This document shows, piece after piece, positions 1 through 64,000 of a DNA stretch of 64,000 bases (its first letter is position 1; the number at the start of each line of letters is the position of its first letter). Position numbers and translations under genes: made by a program. A model generated the notes under the pieces. It was given only the letters and a program-made list of their open reading frames with translations, had not been told where the DNA came from and did not search any database. This DNA comes from Dictyoglomus sp. (lineage in GTDB: Bacteria > Dictyoglomota > Dictyoglomia > Dictyoglomales > Dictyoglomaceae): the NCBI GenBank assembly GCA_025060475.1, contig JANXBZ010000007.1, forward strand, positions 1 to 64,000, in the 5' to 3' direction.

Positions 1-42
1 TATTGCTACAAGAAGTTCAATATATGAAAAACCATTCCTCAT
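1..42 (-). CDS. Prepilin-like protein, N-terminal tip only (cut by window edge)
   Basis: Reading leftwards from an ATG at 42, the first 14 codons give MRNGFSYIELLVAI, a class III prepilin leader: short basic tip, cleavage-site Gly followed by Phe, and Glu at mature position 5, then the start of the hydrophobic helix. The rest lies beyond the window. Such a signal is normally processed by PilD-type prepilin peptidase, and the protein would be a pilin or pseudopilin assembled by the PilB/PilC machinery encoded about 1.5-4.4 kb further on. No Shine-Dalgarno sequence precedes the ATG. Only 14 residues are visible, so the call rests on the motif and on context. Confidence 0.72.
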   Translation of the reverse strand, partial: MRNGFSYIELLVAI

Positions 43-48
43 GATAAT

Positions 49-77
49 ATTTTAGCAAACTTTTAAATATAAAGCAA
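49..77 (-). promoter_or_regulatory. Promoter candidate for the edge pilin, probably leaderless
   Basis: On the minus strand an extended -10 TGCTAAAAT lies at 57-49 and a TTGCTT -35 candidate at 77-72, with a 17-nt spacer. The -10 ends only 6 nt before the ATG at 42, so transcription would begin at or next to the start codon. The same extended -10 sequence occurs before rpsO. Confidence 0.5.
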
Positions 78-275
78 AAACTTTTTGTTGATTTTTACAT
101 AACATTATGTCAATAAATTCTTAGAATTTAATAGATATAGAAGATTCTAAAAATCTTTCTGTTTAAATTCCACTTTCTCATTTTTTTTAATTTTACTGTT
201 CTTTAGGACAAAATTCTTGATATATCTTATTTTCTTTAAATAGTTTCTCTATAAGCTTTTTCTTAGTTGTTCAAA

Positions 276-392
276 TTAAAAACTAAACTTTTCAAGAAAA
301 TCACATAAATCTTCAACTGATAGATTTCTTGGAATTTTAGATATTATATTTCTTTCAATTCTTTTAAATTTAATCCTGCTAAATATATTTAA
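276..392 (-). pseudogene. Coding-like fragment without a start (38 codons)
   Basis: The otherwise empty stretch 43-388 contains, on the minus strand, an open stretch of 38 codons ending in TAA at 276. Its composition is protein-like (for example RNLSVEDLCDFLEKFSF at its C-terminal end) but it has no ATG/GTG/TTG start. It sits directly downstream of, and in another frame from, the stop of the pseudopilin-like gene at 389. It could be a decayed gene end or a frameshifted tail of that gene. I recognise no family. I see nothing else in 43-388 apart from the promoter for the edge pilin. Confidence 0.25.
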
Positions 393-856
393 TCAAACTT
401 AACTTTCCCATTTTTATAGAATTTCACTGTTCTTTTTGAAAGATAGGTAGAGATAATAATTTCTCCTTCAGGATAGATTTTTCCATTTTCAAAATAAAAA
501 GTATAAGTTTTTGTAGGGCTTTCAGCTTTTATTCCTGAAGGAAGAAGTTGGGGAAGAAGATAAGCTTTCTTTGTATTCTCCCCATAAATCCAGTAGTAAA
601 GGATGGATTTTGTTTTTGGAGAGTAAAAAAAATTATAGACTATTTTTTCATTTTTAATTATGGAAAGTTCAAGAGCATATTTACTGTTTATTATGATGTC
701 CTGGGAAATTATAAAGGCTTGTATTCTAAGCCAAATAAGAATATCAAAAAATAGATATAGGGAAACAATAAGAACTATCAATAAAATTGAATAAATTACT
801 AATCTATCTTTTGAAAAACCTTTAATAAAATTTTTTAAGTTTTTTATATTATGCAT
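389..856 (-). CDS. Hypothetical membrane-anchored, pseudopilin-like protein
   Basis: A 155-residue protein with one strong N-terminal membrane segment (about residues 18-50) and an extracytoplasmic C-terminal domain. The last 40 residues, with the pattern FxxGxxxxxGxIxI and a final VKFYKNGKVKFD, resemble the beta-rich C-terminus of GspH/FimT-type pseudopilins. No clear prepilin cleavage motif is present, so this is only a resemblance. It lies just downstream of the pilin gene and its terminator, in the same orientation. No good ribosome-binding site precedes the ATG at 856, so the start is uncertain. I do not recognise the family firmly. Confidence 0.5.
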   Translation of the reverse strand: MHNIKNLKNFIKGFSKDRLVIYSILLIVLIVSLYLFFDILIWLRIQAFIISQDIIINSKYALELSIIKNEKIVYNFFYSPKTKSILYYWIYGENTKKAYLLPQLLPSGIKAESPTKTYTFYFENGKIYPEGEIIISTYLSKRTVKFYKNGKVKFD

Positions 857-875
857 TAATATACTTAAATAAGCA

Positions 876-902
876 AAGCCCCGAGAGTTATTCTCGGGGC
901 TT
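876..902 (-). terminator. Rho-independent terminator of the pilin gene
   Basis: A perfect 11-bp stem (arms 876-886 and 892-902, AAGCCCCGAGA) with a 5-nt loop begins 9 nt after the pilin stop codon. It is followed on the minus strand by a moderately T-rich tail. This should end an abundant pilin transcript. Confidence 0.85.
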
Positions 903-910
903 ATAGAATC

Positions 911-1294
911 TTATGGTGCTGTATAAGTTAAAGTATAGGCTCTTGCTGAGCCAACATATACTAGAATGTGAGCATTACCCTCTGTCCAAGTAGATGGTGC
1001 AGAGCCTTGCGAGGTGTAGGTTTGATTGTTATATGGACATACTGGTGTTTCTGAAAAATATGTTTGATCACCTAAGAAACCAACAAAAGATGCAGTGGTA
1101 GTTGGATATGTATTATTTTTATTTCTGTAAAATTCTAAGCTTGTTCTTATTATAGCAATATTTGTTTTTTGAGCATTTCTCTTGGCATCTGCAACAGCAT
1201 CAAAATACCTTGGAAGAGCTATTGCTACAAGAATCCCTAAAATTGCTATAACTACTAATAGTTCCAATAGCGAAAATCCTTTGCTATTCTTCAC
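911..1294 (-). CDS. Type IV pilin / GspG-like major pseudopilin
   Basis: The 127-residue precursor starts MKNSKG|FSLLELLVV: class III signal peptide with cleavage after Gly6 and Glu at mature position 5, then the hydrophobic alpha-1 helix to about residue 30. An amphipathic helix with aromatic residues follows, then a small C-terminal domain containing a single Cys near residue 86. Length and layout fit a major pilin or GspG-like pseudopilin built by PilB/PilC. The start is GTG at 1294, chosen because AAAGGAGGTG lies just upstream and the leader begins there. It has its own promoter and terminator, so it is probably a monocistronic, highly expressed subunit. Whether it forms a pilus or a secretion pseudopilus cannot be decided here. 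Confidence 0.9.
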   Translation of the reverse strand: MKNSKGFSLLELLVVIAILGILVAIALPRYFDAVADAKRNAQKTNIAIIRTSLEFYRNKNNTYPTTTASFVGFLGDQTYFSETPVCPYNNQTYTSQGSAPSTWTEGNAHILVYVGSARAYTLTYTAP

Positions 1295-1341
1295 TTAATT
1301 CACCTCCTTTCTTAATTAAAATAATTCTATTTTTCTTTTGA

Positions 1342-1369
1342 ATTATATCATAAAAATTATATTTTACAA
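1342..1369 (-). promoter_or_regulatory. Pilin promoter
   Basis: The minus strand reads TTGTAA (1369-1364), a 16-nt spacer, then TATAAT (1347-1342). Predicted transcription start is near 1335, giving a leader of about 40 nt that includes the strong ribosome-binding site. Confidence 0.65.
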
Positions 1370-1406
1370 AGGATTTTAATTTCATTTAAAAATTTTTTTC
1401 ATAATT

Positions 1407-1517
1407 TTATTTTTCCTTTTCTTCTATCACAAGAATATCCGTAGAAATAATTAAATCTAAACCACTTAAGCCATGAACTTCATTCTTTTTTACAAACTGC
1501 TGAACTGTAAAGCATGC
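1407..1517 (-). pseudogene. Coding-like fragment between pilC and pilin (36 codons, no start)
   Basis: The minus strand is open from a TAG at 1518-1520 to a TAA at 1407. The translation looks protein-like (KNEVHGLSGLDLIISTDI in the middle) but has no usable start codon in frame. An ATG in the next frame (1516, after GGAGATAAATTAGGC) joins this reading if one A is removed from the A6 run that reads TTTTTT on the plus strand. It may be a small frameshifted gene or a relic. The family is not recognised. Confidence 0.25.
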
Positions 1518-1522
1518 CTAAT

Positions 1523-2728
1523 TTATCTCCTAAACAATCTTACCATATTAAACATAGGAAGATACATGGAAAGAGCTATAAAAAAAACAATTCCTGCAAG
1601 TCCCAAGGTAATCATAGGCTCAATTATGGATGTTAATCTTTTTGTCTGATTATCAAGTTCCCTTTGATAAAATTTTGAGAACTCATCTAACATTTCATCA
1701 ACCCTTCCACTTCTTTCTCCAACTCCAATCATTCTCACAAGCATAGGGGGAAATATTTTTTCCTCTCTCATAAGTTCTGAAAGAGATCTTCCTTCCATAA
1801 TCCCCCTATATATCCTTTGAATACCTTCTCTAAAATATAAATTTCCTACAACATCCTGAAGAACTTCCAAAGAATTAGTAACTAAAATCCCACTAGAAAG
1901 AAGAGTACTAAAGGTACTAGCAAATCTTATTAAGATAATTTGTCTCCAAATTCTTCCAATTTGAGGGATATTTAGTTTTATTTCATCCCACCATCTTCTT
2001 ATTTTTGGATTTTTAAGAAGAATTCTTATTAAAATAAAAGAAAAAACGAAAAAAAGGAATATTAATAGAATATAATCTTTTATAAAATTACTAATAGCAA
2101 TTAAGACTCTTGTAGGAAGGGGAAGAGGAACGTTAGTTCTTCCATAAATTCTTTGGAAGACAGGTACCACAAAGGCCAAAAGGAAAATTACTACAGCAAT
2201 TGCAGCAATTATTACTATTGTAGGATAAGCCATAGCGGATTTTATTTTTTCTCTTAGTTCATGTTGGGAATCAAAGTATTTTGCAAGTCTGTCAAGCATA
2301 ATATCTAAACTTCCTGTTATTTCTCCTGTCTTTACAAGATTTATATAAATATTAGGAAAGACATGAGGAAATCTACTTAATGCGTTAGATAGACTTTCTC
2401 CTTCATCTATACTTCTCCTTACTTCTCTTAAAACTTCTTTAAAGTATTGATTATTAGTTTGCTGAGCTAAAGTATTCAGAGCATCGGTTAATAAAATTCC
2501 TGATCTTAAAAGGGTTGCAAATTGAGATGTAAATATTACCAACTCTGGTAATGGGACTTTCTTCTTTAATGTTAATTGTTTTAAAAAAGTAGATTCCTTT
2601 CTTAATGAGACTACATATAATCTTTGTCTTCTTATTAATCTTCTTGCATCCCTTTCTGTTTCTGCCTCTATTATTCCTTTTAATACTCTTCCTTGAGAAT
2701 CCTTTGCAATATATTCAAAACGAGGCAA
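1523..2728 (-). CDS. pilC: Type IV pilus / type II secretion inner-membrane platform protein PilC/GspF
   Basis: A 401-residue polytopic membrane protein with the duplicated GspF domain (about residues 68-190 and 270-392), each repeat ending in a membrane helix, plus a third helix near 215-240. The N-terminus MPRFEYIAKDSQGRVLKG is typical of the family. It forms the inner-membrane platform on which the PilB ATPase acts to push pilins into the fibre. The start is TTG at 2728, three bases after the pilB stop, preceded by a GGGAAGGTGA region. It lies immediately downstream of pilB, so the two are co-transcribed. Length is normal and nothing is missing. Confidence 0.95.
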   Translation of the reverse strand: MPRFEYIAKDSQGRVLKGIIEAETERDARRLIRRQRLYVVSLRKESTFLKQLTLKKKVPLPELVIFTSQFATLLRSGILLTDALNTLAQQTNNQYFKEVLREVRRSIDEGESLSNALSRFPHVFPNIYINLVKTGEITGSLDIMLDRLAKYFDSQHELREKIKSAMAYPTIVIIAAIAVVIFLLAFVVPVFQRIYGRTNVPLPLPTRVLIAISNFIKDYILLIFLFFVFSFILIRILLKNPKIRRWWDEIKLNIPQIGRIWRQIILIRFASTFSTLLSSGILVTNSLEVLQDVVGNLYFREGIQRIYRGIMEGRSLSELMREEKIFPPMLVRMIGVGERSGRVDEMLDEFSKFYQRELDNQTKRLTSIIEPMITLGLAGIVFFIALSMYLPMFNMVRLFRR

Positions 2729-2730
2729 AA

Positions 2731-4419
2731 TTAATCACCTTCCCAGTGAATCACTCTTCTTGCCTCTTCAAAAGTGGTTATTCCAGATAAAACTTTTTCT
2801 CTCGCATTATAGAATAAAGTTCTCATCCCCTCTTCTTCTGCCTTTTCTTTTATTTCATCAAGGGATGCCTTATTTATTATCAAATCTCTTATACTTCTAG
2901 TAACCCTTAAAATTTCAAAAACTCCCGTTCTTCCTAAAAATCCAGTATAATTACAGAGAATACATCCCCTTCCTCTATAAAGTTTTAGAGGATCGTTTAG
3001 AATTGTTGTTAATCTTAATTCTTGAATTTCTTCTTTTTCCGCAATGTATTCTTCTTTACAGGATAAACAAATGGTCCTTACTAATCTTTGAGCAACAACT
3101 CCAAGAAGAGAAGATGCAATTAAAAAGGGTTCTACTCCCATCTGTAATAAACGGGCAATAGCAGATACAGCATCATTAGCATGAAAAGTAGAAAGAACTA
3201 GATGTCCCGTTAATGCTGCTTCTATGGATGTATTTAAAGTTTCCGTATCTCTAATTTCTCCAACCATTATAATATTTGGATCCAATCTTAAGATACTTCT
3301 TAATCCCATTGCAAAATCTATATTTATTCTTGGCTGAACCTGTATCTGATTTATCCCAGGAATTTCATATTCCACAGGATCTTCTAAAGTAATTATATTC
3401 ACTTGAGGCTGATTTAAAACATTTAATGCAGCATATAAAGTTGTAGTTTTTCCACTTCCTGTAGGACCTGTAACTAAAATAAGGCCAAAAGGTTTTCTTA
3501 TAAGACTTTCAAAAATAGATAAATCTTGAGAAGACATTCCCAATCGATCCAATTCTATTAAAACTTTTGTTTTATCTAAAAGCCTAATTACAACCATTTC
3601 TCCATGAGATGCACCAATACTTGCTACTCTTAAATCAAAAATTCTGTTTTCATATCTATAAGATGTTCTTCCATCTTGAGGTCTTCTTTTCTCAGCAATA
3701 TCCATTCCTGCCATAACTTTTATTCTACTCACTACTGCATCCTGAAGCTCCTTAGGAATACTCATTATATCAAATAGTATCCCATCTATTCGATATCTCA
3801 CTCTCATATCTTTCTCTTGGGGATCTAAATGAATATCACTAGCATTTCTTAATATTGCTTCATTTATAATAGAAGAAACCAGTCTTACTACTGGTGCTTC
3901 TTCTACTTCTATCACAGGAGGTGCTTCTACAACTATCTCTACTGGCCTTCTTGACTGATAATTTTGGATTACTTCCTTTGTGGTTTTATCTAAGGAAAAT
4001 ACTTGAGATAAAGCCTGATTAAATTCTTTTTCTGTTATCAAAAATAACTTTAAAGGTGATCTTACTATTCTTCTTATTTCATTAACCACTGCAGAATCCA
4101 AGGGAGGAACAATAGCAACATGAACTATTCCCCCTTCTCTTCTTAGCGGTAAAAATCTAAATCTTCTTAGTATTCCTTCTGGAAAATTTGAAATAAATCT
4201 TTCATCAATCTTCATTTCTGAAAGAGGAATATAGGGAACTTCACTCTGTAATTCTAAAACCCTTCCAATATCCTCAGGCTTTACGTATCCCCTTTCAATT
4301 AAAATTTGTCCCAAACGAGCTCCTGTTTTTTTCTGCTCTTCAAGAGCTTTTTCTAACTGCTCTCTTGTTATCAATCCCAATTCTAAAAGATATTCCCCAA
4401 TGGGTTTTTTATCTTTCAT
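2731..4419 (-). CDS. pilB: Type IV pilus assembly ATPase PilB/GspE
   Basis: A 562-residue hexameric motor ATPase. The N-terminal MshEN-type domain (residues 1 to about 150) begins with the typical [20 protein letters not shown]. The ATPase core carries Walker A GPTGSGKT (about 318-325), an Asp box near 345, Walker B VGEIRD (about 386-391) and a His box near 413. A zinc tetracysteine is present (Cys451, 454, 486, 489), which marks extension (PilB/GspE) rather than retraction (PilT) ATPases. The ATG at 4419 overlaps the gatB stop by 4 nt, so translation is coupled to gatB. No pilT-like gene is visible in this window. Confidence 0.95.
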
Positions 4420-5870
4420 AATTTTTTACTCAATTCTTCCTCTAAAAGATTCTTAACCAAATCTAAACTTGCCCTTCCCTTTGTCTCCTTCATCACCTGT
4501 CCTACTAAAAAGTTTATCACATTTTTCTTTCCCTTTACATAATCAAAGACTGCCTTTTCATTTTCATCTATAACCTTTTTTACTACCTCTTTTAGAAAAT
4601 CTAAATCGCTTACCGTTTTTAGTCCCTCTTTCTCAACTATTTCTTCAGGAGATTCTTTTGTATCTAAGTATTTTCTTAAGATTTCTTTTCCTACGGGTCT
4701 TGTGATTTCATTTCTATCTACCATCTCTATGATTTTAACAAACTCTTTTGGCTCAATCTTTAAATCTCTAAAACTCAATTTTTGCTCATTTAGGTAACTC
4801 ATAAGTTCCACAGTTATCCAATTACTCAAATTTTTGGCATTATTGTATAATCTATAACATTCATCAAAAAATTCACAAAGTTCCCTCTCTGAAGTAATAA
4901 TCTCTGCTTCTATAGATGATAAAGCAAAGGTATTTTGTAGATATAATTTTCTTTGAAGAGGTAAAAGAGGTATAGTTTTTCTAATTTCCTCTAAAGTTTC
5001 TTTGGGAATTATTAGTGGAGGAATGTCTGGTTCTGGAAAGTATCTATAGTCTTCTGCTTCTTCTTTACCTCTTAAGGTTACCGTTATTTGCTTTTTCTCA
5101 TCCCAATGTCTTGTTTCTTGAATTACTTCTTTTCCTTCCTTTAAAAGGTTAATTTGTCTTTCAATTTCGTACTCCAAAGCTTTTTCTAAAGAGTAAAAAG
5201 AGTTTACATTCTTAATTTCTGTTCTTGTTCCTAAGATTCCATTTTCAGTCATTATAGATATATTAGCATCACATCTTAAGGAACCTTTCTCCATGTCTCC
5301 ACTACTTACTTCTAAATATCTTAATATTTTCCTTAATTCTTGGAGAAATAACCTTGCTTCTTTTGCAGAGTGAATATCGGGTTCCGTCACTATCTCCATT
5401 AATGGAATACCACATCTATTTAAATCTACAAGGCTATATTCTGCCTCTGCTAATCTATCTCCTTCTCCCACATGAAGCAATTTCCCTGTATCTTCCTCTA
5501 AATGAATTCTCTTTAATCTAACCCTTTTTATTTCTGAATCTACCTCAAATTCTACATATCCACCTCTTGCTAAAGGAAGATCATACTGAGAAATTTGATA
5601 TCCCTTTGGAAGATCGGGATAAAAATAATTTTTTCTATCGAATTTAGAAAAAGGAGATATTTCACAATTTAAAGCAAGAGCAGTTTTAATAAGAAGTTCT
5701 ATAGCTTTTTTATTAGGTACAGGAAGAACCCCAGGCATTCCCATACAAATAGGACAAACAAGAGTATTTGGAGGAGCATTCTCATGATCAGTACTACAGG
5801 AACAAAACATTTTTGACTTCGTCAAAAGCTGAGCATGAACTTCTAAACCAATAACAGGAATATACATCAT
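4416..5870 (-). CDS. gatB: Asp-tRNA(Asn)/Glu-tRNA(Gln) amidotransferase subunit B
   Basis: A 484-residue protein with the GatB catalytic cradle, which activates the acyl group of misacylated Glu-tRNA(Gln) or Asp-tRNA(Asn) and receives ammonia from GatA. Family marks seen are the N-terminal IGLEVHAQL, a zinc-type CxC...CxxC set near residues 23-43, TEIKNVNSF, and [12 protein letters not shown]. The helical YqeY-like tail domain occupies the last 150 residues or so. The ATG overlaps the gatA stop by 4 nt. The genes run gatC-gatA-gatB-pilB-pilC in transcription order. Confidence 0.96.
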
Positions 5871-7315
5871 ATTCTCTCCATACTGGGATATTTTTCTGAA
5901 AAATCCATTAATTTTTGAAAGGCATAAGATATCTGTAAAAGTTTATCTTCAGAAAAGAAAGGTCCAATAAATTGAAGTCCAATAGGTAAATTATCTTTAA
6001 ATCCCGCAGGAATAGAAATAGCAGGAATCCCTGCAAGATTCACAGGTATAGTTAAAATATCTGTAAGATACATCTGTAAAGGATCAGTTATTTTTTCTCC
6101 TAATTTAAATGGAGGGATAGGACTTGTAGGCGAAACTATTAAATCTACTTTTTTAAAAGCGGATTCAAAATCCTGACGAATAAGAGTTCTCACTTTTGCA
6201 GCTTTTAGATAATAGGCATCATAGTATCCTGCAGATAGAGCATAAGTTCCCAAGATTATCCTTCTCTTTACCTCATTCCCAAAACCTTCCCCCCTTGAAA
6301 CTTTATAAAGAGAAATTAAGTCTTTTTGATCTCTGTTTCTATATCCGTAATGAATTCCGTCATATCTTGCCAAATTTGAACTTGCTTCTGATGTAGCAAT
6401 CAGATAATATGTAGGTAATGCATATTCTACGGTGGGGAGAGAAATCTCAATTAATTCTACACCTAAATCCTTTAATACTTCTAATGCTGAATCTAAAACT
6501 TCTAAAACACTCTTTTCTACTCCTTTGCCCCACATTTCCTTGGGAATACCAATTTTCCATCCTTTAACCTTTTTTCCCAGAGAATCCAAATAATTGGGAG
6601 GAGAATAGGGAGAAGATGTGGAATCCTTGGGATCATATCCTGCTATTGCCTGAAGAATTATTGCCAGATCTTCAACCTTTCTTGCGAAAGGCCCAATTTG
6701 ATCTAAAGATGATGCAAAGGCAACCAGTCCATATCTTGAAACTAATCCATAGGTGGGCTTTAACCCTAAAACACCAGTAAAACTTGCTGGCTGTCTTATA
6801 GAACCTCCTGTATCAGAACCAAGAGACAAAGGAGATTCACCTGTTGCCACAACAACAGCGGAACCACCAGAAGATCCTCCAGGAACTCTTTCTAAATCCC
6901 ACGGATTTTTTGTGGGTCCAAAGGCAGAATTCTCAGTAGAAGATCCCATAGCAAATTCATCAAGATTTGTTTTTCCAATTATTATCGCTCCCTTTTCTTT
7001 TAGCTTTTTTACTACTTCAGCATCATATGGAGGAATAAAATTAGCTAATATTTTTGACGCACAAGTAGTAAGAAGATCTTTAGTTAATATGTTATCCTTT
7101 ATTGCTACTGGAATACCATATAAAATTAAATCTTCACTAAATTTTAAACTTTCAACCCTTTTTATTTCTCTCTCGATATAGTCTAAATTAATAGTAATAA
7201 AGGCATGAACATGAGGTTCCCATTTTTCAATAACTTTCAAATATTTTTCTACAACTTCTCTAACAGTTATTTCTTTCCTCAAGTATAAATTATGAATCTC
7301 CTTTATAATTCCCAT
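5867..7315 (-). CDS. gatA: Asp-tRNA(Asn)/Glu-tRNA(Gln) amidotransferase subunit A
   Basis: A 482-residue amidase-signature protein that hydrolyses glutamine to supply ammonia to GatB. The Ser-cisSer-Lys triad is visible: Lys73 in VAIKDN, and Ser148 and Ser172 in the Gly/Ser-rich GGSSGGS...DTGGSIR region. Length is standard. It starts 9 nt after gatC and overlaps gatB by 4 nt, consistent with stoichiometric GatCAB synthesis. The presence of gatCAB implies indirect charging of Gln and/or Asn tRNAs in this organism. Confidence 0.96.
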
Positions 7316-7324
7316 TTCTTAACC

Positions 7325-7621
7325 TCAAATATTTTTTACAATTTTGGGAACCTTAAAACAGTTATTTTCAACTTCTGGAGCGTTTTTAAGAATTAACTCT
7401 TGTTCCATACTTTCCTTTACTACATCATCTCTCCATACATTATTAAGAGGAAGAACATGAGCCATGGGTTCCACATTTGAAGTGTCCAATTCCTGCAATT
7501 TTTGGAAATAATTTAATATCTCCTCAAGCTGTTTTGAATAAAGCTCTTCTTCCTCTTCTGTTAAATTTAATCTTGCAAGATGGGCTGTTTTTTTAAGTTG
7601 TTGAATAAAATCTCTAATCAT
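7325..7621 (-). CDS. gatC: Asp-tRNA(Asn)/Glu-tRNA(Gln) amidotransferase subunit C
   Basis: A 98-residue protein with the GatC signature: HLARLNLTEEEEELYSKQLE near residues 14-33, and a C-terminal NVEPMAHV stretch. GatC wraps around the GatA-GatB interface as a stabilising chaperone. It is first of the gatCAB genes and begins 1 nt after the oppF stop codon, so it is probably expressed from the opp transcript. Confidence 0.94.
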   Translation of the reverse strand: MIRDFIQQLKKTAHLARLNLTEEEEELYSKQLEEILNYFQKLQELDTSNVEPMAHVLPLNNVWRDDVVKESMEQELILKNAPEVENNCFKVPKIVKNI

Positions 7622-7622
7622 T

Positions 7623-8606
7623 TTAGTATAGGTGACAAGCAGTAAAATGTTTCATTTTTACTTCCTTTAACTGAGGCTCAACCTTTGAACATATATCCAT
7701 GACATAAGGGCATCGAGGATGAAACCTACATCCTGATGGAGGATTCACAGGACTTGGTACATCCCCAAGAAGAATTACTTTTTTTCTTTTTTCTGCTATT
7801 TCAGGATCTGGAATGGGAACGGCAGAAAGTAAAGCTTGAGTATATGGATGAAGAGGAGAATTATAAAGTTCTTCATTTTGTGCAATTTCCACAAGTTTTC
7901 CAAGATACATGACTAAAACTCTATCACATATGTGTCTAATAACGCTTAAGTCATGAGAGATAAAAAGATATGTTAATCCAAGTTCCTTTTGAAGATCTTG
8001 CATAAGATTAATTATCTGAGCTCTTACAGAGACATCTAATGCAGAAGTAGGTTCATCAGCAACAATAAATTTTGGATTTAATGCAAGAGCTCTTGCAATT
8101 CCAATTCTTTGTCTTTGTCCGCCGCTAAATTCATGGGGATAACGATTAGCATGGTAAGATGCAAGTCCTACTAATTCTAATAATTCCTGAATTCTTTTTT
8201 GTTTTTCTTTATTATTATTTACAGCTTTATGAACTTCTAATGGTTCACTAATAATTTCACTTACAGTCATTCTGGGATTTAAGGCGGAATAGGGATCTTG
8301 AAAAATAATCTGCATATCTCTTCTTACCTTCCTTAACTCATTTTGAGAAAGCTTTGTTATATCCTTTCCCTCAAAAATAATTTCACCCTCTGTAGGTTCA
8401 ATAAGTCTTATAATAACTCGTGCTACTGTAGATTTTCCACATCCAGATTCCCCAACTAAACCTACAGTTTCCCCTCTTTTTATATTAAAAGATATATCAT
8501 CTACTGCTTTTACATCTCCCACATGTCTTGAAAAAACTACTCCTCTTTTTATAGGAAAATATTTTTTTAGATTTCTAACTTCCAATAAATTTCCATTATT
8601 GTTCAT
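7623..8606 (-). CDS. oppF: Oligopeptide/dipeptide ABC transporter ATPase OppF
   Basis: A 327-residue ABC ATPase of the OppF/DppF type. Walker [10 protein letters not shown], signature FSGGQRQR, Walker [12 protein letters not shown] and the H-loop are present. The C-terminal oligopeptide-transporter tail has [13 protein letters not shown] and a further Cys set. It pairs with OppD to energise an Opp/Dpp importer. A start at 8639 would overlap oppD. ATG 8606 is preferred because AGGAGGT lies 5 nt upstream and the typical [10 protein letters not shown] start follows. The matching permeases and binding protein (oppABC) lie about 26-30 kb away, not beside it. Confidence 0.93.
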
Positions 8607-8608
8607 TT

Positions 8609-9592
8609 CTACCTCCTGACCTTTTCTGCATGAATGCATCTTACAAGATGTCCTTCTTCGATTTCAATCAATTCTGGAATTTGCTCTAAGCATTCCTTCG
8701 TCCTGTAACTACATCTTTCAGCATAATAACAATAATTTGGTAAAGTAATCAAATCAGGAAGCTGTCCCTCAATAGCATTTAATCTTTCTTTTCTAACATC
8801 TAACCGAGGAACAGATTCTAGTAATCCAATAGTATAAGGATGGGCAGGATGTTTAAAGATTGTTCTAAGGTCAGCATATTCTACAACCTTTCCTGCATAC
8901 ATAACTAATACATCATCACAATATTCTGCAACAATTCCCATATCATGAGTAATTAATATTGTAGACATCTGAAATTCTTTTCTCAATTGCTTTATTAATT
9001 CTAAAATCTGAGCTTGAATAGTAACATCTAACGCTGTTGTAGGTTCATCTGCAATTAAAATCGAAGGATTACAAGATAAAGCCATAGCAATCATTACTCT
9101 TTGCCTCATTCCTCCACTAAACTGGTGAGGATAGTCATTTATCCTTTTGTCTGCCTCAGGAATTCTAACCAATTCTAACATTTCTATAGCTTTCTTTTTT
9201 GCACTCTTTTTATCTAATCCCTGATGGAGAGTAATCGCTTCTATAATTTGATCCCCAATAGTAAAAACAGGATTTAAAGAAGTCATAGGATCTTGAAAAA
9301 TCATAGATATTTTATTTCCTCGAATCTGACGCATTTCTTCTTCAGATTTTTTTAAGAGGTCTTCTCCATTAAATAATACTTCTCCACTGATGATTTTTCC
9401 CGGGGATTGAACTAATCTCATAATTGAAAGAGCAGTAACACTCTTTCCACACCCTGATTCTCCTAAAATTCCTAAAGACTTTCCAGGAAATAATTTAAAA
9501 CTTACTCCATCTACTGCTTTTACTATACCCTCATCAGTGAAAAAATAGGTTGATAAATTTTTAACTTCCAATAAAACTTCTTCCCTTATCAA
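8609..9592 (-). CDS. oppD: Oligopeptide/dipeptide ABC transporter ATPase OppD
   Basis: A 327-residue ABC ATPase. It has Walker [10 protein letters not shown], signature FSGGMRQR, Walker [13 protein letters not shown], the H-loop, and the OppD-type C-terminal Cys cluster ([16 protein letters not shown]). It forms a heterodimer with OppF. The start is TTG at 9592, supported by GGAGG 11 nt upstream, with [10 protein letters not shown] following shortly. It begins directly downstream of the hairpin that ends tRNA-Leu and I see no promoter in the 30 nt between, so it may depend on read-through. The gatCAB genes follow in the same operon. Confidence 0.93.
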
Positions 9593-9624
9593 TTATTATA
9601 AGACCTCCTTAATGAATAAAATAA

Positions 9625-9648
9625 AGGTTGAGGTTATCTCCTCAACCT
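9625..9648 (-). terminator. Terminator/attenuator hairpin between tRNA-Leu and oppD
   Basis: A 9-bp stem (AGGTTGAGG, 9625-9633, with CCTCAACCT, 9640-9648) and 6-nt loop, followed on the minus strand by TTTATTTTATT. It lies 15 nt after the tRNA 3' end and just before the oppD ribosome-binding site. It probably trims or terminates the tRNA transcript while letting some read-through reach oppD. Confidence 0.75.
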
Positions 9649-9663
9649 AATTTTAATTTTTAC

Positions 9664-9751
9664 TGGTGCCGAGGCCGGGATTTGAACCCGGACGGGTTTG
9701 CACCCATAGCACCCTCAATGCTACGTGTCTGCCTAATTCCACCACCTCGGC
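9664..9751 (-). tRNA. tRNA-Leu (anticodon GAG)
   Basis: The minus strand from 9751 reads GCCGAGGTGGTGGAATTAGG and ends ...GGTTCAAATCCCGGCCTCGGCACCA. The acceptor stem GCCGAGG/CCTCGGC is perfect. The anticodon stem TAGCA/TGCTA holds loop TTGAGGG with anticodon GAG (reads CTC/CTT). There is a long class II variable arm and a T-arm with GTTCAAATC. CCA is encoded at 9666-9664. The long variable arm and A discriminator fit leucine. Confidence 0.97.
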
Positions 9752-9766
9752 TCCTTTTTATCTTTG

Positions 9767-9794
9767 ATTATAAATTCTATCTCATAATTGTCAA
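9767..9794 (-). promoter_or_regulatory. Consensus promoter of tRNA-Leu, inside the recA 3' end
   Basis: The minus strand has TTGACA (9794-9789), a 16-nt spacer, then TATAAT (9772-9767). Both hexamers match the sigma-70 consensus. Predicted start is about 9760, 9 nt before the mature tRNA. The -35 hexamer overlaps the last codons of recA, whose stop is at 9791. Confidence 0.88.
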
Positions 9795-10831
9795 GATTTT
9801 GTTGTGGTCTTTTTAGAAGATTTTTCTTCTACTATTGAAGGTTCCTCTATTCCCCAGACTTTTCTAATTTCCTTTTCTATCTCATCTGCAATTTCCGGAT
9901 GATCCCTTAAGTAAGTTTTTGCATTTTCACGTCCCTGTAATCTTATATCTTTATATATATACCAAGTTCCACTCTTCTCAATAATCTTTGTTTCTATACC
10001 TGCATCTAAAATACAACCTTCCCTTGAAATTCCCTCTCCATAGATCAAATCGAATTCTCCTTCTTTAAAGGGAGGAGCAACTTTATTTTTAACAACTTTT
10101 ACCTTTACTCGAGTTCCTGTAACTTCACTTCCTTCCTTCATTGACTCTGCCTTTCTCACTTCAATTCTAACTGATGCATAAAACTTTAATGCTCTTCCTC
10201 CAGGGGTTGTCTCAGGGTTTCCAAAGAATGTCCCTACTTTTTCTCTAAGCTGATTAATAAATATCGCTACTGTTTTTGATTTACTAATAACTCCTGTAAG
10301 TTTTCTTAATGCCTGAGACATTAAACGAGCTTGCAATCCAATAAAGGCGTCTCCCATTTCTCCTTCTAGCTCTGCACGAGGCACCAATGCAGCAACAGAG
10401 TCTATAACAATTACATCTACTGCCCCACTTCTTACAAGAATCTCTGCAATTTCTAAAGCTTGCTCCCCTGTATCAGGTTGAGAGATAAGAAGATTTTCCA
10501 GGTTTACTCCCAGTTTTTTCGCATAATTAGGATCCAATGCATGCTCTGCATCTATAAAGGCAGCAACTCCACCCCTTTTTTGTGCAGATGCAATAATTTG
10601 CAAGGCAACTGTTGTTTTTCCCGAACCTTCGGGCCCATAAAGTTCAATAATTCTTCCTCTAGGAACTCCTCCAACTCCTAAAGCATAATCCAAAGTAAGA
10701 ATTCCTGTAGGAATTACCTCTACCTGGAAGCGTTCTGTGCTTCCCAAACGCATTATGGAACCTTTCCCAAACTCTTTTTCTATTTGAGATATGGCAGCCT
10801 CTAAACTCTTTTCCTTATCAATTTCCTTCAT
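9791..10831 (-). CDS. recA: Recombinase RecA
   Basis: A 346-residue RecA that forms filaments on single-stranded DNA for strand exchange and repressor autocleavage. It has Walker A GPEGSGKT (about 66-73), Walker [13 protein letters not shown], the L2-region [20 protein letters not shown] and [14 protein letters not shown]. The C-terminal tail is short and basic rather than the acidic tail of enteric RecA. The start at 10831 is chosen because AAAGGAG precedes it and [19 protein letters not shown] is the usual N-terminus; the in-frame ATG at 10879 would add 16 unusual residues. I see no obvious LexA box in the 61 nt before it. It follows plsY in the same direction. Confidence 0.97.
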
Positions 10832-10892
10832 TTTTTTTACTCCTTTTATAAACAGTTTCTGAAATAAGTTTAACAACAAAAGAACAATTCTG

Positions 10893-11501
10893 TCAATTTT
10901 TACTCTTATTAAACCATTCTATCTTGTTTTCTTTTCCTTTTATTAATCTTTTTATATTAGGTATATGGCGAAAGATAATGAATAAGCCTACAAGAATTGA
11001 ACCTATCAGATATTCTTTAGGTGGTCTTTCCAAATAATATAGAATAAAAGGAAAAATTATTGAGCAAGTTATAGAAGCTACAGATTTATATTTTGTCAAA
11101 AAAGCAATCAATATTCCAAGAGGAAGAATAAGAGAGGTTGCCTTTGGAAAAAGATAAAGAAGAATTCCAAAACTCACCCCTACACTTCTTCCTCCTTTAA
11201 AATTAGCAAATAAGGGATAGGAATGACCGATTATGGCAAATCCTGCAGAAAGAAGAGTAAATAAATAATCCTTGGGAACAATTCTTTGAGTAAGAAAAAT
11301 TGTTAAAACTCCTTTTCCTACATCCATTACTCCAGTAATAATTGCAGGACCCCATCCTAAAGTTCTTAATACGTTCGTTGCGCCAAGATTTCCACTCCCA
11401 TAATTTCGGACGTCAATCCCTTTCCATAATTTTCCCACAATTAAAGCACTGGGAATGGAACCTAGAAGATAGCCTAAAAAAAGAATAATTACCTTTTCCA
11501 T
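10893..11501 (-). CDS. plsY: Acyl-phosphate:glycerol-3-phosphate acyltransferase PlsY
   Basis: A 202-residue integral membrane enzyme that makes lysophosphatidate from acyl-phosphate and glycerol-3-phosphate. The family marks are [13 protein letters not shown] near the N-terminus, [17 protein letters not shown] (about residues 30-46), [16 protein letters not shown] and a late [10 protein letters not shown]. Its ATG shares a base with the der stop (TAATG), indicating coupled translation. Two PlsC-like acyltransferases lie upstream in the same operon and would supply the next acylation step. No plsX is visible in the window. Confidence 0.95.
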
Positions 11502-12838
11502 TATGTTCTACCTCTTACTTCAAATATTAAAGGTGTCCCTATAAAAGAGAAATAATCTCGAAATTCATTCTCAAGAAAGTTTATAACATTTGATTTAACA
11601 AGTTCAGGATAATTTACAAAGAGAATAAATCTAGGGGGAGCTATATCTACCTGAGTTATATAGAAAAACTTAAGAAGTTTACCCTTTTTGCTAAAATTGA
11701 CTTTTTCTACAATTTCTCTTAAAGCTTGGTTTAACTGCGATGTGGGAATTCTAATATTTCTTATGGAATATAGTTTCTCAACCCATGGAATGATTTTTTT
11801 TACATTATAATTTTTTATAGCGGATGTAAAAATATATGGAAAATAATCAAAAGGTTCCAATTGAATTTTTAAAGTTTTTTCTAATTCTCTTCTTGCATTT
11901 AAAGAAGGAATAAGATCAGTTTTGTTGAAAATAATAAGACATGACTTACCTTTCTCTTCAATATAATGTAAAATCCTTTTTTCTTGTTCCCTTATTCCAA
12001 TAGAAAGATCTATTACCATTAAAACTACATCAACTTTTTTTACTGTTTGTAGTGCCTTTCTTACTGATAATTCTTCTAATCCCTCTTCAACCCTCGACGG
12101 TCTCCTTAATCCAGGAGTATCTACAATTATATATTTTCTACCATTATATTCCCAAAGAATATCTATAGCATCTCTTGTAGTTCCCGGAATTTCACTAACA
12201 ATATTTCTATATTTACCAATAAGAGCATTAAGAAGAGATGATTTTCCACTATTTGGTCTTCCCACAAAAGCAAATTTTATAACCTTTTCTTGCTCCTCTT
12301 TAATTTTAGAATAGGGAAGATATTCTAAAATTTTTGAAATTAATTCATCTAAATTATCTTTATGAAGAGCGGATATAGGAAGAATATTCTCAAATCCAAG
12401 AGATGTATATACTGCTAGATACTCTTCTCTATCAATTCTTCCTTCCATTTTATTTACCACTAAAATCACTGTCTTACTTGCTTTTCTCAAAATATCTGCA
12501 AATTCTAAATCTAAGCTTGTTAATTCTTCTCTTCCATCTACAACAAAAATTAGAAGATCACTAGTATTAATCACTTCTAAAATTCTCTCTTGAAGTATAT
12601 TACTTAAGGAATCTGATAGCCCCCATCCAGCAGTATCTATTATATAAAAAAATTTTCCCTCATATTCACAAAGATGAACTAAAGGATCTCTTGTAACTCC
12701 TGGAATATCTGCAGTAATGGCCTTATTTTCTCCTGAAATTCTATTAAAAAGAGTCGACTTTCCAACGTTTGGTCTTCCCAAGATGCTTACTACAGGAATG
12801 TCTTCTCTTAAATATAATAAATCTCTAAAGGAAACCAT
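11501..12838 (-). CDS. der: Ribosome-assembly GTPase Der (EngA)
   Basis: A 445-residue protein with the tandem GTPase arrangement unique to Der: first G domain with GRPNVGKS (21-28) and DTAG, second with GRPNSGKS (about 190) and DTPG, then a C-terminal KH-like domain ending in EVRGRT. It assists 50S subunit maturation. The ATG at 12838 lies inside the 3' end of ispH (31-nt overlap). GTTGAGAGA precedes it as a modest ribosome-binding site. Confidence 0.96.
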   Translation of the reverse strand: MVSFRDLLYLREDIPVVSILGRPNVGKSTLFNRISGENKAITADIPGVTRDPLVHLCEYEGKFFYIIDTAGWGLSDSLSNILQERILEVINTSDLLIFVVDGREELTSLDLEFADILRKASKTVILVVNKMEGRIDREEYLAVYTSLGFENILPISALHKDNLDELISKILEYLPYSKIKEEQEKVIKFAFVGRPNSGKSSLLNALIGKYRNIVSEIPGTTRDAIDILWEYNGRKYIIVDTPGLRRPSRVEEGLEELSVRKALQTVKKVDVVLMVIDLSIGIREQEKRILHYIEEKGKSCLIIFNKTDLIPSLNARRELEKTLKIQLEPFDYFPYIFTSAIKNYNVKKIIPWVEKLYSIRNIRIPTSQLNQALREIVEKVNFSKKGKLLKFFYITQVDIAPPRFILFVNYPELVKSNVINFLENEFRDYFSFIGTPLIFEVRGRT

Positions 12839-13659
12839 TCTCTCAACCTTTCTACAACATCATTTATAAAAGAATCAGGAGTTGAAGTTCCACTTATTAT
12901 ACCTATTTTATCTTCCTCTTTAAACCAATTTTTCTCCAATTCTTCAATATTTTCTATATGATAAGCTCTTTTATATTTTTTAGCTATTTGAAATAATCGC
13001 TTTGTATTTGCGCTATTTTTCCCTCCCAAAACTAAAATAGTATCTAAATCCTTTGAAAGATAATCTAATTTTCTCTGTCTTTCTTCTACTTCAGGACATA
13101 TAGTATTAAATATTCTTATTTCTTTTCCTTTATCTAAAATTTTATCTATTATTTTTTTCACGTCTTCCCAATTTTGAGTAGTTTGGGAAACAACTCCAAT
13201 TCTGGGAAATTTTTCTATCTTATCTAAATCTTCAATTTTTTGGATTACAACTCCTTTTCCATTAGTATAACTTAGAATACCTTTAACCTCTGGATGATTT
13301 TCTTCTCCTATAATAATTACCTTATATCCATTTTTTGTTAAAAATTCTGAAAGAATTTGAACTCTTTTTACTAAAGAACATGTGGCATCAAAAATTTCAT
13401 TCCCTAAATTTTTATATTCTTCAAGTTCTTCCTTTGGCAATCCATGAGCTCTAATTATCAAAACTTTATTTCTCGGCTTTTCTCTTGAATCCCACATCTT
13501 TATATTTTTAAAAGCCAGCTCTTCTATTACTCTTGGATTATGAACTAAAGTTCCTAGGGTAAAAACTTCTTCCTTTTCACCCCTTATTTTCATAGCTAAA
13601 TTTATAGATTTTCTGACACCAGAACAAAAACCTATAGGAGTTATTAAAAATATTTTCAT
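12808..13659 (-). CDS. ispH: 4-hydroxy-3-methylbut-2-enyl diphosphate reductase IspH
   Basis: A 283-residue [4Fe-4S] enzyme performing the last MEP-pathway step, making IPP and DMAPP. The three cluster cysteines are visible: Cys12 in GFCSGV, Cys94 in DATCSLV, and Cys188 in TICPEVEERQ. The substrate-loop Glu/His set (EENHPEV) and SQTTQ are present. Length is typical of the single-domain form without the S1-domain fusion seen in some Firmicutes. It overlaps plsC by 4 nt upstream and der by 31 nt downstream. Confidence 0.95.
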   Translation of the reverse strand: MKIFLITPIGFCSGVRKSINLAMKIRGEKEEVFTLGTLVHNPRVIEELAFKNIKMWDSREKPRNKVLIIRAHGLPKEELEEYKNLGNEIFDATCSLVKRVQILSEFLTKNGYKVIIIGEENHPEVKGILSYTNGKGVVIQKIEDLDKIEKFPRIGVVSQTTQNWEDVKKIIDKILDKGKEIRIFNTICPEVEERQRKLDYLSKDLDTILVLGGKNSANTKRLFQIAKKYKRAYHIENIEELEKNWFKEEDKIGIISGTSTPDSFINDVVERLREWFPLEIYYI

Positions 13660-14282
13660 TTTATTAATGTTGATATTGACTCTTTCATTTTTTGATTTAT
13701 TTTTACAATATCTTCCTTTGTTGGCTTTAAAATCTTAGGAACTTCTATAGGCTTTCCTATTTTAACTATAACCTTGTAATTGAATTTTGGAAATTTTCTC
13801 CCTCTACCCCATATTTTATCAGTTCCAATAATTCCTATAGGCACAATTTTAAGACCATACTGAAGAGCTAAAGTTGCTGCACCAGCCTTAAAAGATAGTA
13901 AACCCTTATCAGGATTTATATTTCTTGTTCCCTCTGGAAAAATTACTAATATATTTTTTTTCTCAATTAACTCCTTTATCTTTTTCCAAGATTCCTTTTT
14001 GAATTCCTTTCTATTAACATTAACTGCTCCCAGCCATTCTAAGAAGGGTCTTGCAATGGAGAATTTAAAGATTTCTTCTTTAGCCAGATAATAAAGTCTA
14101 AAATCATAAATAGCTCCAATTAAAATAGGATCTAGAAGACTTAAATGATTTGCAGTAATAAGATAAGGAGGATTAGGAAGATTCTCTATTCCATATACTT
14201 TATATCCCCAAATAATTTTTAATAGGATCCGGACAATATATGCAAGGAATTTATAAAAAAACTTAGATATTTTTTTCATCAT
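13656..14282 (-). CDS. 1-acyl-sn-glycerol-3-phosphate acyltransferase (PlsC family), copy 1
   Basis: A 208-residue membrane-associated acyltransferase. The catalytic NHLSLLD motif (Asn45, His46, Asp51) follows an N-terminal hydrophobic helix. The substrate motif FPEGTRN is near residue 115 and IPIG near 148. It would convert lysophosphatidate to phosphatidate using acyl donors. It is one of two adjacent, clearly divergent paralogues, which might differ in acyl preference. It overlaps the neighbouring genes by 4-20 nt. The start has two consecutive Met codons. Confidence 0.9.
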   Translation of the reverse strand: MMKKISKFFYKFLAYIVRILLKIIWGYKVYGIENLPNPPYLITANHLSLLDPILIGAIYDFRLYYLAKEEIFKFSIARPFLEWLGAVNVNRKEFKKESWKKIKELIEKKNILVIFPEGTRNINPDKGLLSFKAGAATLALQYGLKIVPIGIIGTDKIWGRGRKFPKFNYKVIVKIGKPIEVPKILKPTKEDIVKINQKMKESISTLIK

Positions 14283-14913
14283 ATTCTCGTAGATTTTTTA
14301 TATGTTCCATAATTAAACTAGTAAATTTTTCTTCATTCTCTTTTGTTTTTTCAAACTCATAATATACAGGATTTCCAAAAATAACTTTTAACTTCCCTTT
14401 TAAACGGGGAACTTTTTTCTCAGGAGGCCATATTTTATATGCCCCAATAATAGCAGTAGGTATAACAGGAACATTTCTACGGGAAGCAAAATATCCAACT
14501 CCTCTTCTTGGACCTTTTGTTTTATTTGAAAATTTTCTTGTTCCTTCAGGAAATATCACTAGAACATTTCCTTCATCTAAAGCTTTAAATACTTTTAATA
14601 TTGCAGACTTCTCTGGATGTTCTCTTGTCACAGGAATTCCTCCTAAAAATTTTGCTATTCTTCCCCATATAGGATAATCAAATCTTTCAATCTTCCCAAG
14701 AGCTTTAACTAAGCGTGGAACTACTGATGCTACTGCTAAAATATCTAAGCTACTCTCATGATTCGGAGCAATAATGACAGGCCCCTTTTTGGGAATATTT
14801 TCTAATCCCTTTACTTCAAGTTTATAAAGACTCCTTAGAAGAATTCTAAAAAGTAAAGCTAATTCTTTATATATTATAGCTTGAAAAATATTGTTATAGT
14901 TCCTCCTTTTCAT
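14263..14913 (-). CDS. 1-acyl-sn-glycerol-3-phosphate acyltransferase (PlsC family), copy 2
   Basis: An acyltransferase of about 216 residues with NHESSLD (the HxxxxD motif), the loop FPEGTRKF and the PVIPTAIIGAYKIWPP block typical of PlsC. The start is unclear. ATG 14913 overlaps the upstream permease by 20 nt and has a poor ribosome-binding site. An AAAAGGAGG lies just after that ATG and could direct initiation at a rare codon near 14885. An earlier ATG at 14964 would add 17 residues overlapping the permease. It pairs with copy 1 and PlsY in phospholipid synthesis. Confidence 0.88.
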   Translation of the reverse strand: MKRRNYNNIFQAIIYKELALLFRILLRSLYKLEVKGLENIPKKGPVIIAPNHESSLDILAVASVVPRLVKALGKIERFDYPIWGRIAKFLGGIPVTREHPEKSAILKVFKALDEGNVLVIFPEGTRKFSNKTKGPRRGVGYFASRRNVPVIPTAIIGAYKIWPPEKKVPRLKGKLKVIFGNPVYYEFEKTKENEEKFTSLIMEHIKNLREYDEKNI

Positions 14914-15820
14914 AAGGAATACCGTCAGCTGCTGGAGCAGTTGCTTTTCCAACAACACCCGCAAGAATTAACATAGTAAGAATGTAAGGAATCATTTGAA
15001 TAAACTGAGTAGGAATTCCTACTCCTTCCAATCGCATTCTTATTGCCTCTGCTAAACCAAAGAGAAGGCATGCCCCTAAAGATCCAAATGGAGTCCATTT
15101 ACCAAAAATCATTGCGGCTAAAGCAATAAATCCTCTTCCTACTGTCATGGTTTCCACAAAAACTCTTGCATGTTCCAAAGATAAAAATGCTCCTCCTACT
15201 CCTCCAAGAAATCCACTTATAAGGACTGCAATATATCTATATAGATACACATTTATTCCCAAAGTATCTGCAGCATGAGGATTTTCCCCTACCGATCTTA
15301 ACCTTAAACCAAATACTGTTTTAAACAATATAAAATGAGAAAAAATGACAGTAAAGAACATTATAATAATTAGAGGAGAAAGATTTAAAAAAAGTTTACC
15401 AATACCAGGAATTGAAGATAAACCTGGAATAGACCAGGGAGCTAATCCTTCTAAGTGGGGGGAGGATCCCGCTGCTTTAAAAATTAAACGAGATAAGAAA
15501 GTAGTACCTCCTGTTGCTAGCATATTTAAAGCAACACCGCTTACAATTTGATTAACTTTAAAGTTAATAGAGACGATTGCATGAATCAAAGAAAGAAAGG
15601 TTCCAAATATTCCTGCCATAAAAATGGCAAACCAAGGATTTTTAAAAAAGTAGACAAATACTGCTGCAAAAAAAGCACCTACAAGCATTATTCCTTCTAA
15701 AGCAATATTCACAACTCCACTTCTTTCTGAATATACTCCCCCCAGAGAAGCAAAAGCTAAAGGTGTTGCCATTCTTATTGCAGAAGCTATAGTCTCCCAA
15801 GAAAAGAGAGCAGAAATCAT
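14894..15820 (-). CDS. BMP-type (nucleoside/simple sugar) ABC transporter permease, NupQ-like
   Basis: A 308-residue permease of the BPD_transp_2 family with about 8-9 membrane segments. The N-terminal RMATPLAFASLGGVYSERSG followed by VNIALEGIMLVGAF is diagnostic of the second permease of BMP/nucleoside systems. GINVYLYRY and GFLGGVGGAFLSLEH are also characteristic. It acts with the permease, ATPase and binding protein encoded just upstream. ATG 15820 directly follows the preceding stop and uses AAGGAGG inside the end of that gene. Confidence 0.92.
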   Translation of the reverse strand: MISALFSWETIASAIRMATPLAFASLGGVYSERSGVVNIALEGIMLVGAFFAAVFVYFFKNPWFAIFMAGIFGTFLSLIHAIVSINFKVNQIVSGVALNMLATGGTTFLSRLIFKAAGSSPHLEGLAPWSIPGLSSIPGIGKLFLNLSPLIIIMFFTVIFSHFILFKTVFGLRLRSVGENPHAADTLGINVYLYRYIAVLISGFLGGVGGAFLSLEHARVFVETMTVGRGFIALAAMIFGKWTPFGSLGACLLFGLAEAIRMRLEGVGIPTQFIQMIPYILTMLILAGVVGKATAPAADGIPYEKEEL

Positions 15821-16912
15821 TTAAAATTTCCTCCTTCTCATAATCATCCTTGTAAATATTTCATTTCCTACTGCAACAGTAATAATAATTAACGCTTGTA
15901 ATATTGATATAATTTCCCTTGGTATATGAGTAAATACATCCATACCAATTGCCATTCTATATAAAGCTCCAAAGAGTAAAGAAGCAAAAAGAATCCCAAC
16001 AGGATGATTCTTTCCTAATAATGCTACAGCAATACCAGTAAATCCCAGTCCATGAGAAAAATTATCAAGAAATCTATGTCTATATCCTAAAACATCATTA
16101 ATACTTGCCAATCCAGCTAACGCTCCAGAAAGAAACATTGTTTTTATTATAGTTCTTTGTATGTTTATTCCACCATTTTCTGCTGCCAAGGAATTACTTC
16201 CTACTGCTCTAATTTCGTATCCAATTTTGGTCCTCCATAAAAGATAATAAACCAGAATAAGCATAAAAAGACTAATAAATAAAGAAGCATTAACAGGATT
16301 GCTTTCGGGAATATTTATTCCAAATTTTTGAAAGAAGCCTCCTAAACGAGGTAAAGTCGCAGACGGAGGAAGTTCTGCGGTCTGAGGTAGAGGATAAACC
16401 ACTCCAGTCTCTCTTACTACGTTTACTACTAGGTAATTTGTTAAGGCATACGCAATCCAATTCATCATAATAGTATTTATAACTTCATGAACTCCTAGTT
16501 TAGCCTTTAAAAAACCAGGAATTCCTGCCCATATCATTCCTCCTACCATCGCGGATAATAAAACAATAGGAAAATGAATAATCCAAGGCATTTTAGGTAA
16601 CGAAAGACCAACTACAGCGGAAAGTAATCCTCCCACTAATAACTGACCTTCTACTCCGATATTAAACAATCCACCCTTAAAGGCAACTGCAACAGCCAAA
16701 CCTGCTAAAATTAAAGAAGTGGAATTAAATAGAACATATCCCCATCCTATGGGATTTCCTAAAGCAAAACCTATCACTTGAGCATATATTTCAATAGGAT
16801 TGTATCCAAGAGATAAAATTACAAATCCTCCTAATATTAAAGCTAAAAGGACTGAAAATAAAGGACTTAATATATTCCATAATAGACCTTTCATAAAAGA
16901 ATCTTCTTTCAA
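15821..16912 (-). CDS. BMP-type (nucleoside/simple sugar) ABC transporter permease, NupP-like
   Basis: A 363-residue BPD_transp_2 permease, longer than its partner, with AFKGGLFNIGVEGQLLVGGL and KAKLGVHEVINTIMMNWIA as family marks and about 9-10 membrane helices. The start is TTG at 16912, supported by GGAGG 7 nt upstream; an ATG six codons later is an alternative. It overlaps the ATPase stop by 4 nt. The substrate is most likely nucleosides by analogy with PnrA/Nup systems, but the sequence alone does not prove it. Confidence 0.92.
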   Translation of the reverse strand: MKEDSFMKGLLWNILSPLFSVLLALILGGFVILSLGYNPIEIYAQVIGFALGNPIGWGYVLFNSTSLILAGLAVAVAFKGGLFNIGVEGQLLVGGLLSAVVGLSLPKMPWIIHFPIVLLSAMVGGMIWAGIPGFLKAKLGVHEVINTIMMNWIAYALTNYLVVNVVRETGVVYPLPQTAELPPSATLPRLGGFFQKFGINIPESNPVNASLFISLFMLILVYYLLWRTKIGYEIRAVGSNSLAAENGGINIQRTIIKTMFLSGALAGLASINDVLGYRHRFLDNFSHGLGFTGIAVALLGKNHPVGILFASLLFGALYRMAIGMDVFTHIPREIISILQALIIITVAVGNEIFTRMIMRRRKF

Positions 16913-18441
16913 ACTAAAGCCTCCTTTTCTAAATCTTGTTTTTTAATTCCCATCATATAATATCCTAATTCTTTTTCATCAATATCCTTGTTGTAAAAGG
17001 AACCAACTATTTTCCCATTATACATAACTAAAATTCTATCACTTAAATTTAAAATCTCATCTAAATCTGCAGAAACGAGAAGAACCGCCTTTCCTTCATC
17101 TCTTAGTTTAACTAAAAGTTTATAAATAAACTCCGTAGCTCCAATATCTAATCCTCGTGTAGGCTGAGAAGCTATAAGAAGATATGGAGAAATACTAATC
17201 TCTCTTCCTGCAACTATTTTTTGTTGATTCCCCCCAGAAAGATTTCTTACTGGAATTTTAACATTTGGAGTTCTTACATCATACTCCTTCACTAAATTTT
17301 CTGCATTATTAAAAATTGCCTTATAATCAAGGAATAATCCCCTTGAAAAATTTGGTAAGTAATGAAGCCCTAATATAGCATTTTCTGCTAAAGAAAAATC
17401 AAGAATAAGTCCTCTTTTATGTCTATCTTCGGGTATATGTCCCAATAAAGCTCTTCGTTTTAAAACTGATTCCTTAGAAACATCTTTTCCTTTTATATAG
17501 ATTTTTCCTTTTTCAATAGGTAATAACCCTACCAACGCCTCAACTAATTCCGATTGTCCATTTCCTTCTACTCCAGCAATTCCTACAATCTCTCCTTCCC
17601 TTATATTAAAACTTACATCTTTAACCGCTATTAAACCTCTCCTGTTTTTTACTGTGAGATTTTCTACCTTCAAGACTTCCTCTCCCGGTTTATAAGAACC
17701 TTTCTCTACTTGCAAAAATACTTCTCTTCCTACCATGAGTTGTGCTAATTCTTGCTTATTAGTCTCTTTTGTATTTAGGGTTTTAACTACCTTTCCTCTT
17801 CTCATAACAGTTACTCTATGAGATATAGCTAAAACTTCATTCAGTTTATGAGAGATAAAAATTATAGTTTTCCCTTGTGCATTTAATTTTTTTAATATAT
17901 TAAAAAGCTCCTCAACCTCTTGGGGAGCTAAAACTGAGGTAGGTTCATCAAGAATTAAAATATCAGCTCCTCTATATAAAAGTTTCAATATTTCAACTCT
18001 CTGAGCTTGACCTACAGAAAGACTCTCTACTTTTGCATTAGGATCTATATTAAATCCTATACTTTCCGATAAGTTCTTTACCTTTAAAACTGCTCTATCG
18101 TAATCCAAAGATAATTTTTTCTTCGGCTCTGATCCAAGAATAATATTTTCCACCACAGTAAAAGGTGGAATTAGCATAAAATGCTGATGAACCATACCAA
18201 TTCCTAGGGAAATAGCAACTTTAGGTTCCGTAATATGTACTTCTTTTCCCCTTATAAATATCTTTCCTTTATCAGGACGATATAATCCATAAAGAATTTT
18301 CATCAAAGTAGATTTTCCTGCACCATTTTCTCCAACAATTGCATGAATCTCTCCTTCTTTGATGGAAAGATTAATACTATCATTTGCTATAACCCCAGGA
18401 AATTTTTTTACAATTCCCTCTAATTTAATAATTTCATTCAC
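16909..18441 (-). CDS. BMP-type ABC transporter ATPase, NupO-like (double ABC cassette)
   Basis: A 510-residue protein with two ABC cassettes. The first has Walker A GENGAGKST, signature LSVGQAQRVE and DEPTSVLAP. The second has a degenerate Walker A GVEGNGQSE (no Lys) and a signature LSGGNQQK followed by ASQPTRGLD instead of DEPT. This asymmetry is normal for the RbsA/NupO family. GTG 18441 is preceded by GGAGG. It follows the binding-protein gene but is separated from it by a strong hairpin, so its expression is probably lower. Confidence 0.93.
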   Translation of the reverse strand: MNEIIKLEGIVKKFPGVIANDSINLSIKEGEIHAIVGENGAGKSTLMKILYGLYRPDKGKIFIRGKEVHITEPKVAISLGIGMVHQHFMLIPPFTVVENIILGSEPKKKLSLDYDRAVLKVKNLSESIGFNIDPNAKVESLSVGQAQRVEILKLLYRGADILILDEPTSVLAPQEVEELFNILKKLNAQGKTIIFISHKLNEVLAISHRVTVMRRGKVVKTLNTKETNKQELAQLMVGREVFLQVEKGSYKPGEEVLKVENLTVKNRRGLIAVKDVSFNIREGEIVGIAGVEGNGQSELVEALVGLLPIEKGKIYIKGKDVSKESVLKRRALLGHIPEDRHKRGLILDFSLAENAILGLHYLPNFSRGLFLDYKAIFNNAENLVKEYDVRTPNVKIPVRNLSGGNQQKIVAGREISISPYLLIASQPTRGLDIGATEFIYKLLVKLRDEGKAVLLVSADLDEILNLSDRILVMYNGKIVGSFYNKDIDEKELGYYMMGIKKQDLEKEALV

Positions 18442-18463
18442 TTCCTAATCCTCCAGTCTTTCA

Positions 18464-18504
18464 AAAAACTCCCCCTGCCGCATATTTAGACAGGGGGAGT
18501 TTTT
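18464..18504 (-). terminator. Strong hairpin between the binding-protein gene and its ABC ATPase
   Basis: A 14-bp perfect stem (AAAAACTCCCCCTG, 18464-18477, with its complement 18491-18504) and 13-nt loop. A-tract and T-tract sides make it look like an intrinsic terminator in both directions. It starts 5 nt after the bmp stop codon and precedes the nupO-like gene in the same direction. It probably acts as a partial terminator or 3' stabiliser, giving more binding protein than transporter. Confidence 0.85.
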
Positions 18505-18508
18505 CGTT

Positions 18509-19537
18509 TTATTTCTTTAGATATTTTGCCTTAAATTCTTCAAAAGTCTTATCATCATAGGGAACAATAATTTCTTTATTTATTATCTTCTTCTTTAAAA
18601 CATCTACATGATTTTTAACCTTAAGAGGAATTAAGTTTTTTGTATATTCACTATATTCATAATCGACTCCACCATTAGCTAATCCAAAATATCTAGGACC
18701 TCCCTTAAATTTTCCTTCAACTACATCCTTTACTGTGAGATATATAGCCTCATCAACCCTCTTTAGCATACTTGTAATAATTCGCCCAGGAGCAATCCAA
18801 GCTTGAGGAGAATCTACACCAATAGCATATTTTCCTGTCTCTTTAGCTGCCTCAAAAACTCCTTCTCCTGATGCTCCTGAAGCGTGATATATAATATCTG
18901 CGCCTTGTTTATATTGAGCTAAAGCTAATTCTTTTCCTTTTACTGGATCTTTAAATGCTTCCCCTGTTACTCCTATGTAATTAATTAATACCTTTACTTT
19001 AGGATTTACATACATAGCACCTGCTTTATATCCTACCTCAAATTTATGAATCAAAGGAATATCCATTCCCCCTACAAATCCTACAATGTTTGTTTTAGTC
19101 ATTAATCCAGCAATAGCTCCTACTAAAAAGGAACCCTCATGTTCGTTGAATAGAAGCGAAGAAACATTTGGAAATCCTTCCACATATCCATCTACTATTG
19201 CAAATTTTACCTTTGGAAATTCTGTCGCAACTTTGATTATAGCATCAGTGAATAAGAATCCTACACCAACTACTAAATCGTAATTCTGCTCTGCCAAAGT
19301 TCTTAATAGCTCTTCTCTATTTGCTCCTCCAGGACCTGGCTCCATATCCTTTCCTTCAACCTTAAGAAGTTTTATAGCTTTTTGAAGTCCTGCGTAGGCA
19401 GCATCATTGAAGGACTTATCTCCTCTTCCACCTACATCATAAACAATACCAATTCTAAATTTTTTTTGAGCTGTAATTGGACTTAAAGAAAAGATGAGAA
19501 TTAGAAGAACTAAAGATAAAATAAATCCCTTTTTCAT
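18509..19537 (-). CDS. BMP family (PnrA-like) solute-binding protein
   Basis: A 342-residue exported binding protein. It has a signal peptide of about 23 residues (MKKGFILSLVLLILIFSL then SPITAQ), with no lipobox Cys. FRIGIVYDVGGRGDKSFND is the BMP/PnrA opening, followed by VGVGFLFTDAI and VGFVGGMDIPLIHKF. Family members bind purine nucleosides (PnrA/TmpC, BmpA). The start is Met at 19537 because GAGGAGG lies 7 nt upstream and the signal peptide begins there; an in-frame ATG 54 nt earlier is rejected. It is the first gene of the transporter operon and is followed by a strong hairpin. Confidence 0.93.
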   Translation of the reverse strand: MKKGFILSLVLLILIFSLSPITAQKKFRIGIVYDVGGRGDKSFNDAAYAGLQKAIKLLKVEGKDMEPGPGGANREELLRTLAEQNYDLVVGVGFLFTDAIIKVATEFPKVKFAIVDGYVEGFPNVSSLLFNEHEGSFLVGAIAGLMTKTNIVGFVGGMDIPLIHKFEVGYKAGAMYVNPKVKVLINYIGVTGEAFKDPVKGKELALAQYKQGADIIYHASGASGEGVFEAAKETGKYAIGVDSPQAWIAPGRIITSMLKRVDEAIYLTVKDVVEGKFKGGPRYFGLANGGVDYEYSEYTKNLIPLKVKNHVDVLKKKIINKEIIVPYDDKTFEEFKAKYLKK

Positions 19538-19587
19538 AACAATACCTCCTCGATATATTAATTTTTTAAAAAAAAGATAACTAAACA

Positions 19588-21537
19588 TCATTGTTTAAAC
19601 TCTTTATCACCTCCTTTTATAACTTTTTTAGGCTTTCCTTCCCCTTGAGATGTTACATATCCTTTTTCTTCTAGAATATCGAGTATACGCGCTGCTCTAT
19701 TATATCCTATTCTAAATCTCCTTTGAATATAGGAGGTAGAAATAATTTTTCTTCCTTCTAGAAGATTAACCACTTGAGGAAGCAATGGATCTTCTGTAAA
19801 GGCTTCTTTTTCTTCTTTATCTTCTTTTTTAATTTCTAGAGAAATAGAAGATTCAACATCAGAAAAAGTTTCATAAAGATAATTAACAACTTTTTTAATA
19901 TCTTTCTCTTCAACAAATGGAGCTTGTAATCTTAGTGGTGAGGTACTCATTATAGGTAGATAAAGCATATCCCCCTTTCCGAGAAGTTTTTCTGCACCAT
20001 TATCATCTAAAATAATTCTTGAATCAACTTGAGAGGAAACAGCAAAGGCAATCCTCGAGGGAATATTTGCTTTAATAAGGCCTGTTATCACATCAACAGA
20101 AGGACGCTGAGTTGCAACAACTAAATGGATTCCAGCAGCTCTTGCTTTTTGTGCTAGTCTACATATCATATCTTCGACTTCTTTTGGTGCTACCATCATA
20201 AGATCATTTAATTCATCAATAATAATAATAATATATGGAAGATTCTCCTTTATTATATTTAGTTCTCTATTTTTATACTCGTCTATATTTCTTACTTCTT
20301 CCTCTGCAAATATTTTATATCTTCTTTCCATTTCATTTATTGCCCACTTTAATACAGAGGATGCTTCGTGATATTCAGTTATTACAGGATACCAAAGATA
20401 TTTTTTATAAAGTTTGTTATACAGAGAAAGTTCTACTCTTTTTGGATCTATCATTAAAAATTTAAGATTTGTAGGATTATGTTTGTAAAGAAGACTTAAT
20501 ATAAGGGTATTAATAAACATACTCTTACCAGAACCTGTAGTTCCTGCAATAAGAAGATGAAGCATATCTGCTAAATTACCCACCTGAGGTTTTCCTGCTA
20601 AATCCTTACCCAAAGCAATAGGAAGAGAATAAGAGGTATTCTGAAAATTCTTACTCTCTAATATTTCTCTTAAATATACCCTTGTAGGTTTCTTTCTTGG
20701 AACCTCAATTCCAATTAAGGATTTTCCTGGAACAGGAGTTTCAAATCTTATACTGGGGACTGCTAAAGCAAGAGCTAAATCATTGGCTAAACCTAATATT
20801 TTATTTACTCTTATTCCAGGTGCTAAAGACACATCAAATCTTATTACCGAAGGACCTATATGATATTCTTCAACCTTTGTGTCTATTTTAAAATTCTTAA
20901 AAGTACTTTCTATTTTTTCTGCGATCCTTTCTAAATCTTCTTCTTCATTTACAGAAGTGCCAAAAGATAACAAGTCTAATGGTGGTGGAAAGACTCTAGG
21001 AATTGAAATATTAATCTCTTCTACTTCCATTTTCGATTCTCTTATATTCTTTATTTCCTCTTTAATTTTTTCAATTCTTTTTACTTTTTTTGTTTTATTT
21101 CCTTCTTTTTTTCTAGAGATATTTATTTTAAAGAGAGGTAAATAGTATATGGAGAGAAGAAAACATATTAAAGCAAGGAATAAAGAACCTGCTATTCCTA
21201 GGAAATTATAAAGCACTCTTTTTAAATTAATCCCAAATTTACCACCTAAATCTTGTAGTCCACTGACGAATAGAATTAAAGAAAAAATAATTAATAAGCT
21301 AAAAGAAAGGAGAATATAAGCAAGAATATCATTTTTTTTGAATTCTCCTTTTAAAAGAGTATATATAATAAACCCTTGAAGAATTAAAAAGAGAAAATTA
21401 TATATACCAAAAAAATCTTCCAAAAAATTTACAAGAAATCTTCCAAGAGTACCTGCCCCATGAGGCATAAGCCAAGAAAAAATTAAAAATAAATTTAAGA
21501 ATATTAAAATAAGGCCTATAACAACCCTTCTTGGCAT
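19588..21537 (-). CDS. ftsK: DNA translocase FtsK/SpoIIIE
   Basis: A 649-residue septal DNA pump. Four hydrophobic segments lie in the first 135 residues, followed by a basic/charged linker and the alpha-beta motor from about residue 185. Walker A GTTGSGKS is at 332-339 and Walker B IIIIDELNDLM near 440. The C-terminal winged-helix gamma domain (SYIQRRFRIGYNRAARILDILEEKGYV) reads KOPS/SRS-like polarity sequences. The linker is short, as in SpoIIIE. Its ATG follows the rnj stop by 1 nt. Confidence 0.95.
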   Translation of the reverse strand: MPRRVVIGLILIFLNLFLIFSWLMPHGAGTLGRFLVNFLEDFFGIYNFLFLILQGFIIYTLLKGEFKKNDILAYILLSFSLLIIFSLILFVSGLQDLGGKFGINLKRVLYNFLGIAGSLFLALICFLLSIYYLPLFKINISRKKEGNKTKKVKRIEKIKEEIKNIRESKMEVEEINISIPRVFPPPLDLLSFGTSVNEEEDLERIAEKIESTFKNFKIDTKVEEYHIGPSVIRFDVSLAPGIRVNKILGLANDLALALAVPSIRFETPVPGKSLIGIEVPRKKPTRVYLREILESKNFQNTSYSLPIALGKDLAGKPQVGNLADMLHLLIAGTTGSGKSMFINTLILSLLYKHNPTNLKFLMIDPKRVELSLYNKLYKKYLWYPVITEYHEASSVLKWAINEMERRYKIFAEEEVRNIDEYKNRELNIIKENLPYIIIIIDELNDLMMVAPKEVEDMICRLAQKARAAGIHLVVATQRPSVDVITGLIKANIPSRIAFAVSSQVDSRIILDDNGAEKLLGKGDMLYLPIMSTSPLRLQAPFVEEKDIKKVVNYLYETFSDVESSISLEIKKEDKEEKEAFTEDPLLPQVVNLLEGRKIISTSYIQRRFRIGYNRAARILDILEEKGYVTSQGEGKPKKVIKGGDKEFKQ

Positions 21538-21538
21538 T

Positions 21539-23197
21539 TTATATTTCCCATAATATAGGTATTAAAAAAGGTCTTCTTCTTATTTCCTGAAAGAAAAAAT
21601 CTTCTAATGTTTCTTTTAATAAATTTTTCTTATCAATTTTATTTTTGGAATTATTAATTTTAGCCATTTCTTGAAAAAGATTTCTTATTCTTTTTTTTGC
21701 TTTTTCAAAAAGTTCTTCCGCTTCTTTTTCAAAAACAAATCCCCTTGAAATTATTTCTGGACCCTCTAAGATCAAGCCTGTAGCTTGATCTATCAATACT
21801 CCAATAACTACGACACCATCCTCGGATAATCTTCTTCTTTCTTTTAGAACAATATTTCCCACATCTCCGATTCCTAAACCATCTACATAAATATTCCCAG
21901 CATCAATTTTATCTACAACTCTCATTCCAGAATTATCCACTTCTAATACATGACCGTTTTCTAGAACTTTTATGTTTTCGTTAGAGTATCCCAAAGTCTG
22001 TGCTAATTTCTTAAATAAAACTAAGTGCCTATATTCTCCATGATATGGAATCAAATATTTTGGCCTTAAGAGATTTATAAGCATTTTTATTTCTTCCTGA
22101 GCTGCATGTCCAGAAACATGAACTCCTGCATTTTCTCCGTATATTACTTCTACCCCTTTTCTAAAAAGTTGATTTACTAAACGAAATACCATAACTTCAT
22201 TTCCTGGAATAGGAGTTGTAGCTAAAACTACAGTATCATCAGGATTCAATGCCAATTGTTTATAAGAATAATTGGTAAGTAAAACTAATGCAGAATAAGG
22301 TTCTCCTTGACTTCCCGTGGATAAAACTAGCACCCTTTCCTTAGGAAGAGAGTTAACATCTTTTATATTTATTAATATTCCATCTGGAATATTAAGATAT
22401 CCAAGTTTATTTGCTACTTCTATATTACTTACTAAACTTTTACCTGCAATAGCAATTTTCCTGTGATATTTTATTGCAACATTTATAGCTTGTTGAATCC
22501 TATGAAAATTTGAAGCAAAAGTTACTAAAAATATCCTACCTTTAGCAGTACTGAAAATACTCTCAAAAGTAGATCTTATAGTACTTTCAGAAGGAGTTAT
22601 ACCCTTTTGCTCAATATTTGTAGTATCACAGATTAAAGCTAAAACTCCTCTTTCTCCAAATTCCGCCAACTTTCTAAAATCTGTTGTATTTCCGTCTATG
22701 GGACTTTGATCAAATTTAAAGTCGCCACTGAGTATTATCAAACCTAAAGAGGTCTCAATAGCAAAACCTACAGAATCTGGAATACTATGAGTTTGCCTAA
22801 AAGCTTCAATGGAGAAAGAACCTATAGTAAATCTCTCTCCAGGCGTAATCTTAATTAATTTCTTTTCTATATTAAATTCTTCTAGTTTCTTTTCTACAAG
22901 TCCAAGAGTTAAAGGAGTTCCATATATGGGAACATCTAAATCTTTTAAGATAAAAGGTAATGCTCCTATGTGATCTTCATGTCCATGGGTCAATAATATT
23001 CCTTTAACTTTATTTTTATTAGAAAGAATATAGGAGATGTCTGGAATAACAAAATCTACTCCAAACATCTCCTCATTGGGAAACATTAGTCCTGCGTCGA
23101 ATATTAATATCTCATCTTCATATTGAAAAAGAATCATGTTTTTTCCAATTTCACCACATCCACCTAAAGGAATAATTCTCAACTTACCACTACTCAT
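21539..23197 (-). CDS. rnj: Ribonuclease J
   Basis: A 552-residue metallo-beta-lactamase/beta-CASP nuclease with 5'-exonuclease and endonuclease activity on RNA. The zinc motif HGHEDH is at 71-76. LSGDFKFDQSPID, the beta-CASP block and HVSGHAAQEE follow, with GEYRHL near residue 390 and the C-terminal domain that supports dimerisation. It overlaps the dapA start by 8 nt. The neighbouring pnp gives this operon two major RNA-decay enzymes. Confidence 0.95.
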   Translation of the reverse strand: MSSGKLRIIPLGGCGEIGKNMILFQYEDEILIFDAGLMFPNEEMFGVDFVIPDISYILSNKNKVKGILLTHGHEDHIGALPFILKDLDVPIYGTPLTLGLVEKKLEEFNIEKKLIKITPGERFTIGSFSIEAFRQTHSIPDSVGFAIETSLGLIILSGDFKFDQSPIDGNTTDFRKLAEFGERGVLALICDTTNIEQKGITPSESTIRSTFESIFSTAKGRIFLVTFASNFHRIQQAINVAIKYHRKIAIAGKSLVSNIEVANKLGYLNIPDGILINIKDVNSLPKERVLVLSTGSQGEPYSALVLLTNYSYKQLALNPDDTVVLATTPIPGNEVMVFRLVNQLFRKGVEVIYGENAGVHVSGHAAQEEIKMLINLLRPKYLIPYHGEYRHLVLFKKLAQTLGYSNENIKVLENGHVLEVDNSGMRVVDKIDAGNIYVDGLGIGDVGNIVLKERRRLSEDGVVVIGVLIDQATGLILEGPEIISRGFVFEKEAEELFEKAKKRIRNLFQEMAKINNSKNKIDKKNLLKETLEDFFFQEIRRRPFLIPILWEI

Positions 23198-24083
23198 TTA
23201 CACTAAATCCAAACTCCTTTAATCTTTTTATTAACTCTTGCCTATTTTTATCATCTATAGGAGATAAGGGTAATCTACAATTTCCCACATTATAACCCAA
23301 TAACTTTAATGCTTCCTTAAGAGGAATGGGATTTGTAGTTAAAAATAATGCTCTAAAAATTGGGAAAAGCTTTAGATGAATCTCTGTCGCTTTTTCTATT
23401 TTTCCTTCAAAATATGAATCTATCATAGCTTTTATTTCCCTTCCAACTATGTGGGAAGCCACACTTACTACTCCATCTCCTCCAATACTTAGTAAAGGCA
23501 AAGTCATTGAATCATCTCCACTATAAAGTAAAAAAGGACGAGGAAGAAGTCTTCTTATTTCTGACATTTGATTAAGATCTCCACTGGCTTCTTTAACTCC
23601 TACAATATTCTTAAAATCTTTAGCAAGTTTATATAATGTATCGGGAAGAATATTTACTGCAGTTCTCGAAGGAATATTATATACAATTATTGGCAAAGAT
23701 GTAGATTCCGCAATAGCACCAAAATGTTTATAAAGACCATCTTGAGGAGGTCTATTATAATATGGTGCTGTAGCAAGAATCCCATCGACTCCAATTTTTT
23801 CTGCTTCTTTTGTCAATTCAATAGATTCTTTTGTACAATAATTTGTAGTTCCCGCAATTATCTTTACTCTTCCCTTTGCAACATGCTTAACCCTCTCAAA
23901 AAGTTGCAATTTTTCTTCAGAAGATAGAGTAGGCGACTCACCTGTAGTTCCAGAAACTACAATACTATCAGAACCATCTTCAATTAATTTTTCTACTATC
24001 CTATCTACTTCTTTCCAATTGATTTCACCATTATCATCAAAAGGAGTCACCATTGCAGTTATTAATCTACCAAAATGTGTCAT
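23190..24083 (-). CDS. dapA: 4-hydroxy-tetrahydrodipicolinate synthase
   Basis: A 297-residue TIM-barrel aldolase condensing pyruvate with aspartate semialdehyde for lysine/diaminopimelate synthesis. The N-terminal GRLITAMVTPFDDNGEINW, the substrate-contacting SGTTGESPTL, Tyr in YNIPSRT (about 135) and Schiff-base Lys in VGVKEASGD (about 164) are all present. Length is standard. It is preceded by dapB with a 1-nt gap, giving two consecutive DAP-pathway steps side by side. Confidence 0.96.
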   Translation of the reverse strand: MTHFGRLITAMVTPFDDNGEINWKEVDRIVEKLIEDGSDSIVVSGTTGESPTLSSEEKLQLFERVKHVAKGRVKIIAGTTNYCTKESIELTKEAEKIGVDGILATAPYYNRPPQDGLYKHFGAIAESTSLPIIVYNIPSRTAVNILPDTLYKLAKDFKNIVGVKEASGDLNQMSEIRRLLPRPFLLYSGDDSMTLPLLSIGGDGVVSVASHIVGREIKAMIDSYFEGKIEKATEIHLKLFPIFRALFLTTNPIPLKEALKLLGYNVGNCRLPLSPIDDKNRQELIKRLKEFGFSVNE

Positions 24084-24084
24084 C

Positions 24085-24897
24085 TTACTCCTCCTCCTTT
24101 TCTAAAATTGTTTCTAACCCATAAAAAAAGCCAGTTCTCTTATATATTTCTCTAATTCCCAAGAGAACTCCTGGTATATAGCAATCTCTACTTATAGCAT
24201 CGTGTCTAATAGTAAGAATCTGTCCTATTCCCCCAAAGATTATTTCTTGATGAGCCACTAATCCTGGTAAACGAATACTGTGAATATTTATACTATTTAT
24301 TTTTCCACCCCTTGAGCCAGGAAGTTTTTCCACTTTCGTAGGATCAAAATGGATAAGATTTCTTTTTTTCATCTCTTCTGCCAAAATTTCTGCAGTAGCT
24401 ATCGCAGTGCCAGAAGGAGCATCTATCTTTTCATTATGATGTAGTTCAATAATCTCTACGTCGGGAAAATATTTTACTAATTTTTTTGCTATTTGAATCA
24501 TTAAAACTGCACCTAAAGCAAAATTGGGAGCAATTAATGTTGCAGATTTTTTTTCTTCTGTTTTTCTTTTAATATCCTCTATCATATCCTTTGATAAGCC
24601 TGTAGTACCTAAAATTACTTTTTTATTTAAATTTAAAGAAAAAATGGCATTTTTATAAGCAGATTCTGGATTTGTGAAATCTACGATAAGATCAAAAGGA
24701 AGTTCAGAACATTCCTCTATACTTCCTTTGACCGAGAGAGAGATATTTTCAAGATTAATCACCTTTCCATAGTCCATTCCTACTCCTTTAGGATCTACAG
24801 CTCCAGTTAATTCCATATCTTCAGAAGAAGCTATTGCTTTTCCTATCACTCTACCCATTTTTCCTAAGGCTCCACAAAGAACAACTTTTATACTCAT
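24085..24897 (-). CDS. dapB: 4-hydroxy-tetrahydrodipicolinate reductase
   Basis: A 270-residue NAD(P)H-dependent reductase. The Rossmann motif [11 protein letters not shown] is near the N-terminus, and the catalytic/substrate motif [15 protein letters not shown] is near residues 155-169. It reduces the DapA product. It overlaps the M16 peptidase gene by 4 nt and is followed by dapA 1 nt later, so expression is tightly coupled. Confidence 0.96.
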
Positions 24898-26153
24898 AAT
24901 AAATCACCTCTAGTTATTAATTTTTTAATTTTAGAATTCACTGGGCCCACTAAAGAGAGCGAAAAGGGTTTATTGAAAATATACTCTATGGTATTATGGA
25001 CATCCTCTAAACTTACTCTTCTTATTTTTCTTATTGTCTCATAAGGAGAAATAATTTCTCCATAAATAGATAAAGAATCAAAATAATAAAAGAGTCTAAA
25101 TCGGGGATTCTCTATTTGCATTAAAAAGTTATAAATACTCTGCTTTTTGGCTGTATCTAACTCTTCCTTTGTAATTCCTTCCTTCTTTATTTTTTCAATC
25201 TGATCTACAAGAGTGATAAGGGTTTTCTCAAAAAATCTTGGTGTTGTTGCAGTATATATTGCAAAAAGACTTGTATCTTTAAAACTTATACCTTGAGTTT
25301 CTACATTATAGACCAAACCATTCTTTTCTCGTAATTCTTGAAAAAGACGAGAACTTATTCCGCCTCCTAATATCAATGACAAAAGATAAAGAGAAAACTT
25401 TCTCTCATCTTGAGGTTTATAGCTTTCTGTTCCTAAAAAAAATTGAATTTGTTCAAAATTTTCTTCTTTTATCAATTTATTAGGTTTAAAGATGGGAGAT
25501 GATAATTCTTCATAATAGGTATTTTCTACTTCTTTATAGAAGTTTTTTTCAACCATATCACATATTGTTTTAAAGGATAAATCACCACTCACAAGTATAG
25601 TCATGTTGTTTAAATTATATAATCTCTTATAAAAGTCCATTACTTTTTCTAGATTAAAACTTTCAATAGACTCTTCCGTACCTAAAATTTCTCGTGCAAT
25701 AGGATGTCCATCCCAGGAGGATTTAAGAAAAAGATCTAAAGCAATTTCTTCAGGAGAGTCCCAATACATCTTTACTTCTTCCTTTACAACCTTTTTTTCT
25801 ATCTCTAAATCTTCCGCCGTGAACTCTGGATTCAAAATTATTTCTGATAAAAGATTTAGACCCCTAGATAAATGAGCTTTTAAAATTTTTAATATGAAAT
25901 AAGTACCTTCACGAGTTGTAAAAGCATCTAATTCTCCTCCCAATCTATCTATTTCCAGAGCAATATTTTTGTTTTTTCTATAATTATTCTTAAAAAGAAG
26001 GTGCTCTACTAAATGAGCTAAACCATGTTCATTTTGTTTTTCGTATCTTGAGCCTGAGTTAACAGCAATTATAATATCAACACTTTTTCTATATGGGGTA
26101 GTCTCAAATACTAATTTTAAGTTATTATCTAAAATTAAAATCTGTGGGTTCAT
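24894..26153 (-). CDS. M16 family zinc peptidase (pitrilysin/MPP-like)
   Basis: A 419-residue single-unit M16B-type peptidase. The inverted zinc motif HLVEH is at 47-51, with a downstream Glu in [13 protein letters not shown] as likely third ligand. [16 protein letters not shown] in the second half is the R/Y substrate-contact region of family members. The position beside pnp matches B. subtilis mlpA/ymxG. The start is ATG 26153, which shares a base with the pnp stop (TGATG); a TTG one codon earlier is less likely. The substrate is unknown. Confidence 0.9.
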
Positions 26154-28234
26154 CAAATATCGCGACGAGTTAAACTAATTCTTCCTTGAGAATCTATGGA
26201 GTCTACTTTAATTAAAATCTCATCTCCAAGATTTATTTCTTCTCTAACCTGTCTTTTACCTTTATTTATAGTTTTGAACTTTGAGATATGTAAAAGTCCT
26301 ATCTTTCCAGGTAATATTTCCACAAAGGCACCATAATCTGTAACTCTTACTACTTTACCAAGAAATACCTCTCCTTCTTTAATATCTCTTGTGTACTCGT
26401 AAATTAGTTGGGAAGCCCTCTCTGCAGACTCCATATTAGGAGCAGATATAATTACTAAACCTTCAGGTTTTATACTAATTTCAGTTTTTGTCTCCTCAAT
26501 GATTCTTTTTATATTTTTACCACTTGGTCCAATTAAATCACCAATTTTTGAGGGATTAATTTCTACAACTTTAATTCGAGGAGCATAAGGAGAAATCTCT
26601 GGTCTTGGGGCAGGAATAATTCTATCCATAATCTCTAATATTTTAAGACGTGCAGATCTTGCTTGGTAAATTGCTTTTTTAAGCATATCATAAGTAAGTC
26701 CATCTACTTTAATATCCAACTGAACTGCAGTTATTCCCTTTTTCGTACCTGCAATTTTAAAGTCCATACCTCCTAGAGCATCTTCCAAACCTTGTATATC
26801 TGTCAAAATTTCAAATTTTTCTCCATCTTTAATTAACCCCATAGCAACTCCTGCTACGGAAGATCTTATGGGTACACCAGCGTCCATTAAAGCTAAGCTA
26901 CTACCACAAACACTTGCCATGGAGGTAGAACCATTAGACGATAAAACTTCGGAAACTAATCTTATTGTATAGGGAAACTCCTCTTCTTTTGGGATTAAAG
27001 GTAATAAAGCCCTTTCTGCTAACGCACCATGACCTATCTCTCTTCTTCCTGGTCCTCTTAAAGGTTTAATTTCCCCTACAGAGAAAGGGGGAAAATTATA
27101 ATGATGCATATATCTTTTAGGAGGGCTTTCAATAACGCTTTCAATTATTTGTTCTTCTCCAGCACCAAGAGTTGCTACTGTAAGAACTTGAGTCTCACCT
27201 CTTTGGAATAATGCAGAACCATGAACCCGTGGAAGAACTCCCACACTACAACTTATAGGTCTTAATTCATCTAGGCTTCTACCATCTACTCTCCTTTTTT
27301 CTTTTAAAATTAAATCTTTTATAAATTCCTTTGCGATTTCATTTATAATTTCATCAACTTGAATTATTTTATTCCCATATATAGGTTCAAAAAATTTAGC
27401 AACTTTATTTTTTAAATCTTCTAATGCCTTTTGCCTTTCTGATTTACTTATAGTTAAAATCGCATTTCTAATTTCCTCTTCTGAGATATAATTTAATACA
27501 TCTCTTTTTAAATTTTCATCGATTTTATAAGGAACATAAGGAAAAGGTTGAGGTTTAATTGCTTTTAAGATTTCTTCCTGTAACTCAATAGTATCTTGAA
27601 GGGCATAATGTCCTCTAATTACCCCTTCTATAAATACATCTTCTGGAACTTCAACTCCGTCTCCCTCTAACATAAATATCTTATCTCTTGTTCCCGCAAC
27701 AACTAAATCTAATAATAAATTCGAAGCTTTTTCTGCTTTAGGATTTATTATCCAATTCTCTCCATCCCACCCTACCCTAACAGCTCCTAAGGGACCATTA
27801 AAAGGTAAACCAGCTAACATAATAGCACATGAAGCACCAATAATTCCTGGAATATCAGGATAATTCTCTTGGTCTACCGCTAAGACAGTAACAATTATCT
27901 GAACTTCATTTCTAAAATCCTTAGAGAAAAGAGGTCTTAAGGGTCTATCAATAAGTCTCGCCATTAAAATTTCATTTTCTGAAGGTTTTCCTTCTCTCTT
28001 TAAAAATCCACCTGGAATTTTACCAGCTGCATATAATTTCTCAACATATTCTACAGTCAACGGGAAAAAGTCAACATCTTCCTTAAAATCCTCAGAAGAG
28101 ACAACAGTAACTAAAAGAACAGTTTCTCCATATTGTATTAAAAGAGAACCCGTTGCTTGCCACGCAACTTTTCCTATTTCGATTATTAGGTCTCTACCTG
28201 CAATTTCTTTTTTAAAGGTATAAGTTTCTGCCAT
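26153..28234 (-). CDS. pnp: Polyribonucleotide nucleotidyltransferase (PNPase)
   Basis: A 693-residue phosphorolytic 3'-5' exoribonuclease. Two RNase PH-like domains (about 1-215 and 310-545) flank a helical domain. The second has [23 protein letters not shown] and [12 protein letters not shown] as active-site blocks. A KH domain ([15 protein letters not shown], about 560) and an S1 domain ([22 protein letters not shown], near 635) complete it. It follows rpsO by 2 nt, the classic rpsO-pnp pair, and precedes the M16 peptidase. Confidence 0.97.
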
Positions 28235-28236
28235 AT

Positions 28237-28506
28237 TTATTTTCTTAATCCTAATTCCTGAATCAATTTTTTATATCTTTCCATATCTTTCTCTTGAAGA
28301 TATCTTAATAACTTTCTTCTTTTACCTATCATTTTTAAAAGTCCAACCCTTGAATGAAAATCTTTCTTATGTATCTTTAAATGTTCAGTAAGTTTTTTTA
28401 TTCTCTCTGTTAATAAAGCAATTTGAACCTCAGGAGATCCTGAATCTTTTTCATTAATCCTAAATTTTTCAATTATTTCTCTTTTTTCTTCCTTTGTTAG
28501 AGCCAT
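28237..28506 (-). CDS. rpsO: 30S ribosomal protein S15
   Basis: An 89-residue S15, exactly the family length, binding the 16S rRNA central-domain three-way junction. [24 protein letters not shown] and [20 protein letters not shown] are the family blocks. The start is the ATG at 28506, with AAGGAGG 5 nt upstream; an in-frame TTG at 28530 would make an abnormal extension across that ribosome-binding site. A structured leader and extended -10 promoter precede it. Confidence 0.97.
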
Positions 28507-28537
28507 TTTTACCTCCTTATTCTTTTTCAAAAAATCG

Positions 28538-28567
28538 CCTATAGCAATGGTAACCCATCACTATAGG
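28538..28567 (-). promoter_or_regulatory. rpsO leader stem-loop (autoregulation or attenuation candidate)
   Basis: On the minus strand a CCTATAG/CTATAGG 7-bp stem and an ATGG/CCAT inner stem are separated by a small internal loop and capped by a 4-nt loop. CGA and T6 follow at once, then the rpsO ribosome-binding site. It would lie at the very 5' end of the transcript from the nearby promoter. The structure could be an S15 binding site or an attenuator. Confidence 0.6.
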
Positions 28568-28576
28568 TTAGTTACT

Positions 28577-28585
28577 ATTTTAGCA
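28577..28585 (-). promoter_or_regulatory. Extended -10 promoter of rpsO-pnp
   Basis: TGCTAAAAT on the minus strand (28585-28577) is an extended -10. No good TTGACA lies 16-18 nt upstream. Predicted transcription start is near 28570, directly before the leader stem-loop. Confidence 0.55.
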
Positions 28586-28637
28586 CATTTCTTAATTTAA
28601 TACCAGTATTTATGTAAAAAGAAAAACAAAAAGCTTT

Positions 28638-29084
28638 TTACATTTTTAACTCATTTTTACATTTATTAATTATTTCCAACTCTCTTTTCAATACCTCTTC
28701 TACTTTATTTAGTAAAACTAAGATATAGTCTTCTGCTTCCTTTTTAATTTCATTTGCCTCTTTTTTTGCTTCCTCAATTATTGTCTCCGCTTCCTTTTGG
28801 GCTTTTAAGGTAATATTACTTTCTCTCAGAAGATTCTCAGCTTTTTCTTTTGCAATTTTTATAACACTTTGAGCTTCTTCTTCGGCTTCTTTTAAGATTT
28901 CTTCTTTTCTTCTAATTATTCTTTTTGCCTCCGCTAATTCTTCGGGAAGAGTTCTATCCAAATCTTCTATTAAAGAAACTAACTTATTATAATCTATTAC
29001 TACTTTTTCAAGCACAGGAATTATGAGACCTTTCTTAATAATACTTCTTATTTCTTCGATAATTTCAAAAGATCTATTTAGCAT
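28638..29084 (-). CDS. Coiled-coil protein, DivIVA/ATP-synthase-b-like, function unknown
   Basis: A 148-residue protein that is almost entirely charged helix. From about residue 50 it has long runs of heptad-like Ala/Glu/Lys repeats ([20 protein letters not shown] and [14 protein letters not shown]). No membrane segment is seen. The N-terminal 45 residues ([16 protein letters not shown]) are less repetitive. Its resemblance to F-type ATPase b or DivIVA tails may reflect composition only. It overlaps the coaD 3' end by 11 nt and is last in the asp23-fakA-recG-rsmD-coaD chain. I do not recognise a specific function. Confidence 0.75.
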
Positions 29085-29574
29085 TATTACCTCGAAATTT
29101 CAAATAGAGTTTTTTAGCAACCATATCAGGAACCAAATCCTTAACACATCCACCAAACTTTGCAATTTCTTTAACCATGCTTGAGCTTAGATAAGCATAT
29201 TTTGAATCTGTAACAAGAAATATAGTTTCACAATCGGGATATAATTTTTTATTTGCTAAGGCTTGTTGAAATTCATATTCAAAATCAGAGACAGCTCTTA
29301 AACCTCTTATTATAACCTTTGCTTCTACTTTTTTAAGATAGTCCACAAGAAGCCCATCAAAATGATCAACATAGACATTGCCTATATCCTTAACACTTTC
29401 TCTTAGCATTTCTAGTCTCTCTTCAAGGGTAAAAAGGGGAACTTTAGCTATATTTTGAGCTACAGCAACAATTAGTTCATCGCAAATATTTGCAACCCTT
29501 TTTATAATATCCAAGTGTCCATTAGTTACTGGGTCAAAGCTTCCTGGATAAACTGCTCTTCTAAACATTTTCAT
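29074..29574 (-). CDS. coaD: Phosphopantetheine adenylyltransferase
   Basis: A 166-residue nucleotidyltransferase for the penultimate CoA step. The N-terminal [17 protein letters not shown] holds the ATP-binding TxGH-type motif (His20). [16 protein letters not shown] and [15 protein letters not shown] are the other signatures. ATG 29574 (with GAGG 4 nt before) or Met3 at 29568 could start it. It overlaps rsmD by 14 nt, a common rsmD-coaD pairing in bacteria. Confidence 0.96.
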
Positions 29575-30133
29575 TTTTCCTCATGTAATAACTAAAAAAA
29601 GTCTCCCCAAAATTTTTTATATCATACAATTCTAAAACTTTAAAACTATTTTGCAGTTTTATTTTTTTGTGATGTTCAACAATAACTATTCCCTTCTCTT
29701 TTATCCATAATTTTTCTTCTAATAAATTTAATATCTCATTTATTTTTTTTCCATAGGAATATGGTGGATCCATAAATATAATATCAAATTTCTCGTGGAA
29801 ATTTCTTTTCAGAAAAGAGAAAACATCCTGAAAAAAAATTTCAATTTTTTCCTTCACCCCTAAAATTTTTACATTATTTTTTAGCATTATTACGGCAGGT
29901 AAATAGTTTTCAACAAAAACAACTTTTTTTGCTCCCAAGCTTAAAGCCTCAAATCCTATTATACCTGAGCCTGAAAAGAGATCTAAAAAATAAGAGTTAA
30001 TGATTTTATCTCCCAAGGAATTAAATAAAGAAGTTCTTGCCTGTTCCATGGTAGGTCTATATTTTTTTCCTCTTAAGGCTTTTATTTTTTTTCCCTCAAA
30101 GATTCCTCTAAGAATTCTTATTTCAGATGACAA
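29561..30133 (-). CDS. rsmD: 16S rRNA (guanine966-N2)-methyltransferase RsmD
   Basis: A 190-residue SAM-dependent methyltransferase. It has [23 protein letters not shown] at the N-terminus, [20 protein letters not shown] as the SAM-binding motif I (about 49-67) and the catalytic motif [11 protein letters not shown] near 118. It begins with TTG at 30133 inside the end of recG (11-nt overlap). Confidence 0.94.
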
Positions 30134-32459
30134 GAGCTTTCTCCTTTTTTTCTTTTATAAGCCATTTTCTTATAAGACTATTTTCTTCCTTCTCCAAGTT
30201 AGCATCATCCTTTAAAATCTCAAAAGCTTCCTTTCTTGCAATTTCAAGAATTCTCAGATCTCTTGTAAGATCAGTCAAATGAAGATCAGGAAGCCCATGT
30301 TGTCTTGTACCGAAAAATTCTCCAGGTCCACGAATTTCTAGGTCTTTATTTGCAATTATAAAACCATCATTAGTGCTTACAAATACTTCTAATCTCTTTT
30401 TTGCCTCTTCTCCCTTAAGATCTGCTATTAGAAAACAGACAGAAGCAACTTCACCTCTTCCTATTCTTCCGCGTAATTGATGTAGTTGGGCTAATCCAAA
30501 GCGATGAGCGTCTTCGATTACCATAACTGATGCATTGGGTACATCAATACCTACTTCTATTACGGTAGTTGCCACCAAGATTTGGATTTTACCGTTTCTA
30601 AAATCCTCCATTATTTTTGCTCTCTCCTCTTTTGGAACCAAACCATGGATCAATCCAATATTAAAGTTAGGAAAAAACTTTTTTAATTTTTCATATAACT
30701 TAGTAGCAGATTCTGCCTCTAATTTTTCAGATTCTTCAATAAGAGGACACACAACATAAGCTTGTTTTCCTGACAATATTTCTTTCTGTACTAAAGAATA
30801 AACCTCTCTTCTTCTAGAAGTGGGATAAAGATAGGTACTAACAGGCTTTCTTCCAGGAGGCAAAGCATCTATTATGGAAACATCAAGCTCTCCATAGATT
30901 GTTATTGCTAAAGTTCTTGGAATAGGAGTTGCAGTCATAACTAAAAGATGAGGGTTCTCTCCTTTTTTCCATAGATTTGATCTTTGAACAACTCCAAATT
31001 TATGTTGTTCATCAATAATTACTAAACCTAAATTCTTAAACTTAACCCCCTCTTGAATCAAAGCATGAGTGCCAATTACTACAGATAAATTTCCAATTTT
31101 CAAATCTTCTAATATACTTAATTTTTCCTTCTTAGAAAGACTTCCAATCAGAAGACCAATCCTAACACCAAGAGGTTCAAAAAGAGGTCTTAATCTAGAA
31201 TAGTGTTGTTCTGCTAATATTTCTGTGGGAACCATAAAAGCAGACTGATATCCATTTTCTACTGCCAATAGGACTGCCATTGCAGCTATAATGGTTTTTC
31301 CAGACCCAACATCTCCTTGTAATAATCTATGCATAGGTTTTCCCGACGAAAGATCTAATTTGATTTCATTCCAAACTTTTTCTTGGGCCGATGTTAATTT
31401 AAAAGGAAGTTTTTCAAGAAAAGTATTTAATAAGGAACTTTCCGTATTAAATACAGGCGCAGAAAGGGATTCAATCTCTCTCTTTTTTTGAGCCAAGGTT
31501 AATTGCATAAATAATAATTCTTCAAATACCAATCTTTTGGTGGCACTTCCCATTGAGAGAAATGTAGTAGGAAAATGCTTCTCTAATATGCTTATAGGTT
31601 TATCCATAAGATTGTATTTTTGTTTAATTTTTTCTGGAAGAGTATCTTCAATGAAAATCGAGTATTGATTAACAACGTCGTAAATTATTTGTCTCATAAC
31701 CTTTTGAGATAATCCTTGGGTCAAAGAATAAATAGGAACAATCCTCCCCACATGTAACGTTTCTTCTTTATCCTCCTCTAAAATCTCATACTCTGGATTT
31801 TCTATCTCAAAATTTCTAAGAACTTTTTTGACTTCCCCTGAGATTAAGACTTCGGTACCTATAGGCAAATTCTGTTTTATAAATTTTTGATTGTACCAAA
31901 TTGCATACATATATGATGTCCCATCAGTAACTTTTGCTCTCAATATTGGAATCCTTTTATATGGTGTTTTGCTTTCTTCATATTCAAGAATTTTTACTTT
32001 CAAAGTAACTTTTTCTCCAGGAGTTAATTGGGCAATCTTTTTAAGCTTAGATCTATCATCATAATCTCGAGGAAAATAATAAATTAAATCTTTTAAATTA
32101 TTGATTCCAAGTCTATTAAGTAATTTTGCTCTCTTGGGTCCTATTCCTTTTATGTACTGAATAGATTTACTCCAAAATTCATCGTCAGAGTATATTTCTA
32201 GTGCAATACTTATAATCGTATAAATATCTGAAATTATTTTTTTCCTCTCTTCTAAGGTTTTTCCTGTGTAATTCGAAATTAAATCTAAAACTTTAGTAGA
32301 CCAAAATCCCTTCCAGAGAGGGAATTCCTTCATCGCAACCTCTAAAGTCTTTTCTAATCCATATTTTGTACTTCTATTTGAATAATTTAACTCTATCTCC
32401 CTCTCTAGGATTTCTTTTAATCCTTTAAGGATTTTTATATTTCTTGTTTCGAGGATCAT
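30123..32459 (-). CDS. recG: ATP-dependent DNA helicase RecG
   Basis: A 778-residue branch-migration helicase for replication-fork regression. An N-terminal helical extension (about 1-120) is followed by a helix-hairpin-helix-like IKGIGPKRAKLLNRLGI, the OB wedge domain, and the SF2 motor: Walker A LLQGDVGSGKT, DEQH (IIDEQHKFGVVQR), TATPIPRTLA and the late QLRGRIGRG motif. The TRG region (FFGTRQHGLPDL) is present. It overlaps fakA and rsmD by 4 and 11 nt. Confidence 0.96.
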   Translation of the reverse strand: MILETRNIKILKGLKEILEREIELNYSNRSTKYGLEKTLEVAMKEFPLWKGFWSTKVLDLISNYTGKTLEERKKIISDIYTIISIALEIYSDDEFWSKSIQYIKGIGPKRAKLLNRLGINNLKDLIYYFPRDYDDRSKLKKIAQLTPGEKVTLKVKILEYEESKTPYKRIPILRAKVTDGTSYMYAIWYNQKFIKQNLPIGTEVLISGEVKKVLRNFEIENPEYEILEEDKEETLHVGRIVPIYSLTQGLSQKVMRQIIYDVVNQYSIFIEDTLPEKIKQKYNLMDKPISILEKHFPTTFLSMGSATKRLVFEELLFMQLTLAQKKREIESLSAPVFNTESSLLNTFLEKLPFKLTSAQEKVWNEIKLDLSSGKPMHRLLQGDVGSGKTIIAAMAVLLAVENGYQSAFMVPTEILAEQHYSRLRPLFEPLGVRIGLLIGSLSKKEKLSILEDLKIGNLSVVIGTHALIQEGVKFKNLGLVIIDEQHKFGVVQRSNLWKKGENPHLLVMTATPIPRTLAITIYGELDVSIIDALPPGRKPVSTYLYPTSRRREVYSLVQKEILSGKQAYVVCPLIEESEKLEAESATKLYEKLKKFFPNFNIGLIHGLVPKEERAKIMEDFRNGKIQILVATTVIEVGIDVPNASVMVIEDAHRFGLAQLHQLRGRIGRGEVASVCFLIADLKGEEAKKRLEVFVSTNDGFIIANKDLEIRGPGEFFGTRQHGLPDLHLTDLTRDLRILEIARKEAFEILKDDANLEKEENSLIRKWLIKEKKEKALVI

Positions 32460-34087
32460 TCTAAACCAAGATAATAATAATAATAGGGTTGACCTCCATA
32501 GATTAATTCTATGCTAAGAGAAGAATACTTCTGAGAAATCAAATTATATAATTCTTGAGCTTCTTCCTTACTAATATCCTGCCCATAATAAATAGTTAAA
32601 ACTTCTCCATTTTCTTTTAAGAGTTTCTCTACCAAGTTTATGGCTACCTCATTTATGTCCTTACCTACATAAGCAATCTCATCATTAATTAATCCTAAAA
32701 TATCCCCCTCAGAAATCTCAAAGCCATTTATAGAAGTATTCCTTATAGCTCGTGTTATTTCACCAACTCTTATGCTATCCTTTCCCTTTTCAAATTTTTT
32801 CTTCATCTGTTCCCAAGAATCCTTTGGATTATATTCAACTAATGCTCTAATACCCTCTAAAACATGTTTCGTAGGAATTATAATTACCTTATCCTTGTAT
32901 AGGTTTTCTACTTGTTGTGCTGCAAGAATAACATTTTTATTATTAGGAAAGAGAAAAACCTTATCAGCATTAATTTTCTCTACAGCATTCTTAATAGCCT
33001 CTACACTAGGGTTTAAAGTTTGTCCTCCATTTATAATAAAATCTACAGAAAAGCTATTAAATATTTGATTTAAGCCCTCCCCCCAAGATACAACCACAAA
33101 TCCTACATCTTTCTTCGGAGATAAGGCTTTAGGCATAGGTTCTATTTCTTTTCTTAATCTTTCTTCATGTTGTTCCGCCATATTATCTATCTTTATTTGA
33201 GACAAACTCCCTAATTCTAATGCTCTATCTAAGATTTTTCCAGGATTATTAGTATGAATATGAACCTTTAACATTCCCCTTGTTTCTGCTGTAACAATAC
33301 TATCTCCTTGAGAATAGAGCCAATTTTTAAATTCTGAGAAATCTGTATTTTCTTGAGAAAGTATTATAAACTCAGTACAATACTGATAAGTAATAACATG
33401 TTTCTCTATTACTTCTAAATCGGGTTTTTCTCTTAGAATAACTCTTTCCTCTTTTAATTCTATTTTTTTACCCATAAGTCCATTTAAAAAACCTTCCCAA
33501 AAATAGACTAAACCTTGTCCTCCCGCGTCAACAACTTGAGCTTCTTTAAGTATAGGTAAAAGATTGGGAGTATCAGCCAAAGCTTTCTTAGCTCTATCAA
33601 GCATTCTTTTTGTTATAACTAATATATCCTTGGTTTCCTTTAGAGCTAGAGTTGCTTCCTTTACTCCTTCTCTAAGTACTGTAAGAATAGTTCCCTCTGT
33701 AGGATTTAAAACTGCCCTGTATGCAACTCTTGTTGCTTCTTGCCATGCTTTTACCCAGGTATCTGCATCAATTTTATCTTTATTTTTAATATATTCTGCA
33801 AAACCTCTAATAATTTGAGAAAGTATTACCCCTGAATTTCCTCTTGCTCCCATAAGAGAGCCTTTTATTGATGCTTCCGCTACATTTTTAATATTCTTTA
33901 CTTTTTGTTTTTTAATTTCTGCCAAAGTAGATTGCAGTGTATATAACATATTTGTCCCTGTATCACCATCAGGCACAGGAAAAACATTTAAAAGATCTAT
34001 TTCTTCTTTATGGATCTGCAATTGATATACAGCTTGTTCAAAAAGATTTTCTAATAATTCTCCGTTTAACTCTTGAACCTTTTGCAA
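32456..34087 (-). CDS. fakA: DAK2-domain fatty-acid-kinase-like protein (FakA/YloV family)
   Basis: A 543-residue protein. The N-terminal DhaL/DAK2 domain has VFPVPDGDTGTNM (metal/ATP-binding Asp residues, about 35-47) and GARGNSGVILSQI. The middle and C-terminal domains have VVSWGEGLNQIF and a DegV-like fold end. FakA phosphorylates fatty acids carried by FakB (DegV) proteins; no fakB gene is seen here. I chose TTG 34087 because GGGAGG lies about 10 nt upstream; an earlier in-frame TTG (34105) overlaps that site. The pairing with asp23 upstream and recG downstream is common in Firmicutes. Confidence 0.9.
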   Translation of the reverse strand: MQKVQELNGELLENLFEQAVYQLQIHKEEIDLLNVFPVPDGDTGTNMLYTLQSTLAEIKKQKVKNIKNVAEASIKGSLMGARGNSGVILSQIIRGFAEYIKNKDKIDADTWVKAWQEATRVAYRAVLNPTEGTILTVLREGVKEATLALKETKDILVITKRMLDRAKKALADTPNLLPILKEAQVVDAGGQGLVYFWEGFLNGLMGKKIELKEERVILREKPDLEVIEKHVITYQYCTEFIILSQENTDFSEFKNWLYSQGDSIVTAETRGMLKVHIHTNNPGKILDRALELGSLSQIKIDNMAEQHEERLRKEIEPMPKALSPKKDVGFVVVSWGEGLNQIFNSFSVDFIINGGQTLNPSVEAIKNAVEKINADKVFLFPNNKNVILAAQQVENLYKDKVIIIPTKHVLEGIRALVEYNPKDSWEQMKKKFEKGKDSIRVGEITRAIRNTSINGFEISEGDILGLINDEIAYVGKDINEVAINLVEKLLKENGEVLTIYYGQDISKEEAQELYNLISQKYSSLSIELIYGGQPYYYYYLGLE

Positions 34088-34089
34088 AA

Positions 34090-34518
34090 TTAAACTTCCT
34101 CCCAATTAAAGGATTCTTTCTTTTCTTCCATCAGACGAATACCCCAAATATTTACATTTATTTCCTTTACTGTAAGTCCTGTGGTTTTCTCTAAATTCCA
34201 TTTTACTCGTTCCATAACATTATGGGCAACTTCAGGAATTCTTACTCCATAAGCAACAATAATATAAAGTTCTATTATCAATCCATCTTCCGCAATACGT
34301 ACTTGAACTCCTCTTCCTAGTTCTTCTCTATGTAGAAGTTCTGAAATTCCATCTGCTATATTTCTTGCTGCCATACCAATAACTCCATAGCTCTGAAGAG
34401 CAGATAAGCTTGCTAAGGTTGCGATAGCATTTTCAGAAATTTCTACCCAACCTATTCCTGTAAAGTACTTCTGATAGGATTTTTCGTGTTTAAATATAAA
34501 GTCTTGGATCCAAGGCAT
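34090..34518 (-). CDS. Asp23/Gls24 family envelope-stress protein
   Basis: A 142-residue protein with a conserved Asp23 core (about residues 25-128): VEISENAIATLASLSA, GVIGMAARNIADG, LIIELYIIVAYGVRI and VKEINVNIWGIR. Members such as YloU sit beside fakA and are linked to membrane-associated stress functions. The ATG at 34518 overlaps oppC by 29 nt and has only a weak ribosome-binding site, so the true start could be later. Confidence 0.88.
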   Translation of the reverse strand: MPWIQDFIFKHEKSYQKYFTGIGWVEISENAIATLASLSALQSYGVIGMAARNIADGISELLHREELGRGVQVRIAEDGLIIELYIIVAYGVRIPEVAHNVMERVKWNLEKTTGLTVKEINVNIWGIRLMEEKKESFNWEEV

Positions 34519-35371
34519 CTCTTAATCCATCCCCTAATAAATTAAAACCAAATACTATAATCATAATCACAATCCCAGGAAATACAGGATACCACCAAGC
34601 ACTTCGCATATATGCTAACCCCGCTTGAACCATAGATCCCCAGCTAGGAGTTGGAGCTTGAACTCCTAAGCCTAAAAAACTTAAACCTGCTTCTAACATT
34701 ATCATTCCACCCATACCAAGGGTTGCTTCAATAATTATTGGAGAAAGAGCATTAGGAAGAATATGTCTAAATAAAATCCTCCATGTACCAGCTCCTATTG
34801 CTCGAGCACTGGCAACAAAATCTCTTTCCCTTAAACTCAATACCTGTCCTCTTACTATACGAGCGACCCCTGCCCAACCAATAATAGCAACAGCAAGGTA
34901 TAAATTTTGAATCCCTGGCCCAAAAACTGCAACCACAGCAATTACAAATAAAAGGAAAGGAAAAGCAAAGAGTATTTCTACAATTCTCATAATTACATCG
35001 TCAACCCAACCTCCATAAAATCCAGCTAAAAGTCCAAGAACTGTTCCAAGAGAAATAGAAATAACTTGCGCAAAAAAACCAATCTGTAGAGAAACTCTTG
35101 CTCCAAATATAATCCTGCTTAAAATATCCCTCCCAAACTCATCAGTTCCTAATAGATGCTCTCTACTTGGGGGTAACAAATGTTTTGAGAGATCAACTTT
35201 TAAAGGATCATAAGGAGCAATATAGTCTGCAAATATCGCAATTATAACAATTATAATAACTATACTAAGTCCCACAAGGGCAAGCTTATTTTTTGCGAGT
35301 CTTTTCCATGCTATCTTCCATAGACTCCGTGGTTTTCTTATACTTTGTTGTAAAGCAATTTCTTTGGCCAA
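34490..35371 (-). CDS. oppC: Oligopeptide/dipeptide ABC transporter permease OppC
   Basis: A 293-residue BPD_transp_1 permease. An OppC_N segment with one helix (about 27-50) precedes ADYIAPYDPLKVDLSKHLLP and HLLGTDEFGRDILSRI. The EAA loop is seen as ARAIGAGTWRILFRHILPNA. The end LGDGLRDALDPRLY is typical. The TTG start at 35371 follows a GAGGTAAGGATC region. It forms the channel with OppB and would use OppD/OppF ATPases, encoded elsewhere in the window. Confidence 0.94.
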   Translation of the reverse strand: MAKEIALQQSIRKPRSLWKIAWKRLAKNKLALVGLSIVIIIVIIAIFADYIAPYDPLKVDLSKHLLPPSREHLLGTDEFGRDILSRIIFGARVSLQIGFFAQVISISLGTVLGLLAGFYGGWVDDVIMRIVEILFAFPFLLFVIAVVAVFGPGIQNLYLAVAIIGWAGVARIVRGQVLSLRERDFVASARAIGAGTWRILFRHILPNALSPIIIEATLGMGGMIMLEAGLSFLGLGVQAPTPSWGSMVQAGLAYMRSAWWYPVFPGIVIMIIVFGFNLLGDGLRDALDPRLYI

Positions 35372-35383
35372 GATCCTTACCTC

Positions 35384-36313
35384 CTATTCATATCTAATTC
35401 TTGGATCAATGAAAGCGTAGGAGATATCAACCAGTAAATTTGCTATTATATAAATAAAGGCTATAAAGATAACAGTTCCTTGGATCACTGGTAAATCTCT
35501 ATCAAGAATTCCTTGAACTGTTAATCTTCCTAATCCTGGCCATGCAAATATAGTTTCTGTAAGAACCGCACCTGTAAGAAGATCTCCGATAACCATTCCT
35601 GCATAAGTCACTACTGGTATAAGAGCATTCCTTAAGGCATGCTTGAAAATAACTATTTTTTCAGGTACTCCTTTAGCTCTAGCAGTAATTATATACTCTT
35701 GTCTTATTACTTCTAACATAGAGGATCTCGAAAGACGAGCAAAATATGCAGCTGGTCTTGTCCCAAGGGCAATAGCAGGTAAAATTACAGCTTTTAATCC
35801 ATATTCTGACACATATCCACCTAAGGGAAACCATCCTAATTTAAATCCAAATATCAATAAAAGTATAATTCCTATCCAATAAACAGGAGCAGACACTCCA
35901 AGAAGTGCTATTACCATTGCAGAGTAATCAAAAATTGAATATTGTTTGACAGCAGAAATTACTCCTGCAGAAACTCCAATTCCTACTGCAATTATAAAAG
36001 AAAATAATGCCAATATAGCAGTAGCCTTTAATCTTTCCAATATTGATTCTAACACAGGTATATTAGTTTTAAAGGATCTACCAAAATCAAGTCTAACTAT
36101 TCTTCCTAGAAATCTTATATACTGTATATACCAGGGTTGATCTAAACCCCACGATTTTCTAATTTGGACCAAAACTTCAGGATCTGCTCTTTGTCCCGCA
36201 ATTAAACGAGCAGGATCCCCTGGAGCTATATAAAATAGAGCGAAAGTAATAAGCGATACTCCTATAAATACAGGGATTGATTGGATTAATCTTCTAATAA
36301 AATATCTATACAA
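35384..36313 (-). CDS. oppB: Oligopeptide/dipeptide ABC transporter permease OppB
   Basis: A 309-residue permease with about six helices. The N-terminal YFIRRLIQSIPVFIGVSLITF and YIAPGDPAR are OppB_N hallmarks, and the EAA loop is ARAKGVPEKIVIFKHALRNA. The end AFIDPRIRYE is typical. The start is TTG at 36313, with GGAGGAG about 12 nt upstream. It is separated from oppA by a hairpin and followed by oppC 12 nt later. Confidence 0.94.
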   Translation of the reverse strand: MYRYFIRRLIQSIPVFIGVSLITFALFYIAPGDPARLIAGQRADPEVLVQIRKSWGLDQPWYIQYIRFLGRIVRLDFGRSFKTNIPVLESILERLKATAILALFSFIIAVGIGVSAGVISAVKQYSIFDYSAMVIALLGVSAPVYWIGIILLLIFGFKLGWFPLGGYVSEYGLKAVILPAIALGTRPAAYFARLSRSSMLEVIRQEYIITARAKGVPEKIVIFKHALRNALIPVVTYAGMVIGDLLTGAVLTETIFAWPGLGRLTVQGILDRDLPVIQGTVIFIAFIYIIANLLVDISYAFIDPRIRYE

Positions 36314-36343
36314 CTTCTTTTATCTCCTCCTTACTAAAAATTT

Positions 36344-36374
36344 AGGGAGGCAAGGTTATGAACCCTACCTCCCT
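36344..36374 (-). terminator. Hairpin between oppA and oppB
   Basis: The outer stem AGGGAGG/CCTCCCT (36344-36350 and 36368-36374) and inner GGTT/AACC stem form an irregular hairpin starting 9 nt after the oppA stop. On the minus strand it is followed by TAAATTTTTAG. It probably reduces read-through from oppA into oppBC and may protect the oppA mRNA end. Confidence 0.75.
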
Positions 36375-36383
36375 TTTTAACTA

Positions 36384-37949
36384 TTATCTTTTTGATAGCC
36401 AAACTACTCTATATCTCACCCCAGAAAGACCTGTTAATGGATCCACATATAATCCATGTACCCAAGGTTGATGAATAGGCTGAGATACATAATAGAATAT
36501 AGGAATTATAGGTAAATCTTCTAAAATTAATCTTTCCGCTTCATTATAGTATTTTACTCTTACATTCCAGTTTGTTATTTTTCTTGCTTTATCTGTTAAT
36601 TCATCGACTTTTGGATTTTTATAGAAAGTATGATTTCCTGCTTCACCAAAATTCTGGGAATTAAATAATACCCATAAAAAGTTATCAGGATCAATGTAGT
36701 CTGCAACCCATCCTAATCTAAATATAGAAAGCTCACCCTTATCCAATAAATCAAGATATACTGCCCAATCATAATTCTGAAGTTTAGCTTTAATTCCAAT
36801 TTCTGCTAAATTAGCTTGAATTGCTTCCATAATTCTTTGATGAGCTCTACTTGTATTATAGAATATCGTTAACTCAGGAAGCCCCCTTCCTCCAGGGTAT
36901 CCTGCCTTTTCAAGAAGTTTTTTGGCTTCTTCTACATTATAACTTAAATTTTCTTTTGCCCAATTATATATTCCCCTACTAAACCCAGGCATGTTAGGTG
37001 GAAGAATTGTGTAGGCAACTTCCGCTCTATTCCTTCTAATAACTCTCACAATTTCTTCTTTATTTATAGCTCTCGCAATTGCCCATCTCAAATATTTATT
37101 ATCAAGAGGCTTTTTCTTTAGGTTAAATCCTAAATAATAAATTCCAAGAATAGGTTTACTAATAATATATGGTTTATATTTTGGATCATTAATAACTCTA
37201 TCCCACTCAGTATCAGGAATACCAGTTATATCTAATAATCCCTTTTCAAAATTTAAGAAATCTACCTGCTCATCGGGAATAATTGACCATTCAATAGCAT
37301 CAGTATAGGGTCTTCCTCTAAAATATTTAAGATTTGCTTTTAATCTTATTTTTACGTCGTGTTTCCACTCTTCAAACATATAGGCGCCAGTTCCAACAGG
37401 ATTTGTAGCAAAATCTTTACCTAATTTTTCAACAACCTCTTTAGGAACTACCCAGAAACAAGAATAAGTCAATGTAGAAAGAAAAGGAGCAAAGGGCTCT
37501 TTGAGGGTAATTTCTAAAATGTACTTACTTTTTGCTTTTACATCTTTAATGGGTTCTGCAAAATTTGCACGAGGAGATGCAGTTTTAGGATCCATAATCC
37601 TTTTTATAGAATATACAAAATCTTCTGCGGTTACCTTTCTCCCATTATGGAAATAAACATCATCTCTTAAATAGAAGGTATAAGTTAAGCCATCTTTTGA
37701 AATACTCCAACTCTTTGCAATAACAGGAACAATTCTACCTTCCGAATCATACTCTACTAAACCATCAAAAATTTGTCTTGCTACTTCGTCAGATGCAGTA
37801 TCAGTAATCATTGCAGGGTCTAAAGTTGGAGGATCATTAATTAAACTCCTTCTTAAAACCCCACCATATTGGGGAGCTTGAGCTAAAGAGATTCCAGATA
37901 ATAAAGTGATTAACAAAACCAATAAAGGAACAATTACAAAACGCTTCAT
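36384..37949 (-). CDS. oppA: Oligopeptide/dipeptide ABC transporter solute-binding protein OppA
   Basis: A 521-residue SBP_bac_5 protein. The signal peptide (MKRFVIVPLLVLLITLLSG then ISLAQA) has no lipobox Cys, so it would be periplasmic or surface-bound by other means. The family marks are GGVLRRSLINDPPTLDPA, the long YTFYLRDDVYFHNGRKVTAED region and NPVGTGAYMFEEW. The start is Met 37949, since GAGGAGG lies 8 nt upstream; an in-frame ATG 51 nt earlier is rejected. Family members can bind peptides, but in thermophiles also oligosaccharides, so substrate is open. Confidence 0.92.
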   Translation of the reverse strand: MKRFVIVPLLVLLITLLSGISLAQAPQYGGVLRRSLINDPPTLDPAMITDTASDEVARQIFDGLVEYDSEGRIVPVIAKSWSISKDGLTYTFYLRDDVYFHNGRKVTAEDFVYSIKRIMDPKTASPRANFAEPIKDVKAKSKYILEITLKEPFAPFLSTLTYSCFWVVPKEVVEKLGKDFATNPVGTGAYMFEEWKHDVKIRLKANLKYFRGRPYTDAIEWSIIPDEQVDFLNFEKGLLDITGIPDTEWDRVINDPKYKPYIISKPILGIYYLGFNLKKKPLDNKYLRWAIARAINKEEIVRVIRRNRAEVAYTILPPNMPGFSRGIYNWAKENLSYNVEEAKKLLEKAGYPGGRGLPELTIFYNTSRAHQRIMEAIQANLAEIGIKAKLQNYDWAVYLDLLDKGELSIFRLGWVADYIDPDNFLWVLFNSQNFGEAGNHTFYKNPKVDELTDKARKITNWNVRVKYYNEAERLILEDLPIIPIFYYVSQPIHQPWVHGLYVDPLTGLSGVRYRVVWLSKR

Positions 37950-38007
37950 TAAATTTACCTCCTCAAAATTTAGTTTAGAAAAATAAATTTTAAGCTTCAT
38001 TTCCCAT

Positions 38008-38226
38008 TCAAATTAAAAATAATAGGGTAGAAGTTAACATGAAAAGTATCGCCAAAACAATCGTTATCTGTTTTAATGTTTTTTCCATTCTTCTTTTTGC
38101 CTTAAAAAATACAGATTGGCCACCACCAATAAAGCCTAATCCTTCTCCAACCTCAGATTGAAAAAGTATCACCAAAATTAAACCTACAGATATTAAAAAA
38201 TGAAAAATCAAAAGAACTGTATACAT
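38008..38226 (-). CDS. secG: Preprotein translocase subunit SecG
   Basis: A 72-residue protein with two membrane helices (about 3-22 and 51-71) joined by a loop containing FQSEVGEGLGFIGGG, the SecG signature. It assists SecYEG-mediated export. It lies between tpiA and oppA in the same direction with gaps of 25 and 58 nt. Confidence 0.94.
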   Translation of the reverse strand: MYTVLLIFHFLISVGLILVILFQSEVGEGLGFIGGGQSVFFKAKRRMEKTLKQITIVLAILFMLTSTLLFLI

Positions 38227-38251
38227 GTCTCCTCTCTCCTTATTACTAAAA

Positions 38252-39001
38252 TTATACTTTAACTATTTCCCAGAAGGTTTGAGGATTTAAACTTGCACCT
38301 CCTACTAATGCTCCATCAATTTCAGGTTGAGATAAGAATTCAGAAATATTTTTGGGATTTACACTTCCTCCATATTGAATTCTAACTTTTTGTGCAATAT
38401 CCTTTGAATAATTTTCGCTAATTATTTTTCTAATTAAACAAGCAACCTCATTAGCATCTTCACCCTTCGCAGAATGTCCTGTTCCAATAGCCCAAACAGG
38501 CTCATAAGCAATAACAAGTTTCTCAACCATATCTTTATTCAAACCTTCTAGCGCTTTATTTATTTGTTTTATAATAACATCTTCTGTTTTACCTCTTTCT
38601 CTTTCTTCCCATTTCTCTCCAACACATAAAATAGGAGTAAGACCATTTTCAAAAGCAGATTTTAATTTTTTATTTACTAATTCATCAGTTTCACAAAAAT
38701 ATTGTCTCCTTTCAGAATGTCCAACAATCACATATTCACATCCTAAATCCTTCAACATAATAGGAGAAACTTCTCCAGTATAGGCTCCTTCTTTTTCCCA
38801 AAAAAGATTTTGTGCACCTAATTTATATGGGGTATTTTTTATAAATTCCCTTACTAAAAAAAGAGATGTAAAGGGAGGACATATTACTACTTCTTTCTCA
38901 GTGTAATTATTTGACAGAGATAAAAACTCTTTAAAAAAAATTTCAGAATCTTTCGTAGTTTTATACATTTTCCAATTTGCAGCAATAATTTTTTTTCTCA
39001 A
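38252..39001 (-). CDS. tpiA: Triosephosphate isomerase
   Basis: A 249-residue TIM barrel interconverting DHAP and GAP. AANWKMYK holds the active-site Asn/Lys, YVIVGHSERRQYF holds His (about 96), VIAYEPVWAIGTG holds the catalytic Glu (about 167), and IQYGGSVNPKN and GALVGGASL form the phosphate loops. The start is TTG at 39001 with AAGGAGGAAG upstream. It is grouped with pgk. Confidence 0.97.
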   Translation of the reverse strand: MRKKIIAANWKMYKTTKDSEIFFKEFLSLSNNYTEKEVVICPPFTSLFLVREFIKNTPYKLGAQNLFWEKEGAYTGEVSPIMLKDLGCEYVIVGHSERRQYFCETDELVNKKLKSAFENGLTPILCVGEKWEERERGKTEDVIIKQINKALEGLNKDMVEKLVIAYEPVWAIGTGHSAKGEDANEVACLIRKIISENYSKDIAQKVRIQYGGSVNPKNISEFLSQPEIDGALVGGASLNPQTFWEIVKV

Positions 39002-39016
39002 TTTTTTTCTTCCTCC

Positions 39017-39373
39017 TTATAAAATCCTCATTAATTTATATGCGCCTTTTTTTAGACTATTTCTAATTTTACCTAAATTTGCTTCTCGTGCTGATACTAC
39101 TACTAAAACCGCAGGTTTTCCCTCTAGAGGCATTAAGAAGATCGCTCCTTCTTCATAAATAATAAGAATTTCCCTCGTATTCCCCTTTACTAACGTTTGT
39201 CCAATCATTGATGCTACCTTTAAGCCTCCAGATGCAACTCCTGCAACCTCTTCAGTATCTGTAGAATCTTTCGTAACTCCATCAATAGTTAATCCATCTT
39301 CGCTTACCAAAACTGAAGCTTGAATTCCCTCTGTTTTAATAATTTCCTCTAAAATCTCTTTAATATCCGCCAA
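39017..39373 (-). CDS. Roadblock/LC7-domain protein
   Basis: A 118-residue single-domain Roadblock/LC7 protein. ILEEIIKTEGIQASVLVSEDGLTI is the opening and EILIIYEEGAIFLMPLEG and VVVSAREANLGKIRNSLKK form the second half. Such proteins, for example MglB, dimerise and regulate small Ras-like GTPases or act in twitching and polarity systems. No partner GTPase (MglA-like) is visible in this window. It has a TTG start at 39373 after GGGGGAAG. It sits between tpiA and pgk, an unusual place for this family. Confidence 0.85.
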   Translation of the reverse strand: MADIKEILEEIIKTEGIQASVLVSEDGLTIDGVTKDSTDTEEVAGVASGGLKVASMIGQTLVKGNTREILIIYEEGAIFLMPLEGKPAVLVVVSAREANLGKIRNSLKKGAYKLMRIL

Positions 39374-39397
39374 ATCTTCCCCCCATAAATTTTTATA

Positions 39398-40591
39398 TTA
39401 TTTCTTTTCTAAAAGAACTGCTATACCTGGCAATACCTTCCCTTCTAAGAATTCAAGAGACGCTCCCCCACCAGTAGATATATGAGTAAATTTGTCTTCT
39501 AAGCCAAATTTCGATACTGCAGAGGCAGTATCCCCACCACCTACAATACTAACACAATTTTTATTATTAGCTATAGCCTTCGCTATCTCCCTTGTTCCAT
39601 CAGCAAATTTATCTATTTCAAAAATTCCCATAGGTCCATTCCATATTATTGTTTTTCCTTTTTCTATTTCTTTAACAAATTTTTCTATAGATTTTGGTCC
39701 AATATCTACACCTATATCATCAGGATCGAATTCACCTTTATTTTTAACCTTTGTTTCTGCTGTTTCAGATATTTCTTTAACAACTGTGGCATCATCAGGT
39801 AAAAGTAGTTTTATACCTTTTTCTTCTGCAGTCTTTATAAATTTTTTAGCTATTTCTACTTTATCCTCCTCTAAGATAGATTTTCCAATTTCAAATCCCT
39901 GAGCTTTCCAAAAAGTAAACATCATACCTCCGCCAATAATAAGAGTATCTACCTTTTCTAGAAGATTTTCGATAACTCCTATTTTATCAGATACTTTTGC
40001 TCCACCAAGAATACAAATAAAAGGTCTTTCAGGACTTTCTAAAGCTTTTCCCATAATTTCTATTTCTTTCTTTACTAAAAGACCTGCATAAGCAGGTAAA
40101 TATTGAGCAACTCCTGCAGTTGATGCATGAGCTCTATGGACTGTTCCAAAGGCATCACTAACATAAATATCTCCAAGTTTTGCTAATTTTTTTGCAAACT
40201 CGGGATCATTAGCTTCCTCTTCTTTATGAAACCTCAAATTTTCAAGAAGAATAACTTCTCCTGATTTCATATTTTCCACTTCTTTTTCTACATCTTCCCC
40301 AATACAATCATTCAACTTTTTAACAGGTCTTCCTAAAAGTTCACTTAATCTTTTCGCTACAGGATCTAACCTTAAATCATCCTGGACACCCTTTGGTCTT
40401 CCAAGATGAGACATTAAAATTACTTTTGCTTGTTTTTCTATTAGATATTGAATTGTTGGTAAAGCTTCCTTTATTCTTCTATCATCAGTAATAACTCCAT
40501 TTTTCATTGGGACATTAAAATCGACCCGAACTAAAACTCTTTTATTCTTCAAGTCTTCTTCTTTCAAATCCAAAATACTTAATTTAGGCAT
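39398..40591 (-). CDS. pgk: Phosphoglycerate kinase
   Basis: A 397-residue two-domain kinase. [16 protein letters not shown] and [13 protein letters not shown] form the 3-phosphoglycerate site. [24 protein letters not shown] and [13 protein letters not shown] form the nucleotide domain. It makes ATP from 1,3-bisphosphoglycerate. It is the first gene after its own consensus promoter, followed by the Roadblock gene, tpiA and secG. Confidence 0.97.
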
Positions 40592-40614
40592 CTTTCCTCC
40601 TCCTTTCTTTAAAT

Positions 40615-40642
40615 ATTATAGAATTACATATTTTTTTGTCAA
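40615..40642 (-). promoter_or_regulatory. Consensus promoter of the pgk operon
   Basis: On the minus strand TTGACA (40642-40637), a 16-nt spacer, then TATAAT (40620-40615). Both hexamers are perfect. Predicted start is near 40608, and an AAAGGAGGAGG ribosome-binding site follows in the short leader. Confidence 0.9.
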
Positions 40643-40650
40643 ACTTAAAA

Positions 40651-41607
40651 TTATTTAACAAACTTAGTTAATATAAACTTTGCTAGTTTATCCGCGTCAT
40701 GCCTAACTAAATCAGTTTCACTGATAAAATTTCCAGATAAGACTTTTACATTGAAATTTTTTAAATTATCTAGATCAACTTTAACAATATCTGCTCCCGA
40801 TTTTCTATATTTCTCTAAAAGTTCTTTTTTGGGAACCTTTGTATTTACGATTACATAATCAACAGGAACAAAACCTAGATGCTCCACTATAGCAGATAAA
40901 TGATTTGACGCAGAAAAACCAGAAGTCTCATAAGGTTGAGTCATAACATTACAAATATATATTCTGGGTATTTTTAAATTCCTAATAGTATTTTTAATTT
41001 CATCTATTAATAAATTAGGAAGAATACTTGTGAAAAGACTTCCCGGTCCAATGATTATTAAATCAGAATTTTCAAGAGCTTCTACTGCTTCTGGAGTTGC
41101 AGTTATAGGAGAAGAAGATACAAGAGATAATCTTTTAATTCTTCCTTCTTTATATGAAGAAATTGCTGTTTCTCCAATAACCTCCACTCCATTATCAAAA
41201 ATTGCTTTCAATTTAACTTTACATAATGTGGAAGGAAAAACTTGTCCCTTAATTGCCAAAACTTTACTTGCTTCTTTAATTCCCAAAAGGAAATCTCCAA
41301 GAATCGATGACATGGCAACTAAAAAAATATTTCCAAAGGAATGGCCTTTAAGATCTCCATTATTAAAACGATATTGAAATAATTTTGTCATTAATGCTTC
41401 TTCATCCGCTAGTGCTACCAGGCAATTTCTTATATCTCCAGGAGGTAATACATCTAGATCTTTGCTTAACCTTCCAGAACTTCCCCCATCGTCACTTACT
41501 GTTACAATAGCATTTAATCTCAGAGGATATTTCTTCAAACCCCTAAGAATAGTAGATAAACCAGTTCCACCACCAATAACAGTAACAACAGGAGATTTCC
41601 TTTTCAT
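40651..41607 (-). CDS. yvcK: YvcK/CofD-like gluconeogenesis and cell-shape factor
   Basis: A 318-residue CofD-fold protein with the glycine-rich VIGGGTGLSTILRGLK start (Gly12-Gly16), VSDDGGSSGRLSKDL, PPGDIRNCLVAL and RFNNGDLKGHSFGNI. Family members bind UDP-sugars and influence cell-wall synthesis and growth on gluconeogenic carbon. It begins 1 nt after the rapZ stop. The usual third partner, whiA, does not follow; the pgk promoter comes next. Confidence 0.93.
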   Translation of the reverse strand: MKRKSPVVTVIGGGTGLSTILRGLKKYPLRLNAIVTVSDDGGSSGRLSKDLDVLPPGDIRNCLVALADEEALMTKLFQYRFNNGDLKGHSFGNIFLVAMSSILGDFLLGIKEASKVLAIKGQVFPSTLCKVKLKAIFDNGVEVIGETAISSYKEGRIKRLSLVSSSPITATPEAVEALENSDLIIIGPGSLFTSILPNLLIDEIKNTIRNLKIPRIYICNVMTQPYETSGFSASNHLSAIVEHLGFVPVDYVIVNTKVPKKELLEKYRKSGADIVKVDLDNLKNFNVKVLSGNFISETDLVRHDADKLAKFILTKFVK

Positions 41608-41608
41608 A

Positions 41609-42493
41609 TCACAAAGTATCTCTTAAAATATCTCTATGAAAAACCTTTACAGGATAATTGGAAGAAAGATATTCTGCTAATAGTTCCGCAATTACTACTG
41701 CTCTATGTCTTCCCCCCGTACATCCAATGGAAATATTTAAATGGGTTTTTCCTTCTTCCTGATATAAAGGAATTAAAAAATTTAAGAAATCTTTTACATG
41801 TTTCAAGAATTCATGAGTTTCTTTTTGATTTAATAAATACTCCCTAACTTTAGGAGAATCTCCCGATAAAAATCTCAATTCCTTCTCATAGTAGGGATTT
41901 GGTAAAAACCTTACATCAAAAATAAGATGAGAATCTAAAGGAATTCCGTATTTAAACCCAAAGGAATATATTGTAATAAAAAGATGTCCCTTGGAAATAT
42001 AATTTAAGCCTTCAATATAGTTTAAAATTTTCTCTTTTAATGACTTTGGTGTTAAATTACTAGTATCTAAAATATAAGTTGCTAAACTCCTTATTTCTTC
42101 AAGCCTTTGTCTTTCTAGTTTGATACTTTCTAGTATTCCTATTCCTTCTTTTGCAAGAGGATGTCTTCTCCTTGTTTCATTATATCTTCTTACCAAAGTC
42201 TCCTCATCTGCTTCTAAAAATAAAAGCATGTATTTAATATGATACTTTTGAAGACTCTCAAATACATCCTTAAAATTTTGTAAAAACTCTTCGCTTCTAA
42301 TATCGGTAACTAAAGCAATTTTTGAGATTTTTCCATCAGTATTTATACATAGTTCTATTAAAGTTGGAATAAGATTAGGAGGAAGATTATCCACACAAAA
42401 GAAACCAATATCTTCTAAAATATGTAAAGCTTGTGATTTCCCTGCTCCAGATAAACCTGTTATAATTATAAGTTGAAAATCATTTTCTTTCAT
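41609..42493 (-). CDS. rapZ: RNase adapter/nucleotide-binding protein RapZ (YvcJ)
   Basis: A 294-residue P-loop protein. Walker A GLSGAGKS is at 13-20, DNLPPNLIP follows, and the C-terminal domain has FGFKYGIPLDSHLIFDVRFLPNPYY and SIGCTGGRHRAVVIAE. ATG 42493 is the family start. A frame open to 42661 would add 56 atypical residues across the divergent PBP gene and is rejected. No ribosome-binding site precedes the ATG, while TATAAT ends 7 nt upstream, so the transcript is probably leaderless. Confidence 0.92.
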   Translation of the reverse strand: MKENDFQLIIITGLSGAGKSQALHILEDIGFFCVDNLPPNLIPTLIELCINTDGKISKIALVTDIRSEEFLQNFKDVFESLQKYHIKYMLLFLEADEETLVRRYNETRRRHPLAKEGIGILESIKLERQRLEEIRSLATYILDTSNLTPKSLKEKILNYIEGLNYISKGHLFITIYSFGFKYGIPLDSHLIFDVRFLPNPYYEKELRFLSGDSPKVREYLLNQKETHEFLKHVKDFLNFLIPLYQEEGKTHLNISIGCTGGRHRAVVIAELLAEYLSSNYPVKVFHRDILRDTL

Positions 42494-42500
42494 GGAATTT

Positions 42501-42506
42501 ATTATA
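42501..42506 (-). promoter_or_regulatory. rapZ -10 box at leaderless distance
   Basis: TATAAT on the minus strand (42506-42501) ends 7 nt before the rapZ ATG. A weak -35 (TTTATT) lies at 42529-42524. The divergent PBP gene starts at 42552, so both promoters share this 58-nt gap. Confidence 0.6.
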
Positions 42507-42551
42507 CAATAAAAATAAGATAAAATAAAAGATGGTATTTTGGAGGAATAA

Positions 42552-44483
42552 ATGAGAAAAAGGTTCATAAATGAAATTCCTTTAACAAAAAAGGAAGGGA
42601 AAACAAAAAAAATTTTTAAGGGTCTTTTTTTTACTATAACCATACTTGTGCTTTTAAGCATAGCGATTGCTATTTCTTATGTGGCTATAGTAATTAAAGA
42701 TGCTCCTCCCATTGATAAATGGATGGAATTAAGGCCCAATGAAACCACTTTTATATATAGCAGTGACAATAAAATTTTAGGAAAGTTATATAAGGAAAAC
42801 AGAATAATAGTTCCCCTTTATAAAATCTCTCCATACTTACAAAAAGCAGTAGTAGTCTCAGAAGATGAAAACTTTTACAATCATTCTGGAATAAGTATAA
42901 GAGGAATTATTAGAGCTATATGGAATGATCTTCTAGCAATAAAAGATCCTAATAGAACAATTCAAGGAGGAAGTACTATAACTCAGCAAGTAGCAAGATT
43001 ACTTTTTCTTTCTCTAGAAAGAACTATAAAAAGAAAAATTCAAGAGATTTATATTGCCCTTAAACTGGAAAAATATTATACAAAACAAGAAATATTAGAG
43101 ATGTATCTTAATCTAGTATATTGGGGAAATGGAGCCTATGGAGCAGAAGCAGCAGCTCAAATTTATTTTGGGAAGTCTGCAAAAGACTTAAATTTAGAAG
43201 AAAGTGCCCTATTAGCAGGTATTCTTCCAGCTCCAGAAATCTATAATCCATATAAAAATCCAGAACGAGCTAAACTGATGAGAAATATTGTTTTAGAAAG
43301 GCTATATAATGAAGGCTATATAAGTGAAAAGGAATTTAAAAAAGCCTATAATTCTCCCTTAAAAATTCTTCCTCCAAAAAGATCAAGTTACCTTGCTCCA
43401 TATTTTTTTGATTATGTAGTAAAAGAACTAATCAAAAGATTTGGAAAAGATACGGTCTATCAGGGAGGACTAAAAGTGTATACAACCCTGGATTTAAATT
43501 TACAAAAAATAGCTGAAGACTCTTTAAGAAAAATTATCCAGAAATATGGAAAGGAATATAATGTTTCTCAAGGAGCATTGATCGCTATTGAGCCTTCTAC
43601 TGGTTATATAAAAGCATGGGTTGGTGGATTAGACTACTCTAAAAGTCAATTTGATAGAGTTAGTCAAGCAATGAGACAACCAGGTTCCTCTTTTAAGCCC
43701 TTTGTCTATCTCACGGCTTTACAGAGAGGTTTTAAATCGTCAGATCTTTTGGAAGAAAAAGAACTTTCATATAAATTTAATAATAAGATTTGGAAACCTA
43801 AAAATTACGATGATAAATTACATGGAACTGTTTCCTTGGAAGAAGCCCTTAAATATTCATATAATATCGCGACTATCTCCCTTTTAGAAGAAGTAGGAGT
43901 AGGCGAGGTTATAAGAAATGCCCGAAGAATGGGCATAGAAAGCGAGCTTGAACCGAGTTTAGCCTTAGCCTTAGGAACCTCAGTGGTTACTCTCTTAGAA
44001 CTCACTCGTGCTTATACAGTTCTCGCAAATGGAGGATTTCGAATAGTTCCAATTTCTATATTAAGAGTTGAAGATGGTAAAGGAAATATTCTTTTAAACA
44101 ATGAACCCCAACTAGTTCCTGTTTTAGATAGAGATGTTGTAGCTTCTTTAGTAAAAATAATGAAAAAAGTAATAACAGAGGGAACAGGTAGAAGAGCAAA
44201 TATTGGAAGACCATGTGCAGGAAAAACTGGAACAACTGATGATTATAGAGATGCTTGGTTTCTTGGTTTTACTCCTGAGTTATGCGTAGGAGTCTGGGTA
44301 GGAAATGACGATTACTCGAAAACAAAGAATGTTGTAGGAGGCTTTATCCCCGCAATGATCTGGAAAGAATTTATGTCCAATGCTTTGAAAGACAAACCAA
44401 TTAAAGATTTTGACTTTCTTTATTCCTCATCAGAAGGAACTCAAACCTCAACTGTTGAAACTACAGAGACTTTAACTCCATAG
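42552..44483 (+). CDS. Class A penicillin-binding protein (transglycosylase/transpeptidase)
   Basis: A 643-residue bifunctional peptidoglycan synthase. A short cytoplasmic tail and one membrane helix (about 22-48) are followed by the GT51 domain, with [10 protein letters not shown] (catalytic Glu104), [11 protein letters not shown] and the [15 protein letters not shown] block. The transpeptidase domain has SSFK (Ser379, Lys382), an SYN motif (about 437) and KTGTT near 560. The C-terminal tail is short and Ser/Thr-rich. GGAGG precedes the ATG by 7 nt. Its last 23 nt overlap the end of the convergent hisIE gene. Confidence 0.95.
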
Positions 44484-45105
44484 ATCTTTTATGTCTTCTA
44501 ACCATTTCTTCAATTATATCTCTAAAGGATAAATCTCTAGAAATCAAAGCAACCAAAAGATGATACATAAGATCAGAAATTTCGTATGTTAAGCTTTCTT
44601 TATCATCTTTCATACCAGATATTATTACTTCTATAGATTCTTCTCCTACTTTTTGCATTATTTTCTCTAAACCCTCTTTAAAAAGTTTTGTAGTATAAGA
44701 ATTTTCAGGAAGAGTTTCTTTTCTTTCCTTAATCAACTCTTCTAAATAAAATAAGAAGTTTTCAGGTAAATTATTTACACTTCTATAAAAACAGGAATAA
44801 TTACCTGTATGACAAGCACTGCCCTTTTGTTCCACAATAAGTAAAATAGCATCACCATCACAGTCAATTTTTATATCTAAAACCCTTTGAATATTTCCTG
44901 ATGTTTCTCCTTTATGCCATAACTCTTTTCTGCTTCTACTCCAATACCAAGCTTCTTTTGTCTCAAGAGTTTTTTTCAAGGCAAACTCATTCATATATGC
45001 CAACATTAAAACTCTTCCAGTTTTATAATCCTGAACAATTACGGGAATAAGTCCATTTTCATCAAATTTAATATTCTTTAATAATTCTAATAAATTCTTA
45101 TTCAT
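44461..45105 (-). CDS. hisIE: Bifunctional phosphoribosyl-AMP cyclohydrolase / phosphoribosyl-ATP pyrophosphatase
   Basis: A 214-residue fusion for steps 2 and 3 of histidine synthesis. The HisI domain (about 1-115) has [39 protein letters not shown] and a Cys/His zinc set including KGSACHTG. The HisE domain (about 125-210) has [11 protein letters not shown] and [12 protein letters not shown]. It is the last gene of the his operon and its 3' end overlaps the convergent PBP gene by 23 nt. Confidence 0.95.
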
Positions 45106-45856
45106 CCCTCACAATAATACCTTTACCTGCTAAATAATTTTTAACTTCTCTAATAGTATAATTTCCGTAATGAAAAATTGATGCAGCAAGAACTGCATCT
45201 ACACCTATCTCAAAAGCTTTATATAAATCTTCAAGAGTTCCTGCACCTCCTGATGCAATTACAGGAATATTTGTTAATGCTACTGCAGTTTCTAAAAGTT
45301 CCAAATCATATCCCTTTTTATGTCCATCTGCATCTATGCTTGTGAGAAGAATTTCTCCCGCTCCTCTTTTTTCAACTTCAACTATCCAATCTTTAAAATC
45401 AATTCCTGTTGCTTCTTTTCCACTTTTTATATAAACTTCCCATTTACTATGAGCTACTTTCTTAGCATCTATAGCAATAACTAAACATTGACTTCCAAAT
45501 TCCATTGCTACTTTATTTATTAATAATGGATCCTTTACAGCAGAAGTATTTATAGAAACCTTGTCCGCTCCTGCTCTTAACAACTCCCTCACATCTTCTA
45601 TAGTTCTAATTCCTCCACCAACAGTAAGAGGAATAAAAAGTTCTCTCGCAACTTCTCTTACTAATTTTAAAAAAGTTTTCCTACTTTCCAAAGTTGCGGT
45701 TATATCTAAAAGAACTAACTCATCCGCTCCATCTTTCTCATATTTTCTTGCAAAATCCACTGCTAATCCTATGGTCTCAAGATTTTCAAAACTCCTCCCC
45801 TTTACTACGTATTCTCCTATAGTATCTAGACAGGGAATAATTCTTTTAGCTAACAT
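45098..45856 (-). CDS. hisF: Imidazole glycerol phosphate synthase cyclase subunit
   Basis: A 252-residue (beta-alpha)8 barrel that cyclises PRFAR with ammonia from HisH. The catalytic Asp residues lie in RIIPCLD (Asp11) and VIAIDAKK (about 130). [13 protein letters not shown] and [12 protein letters not shown] are the phosphate loops. The segment after CLD (TIGEYVVKG) differs slightly from the common DxGRVVKG but is seen in HisF relatives. It overlaps hisA and hisIE by 7 and 8 nt. Confidence 0.95.
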
Positions 45857-46578
45857 AGTAGAATTCTTTCTGCCTCCTTAAAATCTATTCTTCCCTCTAA
45901 AAGTGCTCTCCCTATAATTACACCTTTTATCCTGTTATTATATTTAATATTTAATTCCTTGAGCTTTATTAAGTCTTCTAGAGAACTAATACCACCAGCA
46001 ATCCATAAATAAAAACTCGTATTTTCTAAAATAAAGGAAATTAGATCTTTATCTATACCCTTTAATGTTCCATCTCTAGAGATATCAGTAAAAATAATTT
46101 CTTTAAAATCCAAATGCTCCAACTTTACTTTAATTTCCTCCCAAGGAATTTCTTCTTTCCATCCTTTTATTGATATCTTCCTATTTTTCCAATCTATGCT
46201 AGGAATAATTTTCTCCTGAAATTTTTCCTTTAAATTCTTAAGAAAGCTTAAATCTTCTTTTAAGAAACTACTTATAATAACCCTCCATGCTCCAAAGGAT
46301 AAAATTTTTTGAATTTTTTCAATAGAACGAATACCTCCTCCTACTTCTATAGGAATTGGTGTATTTTTTATGATTCTTTCTATAAGATCCACGTTAGTTT
46401 CTTCACCTCGGATTGCTCCTTCTAAGTCCACAAGATGAAGTGCCTTTGCCCCCTTTTTATACCAAAAAAGAGCTAAATCACAAGGATTATCAATTTGAAG
46501 AATAATACTTTTTTCTTCTCCTCTTTCCATCCTAACAACTTTTCTCTGAAATAAATCAATTGCAGGAAGAATAATCAT
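45850..46578 (-). CDS. hisA: ProFAR isomerase HisA
   Basis: A 242-residue barrel converting ProFAR to PRFAR. Catalytic Asp is in ILPAIDLFQ (Asp8), IEVGGGIRSIEKI and WIAGGISSLEDL are phosphate loops, and FTDISRDGTLKGID holds the second Asp. It overlaps hisH by 23 nt, indicating coupled translation. Confidence 0.95.
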   Translation of the reverse strand: MIILPAIDLFQRKVVRMERGEEKSIILQIDNPCDLALFWYKKGAKALHLVDLEGAIRGEETNVDLIERIIKNTPIPIEVGGGIRSIEKIQKILSFGAWRVIISSFLKEDLSFLKNLKEKFQEKIIPSIDWKNRKISIKGWKEEIPWEEIKVKLEHLDFKEIIFTDISRDGTLKGIDKDLISFILENTSFYLWIAGGISSLEDLIKLKELNIKYNNRIKGVIIGRALLEGRIDFKEAERILLC

Positions 46579-47173
46579 AAATATAATCTAAAAAATTTTT
46601 TAATAACTTTAATCCCCAAAAACTACTTTTTTCAGGATGAAATTGAACACCAAAAATTGAATCTTTTTCGATTACAGAAGGAAATTTTTCATCATAAAAA
46701 GTTTCTCCAACTACTATATCTTTTTCTATTACATCTACATAATAAGAATGGACAAAATAAAAAAAGGAATTATCCTTAATTCCCTTAAAGAGAATAGAAT
46801 CCTTTCTTATTTTTACCTGATTCCAACCTAAATGAGGCAATTTCTTACTTTTCAATTTTAAAACCTTTCCTGAAAAGAGATTGAGCCCTTTCTTTCCAAT
46901 AGCTTCTTCACTTTCCTCAAAAAGAATTTGCATTCCTAAACATATTCCTAAATAAGGTTTAACTTTAATCAATTGTTTTAATATATTAATTTTATTACCT
47001 TCTCTCAAGGAATTTATAGCTTGAGAAAAACTACCCTGTCCAGGAAATATTAGTGCTCTTCCCTTCTCCCAATCCCTTGGATTTGAAGATACTGTAGCTT
47101 TAACCTTCAAAAAATCTAAAGCTTTTAAAATACTAAAAAGATTTCCTCCTCCATAATCGATAATTACTATCAT
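46556..47173 (-). CDS. hisH: Imidazole glycerol phosphate synthase glutaminase subunit
   Basis: A 205-residue class I glutamine amidotransferase. IVIIDYGGGNLFS is the start, the nucleophile Cys lies in LGICLGMQILFE (about 81), and the His-Glu pair lies in GVQFHPEKSS near 185. It passes ammonia to HisF. It overlaps hisB by 4 nt and hisA by 23 nt; hisF lies one gene further down. Confidence 0.95.
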   Translation of the reverse strand: MIVIIDYGGGNLFSILKALDFLKVKATVSSNPRDWEKGRALIFPGQGSFSQAINSLREGNKINILKQLIKVKPYLGICLGMQILFEESEEAIGKKGLNLFSGKVLKLKSKKLPHLGWNQVKIRKDSILFKGIKDNSFFYFVHSYYVDVIEKDIVVGETFYDEKFPSVIEKDSIFGVQFHPEKSSFWGLKLLKNFLDYIYDYSSCN

Positions 47174-47730
47174 AATATCTTTCCTTTAGTTGATGGTATT
47201 CTTTCTTCCATTCTTGTTGCTTCTTTTAAAGCTAAACCTAAAGCTTTAAATATTGCTTCTTGAATATGATGTAAATTTTCTCCTGAGACTATATTTACAT
47301 GTAAAGTAATTTTTGATTCATTTACAAAAGCCCTTAAAAATTCCTTTATTAGATCATTACCTTCTTTTCTAATCTCATCTTTCCATCCTAAATAAGGCCT
47401 TCCACTAATATCAATAGCTATTAAAATTAAAGCGTCATCCATAGGAAGAATCTGATGAGAAAATCTTTTAAAATTGGAGTTAGCCAATGCATTTTTCAAA
47501 GCCATCCCAAGAGTCAAACCTAAATCTTCTATAAGGTGATGGTGATCAACTTCTAGATCTCCCTTTGCATTTATTTCTAAATTAAAAGAAGAATAGAAGA
47601 TAAGAGTTTCAAGAAGATGCTTCCAATAAGGGATAGGAAATTCACCCTCTATTTTTCCATCACCATCTAAATCTAAAATTAACTTTATCTTTGTTTCCTT
47701 TGTTTCTCTTTCAATTTCTGCCTTTCTCAT
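47170..47730 (-). CDS. hisB: Imidazoleglycerol-phosphate dehydratase
   Basis: A 186-residue monofunctional IGP dehydratase without the phosphatase domain. The metal-binding motifs are DHHHLIEDLGLTLG (about 63-76) and LHHIQEAIFKALGLAL near the C-terminus. No histidinol-phosphatase gene is visible in the operon, so that step must be supplied from elsewhere. It overlaps the hisC 3' end by 20 nt. Confidence 0.95.
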   Translation of the reverse strand: MRKAEIERETKETKIKLILDLDGDGKIEGEFPIPYWKHLLETLIFYSSFNLEINAKGDLEVDHHHLIEDLGLTLGMALKNALANSNFKRFSHQILPMDDALILIAIDISGRPYLGWKDEIRKEGNDLIKEFLRAFVNESKITLHVNIVSGENLHHIQEAIFKALGLALKEATRMEERIPSTKGKIL

Positions 47731-48775
47731 TTATCACCTCGTATATACATTCTAAGAATTGTCTATTCTCATCTTCATTTCCCACGGTAATTCTTAAAGT
47801 ATTTTCTAGAAGCATTTCTTTACTAAAATCTCTTACTGCAATTCCCTTCTGGTTTAAACGTCTTTCTAGGTCTTCTTTCAATATACTTCTTATCAAAAAG
47901 AAGTTAGTAAAAGAAGGATATACTTTTAAATCTGAAATCTTTTTTAGTTCATTATATAAGTGTTCCCTTTGAGACTTGATAATTTCAATTCTTTTCTTCA
48001 GTAATTCCCAGTATTTTAAAACAATTTCTCCTGCAATTTGAGAAAAAAGATTTAAATTATAAGGAAGTCTATAATTTTCTAAATATTCTATTATCTCAGG
48101 ATTTGCCATCAGGTATCCCAATCTTATTCCTGCACAAGAAAAAGCTTTGGAAAAGGTTCTTAAGATTAAAAGATTTGGGAAATTTTTTAAAAATTCTAAA
48201 AAAGTTATCTCAGAGAATTCATAATAAGCTTCGTCTATGATTATAAAACCCTGAAATTCTCTTAATTTTTCTAAATCATCAAAACTTAGTAGTAAATTCC
48301 CCGTAGGATTATTTGGATTACAAAAAACTACTAATTTTATATCCTTATCAATATAATTCTCAAAGATTTTCCATGGAAAACTAAAGTCTTCTTTATTTAG
48401 TGTGATACATATTAAATCCGCATCCTTTTGTAGAAATATCTTAGAATAAAGAGGAAACGTAGGTTGAGGTAATATTACCTTATCCTTTGGCTTTAAAAGG
48501 GCATTCGCAATTATATTTATTATTTCTCCAGAGCCATTTCCCAAAAGAAAATATTCCTCTTCCATTCCTATAAACTCAGCTAAAGCTTTCTTTAAACTTC
48601 GAGCTTTACTATCTGGATATCTATTCCAAGAAAAACTCATTAATCTTTCAAGAACTTCCTTTTTAATTTCATAAGGTAAATCATAAGGGTTTTCGTTTCT
48701 TGCAAGACATATAGGTAATTCTTTAACTTCTACCTTATATCCTTTATATTCCTTATTTATAATATTCCTCCACAT
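47711..48775 (-). CDS. hisC: Histidinol-phosphate aminotransferase
   Basis: A 354-residue fold-type I PLP enzyme. ARNENPYDLP, GNGSGEIINIIANAL, NPNNPTG, IIDEAYYEF and the Schiff-base Lys in RTFSKAFSCAGIRLGYL (about 213) are all present. It lies between hisD and hisB. Length is normal. Confidence 0.95.
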   Translation of the reverse strand: MWRNIINKEYKGYKVEVKELPICLARNENPYDLPYEIKKEVLERLMSFSWNRYPDSKARSLKKALAEFIGMEEEYFLLGNGSGEIINIIANALLKPKDKVILPQPTFPLYSKIFLQKDADLICITLNKEDFSFPWKIFENYIDKDIKLVVFCNPNNPTGNLLLSFDDLEKLREFQGFIIIDEAYYEFSEITFLEFLKNFPNLLILRTFSKAFSCAGIRLGYLMANPEIIEYLENYRLPYNLNLFSQIAGEIVLKYWELLKKRIEIIKSQREHLYNELKKISDLKVYPSFTNFFLIRSILKEDLERRLNQKGIAVRDFSKEMLLENTLRITVGNEDENRQFLECIYEVINEKGRN

Positions 48776-48777
48776 CT

Positions 48778-50043
48778 TTAGTCTCCATAATTTTTTAAAC
48801 TCTTTTCGTGCATAAAGAAGCCTTCCTCTTTTGCTATAACACTACCATAATCAAAGATATCTTTAATATCTTCTTCACTTAATTTTACAAAACTTATTCT
48901 CTTTAAAAAAGTATTTACACATAAACCAGAAGAAAATACAGCTCTTCTTCCTGTGGGAAGAATATGACTAGGACCTGCAATGAAATCACCAAAAATTGAA
49001 GAATGATTAATAAAAATAGCACCAGCATTCTTGATAAAAGGAAGATACTTTTCTGCATCTTTACTTATTATCTCCAAATGTTCTGGCGCTATATCATTTA
49101 TTACATCTAACGCTTCTTCTTCTTTTGCCAAAATAATAAAACTATTTTTTAGGGAATTTTCAATATATTCTTTACGGGGAGAATCTCTCAACTCCTTTTT
49201 TATCTCATCTAAGATAAATGGTATTTTGTCCTCCTTCTCTAATATTAACCATCCTCTATCATTTTGAGAATGTTCTAGCTGAGCTAGAAAATCACAAATA
49301 ATTTTTTTAATATTAAAATTTTCATCTTTAACCCAAAGAGCAATCTCACTAGGACCATTTATTCCATCTATTCCTACTTCTCCAAAAACCAATTTTTTTG
49401 CCATGGCAACATAAATATTTCCCGGTCCTATAATTAGATCTACCTTGGGAATAGACTCTGTTCCATAGGCAAAAGCAAAAATAGCGTGAGCTCCACCTAT
49501 AGTAAAAATTTCATCTATATCTAAAATTTTCAAGGTGTATAAAAAGCTTTCATTAAATCTTTCTCTTGGAGGAGTTGTTATATAAATTTTCTCTACACCT
49601 GCAATTCTTGCAGGAATAACTGACATTACTATTGATGAAGGATAATCTGCTTTTCCTCCTGGAATATATATTCCAACTTTTTCTATAGGTCTCAAAATTT
49701 GACCTAATATACTTCCTTTAGGATTCATATAAAACCAGGAATTCAAACTTTCTCTTCTGTAATAATCTTCAACTCTCTTAATCATCTCATTTATAGATTT
49801 TTTGAACTCTTCTTTAACCTTTATTTCCTCTATTTTAATCTTCTCTAAATCTAATTTAAACCCTTTTTCACTTAAATCTATTCCATCAAATCTTTTTGTT
49901 AACTCAATGAGAGCCTTATCTTTTTTTTCTTTAACCTCTTTCAATATCTCTCTTACTTCCTTTTCAATTTCCTCTTCCCATTCCATTCTTGCTTTTTCTA
50001 TATTAATTTTTTTAAATTCTTCATAATCTATTACTCTTATCAT
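48778..50043 (-). CDS. hisD: Histidinol dehydrogenase
   Basis: A 421-residue zinc-dependent enzyme oxidising histidinol to histidine. VGIYIPGGKADYPSSIVM, GPGNIYVAMAKKLVFG, GIDGINGPSEI, QLEHSQNDRGWL and GPSHILPTGRRAVFSSGL are its signatures. It has an unusually charged Glu/Lys-rich N-terminal 80 residues, as expected for a thermophile. It overlaps the hisG 3' end by 23 nt. Confidence 0.95.
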   Translation of the reverse strand: MIRVIDYEEFKKINIEKARMEWEEEIEKEVREILKEVKEKKDKALIELTKRFDGIDLSEKGFKLDLEKIKIEEIKVKEEFKKSINEMIKRVEDYYRRESLNSWFYMNPKGSILGQILRPIEKVGIYIPGGKADYPSSIVMSVIPARIAGVEKIYITTPPRERFNESFLYTLKILDIDEIFTIGGAHAIFAFAYGTESIPKVDLIIGPGNIYVAMAKKLVFGEVGIDGINGPSEIALWVKDENFNIKKIICDFLAQLEHSQNDRGWLILEKEDKIPFILDEIKKELRDSPRKEYIENSLKNSFIILAKEEEALDVINDIAPEHLEIISKDAEKYLPFIKNAGAIFINHSSIFGDFIAGPSHILPTGRRAVFSSGLCVNTFLKRISFVKLSEEDIKDIFDYGSVIAKEEGFFMHEKSLKNYGD

Positions 50044-50668
50044 CTTTTTCCTCCAAGGTTTCTATCTGTTTCAAAAATTCCAATATTTCATTTCTCCTCC
50101 ATACAAAACTAACATCGTTGGCTATTAAACAAGCATAGGATTCAAAAAGAACCTCTTTTATAACTAAGCCATTTTCTTTTAGAGTATTTCCAGTCTCAAC
50201 TAGATCTATAATACAAGATGAAATTTTTGCAAAAGGGGCAAGTTCAACAGAACCATTTAATTTTATAACTTTAAAATTTATTCCTTTCCATCTCTTCTTT
50301 AAATATTTCTCTGCAATATTTGGGTATTTTGTAGATACATAAACTACCTCATCCTTCAAAAGCTCCCAATGGGGATAACTTGCAATAACCATTTTACAAT
50401 TTCCAAAATTCAATTTTTTTAAAATTGTTATTTTATTTGTTTTTTCTTCTATAATATCTCTACCCACAATTCCAAGATCTGTAATTTTCTCTTCCACATA
50501 CGTAGGAATATCAAGAGGTTTAACCAAGAAAACCTCAAACTTATCTCCTTGTAATATCAATTTACGAAACACTTGAGAAGGTTCAGGTAAATTTTTATCA
50601 AAATTCTTTAGAAACCTTAAACTTTCAATAAGCAATCTTCCTGTAGGGACTGCAATTTTTAAATTCAT
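50021..50668 (-). CDS. hisG: ATP phosphoribosyltransferase catalytic subunit (short form)
   Basis: A 215-residue short-form HisG lacking the C-terminal regulatory domain, which explains the adjacent hisZ. IAVPTGRLLIESLRFL opens the protein, DLGIVGRDII lies near 77, and the PRPP-loop region IIDLVETGNTLKENGL near 155. It catalyses the first, feedback-inhibited step. It overlaps hisZ by 4 nt and hisD by 23 nt. Confidence 0.94.
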   Translation of the reverse strand: MNLKIAVPTGRLLIESLRFLKNFDKNLPEPSQVFRKLILQGDKFEVFLVKPLDIPTYVEEKITDLGIVGRDIIEEKTNKITILKKLNFGNCKMVIASYPHWELLKDEVVYVSTKYPNIAEKYLKKRWKGINFKVIKLNGSVELAPFAKISSCIIDLVETGNTLKENGLVIKEVLFESYACLIANDVSFVWRRNEILEFLKQIETLEEKDDKSNRL

Positions 50669-51654
50669 GTTAGAAAAATAATCTCTCCTTTTAATTTTTC
50701 AATTTCTATATTTTCAATATAAGGAATAAATACTACTTTATTACATTTTTCTCTTTCTTCTCTTAAAATTTCATAATATTCAATATATTTTTCTTTATCT
50801 CCTATAAATATTTTCTCATTATCCTCAATATTCTTTAAAATAGATGACAATTTCTCCTCTACAAAAGCAAAACCAATTCCATAGATTTTTTCACCCTTCC
50901 TATTATATTGGATATAGCTTCCTCCTCCCCCTAATGGAGTTTTCAATTCTTTTAAATAGACTTGGAAGATTAAACCTTTATAATAATCGAAAGGTCTAAA
51001 TAACATAGGTGAAATAACTATTTTATCTTTCTCTATCCCAATTTTTTCAAGCTTCTTCTTAAAATTATGTAGTTTTTCTATTAGAGTTTTTAATTCTAGA
51101 TTTTCAATATCCCTATTAGGATAAAAGATAAAATTCTTTACATCTTTAACTATATTTTCGTTTTCTAAAGAGATCTCTCTAATTAAATTTACATAATCTT
51201 TTTTTATTAGATATTTTTTACATCTGTCAATTTTCTCTCCATCTAAATCTTTCCAAATATAATCCCATATTTCTGTTGAGTTTATTTCTATAATGAATTC
51301 TTTTATATTCAATTTTGATAAAACATCAAAAATTATTAACAATCCTTCAATATCTCTCCATTCATCTTGAATACTAATAAGTTCCCATCCTATTTGAAAG
51401 TTTTCTATTATTTCTCCATTATCTACTGTAAAAATTGGACCCATATAATATACCCGAGTAGGAATATTATCACAATTTATATTTTGAATAACCAAAGAAG
51501 TAATCTCAGGTCTTAATGCACAAATTCTTCCTTTTCTATCTATAATTTTTACAATATTATCTCCTTCCCAAAGAGAAAAGTCTCCTAGTATTGGAACTTT
51601 AATCTCCCAATATCCCCATTTCTCTAAAGTATTTCTTATTATTTTCTCTATCAT
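50665..51654 (-). CDS. hisZ: ATP phosphoribosyltransferase regulatory subunit (HisRS-like)
   Basis: A 329-residue HisRS-paralogue that forms the active hetero-octamer with short HisG. The class II-like core is visible in WGYWEIKVPILGDF, ALRPEITSLVIQ and RVYYMGPIF, with a later YYKGLIFQVYL and LGGGGSYIQY. The usual N-terminal PxGxxD segment is absent, so it is a shortened and divergent member. It is the first gene of the his operon, about 35 nt downstream of a consensus promoter. Confidence 0.88.
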   Translation of the reverse strand: MIEKIIRNTLEKWGYWEIKVPILGDFSLWEGDNIVKIIDRKGRICALRPEITSLVIQNINCDNIPTRVYYMGPIFTVDNGEIIENFQIGWELISIQDEWRDIEGLLIIFDVLSKLNIKEFIIEINSTEIWDYIWKDLDGEKIDRCKKYLIKKDYVNLIREISLENENIVKDVKNFIFYPNRDIENLELKTLIEKLHNFKKKLEKIGIEKDKIVISPMLFRPFDYYKGLIFQVYLKELKTPLGGGGSYIQYNRKGEKIYGIGFAFVEEKLSSILKNIEDNEKIFIGDKEKYIEYYEILREEREKCNKVVFIPYIENIEIEKLKGEIIFLT

Positions 51655-51695
51655 TTTTAATTCTTCTTTAGTTCTTTAAAGTATTAACAAGCTAA

Positions 51696-51723
51696 ATTAT
51701 ATATGATTTAATTTTTTTGTCAA
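51696..51723 (-). promoter_or_regulatory. Consensus promoter of the his operon
   Basis: On the minus strand TTGACA (51723-51718), a 16-nt spacer, then TATAAT (51701-51696). Predicted start is near 51689, so the hisZ leader is about 35 nt. No leader peptide with His codons or T-box was seen. Confidence 0.9.
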
Positions 51724-51738
51724 GTTTTTCCTTGACAA
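51717..51738. promoter_or_regulatory. Inverted repeat joining the divergent his and rsmG -35 boxes
   Basis: TTGTCAAG (51717-51724) and CTTGACAA (51731-51738) are perfect inverted arms separated by 6 nt. Each arm contains the TTGACA of one divergent promoter. It could be a shared operator or simply back-to-back promoters. Confidence 0.7.
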
Positions 51739-51760
51739 TAATTTTCTATTTTTTTAGACT
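51732..51760 (+). promoter_or_regulatory. rsmG promoter, near-leaderless
   Basis: TTGACA (51732-51737), a 17-nt spacer and TAGACT (51755-51760). The rsmG ATG at 51770 begins 9 nt after the -10 box and has no ribosome-binding site, so the mRNA would have almost no leader. Confidence 0.7.
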
Positions 51761-51769
51761 GAATAAAAA

Positions 51770-52507
51770 ATGGAGAAAGAAGAATTTTCTAAGTTTTTGA
51801 GAAAAAAATTAGAAATTTTGGGGATTTATTCTTCACCGTTACAGGAAGAATTATTCTATAAATATTTAGAAAATTTAATGCTATGGAATAGAAAAATAAA
51901 CTTAACATCTATCGAGAAAGAAGAGGAGATAATCTTAAAGCATTTTATTGATTCTCTATCATGCAGCTTAGCTTTGAAAGACGAAGAAATTGAAAGAGTA
52001 ATTGATGTGGGAACGGGAGCAGGATTTCCAGGAATTCCCTTGAAAATAATTTTTCCCTCTTGGAAGCTAACTCTTTTAGAATCCCAGAAAAAAAAGGTAG
52101 AATTTCTTAAAGAATTGATAAATAATTTAGAATTGAAAGATGTTGAAATTGTATGGGATAGAGCAGAAAATCTTGCAAAAAAAGAAAATTATAGAGAAAG
52201 CTATGATTTAGTTTTAGCAAGAGGGGTAGCAAAACCCAATATAGTTTTAGAATATACCATACCTTTTGTAAAACTAAATAAGATTTTTTTAGCACAAACA
52301 GGAGACAAGAATTTTATTGAATGGGAAAAATCAGTTAAGATTTCAGAAATCCTAGGAGCAAAATGGGAAAAGGTAATAAGCTTTAAATTAGACGATTTGA
52401 ATAGAATGCTTATTGTATTTAGAAAAATTAAAAAAACTCCTGAAAATTATCCTCGAAAACCTGGAATACCTGAAAAAAGACCTTTAGATCCAAAACGCAT
52501 GATATAA
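51770..52507 (+). CDS. rsmG: 16S rRNA (guanine527-N7)-methyltransferase RsmG
   Basis: A 245-residue SAM-dependent methyltransferase (GidB family). LMLWNRKINLTSI is near residue 45, VIDVGTGAGFPGIPLKI (about 84-100) is the SAM motif, LLESQKKKVEFLKEL follows, and ARGVAKPNIVLEY lies near 155. The tail NYPRKPGIPEKRPL is typical. It starts at ATG 51770 without a Shine-Dalgarno sequence and is followed 36 nt later by the GNAT-like gene. Confidence 0.94.
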   Translation: MEKEEFSKFLRKKLEILGIYSSPLQEELFYKYLENLMLWNRKINLTSIEKEEEIILKHFIDSLSCSLALKDEEIERVIDVGTGAGFPGIPLKIIFPSWKLTLLESQKKKVEFLKELINNLELKDVEIVWDRAENLAKKENYRESYDLVLARGVAKPNIVLEYTIPFVKLNKIFLAQTGDKNFIEWEKSVKISEILGAKWEKVISFKLDDLNRMLIVFRKIKKTPENYPRKPGIPEKRPLDPKRMI

Positions 52508-52543
52508 TCTTACAAATAAATTTAAAAAAGGAGACTGAAAAAA

Positions 52544-53662
52544 ATGGAAATTGTAGAGGTCAAAAGCAAAAAGCAAAAAAATGATTTTATTATGTTTCCT
52601 TTCAAATTATATAAAAATGATCCTTTATGGGTTCCTCCTTTGATTAGCGAAATGAAAAAAATTATTGAAGGACCAGGAAGCCTTCTCTTTCAAAGTGGAC
52701 CTCATACCTTTTTATTAGCCTACGAGGGAAAAGAAGTAGTTGGGAGATTAGCTGTCGGAATTGACGAAAAGTTAAATAAACTCAGAAATAAACAAGACGG
52801 ATATATAACCCTTTTTGAATGTATTAATGATCAAAATGTTGCTTTTAAATTGCTGGACAAGGCTATATTGTGGCTAAAAGACAGAAAAATAAAATACGTA
52901 TCAGCTTTTGTCTCACCAACAAATGGGGATGACTTTAGAGGAATGCTTATAGAAAATTTTCAAGATCCACCTTTAATTTATACAACCTATAATCCTCCAT
53001 ATTATGTGGATCTTTTTGAAAATTATGGATTTAAAAGAGATCATGTGTTTTTAGCCTTTAAATATAATCTGAAATCTCTTCCCTTAGATAATGCTATAAA
53101 GCTCATAGAGTATGCGAAGAAAAAGTATGGATTTGTAACAAGACCTGCGGACTATTCAAAGATTGAGAGAGAAGCAAAGGCTTTGCAATATATCATTGAA
53201 AGAGCAGAGATTCCAATAGAATATGATTACTTAATTCCTCCCACAGAAGAAGAAATGATTTCTTTAGCAAAAGAGTTAAAAAACTTTATACCCCCTAACT
53301 TTGTTCAAATGGCATGGATAAAGGATGAGCCAGTAGGATTTGCAGTAGCTATTCCTGACTATAATCAAGTTCTTAAGAGACTGAATGGAAAATTATTTCC
53401 TTTTGGTTTATTAAAATTCCTATGGTACAAAAGAAAAATAAATAGAGCAAGAGTTTTCTTAGCCTTTGTATTACCAGAACATCAATCAAAAGGAATTCCC
53501 GCTGCATTATTTGTGGAATTGTTAAAATATGCAAGAAGTTTAGGTTATGACTTTGCAGAGGGATCTACAATAAATATTAATAACTTAAAAATGTGTAAAG
53601 AAGCAGAAAGTGCTGGAGGTATTCCTTATAAAAAATTTGCAATATATGGAAAAAATATTTAG
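52544..53662 (+). CDS. GNAT-like N-acetyltransferase-fold protein, function unknown
   Basis: A 372-residue protein resembling the large, poorly characterised GNAT-like family that opens with FPFKLYKNDPLWVPPLISEM. A first half contains AYEGKEVVGRLAVGID. The second has WIKDEPVGFAVAIPDYNQ and VLPEHQSKGIPAALFVELL, the latter like the acetyl-CoA loop, followed by EGSTININN. It could be a double-GNAT arrangement. The ribosome-binding site AAGGAGACTG precedes the ATG. The substrate is unknown. It lies between rsmG and an ArsR-type regulator. Confidence 0.72.
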   Translation: MEIVEVKSKKQKNDFIMFPFKLYKNDPLWVPPLISEMKKIIEGPGSLLFQSGPHTFLLAYEGKEVVGRLAVGIDEKLNKLRNKQDGYITLFECINDQNVAFKLLDKAILWLKDRKIKYVSAFVSPTNGDDFRGMLIENFQDPPLIYTTYNPPYYVDLFENYGFKRDHVFLAFKYNLKSLPLDNAIKLIEYAKKKYGFVTRPADYSKIEREAKALQYIIERAEIPIEYDYLIPPTEEEMISLAKELKNFIPPNFVQMAWIKDEPVGFAVAIPDYNQVLKRLNGKLFPFGLLKFLWYKRKINRARVFLAFVLPEHQSKGIPAALFVELLKYARSLGYDFAEGSTININNLKMCKEAESAGGIPYKKFAIYGKNI

Positions 53663-53664
53663 AC

Positions 53665-53697
53665 TTGACAAATACTTATTTTATCTTATACTGTATA
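53665..53697 (+). promoter_or_regulatory. arsR-type gene promoter with palindrome over the -10
   Basis: TTGACA (53665-53670), a 16-nt spacer and TATACT (53687-53692). The -10 lies within the palindrome TATACTGTATA (53687-53697), a candidate autoregulatory operator. A GAGGTG/GAGG ribosome-binding region follows before the ATG. Confidence 0.65.
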
Positions 53698-53735
53698 GAG
53701 TTATTAAAAAATTAAAAAAAGAGGTGTAAGAGGAT

Positions 53736-54050
53736 ATGAATAAGGAGAAAAAATATTTAACGTCAGAAGAATGTGAAGGACTAGCTGATGTTTTCAAATC
53801 TCTTTCAAGTTCTGTAAGAGTTCACATTCTTTGTACTCTCTCTGATGGAGAGAAAAGTGCTGGAGAAATTGCAAAGGAAGTTAATGCATCCTTTGCAAAT
53901 ACTTCTCAAAATTTAAAAGATCTTTATAACTTAGGACTTTTGAAAAAGAGAAGAAGTGGACAGCATGTTTTTTATTCTCTTGCCAGTGATGATGTAATGG
54001 AATTATTAAAATTAGTTTATAAAATTCGCTATAGAACTCCAGTAAAATAA
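53736..54050 (+). CDS. ArsR-family winged-helix transcriptional regulator
   Basis: A 104-residue ArsR/SmtB-type regulator. LADVFKSLSSSVRVHILCTL opens the domain, AGEIAKEVNASFANTSQNLKDLYNLGLLKKRRSG is the helix-turn-helix and wing approach, and HVFYSLASDDVMELLKLV ends it. The classical CxC metal site and the alpha-5 Asp/His pattern are absent. Only Cys13 and Cys33 are visible, so metal sensing is uncertain and a redox or other cue is possible. The target may be its own promoter. Confidence 0.85.
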   Translation: MNKEKKYLTSEECEGLADVFKSLSSSVRVHILCTLSDGEKSAGEIAKEVNASFANTSQNLKDLYNLGLLKKRRSGQHVFYSLASDDVMELLKLVYKIRYRTPVK

Positions 54051-54063
54051 TTCATTTTTGGAA

Positions 54064-54096
54064 GAGGGACCGGAGAAGGGGGTTAACCGGTCCCTC
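54064..54096. terminator. Bidirectional terminator between converging arsR-type and porV-like genes
   Basis: A 10-bp GC-rich stem (GAGGGACCGG, 54064-54073, with CCGGTCCCTC, 54087-54096) is followed by C and T7 on the plus strand. It lies between the two converging stop codons and can serve both genes. Confidence 0.9.
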
Positions 54097-54107
54097 CTTT
54101 TTTGGTT

Positions 54108-55412
54108 TTAGAATTGGATGGAGCCAGAGAAAGAAGCCACTAAAGGCATTGTATTCTGTATTGTTTCCATAAAGGAACCTTCCGCTTGATATCCTAATCC
54201 TGCATCTACTCTTAAGAATAATAAGTTTATTCCTGCACCAACAGTGAAACATTTAGGTTGGAAATTAGTATCCAATATTGCACCGCCTCTTACTGTTAAG
54301 AATAGTAAAGGCTGTTCTATTCCAAGTTTATATAACGTAGGCTGGAAGTTTTTATCTAAATCTACATCAAAAGCAATCCTTGTGGAAAGAACAGGAAGTT
54401 TTAATAAAGCTCCCGCCTTGAGAGTTAGAGGGGGGATATCAAATTCAACTTCTATTTCTTCAGGAGAGAGAGAACCTGAGTCTACAGAAGAACTATAAGT
54501 ATAATTAACACCAGTTAAATTTCCATAATTATCATATGTTGGAGAAAAGTATCCCATCTCTTCTTCCCAATAATACTCTCCACCGATCCATTTAGCATAA
54601 ACATTCTGAGCGGATATTCCAAGGGCAAAATTATCTGAAAGTTTTAAATATGCTCCAAGATCTATTGCCCAATTTCTAATATTCCACATATTTTTTGTAC
54701 GATCTAGATAATTATATGCGGTATATCCATAGTAGTCTCCCCCCTTAATATATCCCCCATATAATAATCCAGCACCATTTACCTGGGTTGCTATACCTTG
54801 GTGTTCTACCCCAAAAACATTTACTCTTAAATTTGCTCCAATATTTAGTTTCATATTTCCCAAATTAATAATAGGAAGACCCAAAGTTAATGCACCATTA
54901 AGATTTAGTGGAGCAAAAAACCATATATTTCCTTTTATAACAGTATGGGTAGGATCTGTAGTATTATAATTATAATTATAATTAGTAAATTTATAATATT
55001 CAACATTTAAATTAGCATCTCCCCAAACTGTAAGCCCCAGTCTTCCTATTCCTAAATTCGCATATCCTGTTAGGAAAGTATTTGCAGATAGGTCGTCATC
55101 AGGAGGTTCCTGTTGCCCAATTATATTTATATATTCCATTATTTTATTAAAGTTATTCCATTCCGTTTCATCTACTGGCCAAAAGCCAAAGCCAACTTTT
55201 AAAGAGAAGCTATTATATTCTCCCATTAATGCAGGGTTAAAAATTGCAGATGTGGGAGAATCACCAAGGGCAGTCATTGCTCCTGCCATACCCAGGGCTC
55301 TTGGATCCTTTGCAAGAGGAAAAAGTGACTCCCCAGTAACTTCCACAGCTAAGGTATAAACAGGAATCAGGAGGAAAATTAATGTAAGGAGAATTATTAA
55401 TTTATTTCTCAT
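54108..55412 (-). CDS. PorV/TraF-like outer-membrane beta-barrel protein
   Basis: A 434-residue exported protein. A signal peptide (about 1-22, MRNKLIILLTLIFLL then IPVYTLA) precedes PLAKDPRALGMAGAMTALGDSPTSAIFNPAL, a hallmark of the PorV/TraF/UPF0164 barrel group. Alternating hydrophobic/aromatic strands run to the C-terminus, which ends SFSGSIQF with a terminal Phe as in outer-membrane proteins. Its presence implies an outer membrane. The role (transport or secretion accessory) is unknown. GGAGG precedes the ATG. Confidence 0.8.
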   Translation of the reverse strand: MRNKLIILLTLIFLLIPVYTLAVEVTGESLFPLAKDPRALGMAGAMTALGDSPTSAIFNPALMGEYNSFSLKVGFGFWPVDETEWNNFNKIMEYINIIGQQEPPDDDLSANTFLTGYANLGIGRLGLTVWGDANLNVEYYKFTNYNYNYNTTDPTHTVIKGNIWFFAPLNLNGALTLGLPIINLGNMKLNIGANLRVNVFGVEHQGIATQVNGAGLLYGGYIKGGDYYGYTAYNYLDRTKNMWNIRNWAIDLGAYLKLSDNFALGISAQNVYAKWIGGEYYWEEEMGYFSPTYDNYGNLTGVNYTYSSSVDSGSLSPEEIEVEFDIPPLTLKAGALLKLPVLSTRIAFDVDLDKNFQPTLYKLGIEQPLLFLTVRGGAILDTNFQPKCFTVGAGINLLFLRVDAGLGYQAEGSFMETIQNTMPLVASFSGSIQF

Positions 55413-55447
55413 TTTAAAAACCTCCTTTTAATTTTCTATACATTTTT

Positions 55448-55456
55448 ATTTTATCA
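55448..55456 (-). promoter_or_regulatory. Extended -10 promoter of the porV-like gene
   Basis: TGATAAAAT on the minus strand (55456-55448) is an extended -10 with no clear -35. Predicted start is near 55441, giving a short leader with AAAAGGAGG. Confidence 0.5.
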
Positions 55457-55511
55457 GAATTTTCTAATTTTTTCTTACGATTTTAATATAAACTTAAAAA
55501 TTCTCTTTGTC

Positions 55512-55550
55512 TGTGATTTTTGTCACATATTTTTTGTGATTTTAGTCATA
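55512..55550. promoter_or_regulatory. Tandem CRP/FNR- or Rex-like palindromes upstream of hsp20-lon
   Basis: Site 1 (55512-55527) is TGTGA-N6-TCACA, a perfect palindrome. Site 2 (55535-55550) is TGTGA-N6-TCATA. The two 16-mers differ at only two positions and are spaced 23 bp centre to centre, about two DNA turns. Site 2 covers the expected -35 region, so binding there could repress or control the operon. Confidence 0.65.
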
Positions 55551-55558
55551 TAAAATGA

Positions 55559-55564
55559 TATAAT
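55559..55564 (+). promoter_or_regulatory. hsp20-lon -10 box
   Basis: TATAAT at 55559-55564 with predicted start near 55571. No consensus -35 lies at 16-18 nt; TTGTGA at 55534-55539 is 19 nt away and forms part of operator-like site 2. An activator or alternative contact may be needed. Confidence 0.6.
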
Positions 55565-55600
55565 CAAAAAGAAGAACTCTTAGAATTAATGGAGGCAGAG

Positions 55601-56002
55601 ATGAAAAAGGATGAAATCTTTATGAAAGAAGATGAGTATTTCAGAAGTCAAATATTTAGATTAGTAGATTGTTTTTATAGGCATGGAAGTAAGGTTCCTT
55701 TTCAATGGGGTGCATGGATCCCTGCAGTTGATGTTTACGAAACTGAAGATAAAATAGTAGTTTTAGTAGATATTGCTGGGGTAAATAAAGAGAATATAGA
55801 TTTAACTTTCCAAGAGAATAAACTTCTTATAAGAGGAACAAGACCTGTTAGATCCTATTCTAATCCTGAAATCTACTATCAGATGGAAATAAATTTTGGT
55901 CCCTTTGAAAGAGTAATACATCTTCCCTGTGCTGTTGATGCAGAAAAAGCAGAGGCAGTATATAAAGAGGGATTTTTAGAGATTTTACTTCCCAAAAAGT
56001 AA
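55601..56002 (+). CDS. Small heat-shock protein (Hsp20/alpha-crystallin)
   Basis: A 133-residue holdase. A short N-terminal region precedes the alpha-crystallin domain (about 40-130), with WIPAVDVYETEDKIVVLVDIAG, the L9-like AEAVYKEGFLEILLPKK end, and VNKENIDLTFQENKLLIRG in between. There is no C-terminal IxI extension: the protein ends right after LLPKK. ATG 55601 is chosen because GGAGG lies 5 nt before it; the ATG at 55589 overlaps that site. It heads an operon with lon and the eRF1-like gene. Confidence 0.92.
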   Translation: MKKDEIFMKEDEYFRSQIFRLVDCFYRHGSKVPFQWGAWIPAVDVYETEDKIVVLVDIAGVNKENIDLTFQENKLLIRGTRPVRSYSNPEIYYQMEINFGPFERVIHLPCAVDAEKAEAVYKEGFLEILLPKK

Positions 56003-56022
56003 GAGGAAGGAGGAAAGATTAA

Positions 56023-58407
56023 ATGGACGAGCAGGAATTAAAAGGTATTGAGAATATTCCAGAGATCCTGCCTATCCTTCCGTTGAGGGAGACAGTAGTT
56101 TATCCTCAAATGTTAATTCCTTTAGTGGTAGGAAGAGAAAAAAGTTTAAAGCTTATAGAAGATGCCATTTCAGGAAATAAACTTATTGGACTTTGTATGC
56201 AAAAATCTCCTATTGAAGAACCAACTTATGATGATATTCATAGAATTGGAACTGTTGGTATTATTGTAAGAATGTTAAGATTTCCTGACAATACTATAAG
56301 ACTTTTTGTTCAGGGACTTCAAAGAATTAGAATTGAAGAGTTTATTCAAAGTGATCCATATTTTAAAGCAAAGATATCTGTGATAAGTGAATCCTATGAA
56401 AAAACTATTGAAATAGAAGGTGCAATGAGAAATCTTATTTCTCTATTCCAGAAGATGGCATCTTTAATTCCTCAATTTCCTGAAGAACTTTTAATTAATG
56501 CAATGAATATTCAGGATCCAGGAAGATTGGCAGACTTTATTGCCTTTAATATAAATATTAATGTAAATGAAAAACAGGAAATCTTAGAGACTATAGATAT
56601 AAAAGAAAGACTTCAGAAATTAACCTATTTTTTAACTCGAGAAATTGAAATTCTTGAAATAGCTAATAAAATCCAAAATGATGTAAAGAATGAGATAGAA
56701 AAAAGTCAAAGAGAATACTTCTTAAGACAACAAATGAAAGCAATACAAAAGGAATTAGGAGAAATAGATCCAAGAGAGATGGAAGTAAATGAACTTCGAC
56801 AAAAATTACAAGATGCAAAATTACCTCCTGAAGCCATGAAAGAAGCGGAAAGAGAATTGGAAAGACTAGCTCAAATGCCTCCTGCATCTGCAGAATATAC
56901 TGTAACAAGAACATATTTGGACTGGATGATTTCTCTTCCTTGGAGTAAGAGTACTATTGATAACTTAGATATTCAAAAAGCTGCCCAGGTTCTAGACGAG
57001 GATCATTATGATTTAGAAAAAATAAAAGAAAGAATTCTAGAGTATTTAGCGGTTAGAAAAATGAAAGAAGACATGAAAGGTCCAATTCTCTGTTTTGTAG
57101 GACCACCTGGAGTTGGAAAGACTTCTCTTGGAAAATCAATTGCACGAGCTTTAGGAAGAAAGTTTGTAAGAATTTCGCTCGGAGGTATTAGAGATGAGGC
57201 AGAGATAAGGGGACATAGAAGAACCTATGTAGGAGCATTACCAGGAAGAATAATTCAGGGAATGAGAAAAGCAGAATCTAATAATCCAGTATTTATGTTA
57301 GATGAAATTGACAAGATAGGTACAGATTTTAGAGGAGATCCTGCTGCTGCTTTGTTAGAAGTTTTAGACCCAGAACAAAATAATAATTTCGTAGATAATT
57401 ATCTTGGAGTTCCTTTTGATCTCTCCAAGGTGATGTTTATTGCAACAGCTAATGTTCTTTACACAATTCCTCCTGCCCTATTAGATAGAATGGAAGTTTT
57501 AGAACTTCCAGGATATACAGAATTAGAAAAAATCGGAATTGCTAAAGGATATTTGATTCCAAGACAATTAAAAGAGCACGGCTTGGATCAGGATAAATTA
57601 GAATTTGAAGAATCTGCAATTAAAAAGATAATAAGAGAATACACAAGAGAAGCAGGTGTAAGAAATTTAGAAAGAGAAATTGCTACTATATGTAGAAAAG
57701 TAGCCAAGGGATACGCAGAAGGAAGTATAAACGAGAAAGTGATCGTTAATGAGGAAAATATTCATAAGTATTTAGGACCCTCAAAATATATCTATGGATT
57801 AAAAGGTGAAAAAGATGAAATTGGTGTTGCAACAGGACTTGCATGGACAGAAGCAGGAGGAGATGTACTGTTTGTAGAGGTATTAGTCGTTGAAGGAAAG
57901 GGTAATTTGATATTAACAGGTAAATTAGGAGAAGTAATGCAAGAGTCTGCAAAAACAGCACTATCTTATGTTAGATCAAAGTCTAAGGATTTAAACATAA
58001 GTTACGATATGTTCGAAAAATCCGATGTTCACATTCATTTACCATCAGGAGCTATTCCCAAAGATGGTCCATCCGCAGGAATAACCATAGCTACTGCTCT
58101 TGCATCTGCCTTTACTGGTAGACCCGTTAAAAAGGATATAGGAATGACAGGAGAAATAACTTTAAGAGGAAAAGTGCTTCCTGTAGGAGGAATAAGAGAA
58201 AAAGTTTTAGCTGCCCATAGAGCAGGATTAACATCAGTTATTATGCCAAAAGAAAATGAGAAAGACTTAGAAGAGATTCCAGAGCAGGTTAAAAAGGAAC
58301 TTAAATTCTATTTCGTAGAACATGCTGATGAAGTCCTCCAATTAGCTTTATTGGAGGTGAAAAAAGATGATACTAAAAGAAAACTTGAAGAGGTTAGGGA
58401 GTCTTAA
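56023..58407 (+). CDS. lon: ATP-dependent protease Lon
   Basis: A 794-residue LonA protease. The N-terminal substrate domain begins [15 protein letters not shown], followed by a coiled-coil (about 225-285) and the AAA+ module with Walker [19 protein letters not shown] and the sensor region. The protease domain has the Ser-Lys dyad Ser684 (DGPSAGIT) and Lys727 ([11 protein letters not shown]). It degrades misfolded proteins. AAGGAGGAAAG precedes the ATG 20 nt after hsp20, fitting a heat/proteostasis operon. Its end overlaps the next gene by 41 nt. Confidence 0.96.
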
Positions 58408-59470
58408 TTTTTCTCCTTTTCTTATAACTTCCCTATATTTGAATATTTCACCCTTAGAATATCCTAAGGGTGAATATAGATTGATTTGGAAAAACTTCCA
58501 AAAAGAAATATTAAATTTTTCTGCAGAAGACAGAGAAATAAAAAAATCTCTTTTGGATGATGCAGAAAAAATCTCCAATTTTCTTGATCAAGAAATTAAT
58601 ACTTCTGTAAATACTCTGGTTATTTTCAGCTGTAGTGCAAAAAACTGGTTCGAAGTTTATCCTCTTTATCCCTCATTAAAATCCAAGTTAGTAATAGATA
58701 AAGATCCTTATACAAAACCTATTATTAGATTATTAGCATCCCAAAATCCATATTTGATAATATTATTAGCTAAAGATAAAGCAAGAATTTTCACTTATCA
58801 TTTGGGAATGTTAAAAGAAGAGGGAGAAGTTGAGAGTGAGGTTCCAAAGAAACATAAACAGGGAGGATGGGAAACATCGGACTGGCAAAGATGGCATGAA
58901 ATTCATGTTATTTGGCATTTAAGGGATGTAATTGATTTTATAAAAAAAATTAATAATGATAAAAGAATCATAATAGGAGGAAGTTCTCATACTGTATCGG
59001 AATTTAAAGAGTTATTACCCAAAAACTTCAAGGAAAGAATAGTTGGAGAACTCAATCTTGAGATTACTTCTCCTATAAAGGAATTATTAGATAAAGTTGA
59101 AAAATTCATTAGTGAATATGAAGAAAGGGAAACAAGAGAGTTAGTAGAAAGAATTTTTGTGAATACCAAAAAAGGGAAAGATTCTACTTATGGATTAGAA
59201 GAGGTTGCTTTTGTGGTACATGAAGACAGAATCCAAACATTATTAGTTACAGAAAATTTTGAAAAAGAAGGATTTCAATGTCCAAAATGTTCCTATATAA
59301 GTCCATATTTAACAGAATGTCCTTTTTGCAATATAAAAATGGCGAAAAGAAATGATATTGTAGATGAAATTATAGAAGAAGCTATTAATAAAAAAGCAAA
59401 ACTTATATTTATTAAAGATAAAAATTTAGGAGAAAAAATCGAAAATATTGGTGCAATTTTAAGATTTTAA
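58367..59470 (+). CDS. Archaeo-eukaryotic release-factor-like protein (baeRF/eRF1 type) with GGW in place of GGQ
   Basis: A 367-residue protein that aligns by eye with archaeal RF1/eRF1. The first 120 residues contain ITSLYLNIS and [37 protein letters not shown] (160-175) corresponds to the catalytic PKKHGRGGQS loop, with Trp168 instead of the GGQ Gln. A zinc ribbon (Cys305, 308, 318, 321) and a C-terminus IGAILRF matching the aRF1 GGIAAILRY complete a domain-3-like end. Bacterial members (baeRF) are proposed ribosome-associated factors, perhaps releasing stalled peptides. GGAGGTG inside lon precedes the ATG, so translation is coupled to the protease. Exact function unproven. Confidence 0.8.
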
Positions 59471-59474
59471 AAAT

Positions 59475-59494
59475 GGGGGGAGATAAATCCCCCC
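59475..59494. terminator. Bidirectional terminator between the eRF1-like gene and gap
   Basis: A G6/C6 stem (59475-59480 and 59489-59494) with an 8-nt loop is flanked by AAAAAT and TTAATTT. It lies in the 29 nt between the converging stop codons and could serve both. Confidence 0.75.
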
Positions 59495-59499
59495 TTAAT

Positions 59500-60528
<1,029 letters not shown>

Positions 60529-60549
60529 TTAAATATTTTTCTAAAGTTA

Positions 60550-60555
60550 ATTATA
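60550..60555 (-). promoter_or_regulatory. gap -10 box
   Basis: TATAAT on the minus strand (60555-60550) with predicted start near 60543. No clear TTGACA is seen 16-18 nt upstream. The leader of about 30 nt holds the GGAGGTG ribosome-binding site. Confidence 0.55.
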
Positions 60556-60595
60556 TCATAGTAAAATTCGAATAGCTGTTAAAAATTCTTTAAAG

Positions 60596-63025
60596 TTAAA
60601 TACTTAAACTAAGAAGTTTCCCTGGGACAAAAACTACTTTTTTTGGATTTTTATTGCCTAAATATTTTTTGACATTTTCTCTTTGAAGGGCAATCTTTAA
60701 GGCCTCTTCTTCGGTAATATCCGCGTTAACATCTACTCTATCTCTTACTTTTCCATTTATTTGAATGACTAAGGTTATAATTTCTTCTTTTATTAATTCA
60801 GGATTATAAGATGGCCATTGTTGTAGGTGAATACTATATTCATAACCTAATTCTTTCCAAAGTTCCTCAGTAATATGAGGAACAAAGGGAGCTAAAAGCA
60901 AAAGTAAATTTTTAATACATTCTTTAAACAGTTCAGTAGAACCATATTTATTTTTATAATCTGTTAATTCATTTAAAAATTCCATCATTGCAGCAACAGC
61001 AGTATTAAATTTGAAAGAAATTATATCCTCTGTCACTTTTTTTATGGTTTTATGAAGAATTCTTTCTAACCTTTTATCATCATTAGGATTCCTCTCTTTA
61101 ACTTCACTTTCCTCTAAGACTAATCTCCAGAGTCTATTTAAGAATCTATGAGCACCTTCAACTCCTTCATCACTCCACTCCATATCAACTTCTGGAGGAG
61201 CAACAAACAATATGAAAAGTCTTGCAGTATCAGCACCATAATTTTCAACCATATAATCTACAGAAACTATATTTCCTAAAGATTTAGACATTATCTGACC
61301 GTCTTTATATACCATTCCTTGAGTAAATAATCTTTTAAAAGGCTCTTTCACAGGACTGTATCCTGCATCATATAAGACTTTTGTAATAAATCTCGAATAG
61401 AGAAGATGCAAAACTGCATGTTCTATTCCTCCTGTATATTGATCCACAGGAAGCCAATACTCTGCCTTTTCTCTTGAGAATGGCTCTTTTTCATTATGAG
61501 GATCAGTATATCGAAAATAATACCAAGAAGAATCTACAAAAGTAGCAAGAGTATCTGTTTCTCTTTTTGCATTACCACCACATTTTGGACATTTTACATT
61601 CACGAATTCTGGAACCTTTGCAAGAGGACTCTCTCCTGTTCCTGTTGGTTCAAAATCAGAAATGTCAGGAAGAAGCACTGGAAGATCTTCATAGGGTACA
61701 GGAACTATACCACAATTGGAGCAATAAATAATAGGAATAGGAGCTCCCCAATACCTTTGTCTTGATACTAGCCAATCTCTTAATTTATATTGAACCTTTC
61801 TTTTCCCAATTCCTAAGCTTTCAAATTTGTTAATAATTTCGTGCCAAAAATCAATACTTTTCATCCCACTATATTCAAAAGAATTTATCATAATCCCTTC
61901 TTCTTCATAAGGGAGTTTTGGATCTTCTTCATCATAGGGAGTAATTACAACCTTTATAGGAAGATTATATTTCAAAGCAAATTCATAATCCCTTGAGTCA
62001 TGAGCAGGTACTGCCATTATTGCTCCTGTTCCATAAGTATAAAGAACATAATCTGCTACATAAATTGGAACTAACTCTTTAGTTAGTGGATGAATAGCAT
62101 AACTTCCTGTAAACACTCCAGTCTTTTCCTTTTCAAAAGCTATTCTTTCAAGTTCACTCTTATTCTTTGCTTTTGCTATATATTCTCTAACTTCATTTAA
62201 ATATTCAGGCTTAGTGATTTTTTCTACTAATGGATGTTCTGGGGCAAGAACTACAAAGGTAACTCCAAATATAGTATCAGGTCTTGTAGTGAACACATAA
62301 ATTCTTTCCTGAGAATCTTTTACCTCAAAATAAAACTCTAAGCCTTCTGACTTTCCTATCCAGTTTTTTTGCATTAATTTAACTTTTTCAGGCCAGTGTT
62401 CCAAAGTATCCAAATCTTTAAGAAGATCTTCTGCATATTCTGTTATTTTAAAAAACCATTGTTCAAATTCCTTTTTTTCCACTTCTGTTTTGCATCTCCA
62501 ACATCCTCCATCAACTACTTCTTCATTTGCAAGAACTGTTTTACAATTTGGACACCAATTTACAGGAGCCTTTTTTCTATAAGCAAGTCCTCTTTCATAA
62601 AGTTTTAAAAAGATCCATTGAGTCCATTTATAATAATCTGGAGAGCAGGCAGTAACTTCTCTATCCCAGTCATAAACCACTCCCATTTTAAATAACTGTT
62701 CCTTCATTCTTGCAATATTTTTATATGTCCATTCCTTTGGATGAACCTTATGCTTTATTGCAGCATTTTCTGCAGGTTGTCCAAAAGCATCCCAACCCAT
62801 AGGATTTAAAACATTATATCCTCGCATGGTATAAAATCGAGCAATAAGATCTCCAATGGTATAATTTCTCATATGTCCCATATGAAGATCTCCAGATGGA
62901 TAAGGAAACATTACTAAGGAATAGAATTTAGGTTTATCATTCCTTTCTTTTACATAATAAATCCTATCTTCTTCCCATTTTTTCTGCCATTTTGGCTCTA
63001 TCTCTTGAGGATTATATTTTTTCAT
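60596..63025 (-). CDS. leuS: Leucyl-tRNA synthetase
   Basis: An 809-residue class Ia synthetase. The HIGH-like motif is [14 protein letters not shown] (about 42-55), followed by a Cys zinc set (CPNCKTV...CWRC), the CP1 editing domain (about 220-410, with [12 protein letters not shown] and AHDSRDYEF), and MSKSLGN in the KMSKS position. The C-terminal anticodon-binding domain ends [14 protein letters not shown]. It charges leucine onto tRNAs such as the tRNA-Leu(GAG) in this window. No T-box is evident in the short leader. Confidence 0.97.
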
Positions 63026-63066
63026 CTCTCTCCCTCGCTTTTTAGGATTTTTACAATTTATTGTGT

Positions 63067-63072
63067 ATTATA
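63067..63072 (-). promoter_or_regulatory. leuS -10 box
   Basis: TATAAT on the minus strand (63072-63067) with predicted start near 63060 and a leader of about 35 nt. The -35 region (TTTACC) is poor. A TTGACT lies further upstream at non-standard spacing. Confidence 0.55.
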
Positions 63073-63111
63073 TATAAAGGAAGAAAGAAGGTAAAGAGAT
63101 AAGTCAATCCA

Positions 63112-64000
63112 TTATGATCCTTTCAATAATTTCTTTCCTCCAAATCTCAGCTTCATAGTTAAAACTCTATCTGTAGAGAAAATCTTTGCAGAAATGAAAA
63201 TTAAAACAACAAATACTGCGAACATATAAATTATCCCATAGGCTACTATGGAATAATTCCCTAAAAGAATATTCTGAGAAGCAAGAAAGGGATGAGTGAA
63301 TGGTATTGCCAATATAAAGATTTTTAAAGGTAAAGATAAAGAGTTTATATCAGAGAAAAGGGATAAAAAGTAAGGAATCATGATAAGAAATATTAAGGGT
63401 AAAGCCATACCTTGAGCACTCTTTAAATCTTCCGCCAAAACACCCAAAATTGTAGCTAATGCTAAGGCACATAGAATAGCAAGAAAGAGAGAGACTCCTA
63501 AAAGAAAATATCCAGAAGGAGTAAGTTGCAGTCCTAATTTTTGTATAACTTGAGAAGTAATATCAGAAGTTTTCACATCTCCCATAACTCCTGTCATAAA
63601 AGATCTATATCCCAACATGTATATCCCTGCTGAAATTACTCCTACAATTCCTGCTCCCATCATTTTTGCAATAACAATTTGTTTTCTGCTTATAGGTACT
63701 GTAAGTAAAGTTTCTAAGGTTTTATCCTGTTTTTCCATAGCAATAGCGGAAAGAACCATTTGAGATGAAAACATTATCACCATCATTAATATAATAGGAA
63801 TAAAAATGGATTGAGAATAAACCATGTTAATCACTTGAGAAGTTGATCCCTCCGCCATTTTATCTTTCACAATAATAAACTCTTTACTTTTAATAGGATT
63901 TTTTAGATCATCGGGATCTATCTCGGGAAATTTAGATTTTAAAAAATTATTTGAAATATATCTATTAACTGAAACAATAACTTGATTTATAAGGTTAGAT
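63112..64000 (-). CDS. ABC-2 type transporter permease, C-terminal part (N-terminus beyond window)
   Basis: The frame is open from its stop at 63112 to the window edge, giving 295 visible residues. An extracytoplasmic, charged loop (ISNNFLKSKFPEIDPDDLKN) comes first and then about six membrane segments. The pattern SAIAMEKQDKTLETLLTVPISRKQIVIAKMMGA is the hallmark of NatB/CcmB-like ABC-2 permeases, here for sodium, drug or lipid export. An internal GTG at 63870 is not the real start because the frame continues. The cognate ATPase should lie further to the right. Confidence 0.88.
   Translation of the reverse strand, partial: SNLINQVIVSVNRYISNNFLKSKFPEIDPDDLKNPIKSKEFIIVKDKMAEGSTSQVINMVYSQSIFIPIILMMVIMFSSQMVLSAIAMEKQDKTLETLLTVPISRKQIVIAKMMGAGIVGVISAGIYMLGYRSFMTGVMGDVKTSDITSQVIQKLGLQLTPSGYFLLGVSLFLAILCALALATILGVLAEDLKSAQGMALPLIFLIMIPYFLSLFSDINSLSLPLKIFILAIPFTHPFLASQNILLGNYSIVAYGIIYMFAVFVVLIFISAKIFSTDRVLTMKLRFGGKKLLKGS

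Follow-up and report, generated by a model that had tools for sequence, protein, structure and literature searches.

Activation of transcription usually requires phased sites, whereas occlusion of a promoter needs none. The galP1 promoter is an example of a class II CRP-dependent promoter of Escherichia coli, with its site at -41.5. A site centre at -41.5 is the geometry of class II activation by CRP (PMC5957442). The reported regulon of DR0997, the CRP of Deinococcus radiodurans, includes two Lon proteases (PMC4868304), and control of lon by CRP therefore has a precedent. The operator of the NADH sensor Rex is TTGTGAAW4TTCACAA (PMC2883068).

The window analyzed here is a stretch of 64,000 nucleotides of the Dictyoglomus sp. 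genome, in which two predicted CRP-type palindromes lie between divergent genes. Site 1 occupies 55512-55527 (TGTGATTTTTGTCACA; minus strand TGTGACAAAAATCACA; centre 55519.5) and site 2 occupies 55535-55550 (TGTGATTTTAGTCATA; centre 55542.5). The two differ at two bases and are 23 bp apart from start to start, which confirms a sequence-only reading that had described near-identical palindromes at these coordinates. To the right, on the plus strand, are hsp20, encoding a small heat shock protein (55601-56002), and, 20 bp downstream, the gene for Lon protease (56023-58407). The hsp20 start at 55601 (MKKDEIF) is more likely than that at 55589, because the sister species G001 lacks the first ATG and ATGGAGG reads as a ribosome-binding site. 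Directly after lon, and overlapping its end, 58367-59470 encodes an archaeo-eukaryotic release-factor-like protein (baeRF family 10). The same reading had assigned TATAAT as the sole strong element of the hsp20-lon promoter. The promoter indeed has no good -35 and site 2 lies over its -35 zone, ending 8 bp upstream of TATAAT (55559-55564), and the element is better described as an extended -10, TGATATAAT (55556-55564, plus strand).

The divergent gene upstream of the sites, at 54108-55412 on the minus strand, had been left unweighed. Its predicted -10 (TATATT, 55485-55490, minus strand) lies 21 bp from site 1 and is weaker than the TATAAT of hsp20. The product resembles PorV/FadL-like outer-membrane beta-barrel proteins: it matched PorV_fam at 2e-7, below the curated cut-off, and its C-terminal end is SGSIQF. 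A structure model of low confidence (pLDDT 57) matched outer-membrane barrels, among them FadL and chains of the type IX secretion system, and we take these matches as only supportive of a barrel. At 54066-54094, a perfect inverted repeat (GGGACCGG/CCGGTCCC) is followed by a T run and is likely a terminator common to an ArsR-type gene and the outer-membrane gene.

When the genome was scanned for the strict motif WGTGA-N6-TCACW, 12 sites were found versus 1 for the reversed control. The corresponding numbers were 16 versus 1 (G001, the highest count) and 11 versus 2 in two congeners, which together with the present genome form genus g1. Among the genomes of the second group, g2, G005 had 8 versus 1, and the other three were close to background (counts among g2 included 6 versus 5 and 2 versus 1). 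The p-values of these comparisons are too small, since orthologous promoters are not independent and the choice of pattern inflates significance too. The loose motif (up to two mismatches) was not enriched in the window (18 observed, 19.7 expected). Ten of the 12 strict sites of the present genome were judged intergenic, a count that includes one site inside a 58-aa open reading frame treated as spurious; open reading frames cover approximately 96% of the window by a greedy count. Thus, the whole-genome scan that the sequence-only reading had called for revealed a strict motif that is enriched before genes, as TGTGA-N6-TCACA, and almost exclusively intergenic. Most of the sites stand before genes of the envelope and of signalling, and not before stress or redox genes. 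Half-sites are A-rich followed by TGTGAT, in which TGTGA is followed by T in 77%, by C in 18% and by A in 1%, and position -1 is T in 14% only.

The same reading had left the choice between a redox sensor (Rex or FNR) and a CRP-family regulator open, and had suggested a search for their genes. One full-length CRP/FNR-family protein was found in each of six genomes (G000, the present one, to G005) beside lower-scoring HTH matches in further open reading frames, and a partial match was found in the incomplete G006. The crp gene of the present genome (contig C2, about 79.4-80.1 kb; 2443-3123 of the fetched stretch L146) encodes a cNMP-binding domain (PF00027, 4e-27) and a Crp HTH (PF13545, 1e-19), and its best full-length sequence matches in the PDB are GlxR, Mycobacterium tuberculosis CRP and E. 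coli CRP. The phosphate cassette GEMSLLDGEPRSA and the recognition-helix stretch SRET are invariant across four CRP orthologues. An alignment made by eye shows that, at the positions of T127/S128, which contact cAMP in E. coli CRP, the CRP encoded here has other residues, and the ligand is for this reason uncertain. Autoregulation of crp is not indicated: in the present genome, no site was found close to the gene.

A Rex gene is also present in this genome, and Rex operators, too, contain TGTGA-N6-TCACA, so that the palindromes might be read as Rex operators that place proteostasis under redox control. However, profile and protein searches found no Rex gene in G001, which nevertheless carries its 16 strict sites, and the inner base and position -1 of the half-sites rarely match the Rex consensus. 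TTGTGAA-W4-TTCACAA operators with a Rex gene in every motif-bearing species were not what we found. We rejected Rex as the regulator on the absence of its gene from G001 and the near absence of A at the inner base, and consider this reading very improbable. Rex genes occur in G000, G002 and the g2 genomes, and that of the present genome adjoins a gene that resembles, by eye, an iron-only hydrogenase. The motif, the gene and the regulon point to the CRP family, and an FNR-type redox sensor is disfavoured. The regulator of the palindromes is thus probably CRP-type and probably cAMP-dependent; we infer both the binding of CRP to the palindromes and cAMP as its ligand. The contrast drawn earlier with HrcA/CIRCE was correct: the genome encodes HrcA and has three CIRCE matches, none of which is at hsp20-lon, and control of this locus by HrcA was rejected.

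A class III cyclase, a putative adenylate cyclase, is encoded in six of the seven genomes (G000-G005). In G000, G001 and G002, an operon of FecR, CHASE2-cyclase and GAF/HD genes is headed by a strict site (domains were checked in G000), which suggests feedback. In G000 this operon lies at C7:109800-116300 (L165), with the strict CRP-type site at position 4992 of that stretch. The gene order is identical in the fetched stretches of G001-G004, and no clear CRP site was found upstream of the g2 operon. The motif and its enrichment, conservation and spacing were read from the genomes in the same way as the regulator and cyclase genes.

The regulon was compiled from pattern searches and fetched stretches of the genomes. 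Near the strict intergenic sites, each second site (at most one mismatch) was exactly 23 bp away, which gave eight tandem pairs in the three g1 genomes versus none in the controls; one further weak match was found in the g2 genome G006. Three of the eight are orthologues at the hsp20-lon locus. Four lie between co-directional genes, and a tandem pair therefore appears to serve one promoter, with the gene-proximal site near -41. The genes at the pairs mostly encode PorV/UPF0164-type outer-membrane proteins, and one encodes a lipoprotein. Other sites precede genes for a CHASE4-GGDEF protein, polysaccharide biosynthesis, PEGA/DUF4384 and DUF4388 products and a pilin-like protein.

Promoter geometry separated the two genes that flank the palindromes. 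For 40 hand-picked gene-facing sites, -10-like hexamers clustered 20-22 bp away, and among all 90 intergenic site-directions 28 such hexamers were found at offsets of 20-22 bp versus 1.3 per offset elsewhere; the genome is AT-rich, and the promoters are predictions based on hexamers. An offset of 20-22 bp corresponds to the class II geometry, with the operator centre at approximately -41.5. Site 1 is kept in six species, and its distance from the -10 of the outer-membrane gene is 21, 21, 21, 22 and 22 bp in G000, G001, G002, G003 and G005, respectively, and 22 bp in G004, where it was read off the sequence directly; the operator centre is thus at about -41.5 in all six. Site 2, centred at -64.5 of the leftward promoter, is confined to genus g1, and the g2 locus has a single site.

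The corresponding distances to the hsp20 -10 in the six species are 8, 8, 16, 8, 12 and 15 bp, which place the sites in differing helical phases. In the present genome, the centres lie at about -28.5 (site 2) and -51.5 (site 1) of the hsp20 promoter, and the sites cover the -35 zone of this extended -10 promoter. The sequence-only reading had named the hsp20-lon promoter as the target. Comparison with relatives confirmed that each of the six species has a site upstream of hsp20, but only the leftward promoter has class II spacing. If CRP activated hsp20-lon, perhaps from site 1 (-51.5), and left the leftward gene alone, this would agree with the conserved position and with a strong -10 that has no -35, like those of activator-dependent promoters. 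However, the distance is never 20-22 bp, the TGN extended -10 is able to work without a -35, and tandem pairs elsewhere serve genes that have no divergent neighbour. We regard such activation as improbable. Because the spacing is unphased and activation normally needs phasing, we favour occlusion of hsp20-lon, at about even odds.

Taken as a whole, the reading that we favour, and consider likely, is that the CRP operators activate the leftward outer-membrane gene and probably occlude hsp20-lon. Both palindromes would be operators of the single full-length CRP-family activator. From -41.5, site 1 would direct class II activation of the PorV/FadL-like gene, which we consider likely. Site 2 at -64.5 would hold a second dimer, in a layout apparently reused at outer-membrane and lipoprotein promoters of g1. 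Since the CRP sites also span the -35 zone of the extended -10 promoter on the other side, bound CRP would probably occlude hsp20-lon, although for repression as such the chances appear about even. The outcome would be reciprocal control of a surface protein and proteostasis. Alternatively, the sites may act on the outer-membrane gene only, with their proximity to hsp20-lon due simply to the shortness of the divergent region. That class II geometry is kept solely leftward while the hsp20 spacing drifts among species would fit this, but all the species have a site (site 2 in g1, the single one in g2) over the -35/spacer zone of hsp20, where a bound dimer should hinder RNA polymerase; we consider this alternative rather unlikely. 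Returning to dual control, we suggest tentatively, as something less than an even prospect, that in g1 the fixed 23-bp tandem operator (-41.5/-64.5) is a module of outer-membrane and lipoprotein promoters that doubles here as a repressor of hsp20-lon, such that cAMP would trade envelope synthesis against protein quality control.

A small literature search found no study of a Dictyoglomus CRP regulon and nothing direct on tandem CRP sites at -41.5/-64.5. The sensor cyclase, regulator, operator and targets together provide a testable draft of a cAMP-CRP regulon for a deep-branching thermophilic lineage, in which hsp20-lon would be tied to the CRP network, outside HrcA, and the 23-bp tandem spacing, which never varies, is an unusual arrangement of operators.

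The predicted leftward promoter resembles the class II promoters of E. coli in that a TGTGA-N6-TCACA operator is centred at about -41.5 over a poor -35, and the regulator resembles E. coli CRP in its R-E-x3-R recognition helix. Unlike at E. coli class III promoters, in which the second dimer is typically at -93.5 (PMC5957442), the second dimer here would be at -64.5. DR0997 of D. radiodurans shares the TGTGA-N6-TCACA sites; however, it is linked to the oxidative and DNA-damage response, whereas in Dictyoglomus most sites are found before genes for the envelope and for signalling, and CRP probably occludes hsp20-lon. GlxR of Corynebacterium glutamicum and CRP of M. tuberculosis (Rv3676) are the closest solved structures by full-length sequence, but their regulons differ and cAMP dependence in Dictyoglomus is putative. 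Judged from sequence, the palindromes are a real and conserved CRP-type operator.
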